DNA of 19,021 nucleotides, from NCBI GenBank assembly GCA_002197995.1, contig NGZR01000022.1:1-19021 (forward strand), read 5' to 3'. A program made the position numbers and the translations under genes. This DNA is from Gaeumannomyces sp. JS-464. Taxonomy: Eukaryota; Ascomycota; Sordariomycetes; Magnaporthales; Magnaporthaceae. The first letter of the stretch is position 1; each line of letters begins with the position of its first letter. Below, one piece after another: positions 1 through 19,021 of the stretch. The notes under the pieces are model-generated. The model was not told the origin of the DNA. It was given only the letters and a program-made list of their open reading frames with translations, and did no database searches.

Positions 1-63
1 GACCACTGACACTACGTTTACGGTCTGTTACTTTTTCCGTTCACACCTCGGGTTTACCCTTAC
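1..63 (+). tRNA. trnL(uag): tRNA-Leu(UAG), first pass, 5' end missing
   Basis: The window opens inside the D-arm side of this tRNA. The anticodon loop reads TTTAGGT on a stem AATAG/CTGTT, giving anticodon UAG. It is followed by a T arm with loop TTCAACT and the 3' acceptor strand TTACCTT, discriminator A. The complete copy is on the - strand at 8510-8608. Confidence 0.75.
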
Positions 64-518
64 ACTTACTACGTCTACGGACACTTTTTTTACTCTACTA
101 CACACTCCTTTACCACTTTACACTTACACACTCACTGCTTACGTACCTTCTACCGACACGTACGCTGACCCTTTTGGTTTGGTTGCTACTGACACTACAC
201 GACACGCACCACGCACGTACCTTCGTACCTTCGTACCTTCTACACTACCGTACCTTCTACACTACCGTACGCGACCTTCGTACCTTCTACACTACCGTAC
301 GCGACCTCCGTACCTTCTACACTACCGTACGCACACCACCACACACACTACACGTGACTACACACTACGACTACGACCTTTACACCACTTACACACTACA
401 CACACCACACGTGACGACTACTGTTGTACGACCTACACTGGGTACACGTCACTACACGTTTTTGACTACCTTACCACTACTGACGTGTTCGACACCCGCT
501 CCACACCACTACACTGCC
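64..518 (+). repeat. Intergenic spacer with TACGAAG / CTTCGTA repeats
   Basis: About 64-140 is plain AT-rich spacer. From about 141 to 335 the collapsed text has a hairpin unit (TACTTC-TAC-GAAGTA), one copy of a dispersed unit containing GGTTGCTATGAATAAGAAGC, and then short tandem CTTCGTA and CTTCTAATACGTAG units. From 336 to 518 it is AT-rich with no gene that I can see. The second pass repeats this region at about 8053-8410. Confidence 0.75.
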
Positions 519-611
519 GGACGGACTACTACGTTCACACTACGGTACGACACCGTCTGTTCGTGGCTCACGACACGGTTTCTCTGTTCACACGTCACGA
601 CGTACTCCTCC
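519..611 (+). tRNA. trnH: tRNA-His(GUG), first pass
   Basis: Collapsed sequence folds as a cloverleaf: acceptor GAGGATA/TATCCTC, D stem GTTC/GAAC, T stem CTCTG/CAGAG with loop TTCAAGT. The anticodon is GTG. The base before the acceptor is G (519) and the discriminator is C (611), the extra G-1:C73 pair that marks tRNA-His. Oddities: position 33 is C instead of the near-universal U, and pair 31-39 is U-U. Both passes agree on these bases (second copy 7956-8052). Confidence 0.88.
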
Positions 612-712
612 CTTACGTGCTTTCTTACTACTCCTTTGCTACCGTACTTACGACACGTACCGACACGTACACGCACACGCCTACGTACACTACTTTACAC
701 TGTACCTACACT

Positions 713-802
713 TTGCCTTTACGTTTACACTGGTACGACACCCGTACTTTTTCTACACACACTACCTTGTTTTACGTTCGACACTCTGGACACGGGCACA
801 CG
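713..802 (+). tRNA. trnR(ucu): tRNA-Arg(UCU), first pass
   Basis: Collapsed cloverleaf with acceptor TTGCCTT/AGGGCAA (one G-U pair), D arm GTTT/GAAC, anticodon stem GTATT/AATAC with loop TTTCTAA (anticodon UCU), and a T loop TTCGAAT. Discriminator G. It lies between trnH and trnM, with a short repeat-bearing spacer before it. Second copy at 7753-7851. Confidence 0.87.
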
Positions 803-975
803 ACACACTGTACACTACTTACTACTTACTACACACACACACACACACTTACCTGCTTACACTTCTACGCGACACGTACCTTCGTACTACACACGTACAC
901 GCACCGACACGTACACGCACGTACACACCTACTACTTACACTACCTACTACACACTACACTTTACACACGACTAC

Positions 976-1069
976 GTTACGGGTACGTTTACACTACGGT
1001 TACACACACCTTTACACTTTCACTACCGTTACACACACTGACGACACTTCGACTTTTCTCCCCTACGCT
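976..1069 (+). tRNA. trnM: tRNA-Met(CAU), elongator-like, first pass
   Basis: Collapsed cloverleaf: acceptor GTTAGGG/CCCTAGC fully paired, D stem GTTT/AAAC, anticodon stem TTAAT/GTTAA with loop TTCATAC (CAU), T stem GAGAA/TTCTC with loop TTCGATT. A paired 1-72 position argues against the initiator. It ends about 10 bases before the nad2 start codon, the usual trnM-nad2 junction in filamentous ascomycetes. Second copy at 7499-7599. Confidence 0.88.
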
Positions 1070-1079
1070 ACACTACTAC

Positions 1080-1588
1080 ACTGCTACCTACACCACTCTA
1101 CTTCTACCTTACTACTTACACTTTCTACACTTCTGTACACCACTCACACGACACGACGACTACTACGCTACTTCTTTACTACACTACGGGTACGCTACTA
1201 CACTACGCTTTGTTGTACTTGTACTACTTGCTTGACACACTACGTTACGCTTACTCACACTTTTGACACTACACACGGTACTTGGTTTACCACTGGTGGG
1301 TTGCTACTACTTACACTACACTACTACACCACCACACGTTTTTCACTACTACTTTACTACTACTACTACACGTACTACTTACACTACACTACCACACTTA
1401 CACTACGTTTTTACTCCTCGACACACACGTTTGACTCTCCACGACACTACTGCACTCTTTACACCACACACTACTGTTACTCACACACTACACACTTTAC
1501 ACTTACTTACTACGACACCTACACACACTTACTACACCACACACACTGGGGGACACCACTCTTACACTACTTACTACGACGTACTCCT
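1080..1588 (+). CDS. nad2: NADH dehydrogenase subunit 2, exon 1 (first pass)
   Basis: Membrane subunit of respiratory complex I in the mitochondrial inner membrane. Collapsed, the frame opens with ATG at 1080 and reads MLLTSILLILISNSV, then RRDIAILYNR, GIGLHGGLL, NITQVFHIFI and FYPRKVWSPEY, ending at IIEYP before the intron. These are the N-terminal blocks of fungal mitochondrial nad2, about 120 codons. A single-base frame slip after GGLL interrupts the frame here; in an essential gene, and with the arms differing by indels elsewhere, I take this as read error. The exon ends in T at 1588, as group I 5' exons do. The second pass of the same exon is 6980-7490. Confidence 0.9.
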
Positions 1589-1900
1589 GACACCACGACT
1601 ACACACACTTACCGGGACTACACACCTGTCACACACCTCCGGGGACACCTCCTACACACGCTTTGACTACCCACACTCTGGACACACACCACTTTTCCGC
1701 GGTGGGTGACACTTACACTTACTTCACTGTACACGGTACACCACGTCACACACGACTGACTTCTTTTACTTTTACCTTACACTTGACGTACTACACTACT
1801 TTACTGACGACTGTGTGTCTCACGGACACTCCTCACACGTACGTACGCTACCTACACTTTCACTTACACACGCGCACACGCACACGCTCTCTTGACACAC

Positions 1901-3459
1901 ACTGGACCACACTCGCGGACTCTACACGTCACACTGACTGCTTACACACACACTTACTTGTACACACACGACGCACACCGACGTACGACCGGCACGTTGA
2001 CCTACTTACACGTCACTTACTGCACTTTACACTACGTTTACACGGTGTACCTCTTACGACACGACTTCGACACACGACACTTACCTTTACTCTGGACTCC
2101 CTCTCACGTGCTGCGTTGTGTACACCGCTACACACGACTACCACACACTTTTACACACTACACACCGCTTACTACTTCACTCACCACGCACACACGCTTA
2201 CACCACCACGACACACCCTTACACACACGTGTTACACACTCTTTTGTACACACACGACTGGTTTTACGTTACACACTCCTTGACTTTGTACACCCGGTTT
2301 TACCCGACTGGACGACTGGTTCACTTTGCTGTCTCTACTACACCTACGACACACACACACACGACACGGACACTACGGACTGACACACACACTTGTTCCT
2401 ACTGTTTACCTACTTGGGCTACGACTACACACACACACGACTTTACGACTCTTTTACGTGCACACACTTACACACGCTTTTTTACACACACGGTACACTA
2501 CTACTACCACCACGTACCTACACACGGACACTACGTACTACTTACTACCACGTACGGGTCTGTACACACACGACCACTACGACACACACGTACCACTTTT
2601 ACCCTCACTTTTGACTACACACTTCCCTTTACGTTACCTACACACACACTTCACACACGACTTTTACCACTTACTTTACACGCACACTACGTACCTTCTT
2701 ACTGGTACACACACGGACGACACCACCACACGACCTCTACCCTGGTTTACTTACACACACACTTTCTCACTTACACACACGTTACACTTTACACACTACA
2801 CACGGACTTACCCTGCACGCACGTACACACACGACACGACACTTTCCTGACTACTTCACACCCTGCTACTTTTACCCTGACGCTTACACTACGCTGGCGC
2901 ACCGCCCCTTACGTTTTACACTCCTACACTTGGGTACGCACGGACTTTCACCTGCACGACACGGTTCTTTTTTACTCTCCCTTTACTGCACACACTGACG
3001 ACACACACGACACACGCACGGACTACTGCTACTACACGTTTACGCTTTCTCCTTACACGCCACACCTCACTACGACGACTACTTGACACTTACCTACGAC
3101 TGGACCTTGCTACTACTTCTTACGACACTGCGGACACTACGTGACGACACTACTCACTCACACTCGACGACCGCACGCTGACACTTACACTTCTACACCC
3201 ACACACTCTGACACGACTTTACACACTACACACACACTTACTCCCGCTACTTGACACACACACACTACTACACTTTACGCGGGTACTACACACTTACTTA
3301 CGACTTTTGACACACGACTTTACACACGACTGCACTCTTTACTTACGTACCACACACACACACACTGCACTTTACACCTCCTGACACGGTGTACGCACTT
3401 ACACACACACACACACTTACACACGACTGCGACTGTACTACACACGACTACACTTACAC
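1901..3459 (+). CDS. LAGLIDADG homing endonuclease in nad2 intron 1 (first pass)
   Basis: Intron-encoded site-specific DNA endonuclease that spreads its intron; some family members also help splicing. Collapsed, the leader reads MDNRGSKSMML, then VKEQRVDGSW, a block common in fungal mitochondrial intron ORFs. Two LAGLIDADG motifs follow: NPWFVTGFTDGDGSF near 2290, and PNWVAGF followed by AEGSFFISLY near 2930. After the first comes HFDKFPLVT, after the second GYAISLAFSLSQ and KSEDLNK, ending in a TAA at 3455-3459. About 380 codons, with Trp encoded by TGA. Several one-base slips break the frame in this pass. At some of them the second pass (5173-6676) reads the frame intact, so these are most likely read errors, not decay. 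The exact start is uncertain: the frame may run in from the exon. Confidence 0.85.
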
Positions 3460-3461
3460 TT

Positions 3462-3728
3462 TACTTGTGTGCTCCGTGTTTCGTACACGGACACGCTACA
3501 CACACCCACCTGCTTACCTTTCGTACGCGCTTCTTACTGACACGTACCTGTTACCGACACGTACACGGACACACGCACGTACGGCTCCGCCTGCGTACGC
3601 GCTACCGCGCTACCGCGCTACCTGCTACGCGACACGCACACCCCACACACGGGGTACGCACACCACACACACGTTTACTTTACGACACTTTGTGACGACT
3701 GACGGGACTACACACCACACTTACACCG
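3462..3728 (+). repeat. GC-rich repeat cluster at the 3' end of nad2 intron 1
   Basis: Collapsed, the stretch holds CTGCTTACTTTCGTAG, TACGAAGTAAGGAAAGCAG, a run of GCTACGC units, and CCCAAAGGGG, all GC-rich against an AT-rich intron. The elements belong to the same family as the clusters in the tRNA region. The last 60 bases, up to the G at 3728, look like the intron's 3' end. No gene seen. Confidence 0.7.
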
Positions 3729-3948
3729 CTACACTTTTACTTACTTTGTACACTTACCTGGTGCTACTTTTTTTACACTGTCACACCTACACTGACTTTA
3801 CACTTTCGACTTTTTTTACGCACTACGACACTTACCACACACGTTACTGGTTTGTACTTTACTTACACGTACCTACTTTACTACGACACACCTCGGACAC
3901 TTTTCTACCTACCACGGACGGACTTACACTTTACTTTCTTACTTGGGT
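3729..3948 (+). CDS. nad2: NADH dehydrogenase subunit 2, exon 2 (first pass)
   Basis: Continues nad2 directly from exon 1: LILLFVITGAIFLMSTND, then LISIFLA, ELQSYGLYLLSTIYRNSE and FSTTGGLIYFLLG. This is the most conserved block of fungal nad2 and contains membrane segments of the complex I antiporter-like subunit. One A is missing in the codon after FLA in this pass; the second pass (4671-4917) has the A and keeps the frame. The 3' boundary after the GGT codon at about 3948 is inferred from the expected protein and from the T-then-G rule. The remaining exons are not in the window because the text turns back inside the next intron. Confidence 0.88.
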
Positions 3949-4325
3949 GCCACACGTGGACGTGGGACTCCCTCTACTACTTTGTGCCACACCTACTTAC
4001 CCACACACCTCCGGGGACCGCCTTACACACGCTTACTGACTACCTACACACCGGTGCTTGACACACACGCACTTACGTGGCTGACACTTACACTTACCTC
4101 ACGGTACTACGTACACCACACGTCACTACACGACTGACACGGACACACCTGACACACTACGGTACACTCGCGGACTCTACACGTCACACGTGACTACACA
4201 CACACACTTACCTTGTACACACACGACGCACACGACGTACACTGGTACGTACTGTTTGACTTACTTTACACCTACTGTCACACACCCTACACGACTGTAC
4301 CTCTACACACGTTACCACTCTACAC
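3949..4325 (+). other. Group I intron in nad2 (intron 2), 5' part only, first pass
   Basis: After exon 2 the collapsed text leaves the nad2 protein and enters a block CAAACTCCGGGGACCGCC then TTAAAGC, close to the core of intron 1. A second endonuclease leader begins inside it. The intron is cut at the turning point near 4325, so its 3' part and exon 3 are absent. The same piece is read back at about 4341-4670. Confidence 0.75.
4133..4325 (+). CDS. Second LAGLIDADG endonuclease, N-terminal leader only (first pass)
   Basis: From an ATG at 4133 the collapsed frame reads MKETEIGNRGSKSSDK, LLVKEQ and then, after slips, a probable R-V-N-G-S and LRCTL. The blocks NRGSKS and VKEQRV match the leader of the intron 1 gene, so the two are paralogues. 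The LAGLIDADG motifs themselves lie beyond the turning point and are not in the window; the family call rests on the leader alone. Frame slips are present in both passes. Confidence 0.6.
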
Positions 4326-4341
4326 CACGGACGACTCTTTA
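4313..4341. other. Turning point of the fold-back
   Basis: Collapsed, the arms ACTCTAAAGTTA and TAAATTTAGAGT flank about 18 bases containing AGATCT. Left of it the text runs along the nad2 sense strand; right of it, along the antisense strand. Agreement between the arms is poorest within about 100 bases of this point. There is no adapter-like sequence that I can recognise in the loop. Confidence 0.85.
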
Positions 4342-4670
4342 CACACTTTACGACGTACACTACTTACACTTACACTACACACACTACCTACCACTTTACC
4401 TCGTTGCTCTTTTACCACACGTACACTGTTTTACTTACTCACCTTGACCTTACGACTCCGCGACTTACCCTACTTTCACGTTTCCTTCACTCTTACTGAC
4501 CTTGTTACCTACTACCCTGACGTACACTTACACTTCACGCCACCTACACTGCTTTTTCACACGCACCCGTTTACGTACTCACTACACGCTTTACACGGCG
4601 TCCCCGGACGTTTGGTACACTACGTTGGCACCACACACTACTACGACGGGACTCCCACCTCCACCTTGGC
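4341..4670 (-). other. Group I intron 2 of nad2, 5' part, second pass
   Basis: Reverse complement of 3949-4313 after collapse. It contains the N-terminal leader of the second endonuclease up to its ATG at 4491, and the core block TCCCCGGAGTTTGG on the opposite strand. It adds independent base evidence, for example the Arg and Asn codons of the VKEQRVN block. Confidence 0.75.
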
Positions 4671-4917
4671 ACCCCACACTACACGACACACTACACACTT
4701 ACACTCCTCCTGTACGTACGACACACACTTCCGACGTTTCTACTACACACTACGTACCTTACACTACACACTACCACACACCCACTACACCTTTGTACAC
4801 TTCTACTTGCTACACACACACACACTCGACACTTACACACTCACTTACGTTGACCACTTACACACACACACACTACGCACCCACGTACACTTACCACACT
4901 ACACTACAACACTTACG
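4671..4917 (-). CDS. nad2: nad2 exon 2, second pass
   Basis: Same exon as 3729-3948, read on the other strand. The codons for FLAIELQSY are in frame here, which resolves the missing A of the first pass. The first of the two A's that lack a following C is inside this exon (4908), in an A run that the first pass reads as four T's on the other strand, so that A is real and only its C is missing. Confidence 0.88.
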
Positions 4918-6979
4918 CGTTACACTTGTTGGTACTCCCTCACTCTCACACACACTTCTACACTACACACTTTTGTGTGCTACCCCTTTGGGGTTGCTTC
5001 GCTACGCACGTACGCGCGTACGCGCGTACGCGCTACCGCACGGCGGACGCCTACCTGCTTTCCTTACCTTCGTACACCACGTACCTTCTACACGACACGC
5101 GCTACCGACACGTACACGCACGTGGTTTTACGCTTTCCTTACCGACACACCCGGACGCACCACACACTACACTTACACTTACTCTTTTACTACCACTCGC
5201 ACTCTTTACTTGTTTTTACTTACACTGCTACCACCTTCACGGACGTTACACACTGCACTTTTACTTTGTACCTACACTACACGACTGCACTCTTTACACA
5301 CTCTTTCACACACTCTACACTACACTTTTACTACCCCGCTACACACTACTACTTTTTCACACTACGCGGGACTTACACTTTTTTACTTTACACACTCTTC
5401 ACGACTTTGGTTACGACACTTACACTTCACGCTGCGTCTCGACTTTGACTGACTACTTCTCACCTACTTCCGCACTTCTACACGACACTACTACGCACAC
5501 GTCCACTCTACGTACACACTACTCTCTACTGACTGTTGGCTTACACGGACGACACACGCTACACACCTTACTACGCACTACTCCTGCTTTTCTTTTCTCA
5601 CTTTGCACTACACACGGGACGACTACACACACACACACCCTTCTGCACGTGACTACACACTCCTGCTACCCACACTTACGGACTTACACACACCTACACG
5701 GGGCGTGCGCCACGCTACTTACACGCTCACGGTACACACTACGCACGGTTGACACTACTCACGGACACACTTCTTCTTTTACCTGCTGCACGGTACACTC
5801 CTTTACTTTACACACTTACACCTTTTACACTGACGACACACTTTTACACTACACACCACGGTACGACGTCTTGTGTTCTCCTTTTACCCACTACACGACA
5901 CGTACCTACTTTGCTTACACACTACACTGTACACACTCTTTGACACTTTTTTACGTACACCTACACACGGGACACTTTACTCACACACACTGACGGTACA
6001 CACACTGTACCTTTTCTACTGTCTTTTACCACGACCCCTACCTGTACTACACTACTACCTACTTCCTTTACGTACCTTGTGTACTACTACTTACCCTACT
6101 TTACACACACACACACGCTTTACACTTTGCACCTACACACACGACTACACACTCTTTTTACTCTACGCCCACACTACGTACACACCACTACGGACACCAC
6201 ACTTTTTCACTCCTACTTCCTTCTTTTTTCTACGTTACTACGACGACCACCACACACTGACACCCACTCTCCACTCGGTACACACACCCGGTTACACACA
6301 CTCACACGGACTTTACACACTACACACACCCACTCTTTTACCACACACGACTTTACACCACCTTTTACACGGTTTTCTGTGTTACACGCTTTGCTGTTGA
6401 CTGACACTACTACACGCGTTTACTTACACACACTTTGTACTCTTTACGCGTTACCACCACACCGCACGCACCTGACGACGGGACTCCACGACTACACACG
6501 TACACTTCTTTCGACACTCTTCTACACGACGTACCACCCTTACACACCTACTTACACACTGCACTACACTGACCTTACACTACGTCACACCTGCCGTCTA
6601 CCTCGTTGCTCTTTTACCACACTACACTGTTTTTACACGCACTCACTTGACCTTACGACTCCGCGACTTGTCCACTTTTTCACACACGACGACGCTTGCT
6701 TGCGCTTTACACTGACACACTTACGTACGCTACCTACCTTTGACGGACTTCCTGACGACCACCACCACTCTCACTACACACTTACTACCTCACTTACACG
6801 TACACACACTACACGACACTCACTCTTTTGACCTTGTTACCCTTACCACTGACACTACACTTACACTTCACCCACCCGCGGACACACACTGTTTTCCACG
6901 ACTTTGGTACTCACACACGCTTTACGGACGTTCCCCGGACGTTTGACCACGTTTACTCCCGTACACTTTTACTCTGTTC
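4918..6979 (-). other. Group I intron 1 of nad2, second pass
   Basis: Reverse complement of 1589-3728 after collapse, including the core block and the GC-rich cluster (about 4980-5155). Use the two passes together to build a consensus of the intron. Confidence 0.85.
5173..6676 (-). CDS. LAGLIDADG homing endonuclease of nad2 intron 1, second pass
   Basis: Second reading of the gene at 1901-3459. Here the leader reads SMMLKNIIVKEQRVDG without the slip of the first pass. The stop seen before NPWF in the first pass is absent (FYLNPW). The second motif reads GFITAEG, where the first pass lacks two bases. TGA is again Trp. Other slips remain, so neither pass alone gives an open gene, but the errors fall at different places, as expected of one intact gene read twice with noise. 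Confidence 0.85.
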
Positions 6980-7490
6980 ACGGACTACCTCTACTACACT
7001 ACTTACACGACTGTTCCCCCACTTTTGTTTTACACTTTTACGTTCTACTACACTACACTTACACACTTTACTTACTACACCACTACTTTGTTACACGACT
7101 GCACTACTTCTGGACGACTCACACACCTTTTCGACGGACTACACACACCTACGTTACACTTGTACTTACTTACACTACTACCTACACTTACTACTACTAC
7201 TACACACTACTACTGACACACACTTGTGTTACTACTTACTTACTACTACTACGCACACCCCACCCACTGTACACACCCACACTACCCTTTACTTCACACA
7301 CACTTGACTACACGCTACACCTACTTTCACACGCACACTACTACCACACTACCACACACACGCTACTTACTACGCTACCCCTACTTACTACACGACACTA
7401 CGCTACTACTCTCTTCTTGACTGTTACCACGACACTTACGACACACTTACACTACTACACGTACGACACTACGACTGTTACGTACGCACT
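6980..7490 (-). CDS. nad2: nad2 exon 1, second pass
   Basis: Second reading of exon 1 from the ATG at 7490 down to EYP at 6980. The order MLLTSILLILISNSV, RRDIAILYNR, GIGLHGG, FYPRKVWSPEY is the same as in the first pass, with different small indels. Confidence 0.88.
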
Positions 7491-7498
7491 TACTACTT

Positions 7499-7599
7499 AC
7501 GCTACGGGGACGACACACACTCGACACTTCTCACTTTTTACACCGTACTGACACACTTACACACGTTTTACACCCTACTTACACACCTACCCCTACACC
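7499..7599 (-). tRNA. trnM: tRNA-Met(CAU), second pass
   Basis: Reverse complement of 976-1069. Same acceptor, anticodon CAU and T arm, with about one extra T in the anticodon stem region as a read difference. Confidence 0.85.
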
Positions 7600-7752
7600 T
7601 ACTCTTTACACACTTACTTTACTACGTACTTACACTACTACGTTTTACCTGCTTACCTTCGTGCTTACCTTTACTACCGACACGTACCTTCGCTACGACA
7701 CTTACACGCACGTACACTTTTTTTTACTACACACTACACTACTTACCACTTT

Positions 7753-7851
7753 CTTGCCCTTCCACGACTTCGACACCTACACACACCACACGTACTTTTA
7801 CGACACACACACTACCGGTTCTACCCACTTACACACCTACACACGGCACAC
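7753..7851 (-). tRNA. trnR(ucu): tRNA-Arg(UCU), second pass
   Basis: Reverse complement of 713-802; the cloverleaf and the UCU anticodon are identical in both passes. Confidence 0.87.
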
Positions 7852-7955
7852 ACTTACGTACCACTTACACACTACTTACCTACGGCTTGCTTACCTTCGT
7901 ACCTTCTACACTACCGTACGCACACACGGTACTACACGACACACGCACCTACACG

Positions 7956-8052
7956 GGACGGACTACCTCTGACCTTGACACCACGACGACACACCTTCTG
8001 ACGCCACCGACACCACGACCGTTCTACCCTACTTGACACCTACTACTCCTCC
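7956..8052 (-). tRNA. trnH: tRNA-His(GUG), second pass
   Basis: Reverse complement of 519-611. The unusual C33 and the U31-U39 mismatch are read again, which makes them unlikely to be random read errors. G-1 and C73 are also confirmed. Confidence 0.87.
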
Positions 8053-8509
8053 GGCACTTACTGTTGGACGCGGTTCGACACCACCTCACTACTGTACACG
8101 TACTCACACACACACCTTACTGACCTTACCCCACTTACGTCTACCACCACTACTCTCACCTTGTTTACTTTACACTGTTACACACGTCTACTCTACTTTA
8201 CTCACCTTACTTTTGTGTTTGCTACCGTACTTACGACACGTACCGGACGTCGCTACCGTACTTACGACACGTACCGACACGTCGCTACCGTACTTACGAC
8301 ACGTACCGTACTTACGACACGTACCGACACGTACCGACACGTACCTGCTGTGCTTCTTACTTTCACTACGCACACCACACCACCCACACACGGTCACGCT
8401 ACCTTCGTACGACACGTACCTACACGCACTGACTTTACACTTACACACTGTACACACGGACTTTACTACGACTACACACACACACACACTTCCTACGACC
8501 TACTACACT
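8053..8509 (-). repeat. Spacer with TACGAAG repeats, second pass
   Basis: Reverse complement of the spacer at 64-518. The densest tandem part, about 8218-8345, alternates GCTACGTATTAGAAGTACG and CGAAGTA units. No gene seen in it. Confidence 0.75.
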
Positions 8510-8608
8510 TACACGGTACACACCGACGTTGACACCGGACTACACACACTACACCACGACCCTACACACCTACTTCACTGTCTACCCACTTCCACTCACT
8601 TACCCCTT
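8510..8608 (-). tRNA. trnL(uag): tRNA-Leu(UAG), complete copy
   Basis: Complete version of the tRNA cut by the left edge. Collapsed acceptor AAGGTAA/TTACCTT (one extra G read in the 5' strand), D arm containing GGAATGGTAGAC, anticodon stem AATAG/CTGTT with UAG, T stem ATCCG/CGGGT with loop TTCAACT. The fold-back arm ends here: sequence beyond about 8600 is read once only. Confidence 0.75.
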
Positions 8609-8627
8609 ACTACACTTACGACACTCT

Positions 8628-8723
8628 TTGCCCACGACTACACGACTTCGACACCTTACTACACACACACACTACTCTTCACGTACTTTCACCTCTACCC
8701 ACTTGACGTTACCACTGACGCAC
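8628..8723 (-). tRNA. trnF: tRNA-Phe(GAA)
   Basis: Collapsed: D stem ACTC/GAGT, anticodon stem AAATA/TATTT with loop CTGAAGA (GAA), T stem ATAAG/CTTAT with loop TTCGAAT, acceptor TGCTCA.../CTGGGCA with one inserted T before position 8. It sits between trnL(UAG) and trnA, its usual place in filamentous ascomycetes. Confidence 0.82.
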
Positions 8724-8759
8724 ACTGACACTGGACTACGACTGACACCACGACTACTG

Positions 8760-8853
8760 TGGACGACACACCGGGCACTCGACACCCGGACCACACACAC
8801 ACTACTGCACACACACTTGCTACTACCTACCCCACTTACTACCTACTTTCCCC
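8760..8853 (-). tRNA. trnA: tRNA-Ala(UGC), probable
   Basis: Collapsed acceptor GGGGAAA/TTTCTCC (one mismatch), D stem GTAT/AGTAT region, and a T loop TTCGATG. The anticodon region reads CAATTTTTGCATATTTTTG and has at least one read error. As TTTGCAT the loop gives UGC (Ala) with a well-paired stem; as TTGCATA it gives GCA (Cys). The position between trnL(UAA) and trnF favours Ala. Confidence 0.62.
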
Positions 8854-9721
8854 CGCTACACGCGCTTACCTACTTTCACTGCGACACGCACGTACACGCG
8901 CTTACCTACTTTCACTGCGACACGCACGTACACGCGCTACCTGCCACGCGACACGCACACCCCCACACGGGGTACGCACCCCCGGTACTTTTTTTTACGT
9001 ACCTTCTACCGACACGTACGCTGACCCTTTTGGTTGCTACTGACACTACACGACACGCACCACGCACGTACCTTCTACGTACGTGTGCTTACCTTCTACG
9101 TACGTGTGCTTACTACTGACACACTACACGCGCGTACTTACCGACACGTACGTGTTACCGACACGTACCGCCCCCTTACTTTACACTACGACACGTACAC
9201 GCACCTACCACTCCGTTACACCTACGGCGGGTACTTTACTCTTACACACGTTCCCTGCACTACCGACACGTACCGCTGCTTTCTTACCTCCGTTGCACGC
9301 ACGACACGTACGGCCGTACCACCTACCGACACGTACGACCACTGCACTACCTTACCACTCACCTACCGACACGTACCTACACACACACACACGACGTACA
9401 CTACGTACCTTCTTACTTTCACTACGTACGCCACGGCCCACACCTACTTACTTCTTACTTACGTGTACGCTTTACGCTTGCTCCTTACCGACACGTGCGT
9501 ACGCTACGCACACTACACTTCACTACCTTCGTACGTACACGTACCGGTACACTCTACTGCTTACCTTCGTACGCACCACACACCCACACACTCACACACT
9601 CACACACTACACACACTACACACACACACACACCTGGTGACTACACACACTTTTTACGACTACACTACCCCTACTACTCCTACGTACACTCACACACTAC
9701 CCTCTCTCCCACTGCGTACGC
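8854..9721. repeat. Repeat-rich intergenic region
   Basis: Collapsed, it has two direct copies of AAGCGCTTACTATTTCATGC, a CCCCAAGGGGTAGCACCCC block, a second copy of the dispersed unit with GGTTGCTATGAATAAGAAGC (about 9024-9070), paired TTCTAGTAGTGTGCTTA units, and many TACGAAGTA hairpin arms. From about 9590 to 9721 it is AT-rich. I see no protein gene or convincing tRNA in it. Confidence 0.7.
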
Positions 9722-9828
9722 TACTCCGACACACACGGACCTCGACACCCTTTACTGGCTACTTACACCCTACCACACACTTTTACACGTTTGTTACTGT
9801 CTACCCACACTTTCACTCACCTCGGACT
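9722..9828 (-). tRNA. trnL(uaa): tRNA-Leu(UAA)
   Basis: Collapsed class II tRNA: acceptor ATCCGAG/TTCGGAT, D arm with AAATTGGTAGACA, anticodon stem ACAAA/TTTGT with loop CTTAAAA (UAA), a long variable arm TAGGTTAATAGCC, and a T arm AAGG-TTCGAGT-CCTT. Discriminator A. The long variable arm is expected of Leu. Confidence 0.88.
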
Positions 9829-9829
9829 T

Positions 9830-9925
9830 ACACGGCTACACACGTGACCTTGACACCACCTTACGTACACGTACCTGTTACTGACGCACGTACTGCTTTA
9901 CCCACACTTACACGCTACTACGCCT
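9830..9925 (-). tRNA. trnM: tRNA-Met(CAU), elongator-like
   Basis: Starts one base from trnL(UAA). Collapsed D stem GCTT/AAGC, anticodon stem TACTG/CAGTA with loop CTCATAA (CAU), T stem AAGTG/CACTT with loop TTCAAGT. The acceptor pairs as AGGCATA if one base lost on the 3' side and a few disturbed bases near the 5' end are allowed for as read error. Confidence 0.78.
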
Positions 9926-10423
9926 CACCTACACTACACGCTGCTTACCTTACGTACACGCACCACACCTACTACTACGTTACCGACACGTACACGCTTA
10001 CCTTCGTACACCCACTACGCACACGTCTACTACACACACGCACTACTTCTTTACTTACACGGCTGCTTACCTACCGACACGTACCTACCTTCGTGCGACA
10101 CGTACCTTCGTACGACACGCACGCGCTTCTACCGACACGTACGCGTACCCCTTTGGTTTGGTTGCTGCTACTGACACACTACACGACACGCACCACGCAC
10201 GTACCTTACTACCGACACGTACGTGTACTCCTTTGGTTGCTACCTACTGACACACTACACGACACGCACCACGCACGTACCTTGCTTACTTTCACTACAC
10301 ACACGCGTGCTTTTGCTACCGTACTTACGTACCGTACTACTTACTTACGTACTTACGTACGTACCGACACGTACCGACACGTACCGACACGTACCGACAC
10401 GTACCTTCGTACCTTCGTACGGC
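9926..10423. repeat. Repeat-rich intergenic region with two dispersed-unit copies
   Basis: Collapsed, it contains two near-identical units, about 10148-10203 and 10228-10280, each with CCTTTGGTTGCTGCTATGAAATAAG-type sequence running into AAGCACAGCAGTACTT. It also has a run of five CGAAGTA units near 10365-10405 that meets two inverted CTTCGTA units, forming a perfect dyad. No gene seen. Confidence 0.75.
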
Positions 10424-10517
10424 ACGGCGGACTACTACGGACTTTGACACCCTACTACTTTTTGGTCACTGACGTCACACACACTTGTTACACCCACTTT
10501 ACCACTACACTCCGCAC
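10424..10517 (-). tRNA. trnfM: Initiator tRNA-fMet(CAU)
   Basis: Collapsed 5' TGCGGAT against 3' ATCCGCC: the 1-72 pair is T-C, a mismatch typical of initiator tRNA, while 2-71 to 7-66 pair. The anticodon region TTTTGACTCATGACCAAAA gives CAU. T stem ATAGG with loop TTCAAAT. The D arm is disturbed, probably by read error. It abuts trnE with no gap. Confidence 0.75.
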
Positions 10518-10610
10518 TTACGACCTACGGCACGGACGTTGACACCCTGCGACCTCACGCACTTGACACACGACGCTACTGTCTTTCCACCTACGACCGA
10601 CCTACACTCC
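10518..10610 (-). tRNA. trnE: tRNA-Glu(UUC)
   Basis: Collapsed acceptor GGATTAG/CTAGTCT (G-U pairs allowed), D arm TCTAGTGGAAAGA, anticodon stem TAGCT/TGCTG with loop CTTTCAA (UUC), T stem GCAGG/CCTGC with loop TTCAACT. Discriminator A. The 31-39 pair is U-U, as in trnH. It is close to the 3' end of rnl, as usual in this group of fungi. Confidence 0.83.
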
Positions 10611-10999
10611 CTACACGTACTTACTTACTACACACACACTACACTCCTTACCGACACGTGTACCTTCTTACTTTCTGCTACCGACACGTACCTACCGACA
10701 CTACCTACCGTACCTTCGTACGCACGTACGCGTACGTTGTACGCACACACGCACTGTTTACCTTACGTGCGTGCTTACCTTCTGTGCGTACGTGCACTAC
10801 GTACGCTTTGCTACCGTACGTACCGTACTGTACGTACCTACCTACTGACACACTACACGACACACTACGGCACTACCTTACTTACTGACACACTACTGCT
10901 GCGTACTTACGTACGTACCGTACTTACGTACGTACCGTACTTACGACACGTACCACGCACACGGCTTGCTGTACCTTCGCACTACACGTTACACTACAC
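10611..10999. repeat. Repeat-rich intergenic region
   Basis: Collapsed, it carries many short CGTAGTACG, GTATTAGTAGTACG and TACGAAG elements and two shortened relatives of the dispersed unit (CTATGAAATAAG near 10850 and TTATGAAATATG near 10885). No gene seen. Confidence 0.65.
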
Positions 11000-11095
11000 G
11001 CCCGGTGCACACGTACTCGCACCTTGCTTCTACTTGACTTACCACACACACCACACTTGCACTTACCTTTTACTGCTACACCTACGGCCCACGGG
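11000..11095 (-). tRNA. tRNA candidate, anticodon GUA or UGU
   Basis: Collapsed: possible D stem GCAT/ATGC, anticodon region ATTGTTTGTAAATCAAT, T stem GCAAG/CTTGC with loop TGCGATA, and 3' strand ACCGGGC. The 5' acceptor strand does not pair cleanly, apparently disturbed by the GC-rich palindrome next to it. A 7-base loop TTGTAAA gives GUA (Tyr) with a U-U at 31-39. The usual first tRNA after rnl in this group is Thr(UGU), which fits TTTGTAA less well. Confidence 0.45.
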
Positions 11096-11230
11096 GCCTG
11101 GTTCCCTACCGTACGTACGGGACACCTACACGCTGACACTACTACACACACACACACACACGACACACGACTACTACACACACACTACTTTACGTACACC
11201 TTACTACACACTTACGTACCTTTGTTCCTA
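11096..11230. terminator. Palindromic hairpin downstream of rnl
   Basis: Collapsed, 11099-11123 is GTTCCCTAC-GTA-GTAGGGAAC, a perfect 9-base-pair stem with a 3-base loop. Immediately left of it is GGCCC-A-GGGGCC. The rest, to about 11230, is AT-rich and includes a run of A's. The hairpin could be a processing signal or a mobile GC cluster; a termination role is only a guess. Confidence 0.4.
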
Positions 11231-11881
11231 CACACACTCTCTACGACTTCTTACCGACTACACACACGCCTACTTCTCGTACACTACTTACTACTTACCG
11301 TACTACTACTACACGACACTACTCTTACACGGTACACGCTTCGTGTCTACTGCTTTCACACCACCTTACTCTTTGACCTACACCTTACGCTTCCCTGCCA
11401 CTGCCTACTGCTACTCACTGTTACCTTACACGTGACACACGTACACACACTCCCTACTACTACACACACACTTGTTTGTTACTACTACACTACACACTTA
11501 CACTACTTGGGTACCACTACACCACACCACGGTACACACCCACTACGGTTACACTACACACTTACACACACACCGTTTTCGTACGACACTACACCACGTC
11601 CCCACTGTTCCTTTCGTACCTACGACTTACCTCCTTACTTACTACTTCTACACTTCCCTCTACGACACGACTACGACACACCCACTACCTGTCTCACCGA
11701 CCGTACTTTACACCCCACGCTCGTGTACACCTTTTTACACTCGACCGACACCACGTCGCACCCCTACCACTACGTTTCTGCGTCCACTGACGGACTACAC
11801 GTTACACGCCGACCACTCGACGGTGCCACACACCCGCGCACGTCACTTTCGCACCACCTCTTGCGCACACTTACGCCTGTT
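11230..11881 (-). rRNA. rnl: Mitochondrial large rRNA, 3' exon
   Basis: Collapsed - strand starts AACAGGCTAATTGCGCAAGAG at 11881, the segment after the omega site. It continues through ATCGAGGTGCCAAAC... style blocks: GATGTCGGCTTAAC, CGAGCTGGGTT, CGTCGTGAGACAG, CTAGTACGAAAGGAACATG and GCAGGGAAGCTAAGTTAG, then GCATAGACACGAAGC and ACCTTAAGATAT. These are the peptidyl-transferase, A-loop, sarcin-ricin-flank and 3'-end signatures of LSU rRNA. The 3' terminus is put at about 11230 by analogy; it may lie anywhere from 11230 to 11300. Confidence 0.9.
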
Positions 11882-12019
11882 CACACCTTGTTACTCACTA
11901 CACTACACACTACTTTCCACACTTCTCACCACACACTGGTTCACGACCTACTTTCTTCACTTTTACCTTACCTACTGTTTTACACTCGCTACTACTTTTT
12001 CTACCTTACCTACTTACGT

Positions 12020-12300
12020 GCTTGCTTCACTACCGACACGTACGGCTGGCTTGCTGGCTGGCTACCACGCTACCGCTACCTGCTACCGACACGTACCTAC
12101 TGTACCTTCGTACGTACCTTCGTACGCACGACACACTACACGCACGACACGTACTGCTTACTACTGACTTACGGTACGCACACGTACTACACGCACTACA
12201 CACTACACCACCTACGCGTACCTTTGTACGCCCTGCACACACGCACGGGCTACCGACACGTACTGCTACCTTCTTACGACACGTACGCACTACCACTACA
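12020..12300. repeat. TACGAAG-family repeats inside the omega intron
   Basis: Lies between the intron's 3' core and the rps3 stop. Collapsed units include TACTTCTTAGAAGTA, GCTTGCTGGCTGGCTAC and GCAGGGCTACGAAGTA, with several hairpins. No reading frame of note. Confidence 0.65.
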
Positions 12301-12308
12301 CACACACT

Positions 12309-14149
12309 CTACTTTACGCACGTACACTTCACACCCTTTTACCTGCACACACGCTCCACACCACTGACCGTTTTGACTGTACCTTACTTGACACTACCTG
12401 CACCACCTACGGTGACACGTGACACACCCCCTGACACACTTTACCACCACTGACTACACACCTTTACTACACGACACACTCTACTACTTTCTTACACCCC
12501 TCCTTTTCACTTTTACACTTTTACACACACACGACTCTACTCACGCTCTACACACCGTTTACGTTACACTCTCCCTTTACACCTTCACACACTCTACACT
12601 TCCACCTTACTACTTTTTACACTTACACTACGACACTTACACACACACTACGTACTTACTACTACTTCGTACTACACTTTTTACGACGTCTACTACTCTG
12701 ACTACTTGTACACCCCCGCTACCGACACGTGCTCCGCTACTTACACACACACCACACCACTTACTGACTACACACGACTCTTTTACACACACTACTTACT
12801 CTACACACCTACTGCACTACCTTCGTACGCGACACGCGTGCTTACGCACGCACGCACACCTGTTACTTACTCTTACTTACACTACTTACACCACTCTCTA
12901 CACACTTTACTTACCTTACTACGCACTCACACACTTTACCACGTACTTACACACTACTTCTACACTTCTTTCCTTACACTTTTACTTTTCACTACTGGAC
13001 ACGTCTACGCTTTACTTACACTACACACACTACTCCACTCACACACTTTACGACGGACTTACGCACTTACACACACTTCCTTACACCTTTGACTGACGAC
13101 ACTACTTTCTGTACACACACTACTCACCTACTTACTACCACTACACCACTACCTTCACACGTTTACCTACTACTTACACACTACCACACCTTTTTACTTA
13201 CTACACACTCTACCTACACTTACACTTTACCTTACACTTTGTACTACACACACACTTTTTCTTCACACACTACTACTTACTTACACGACTTACACGCTTT
13301 ACACTTTTACACTCTTCTACACTACACGTACTTACACTTCTTACACACCACACGACACACACTTTTACACACGTTTTACGTACACACTACTACGTACCTC
13401 ACCCTCTTTTTTGCTGTACGGACACGTCTTCTGCGTACTGCGTACGCACACGCACTGTTTGCTGTGACACACCACCCCACTCCTGCTGCTTTGCACGCAC
13501 GGGCTACCACGACACACACCGACACACACTTTTACGTTCACCTTACACCTACACGTGACACGACACTACTCCACTACACACACACACGACCACTACTTTA
13601 CACTACTACTTTACACTTTTTTACACTACACACGACTTTCCTTGCTTACTTACTACTGTACTACTACTACGTTACTACACGACGCTTTACGACACTTACG
13701 TACTGTTTTACTTTCACGGTTTACCTACACCACACACACTTGTTTACTACTGACTTTACTTACGTACTTACGGACGACTTGACTACTTTTGACCTTACTT
13801 GACACACTACACACACTTACTGGTTACACACACTACTACACACTTACACACGTACACTTCTTACACTTACTACTTACTACACACCACCTTGACACTCTAC
13901 ACACACCACGGACACACTTTTTACTTGTACTTTTGACTTACTACACACACTACTACCACCTACTTTTTTCACTTCTTTACGACTGCACGACACGGACACT
14001 ACCTTACGTTTCACCCTGTACGTACTTACACTTGACTTGACTTACACACACGGTACTTACACTTTGTACTTTACTTACTTACACTACTTTCTACTTACAC
14101 ACACTACCTACGACTTTACACTTTTTTTACGTACTTTGTGTGTGGCACT
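12309..14149 (-). CDS. rps3: Mitochondrial small-subunit ribosomal protein S3
   Basis: Component of the mitochondrial small ribosomal subunit, encoded inside the omega-site intron of rnl as is typical of Pezizomycotina. From a possible ATG at 14149 the collapsed - strand reads ...NNKYKLIPFNQSINTTGETKY, then a Ser/Lys/Trp block and Asn/Tyr-rich sequence. The C-terminus includes FEVKGRLTKRL, FTSPSVQYSISTSKR and SFAVKGWITAK, ending in TAG at 12309; the Trp is TGA. About 440 codons, within the usual range. One-base slips occur several times and cannot be checked because this part is read once. GC-rich inserts lie within the frame (about 12715-12860 and 13415-13510). The start codon is uncertain. 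Confidence 0.85.
13415..13510. repeat. GC-rich insert within rps3
   Basis: Collapsed, a GC-rich block with TGCTGCTTTGCAGCAGG (hairpin), AGCAAGCATGTTTGCT (hairpin) and CTTCTGCGTATGCG sits in a very AT-rich coding region. A smaller one, with CTTCGTAGCGAAGCG, lies near 12825-12850. They resemble the GC clusters known in yeast mitochondrial VAR1, which also encodes this protein. Confidence 0.6.
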
Positions 14150-14384
14150 ACACACACTTTCCTTTTGTACTTTACTTTACACACTTTACTACACACTACG
14201 TACACACACACACACACTGTTGGGTTTTACTTACACACGGACTTACTTGTTACACCACTTACCTCACCCTTACTACGTCGTTGACACCGTACCTTACTCT
14301 TACTTACTTACTTACTGTTACACGACTACACGCTTCGCTTCACACGTTTTCTTTACACCTTGCTACTACCTACCTACACGTACT

Positions 14385-14515
14385 TGTGCTTACCTACCTT
14401 CTACCGGACGTACGCGTACCCCTTTGGTTGCTGCTACTGACACACTACACGACACGCACCACGCACGTACCTTCGCTACCTCCGTACGACACGTACTGCA
14501 CTGCACTACACACAC
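14385..14515. repeat. Dispersed-unit copy near the 5' end of the omega intron
   Basis: Collapsed CTTCTACGGAGTAGCGTACC, then CTTTGGTTGCTGCTATG and AAGAAGCACAGCAGTACTTCG: a close match to the copies near 9024, 10148 and 10228. It separates the rps3 start from the 5' part of the intron. Confidence 0.75.
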
Positions 14516-14642
14516 GTACACTTCTTGACACACTTGACCCCACTACTACTTACACTACACTTACTACTTACTACTACTACTACACACGCTTACACGCTAC
14601 TACTACTACTACTTACACACCACTTGACACGGACCACACACC

Positions 14643-15780
14643 ACTCCCTACGCGTACGCTTTTCCACACACACTCCACACGACCCTTTCCTTTACTGTGT
14701 CTCGTGACTCCTACTGCCCCGCTTACCGCGACCTGTACACGACTTTGTTGTTACACTCACACACCACGTACACGGCACACGACTTACACGCCGTTACACA
14801 CCCTGGTCTACTACTGTACTACTCACCTTTACTTACTACACACTTACTTACTTACTGCTACGTCTTTTACGTACCTTCTACACACGTACGACGGTACGCA
14901 CACTACACTTTACTACACTACACCTACTACACACTACTTACGACACTACTACTTCACTACACTACTTACTTACACTACCTACACTTTCACCACACTACAC
15001 TTACACACCTCTTACCCTACACACACTACTTTACTACTTTACTACTTACACACACTACACACACCACACTACTTACCACTTTGACTTTTACCACTACACG
15101 ACTTACACACGGTTGCTTACTTTACGTACGCTTGCTTACTTTCTACCCCACACACGGGTCACGACACGCACGCGTACCTTCGTACGACACCACCCCACTA
15201 CACTTACACTCGTCTGTTACACACTTACCACACACCACACACACACACTACACTACACTACACACTACTTTACTTTACTTACTTACACACTACACTACAC
15301 TACACTACTTACGTTTACCACCCTACACCGACCACGCTCTGTCACTACTTCCGTACTACTCTACTGTCGACGCGACTACGCTTGCTTACTTCTACCCCAC
15401 ACACGGGTCACGACACGCACACTACACTTACGACTGTACACACTTACTTTGTTGGACCACACCCCACTTTACCTCTTTGTGGGGTCTGTGCCCCGCACTA
15501 CACACCTGTCTCCTACGCACACACTGTTCCCCTCTTACCACGGGTCTTACTTACTACTACACACCCACTTACACACGTCACACTTGTACTACACACCCCT
15601 ACACACTACACGACGCTTACCGCCTACTACACTACTACGTACTCCACACACTACACTACTACACACTTTCACACTCGCGCACTTACACTTACCCTTACTA
15701 CTTCTACACACACGTTGTCACCTACCTACTACCTCACACACACTTACGTACACCACGTACACACGCTGCACTACGGGTCT
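14643..15780 (-). rRNA. rnl: Mitochondrial large rRNA, middle exon
   Basis: Runs from AGACCCTATGCAGCTTTACTG at 15780 (E. coli about 2060 onward) to CGCTAGGGAT at 14643 (E. coli about 2449). Between them are GGGGAACATTTGCTAGGAGAC, GCGGGGCACAGACCCC and AAAGAGTAAATGGG, then GCATAGGATCACGAG. Longer than the bacterial segment: the variable part around 14820-15420 is AT-rich and holds two copies of a GC-rich insert. Read once only. Confidence 0.88.
15127..15420. repeat. Pair of direct repeats within an rnl variable region
   Basis: Two near-identical collapsed copies of GCTTGCTTATTCTACCCAAA followed by GGGTCAGAAGCA, at about 15127-15172 and 15379-15420, separated by about 200 bases of AT-rich rRNA expansion. 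Each contains the hairpin ACCC-AAA-GGGT. Confidence 0.75.
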
Positions 15781-15832
15781 GTCGACGACTACGGTCGTTT
15801 TACTTACCTACACACACTTTCCCCCTCTACAC

Positions 15833-15874
15833 GACACCCGTACCGTGCACACCTTTCACTCGCACTACCGGCTC
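15833..15874 (-). other. Group II intron domain V
   Basis: Collapsed - strand GAGCCGTATGCG, then ATGAAAGTTGCACGTACGG and GTTC. This is the canonical domain V hairpin with a GAAA-type loop and bulge, one of the most conserved RNA motifs. It is followed by a short domain VI-like stretch and the 3' splice site at 15781. Confidence 0.92.
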
Positions 15875-16129
15875 ACACGCACTTTACTTTTTACTTTACA
15901 CCTACTACACCTACCACACACTACTGCCACCTGACTCACACGTGGACCTCACTACACACCCACACACTACGACACTACCCTACACCACGACTACTACCAC
16001 ACCACTACCTGTGCTACCTCCTCACGCCTCTGACACACCGTGTGGACTTACTGACTTACACTTACGTTTTACACTTTACTCTGACTACTACTTGACTTAC
16101 TACTTACGTACTCTACACTACACTACTTG

Positions 16130-17284
16130 CTACTTCACTACCCTACACTTTGACTACTTTACTCACTTTCCTGTTTCCCCTCGGGACGTCCGACTGTGAC
16201 ACTTTTTTTACACCTCTACTTACTTACACTTTTCACTCTGACACTACTCTACACACTTCTTGACACGTTACACTACACGGGGTACTTACTCACACACACA
16301 CACACTTACTACCTACCCTCCTCTTGACTTACACTACACTTACACTCTACTTACACCTCTACCGACGACTTTTTACGACTTCACTTTACACACTCTTTAC
16401 ACTACTCACTACCTTACGGTTTTACGACTACACCCTACCACCCGACACACTACCTCTTTACACTACGCACTTCACACACCTTCCACCACTCGTGACCTGT
16501 TTTGACGCTACTCTCTACACGGTACGGACTTACACACCTACACTGTACACGTACACACGTTTCTACCTTACCACGTGTTGGCTACTTCTACCACTTGACA
16601 CACCACACCCTTCACCCACTCCACCACACACGGCCTGTACCTCACCGCACGGACTGTACACTTACACACACGACTACACTTTACTTTACGACTACGTTTC
16701 ACACCGCTCTTCACTACACGACTCTTTTTTTACTTCACTACCTGTTTTACTACACACACACGACACTCTTACTCTTTGTTCTTTCCTCCTTCGGACGCCA
16801 CGCTACCGCTTTTCTACACGTACACACACACTCTTACACACCTTACACACACACACATCCACACACTGCTTACGACACCCCACCTACACACGGACTACTT
16901 TACTCACACACACTGACGGTACTACACTACACTACTCACACTTACACACTCACGACCACACTTTACGACACACCGTTACACACTTTACTACTCCACTCTG
17001 TTTCCCTACTTACTCACACTACACCTACTGTTACCCGCACACTTACACACACACTTTTTACACACGCTACCTACACACTACTTTACGTGACACGTACCTT
17101 TTCTGTGTACACCTTTACACACACACTACGCACCTACACACTTTACTCCGTTTTTTCGTTGTACACTACTACTGCTACACACACTTACCCTTCCGCGTCT
17201 ACCACACTCCCTGTTACCTCACCACTACGGACTCCACACCTTTTCGTTGACTACTTTTGACACTGTTACTTTGGGTTTGTCACT
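16130..17284 (-). CDS. LAGLIDADG homing endonuclease in the rnl group II intron
   Basis: Two-motif DNA endonuclease of the LAGLIDADG family. From ATG at 17284 the collapsed - strand reads MTNPNNIQNINEKLDPM, then WVTGIVDAEGNFSIYYN (first motif), then GNIVIDNRETDGYKFNV and PHFDKYPLVGSKHLDFF. The second motif QAFVDGEGC is near 16640, then NAIKEYFGVGYLKPKYD and LKKFTSDSRG, ending at a TAG about 16130. Trp is TGA. About 280 codons. Several single-base slips are present and cannot be checked, because the region is read once. LAGLIDADG genes are known in a minority of fungal rRNA group II introns, where they replace the usual reverse transcriptase. Confidence 0.84.
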
Positions 17285-18095
17285 GTTCTTTTCTCTACTC
17301 CCGTTTTTTTTTCTTACACTCTTTACACACACGCTACCGGACGCCACTGCCTCTTTCTTACGCTACCACTTACACACCACACTGCGTACTCACCTTACAC
17401 GACACACGCCGGTACCACTCACACTGCACACTTTACCGTTACTACGTTTACACTACACACCACCCCACCTCTACACGTCACGCACTTCTTTCGACACTTA
17501 CGTCACTACACACCCTACTTTCTACTCACTTACCACACTACGACACCTTTCGCTTTTGACGCACTCCTTTACCCCCTACACTGTACTACTTTACACCTTC
17601 ACCACGTTACACACCTTCCTTACTACCGCTGTACTACACGGGCACCTACTGGGGCTTACCCTACGTTTACCTTACACACACACCCTTACACTTACTTACC
17701 TTTACGGACTCCTGCTACTACCGTACGGTTACACTACTACGACCCCACTTACACTACACACCACACCGACGACACTTGTTTACTACCACACTCACACACA
17801 CTCTACTTTTACACACTTTTTCTACCTGTACGACGACACACTACGACGCTCTACGACTCTACCGCTTCACGACCGCACGACTTCACCTTTACGTTACTCC
17901 ACTACGTACACTACTACGCTCACCCCCTTTACTCACACACACACGGCACGGACTTTTGTGGGCTTCACCACCACACACACACACACTTACCTCTTACACT
18001 GCACTGCCACCACTACACGCTCACGACTACACCGGGTTACTCTGGTGGGTTTTCACCACCACTTGTTTTACACGCACCTTACGCTACGTCGCACC

Positions 18096-19021
18096 TCTCG
18101 TACTCTACGACGGTACACACCTGTACTCTGCACCACGTTACTTCCACACTTTCACCTGACGTCACACTCACTACGACGACCACGCTGTTGTACTCGTTAC
18201 CACTCACTTCACTGCACACGACCCGCACTTACACCGGCCACACGGCACTTTCGCTACCCTTACGGACCCTCACCGTTACACGGCCGCCACTTCACTCGGG
18301 GTTTCCTGCACACCACCCACACACCCTTTACACACACTTTACGTTACTCTTCGTACACCCACGCCGACCTCGGGCACGACTTTCACCACCTCACACTACC
18401 TTACGACTTTACTCACTCTTTTGCACACACGTGCTTTGTTTTACACTTACACACACGTCGTACCACCACCTACTTTCACTGCTTCTTCCTTTTTACCTTG
18501 ACTACTACACTCACGACACTACACTGACGCCCTCCTTACTCCCTACACGTTACCGGTACGTTACTTTGCCGACGTTCCTTTACTGACTTGTTACTCTCAC
18601 TTTACCGCCTTCGTACTCCTCTACCTACGCTTACCTTGTTGCACGCTTACTACGGTACCGGTTGACCACCTTACTACTTTTCTTCACTCTTTTTACGTTT
18701 ACTTGGTCCACTACTTTACTGTCTTACTTACACACTACTTTCCTGCACCACCTTTTCACCTTACACACACACTGTGTCTTTTTACACTTTACACGACTTT
18801 CTCACTCACTTTTACACCTTCACGGTTACACACACACACTTACGACGGCCGTTACCTTTACCTTACGCCACTACACGCTTACACGGCGACGACGTACTAC
18901 ACACCTCTTTTACGTTACCTCACTGTCACCACTTACTCACCTTGACGTTACTACTTACTACACTTTTCTTACACACACACTACACGACACACACACTCTC
19001 ACTACTACACACCCACACCGA
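18096..19021 (-). rRNA. rnl: Mitochondrial large rRNA, upstream exon, 5' end outside the window
   Basis: Collapsed - strand signatures: GGCAAAATAACTACCGTAAC, GTACGACTTTTAATTAAAAC, GTGTGAAATCTGCCCGAG, AACCCCGATGAATGGCGGCC, GGTCCTAAGGTAGCGAAATG, CCGTTAATGCGGTCTTGCAT, ACTCAGTGAAATTGG and GTGCAGATACAG, ending ATACGAGA at the group II intron. These belong to domains III-V of LSU rRNA. The exon continues beyond the right edge; the far right is AT-rich and less sure. Confidence 0.88.

Follow-up and report, generated by a model that had tools for sequence, protein, structure and literature searches.

Sequence features of the window

The window, a stretch of 19,021 nucleotides from Gaeumannomyces sp. 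JS-464, is the entire contig C15 of an assembly with 34 contigs and 53,005,781 bases. Once an extra C after each A is taken away, it holds tRNA genes, a stretch of large-subunit (LSU) rRNA and a piece of nad2 (Table 1). As supplied, it contains 4753 AC dinucleotides, a single AA (A at 4908), a single AT (A at 16857) and not one AG, and its final base is A; a C thus lies directly 3' of 4753 of the 4755 internal A's. The original prediction had counted, by eye, just two internal A's without a following C, and had named many AA, AG or AT as evidence against itself; the exact count agrees with it. At the first of the two exceptions, four A's can be counted by eye in the opposite palindrome arm (see below) as well, which makes the exception a missing C and not an added A. 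Since each A is followed by C, neither TAA nor TAG is possible on the affected strand (0 of each in the window), which leads to long false frames. The supplied text has 38 frames of at least 120 codons, the longest of 502.

Collapsing every AC to A shortens the window to 14268 nt, in which the base after an A is A 1658 times, C 744 times, G 868 times and T 1485 times. Runs of one to five A's then number 2050, 670, 242, 87 and 26, and those of T number 1991, 757, 279, 101 and 29. This composition, with its mirrored A- and T-run lengths, is like that of ordinary double-stranded DNA.

Table 1 Features of the window, in coordinates of the supplied sequence
Feature	Position	Strand	Remarks
Whole contig, C after every A with two internal exceptions	1..19021	+	Dinucleotide count
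Fold-back arm 1	1..4311	+	Visible only after collapse
tRNA-Gln, -His, -Arg, -Met	419..1071	+	Collapsed
Frame with weak LAGLIDADG_1 match	2499..3032	+	Collapsed; E 0.0018, below the Pfam cut-off
Fold-back turn	4312..4363	.	37 nt collapsed; bounds from C13/C18 alignments; unpaired turn somewhat longer by eye
Fold-back arm 2	4364..8582	-	Colinear with C13
118-codon frame with nad2 piece (o2)	4374..4844	-	Collapsed
Exception: A without following C, within a run of 4 A's	4908..4908	+	Count
tRNA-Gln, -His, -Arg, -Met again, inverted	7498..8153	-	Collapsed
tRNA-Phe, -Leu(taa), -Met, -Met, -Glu	8627..10610	-	Collapsed
Group II domain V-like hairpin	15833..15874	-	Collapsed; 34 nt, folds at -15.8 kcal/mol
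Exception: A then T, closing a run of 7 A's	16857..16857	+	Count
LSU rRNA stretch matching E. coli 23S rRNA	18112..18313	.	Collapsed 13558-13717

No tRNAs and no Rfam families at the gathering score were detected in the window as supplied, whereas 13 tRNAs were detected in the collapsed window. The complete tRNA cluster, Glu-Met-Met-Leu-Ala-Phe-Leu-Gln-His-Arg-Met, is found in the collapsed contig C3. The LSU part (window positions 17641-18670, 802 bases when collapsed) matches 5384 E. coli records; the three matches listed are 23S rRNA at 73% (2e-14, over 160 of the 802 query bases). The same part left uncollapsed, as a control, gave no blastn match to E. coli genomes. The nad2 piece matches chain 7zm7_2 (3e-15), and its Pfam match lies below the Pfam cut-off.

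The tRNAs, the LSU rRNA and the nad2 peptide that had been predicted to appear on collapse are thus all present, and the empty tRNA and Rfam searches of the supplied text bear out the warning that any annotation of it would be wrong. A predicted group II domain V is partly upheld: a domain V-like hairpin was found, and its identity follows from a consensus that we take to be that of domain V. The rps3 peptide, predicted alongside nad2, was not confirmed, as three frames of collapsed positions 9250-10660 are interrupted by stops and gave no Pfam match. Carrying mitochondrial tRNA genes as well as mitochondrial rRNA and respiratory genes, the sequence beneath the A-to-AC rule is, judged by this gene content, fungal mitochondrial DNA. 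It is like a filamentous ascomycete mitochondrial genome, with the gene order that we presume for such genomes, in its tRNA cluster, nad2, LSU rRNA and intron pieces, but only when collapsed; some deletions persist even then, and one end is chimeric. Collapsing AC to A exposes mitochondrial genes without restoring the exact genome, from which some A and C are still missing.

A fold-back chimera at the start of the window

The first 6396 collapsed bases (approximately 6.4 kb) are self-inverted at 95.7%; a self-match of this palindrome kind is absent from the raw window. C13 and C18, which cover the same locus, continue some 230 nt beyond the fold point with no fold-back (for C18, in an 800-base sample). 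Because both read past the fold point, the palindrome is a chimeric feature of C15 itself. The inverted arms and short turn are missing from the locus as other contigs read it, which marks the first 6.4 kb of the collapsed window as a fold-back chimera and not native order.

Both arms bear A-to-AC in the same reading direction. Had the C's been in the DNA before the arm was copied, the second arm would hold their complements; models in which the C's were copied in DNA fit at only 76.9% and 64.6%, compared to 95.6% for a model in which they were inserted at reading. Since both arms are A-to-AC, the C's arose at reading and not by copying. The arms are strong evidence against the C's having physically entered the DNA before, or while, the fold-back formed.

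Distribution of the pattern across the assembly

At least 800 bases were sampled from every contig; the 800 bases of C2 are all N, and those of C10 are half N. In the sampled stretches, the pattern is present in 21 of the 34 contigs. Eleven are A-to-AC (C3, C4, C5, most of C9, C15, C16, C19, C22, C25, C26 and C27), and ten show the reverse complement, T-to-GT, with a G before nearly every T (C6, C7, C8, C11, C13, C14, C17, C18, C20 and C28). Twelve contigs are clean, including all nine contigs of more than 1 Mb, and one reads N. RPA2 indicates an ascomycete: named relatives among the 120 matches listed include Aureobasidium at 75% and Bionectria at 83% over 78% of the query. Eleven of the 21 affected contigs were classed from 800 bases alone, with shares of 100% in nine, 206/207 in C6 and 110/115 in C28. 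Together, the affected contigs sum to 656,082 bases, or 1.24% of the assembly, a figure for contigs that were read in parts and of which C9 is partly clean. A search with a T-loop motif was uninformative as a motif, with a control pattern matching too; its loci revealed other affected contigs.

An identity was assigned to 13 of the 21 affected contigs. When collapsed, ten join as mitochondrial DNA through overlaps and tRNAs (C3, C4, C7, C9, C13, C14, C15, C18, C20 and C25), and C17 is probably mitochondrial. The other two, C16 and C19, are nuclear rDNA. No clean copy of the window sequence was found in the assembly, in which C2 (144 kb) reads N where sampled and might hold clean mitochondrial sequence. 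One collapsed window query matched the affected contigs C13 and C7 only, at 75%; another had no match in the assembly, an empty answer that is uninformative by itself. Neither a clean nad1 nor an intact clean cox1 was found in the assembly, the latter gene being represented by two broken fragments on C31 and C33.

Comparison of clean and affected rDNA

Nuclear rDNA is present both clean, as an array on C10, and affected, on C16 and C19, and the extra C's are absent from the clean copy of the same DNA. We tried 28 rules, each inserting a single base either ahead of or behind a given type of base. A-to-AC applied to the clean C10 rDNA reproduces C16 at 98.23% identity, compared to 79.6% for the next best rule; its alignment has no mismatch and, among 6263 columns, 111 with gaps. 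Among the tested rules, A-to-AC alone fits. Other alignments of clean rDNA to C16 gave 1 or 4 mismatches, and the clean rDNA repeats are 99.98-100% identical to one another.

Of the 57 residual events between clean rDNA and C16, 55 are losses, chiefly of AC units where A's run together and of single C's within runs of C. Counted per base, the losses in C16 are 41/1261 for A, 16/1233 for C, 5/1475 for G and 3/1031 for T, equal to 3.3% of A and 1.3% of C over 5 kb of rDNA. In the small sample from C19, the pattern is less clear (A, 2/145; C, 7/199; G, 0/155; T, 3/170).

Strand dependence and onset of the pattern

C16 and C19 are A-to-AC versions of opposite rDNA strands (98.23% and 98.28%, versus 73% and 72% for T-to-GT). 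Likewise, C3 and C15 carry A-to-AC on opposite strands of one 7.4-kb stretch of mitochondrial DNA, which is 96.6% identical when collapsed and 65% when raw. In the stretch with the tRNA cluster, the strand that is A-to-AC in C3 is opposite to that in C15, C13 and C7. Both DNA strands are thus affected, following the strand that is read. The pattern tracks reading direction, not a fixed DNA strand or genes, and the extra C's are not confined to one DNA strand as genomic C insertion or RNA editing would have them.

C9 is clean up to at least 10.65 kb, with a share of A not followed by C of 0.89-0.93 in its clean part. This share is 0.927 at position 10401 and drops to 0.474 at 10860, 0.200 at 11201, 0.105 at 12001, 0.050 at 12801, 0.010 at 13500, 0.001 at 17276 and 0.000 at 33186. 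Five of these pieces match C25 at 95-97%, all on one strand and in the same order (a 141-base piece at 10860 was left out). The pattern in C9 thus builds up by degrees, across about 3 kb of colinear sequence. Exceptions also rise, though less strongly, at the upstream end of C17, and such a rise is clear in these two contigs only. C3 and C25 have slightly more exceptions at the downstream end, a poor fit to a simple start-of-read onset. Exceptions are also clustered in blocks of 2.7-9 kb, where they reach 3.4% of sites in C17, 0.9% in C20 and 0.8% in C3. These blocks behave as single reads would. The gradient in C9 and the exception blocks are unlike a text edit. Of the claim that a single A-to-AC substitution hides a genome, the rule and the mitochondrial DNA hold; that it is one rewritten text does not.

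Origin of the extra cytosines

The extra C's are likely an artefact of reading and not biology. We consider it highly probable that they stem from faulty base calling, limited to a minority of single-molecule long reads, whereby each A event on the read strand was reported as A followed by C. This account rests on A-to-AC being the sole fit among the rules tested, on the dependence on the reading strand, on the clean rDNA alongside and on the gradual onset in C9. A text operation that turned A into AC in part of the reads or contigs, through a script error or deliberate scrambling, could explain the near-perfect regularity (4753/4755 in the window, 0 mismatches in the best rDNA alignment), and both orientations would arise as well if such a script had processed single reads ahead of assembly. 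However, no gradual onset over 3 kb would be expected from it, and it leaves both the blocks with 0.8-3.4% exceptions and the base-specific loss of A and C unexplained, which makes it an improbable source.

Two further readings are biological or physical, and we give both next to no credence. Contigs normally mirror DNA, so the C's might be physically present, put there by the cell or by a faulty polymerase in library amplification; this has no support beyond the text itself. It conflicts with the clean rDNA in the same assembly, with different contigs being affected on opposite strands, with tRNAs and rRNA that are found only without the C's, and with palindrome arms that did not inherit the letters (76.9% and 64.6% for copying versus 95.6% for insertion at reading). 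Mitochondria of Physarum insert C's into their RNA by editing, and its mirror image would be genes encoded with extra C's that are later removed from the RNA. Fungal mitochondrial genes do appear only once the C's are removed, but the pattern extends over spacers, over genes on either strand and over nuclear rDNA, the last of which is also present clean.

Under a base-calling fault, faulty reads would overlap one another and not clean reads, and would therefore assemble apart, into separate contigs. Presumably only high-copy DNA, mitochondrial or rDNA, would supply faulty reads in numbers that allow such overlaps. The clean reads from mitochondria were likely removed beforehand by matching, a filter that faulty reads would escape; that no intact clean cox1 or nad1 was found in the assembly is in keeping with a pipeline whose first step separates out mitochondrial reads by matching. 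Separate assembly of mitochondria is described for the fungus Benniella sp. AD185, where a JGI tool was applied to corrected PacBio reads (PMC10507103).

With lower confidence, A and C might share a detection channel, the tail of an A signal being called as C. This idea comes from the larger rDNA comparison, that with C16, where losses fall mostly on A and C. Two-colour chemistry may give A and C a common channel on some instrument. In the literature on dyes and base calling, we found nothing confirming a shared A/C channel. The less clear loss pattern of C19 counts against the idea. PMC12870357 reports fold-backs from nanopore DNA but hardly any from its three PacBio samples, which does not favor the shared-channel guess. 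We infer the physical cause and the kind of platform from the contigs and commit to no particular instrument.

Comparison with known artefacts

Two described artefacts resemble parts of the pattern. As in the fold-back read artefacts of PMC12870357, the collapsed window has two inverted arms of one locus and a short turn; fold-backs, however, are library or read chimeras that add no letters by themselves, whereas both arms of C15 are A-to-AC. Nanopore telomere miscalling, in which TTAGGG is read as TTAAAA (PMC9414165), is likewise an error tied to the read strand, with the two strands wrong in different ways and reads that resemble real but odd sequence. It is a substitution in one repeat, in contrast to an insertion after one base throughout whole contigs of mitochondrial DNA and rDNA.

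A literature search on a C inserted per A found no description of the pattern. A second data set with A-to-AC was not found either: the A-to-AC forms of two 16S motifs had 0 exact matches in GTDB contigs, and two long raw frames had 0 relatives at E 0.001 among 5.8 billion proteins (for one of the frames, among the candidates scored). On balance, we lean toward an undescribed single-molecule failure, in which the instrument would drift over about 3 kb within one molecule until every A is called AC while G and T calls stay nearly untouched. Whole high-copy replicons would then be assembled in one and the same false alphabet, which would persist into a released assembly and leave one strand without TAA or TAG.

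A-to-AC is a data hazard, not biology, in that annotation of the supplied text is wrong, and affected contigs would defeat match-based filters for contaminants and organelles. The share of A followed by C, computed per contig and strand, would detect such contigs in any assembly.

Palindromes in affected contigs

Besides that of the window, palindromes were found in three other contigs of the assembly carrying a C after nearly every A, or its complement, namely C25 (piece L013), C20 (L012 and L030) and C7 (L021), once the pattern had been collapsed (AC to A, or GT to T). Fold-backs therefore seem to be common among the faulty reads. Within the window, the mitochondrial spacers hold dense short palindromic repeats of the TACTTCGTA / GAAGTA type, as judged by eye. 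The affected contig C28 (L047), in which G precedes 110 of 115 T's, has a GC content of 68% once collapsed, which sets it apart from mitochondrial DNA.

Clean sequence in other contigs

The first 10,000 nucleotides of C9 (C9:1-10000; L023) are free of the pattern. By eye, this stretch shows inverted ends, a frame of 1,079 codons with motifs like those of RNA polymerases and a start like that of a DNA polymerase, features with which it looks like a linear mitochondrial plasmid. Beyond it lies clean mitochondrial DNA with a LAGLIDADG-like frame (10401-10650), which continues into the affected part of the same contig.

Broken cox1 fragments occur in two large contigs and are likely old mitochondrial insertions; a LAGLIDADG fragment adjoins that of C31. 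In the clean nuclear rDNA array of C10, the SSU rRNA gene contains a group I intron (L014, 1535-1822). The 144-kb contig C2, only N in the sampled stretch, could hide a clean mitochondrial or rDNA contig.

Coordinates of spacer repeats and cox1 fragments
Feature	Location	Remark
TACTTCGTA / GAAGTA-type repeats	window, collapsed 150-270, 6600-7150, 7450-8300	by eye
Broken cox1 fragment	C31:2170233-2170854	contig >1 Mb
Broken cox1 fragment	C33:374184-374543	contig >1 Mb
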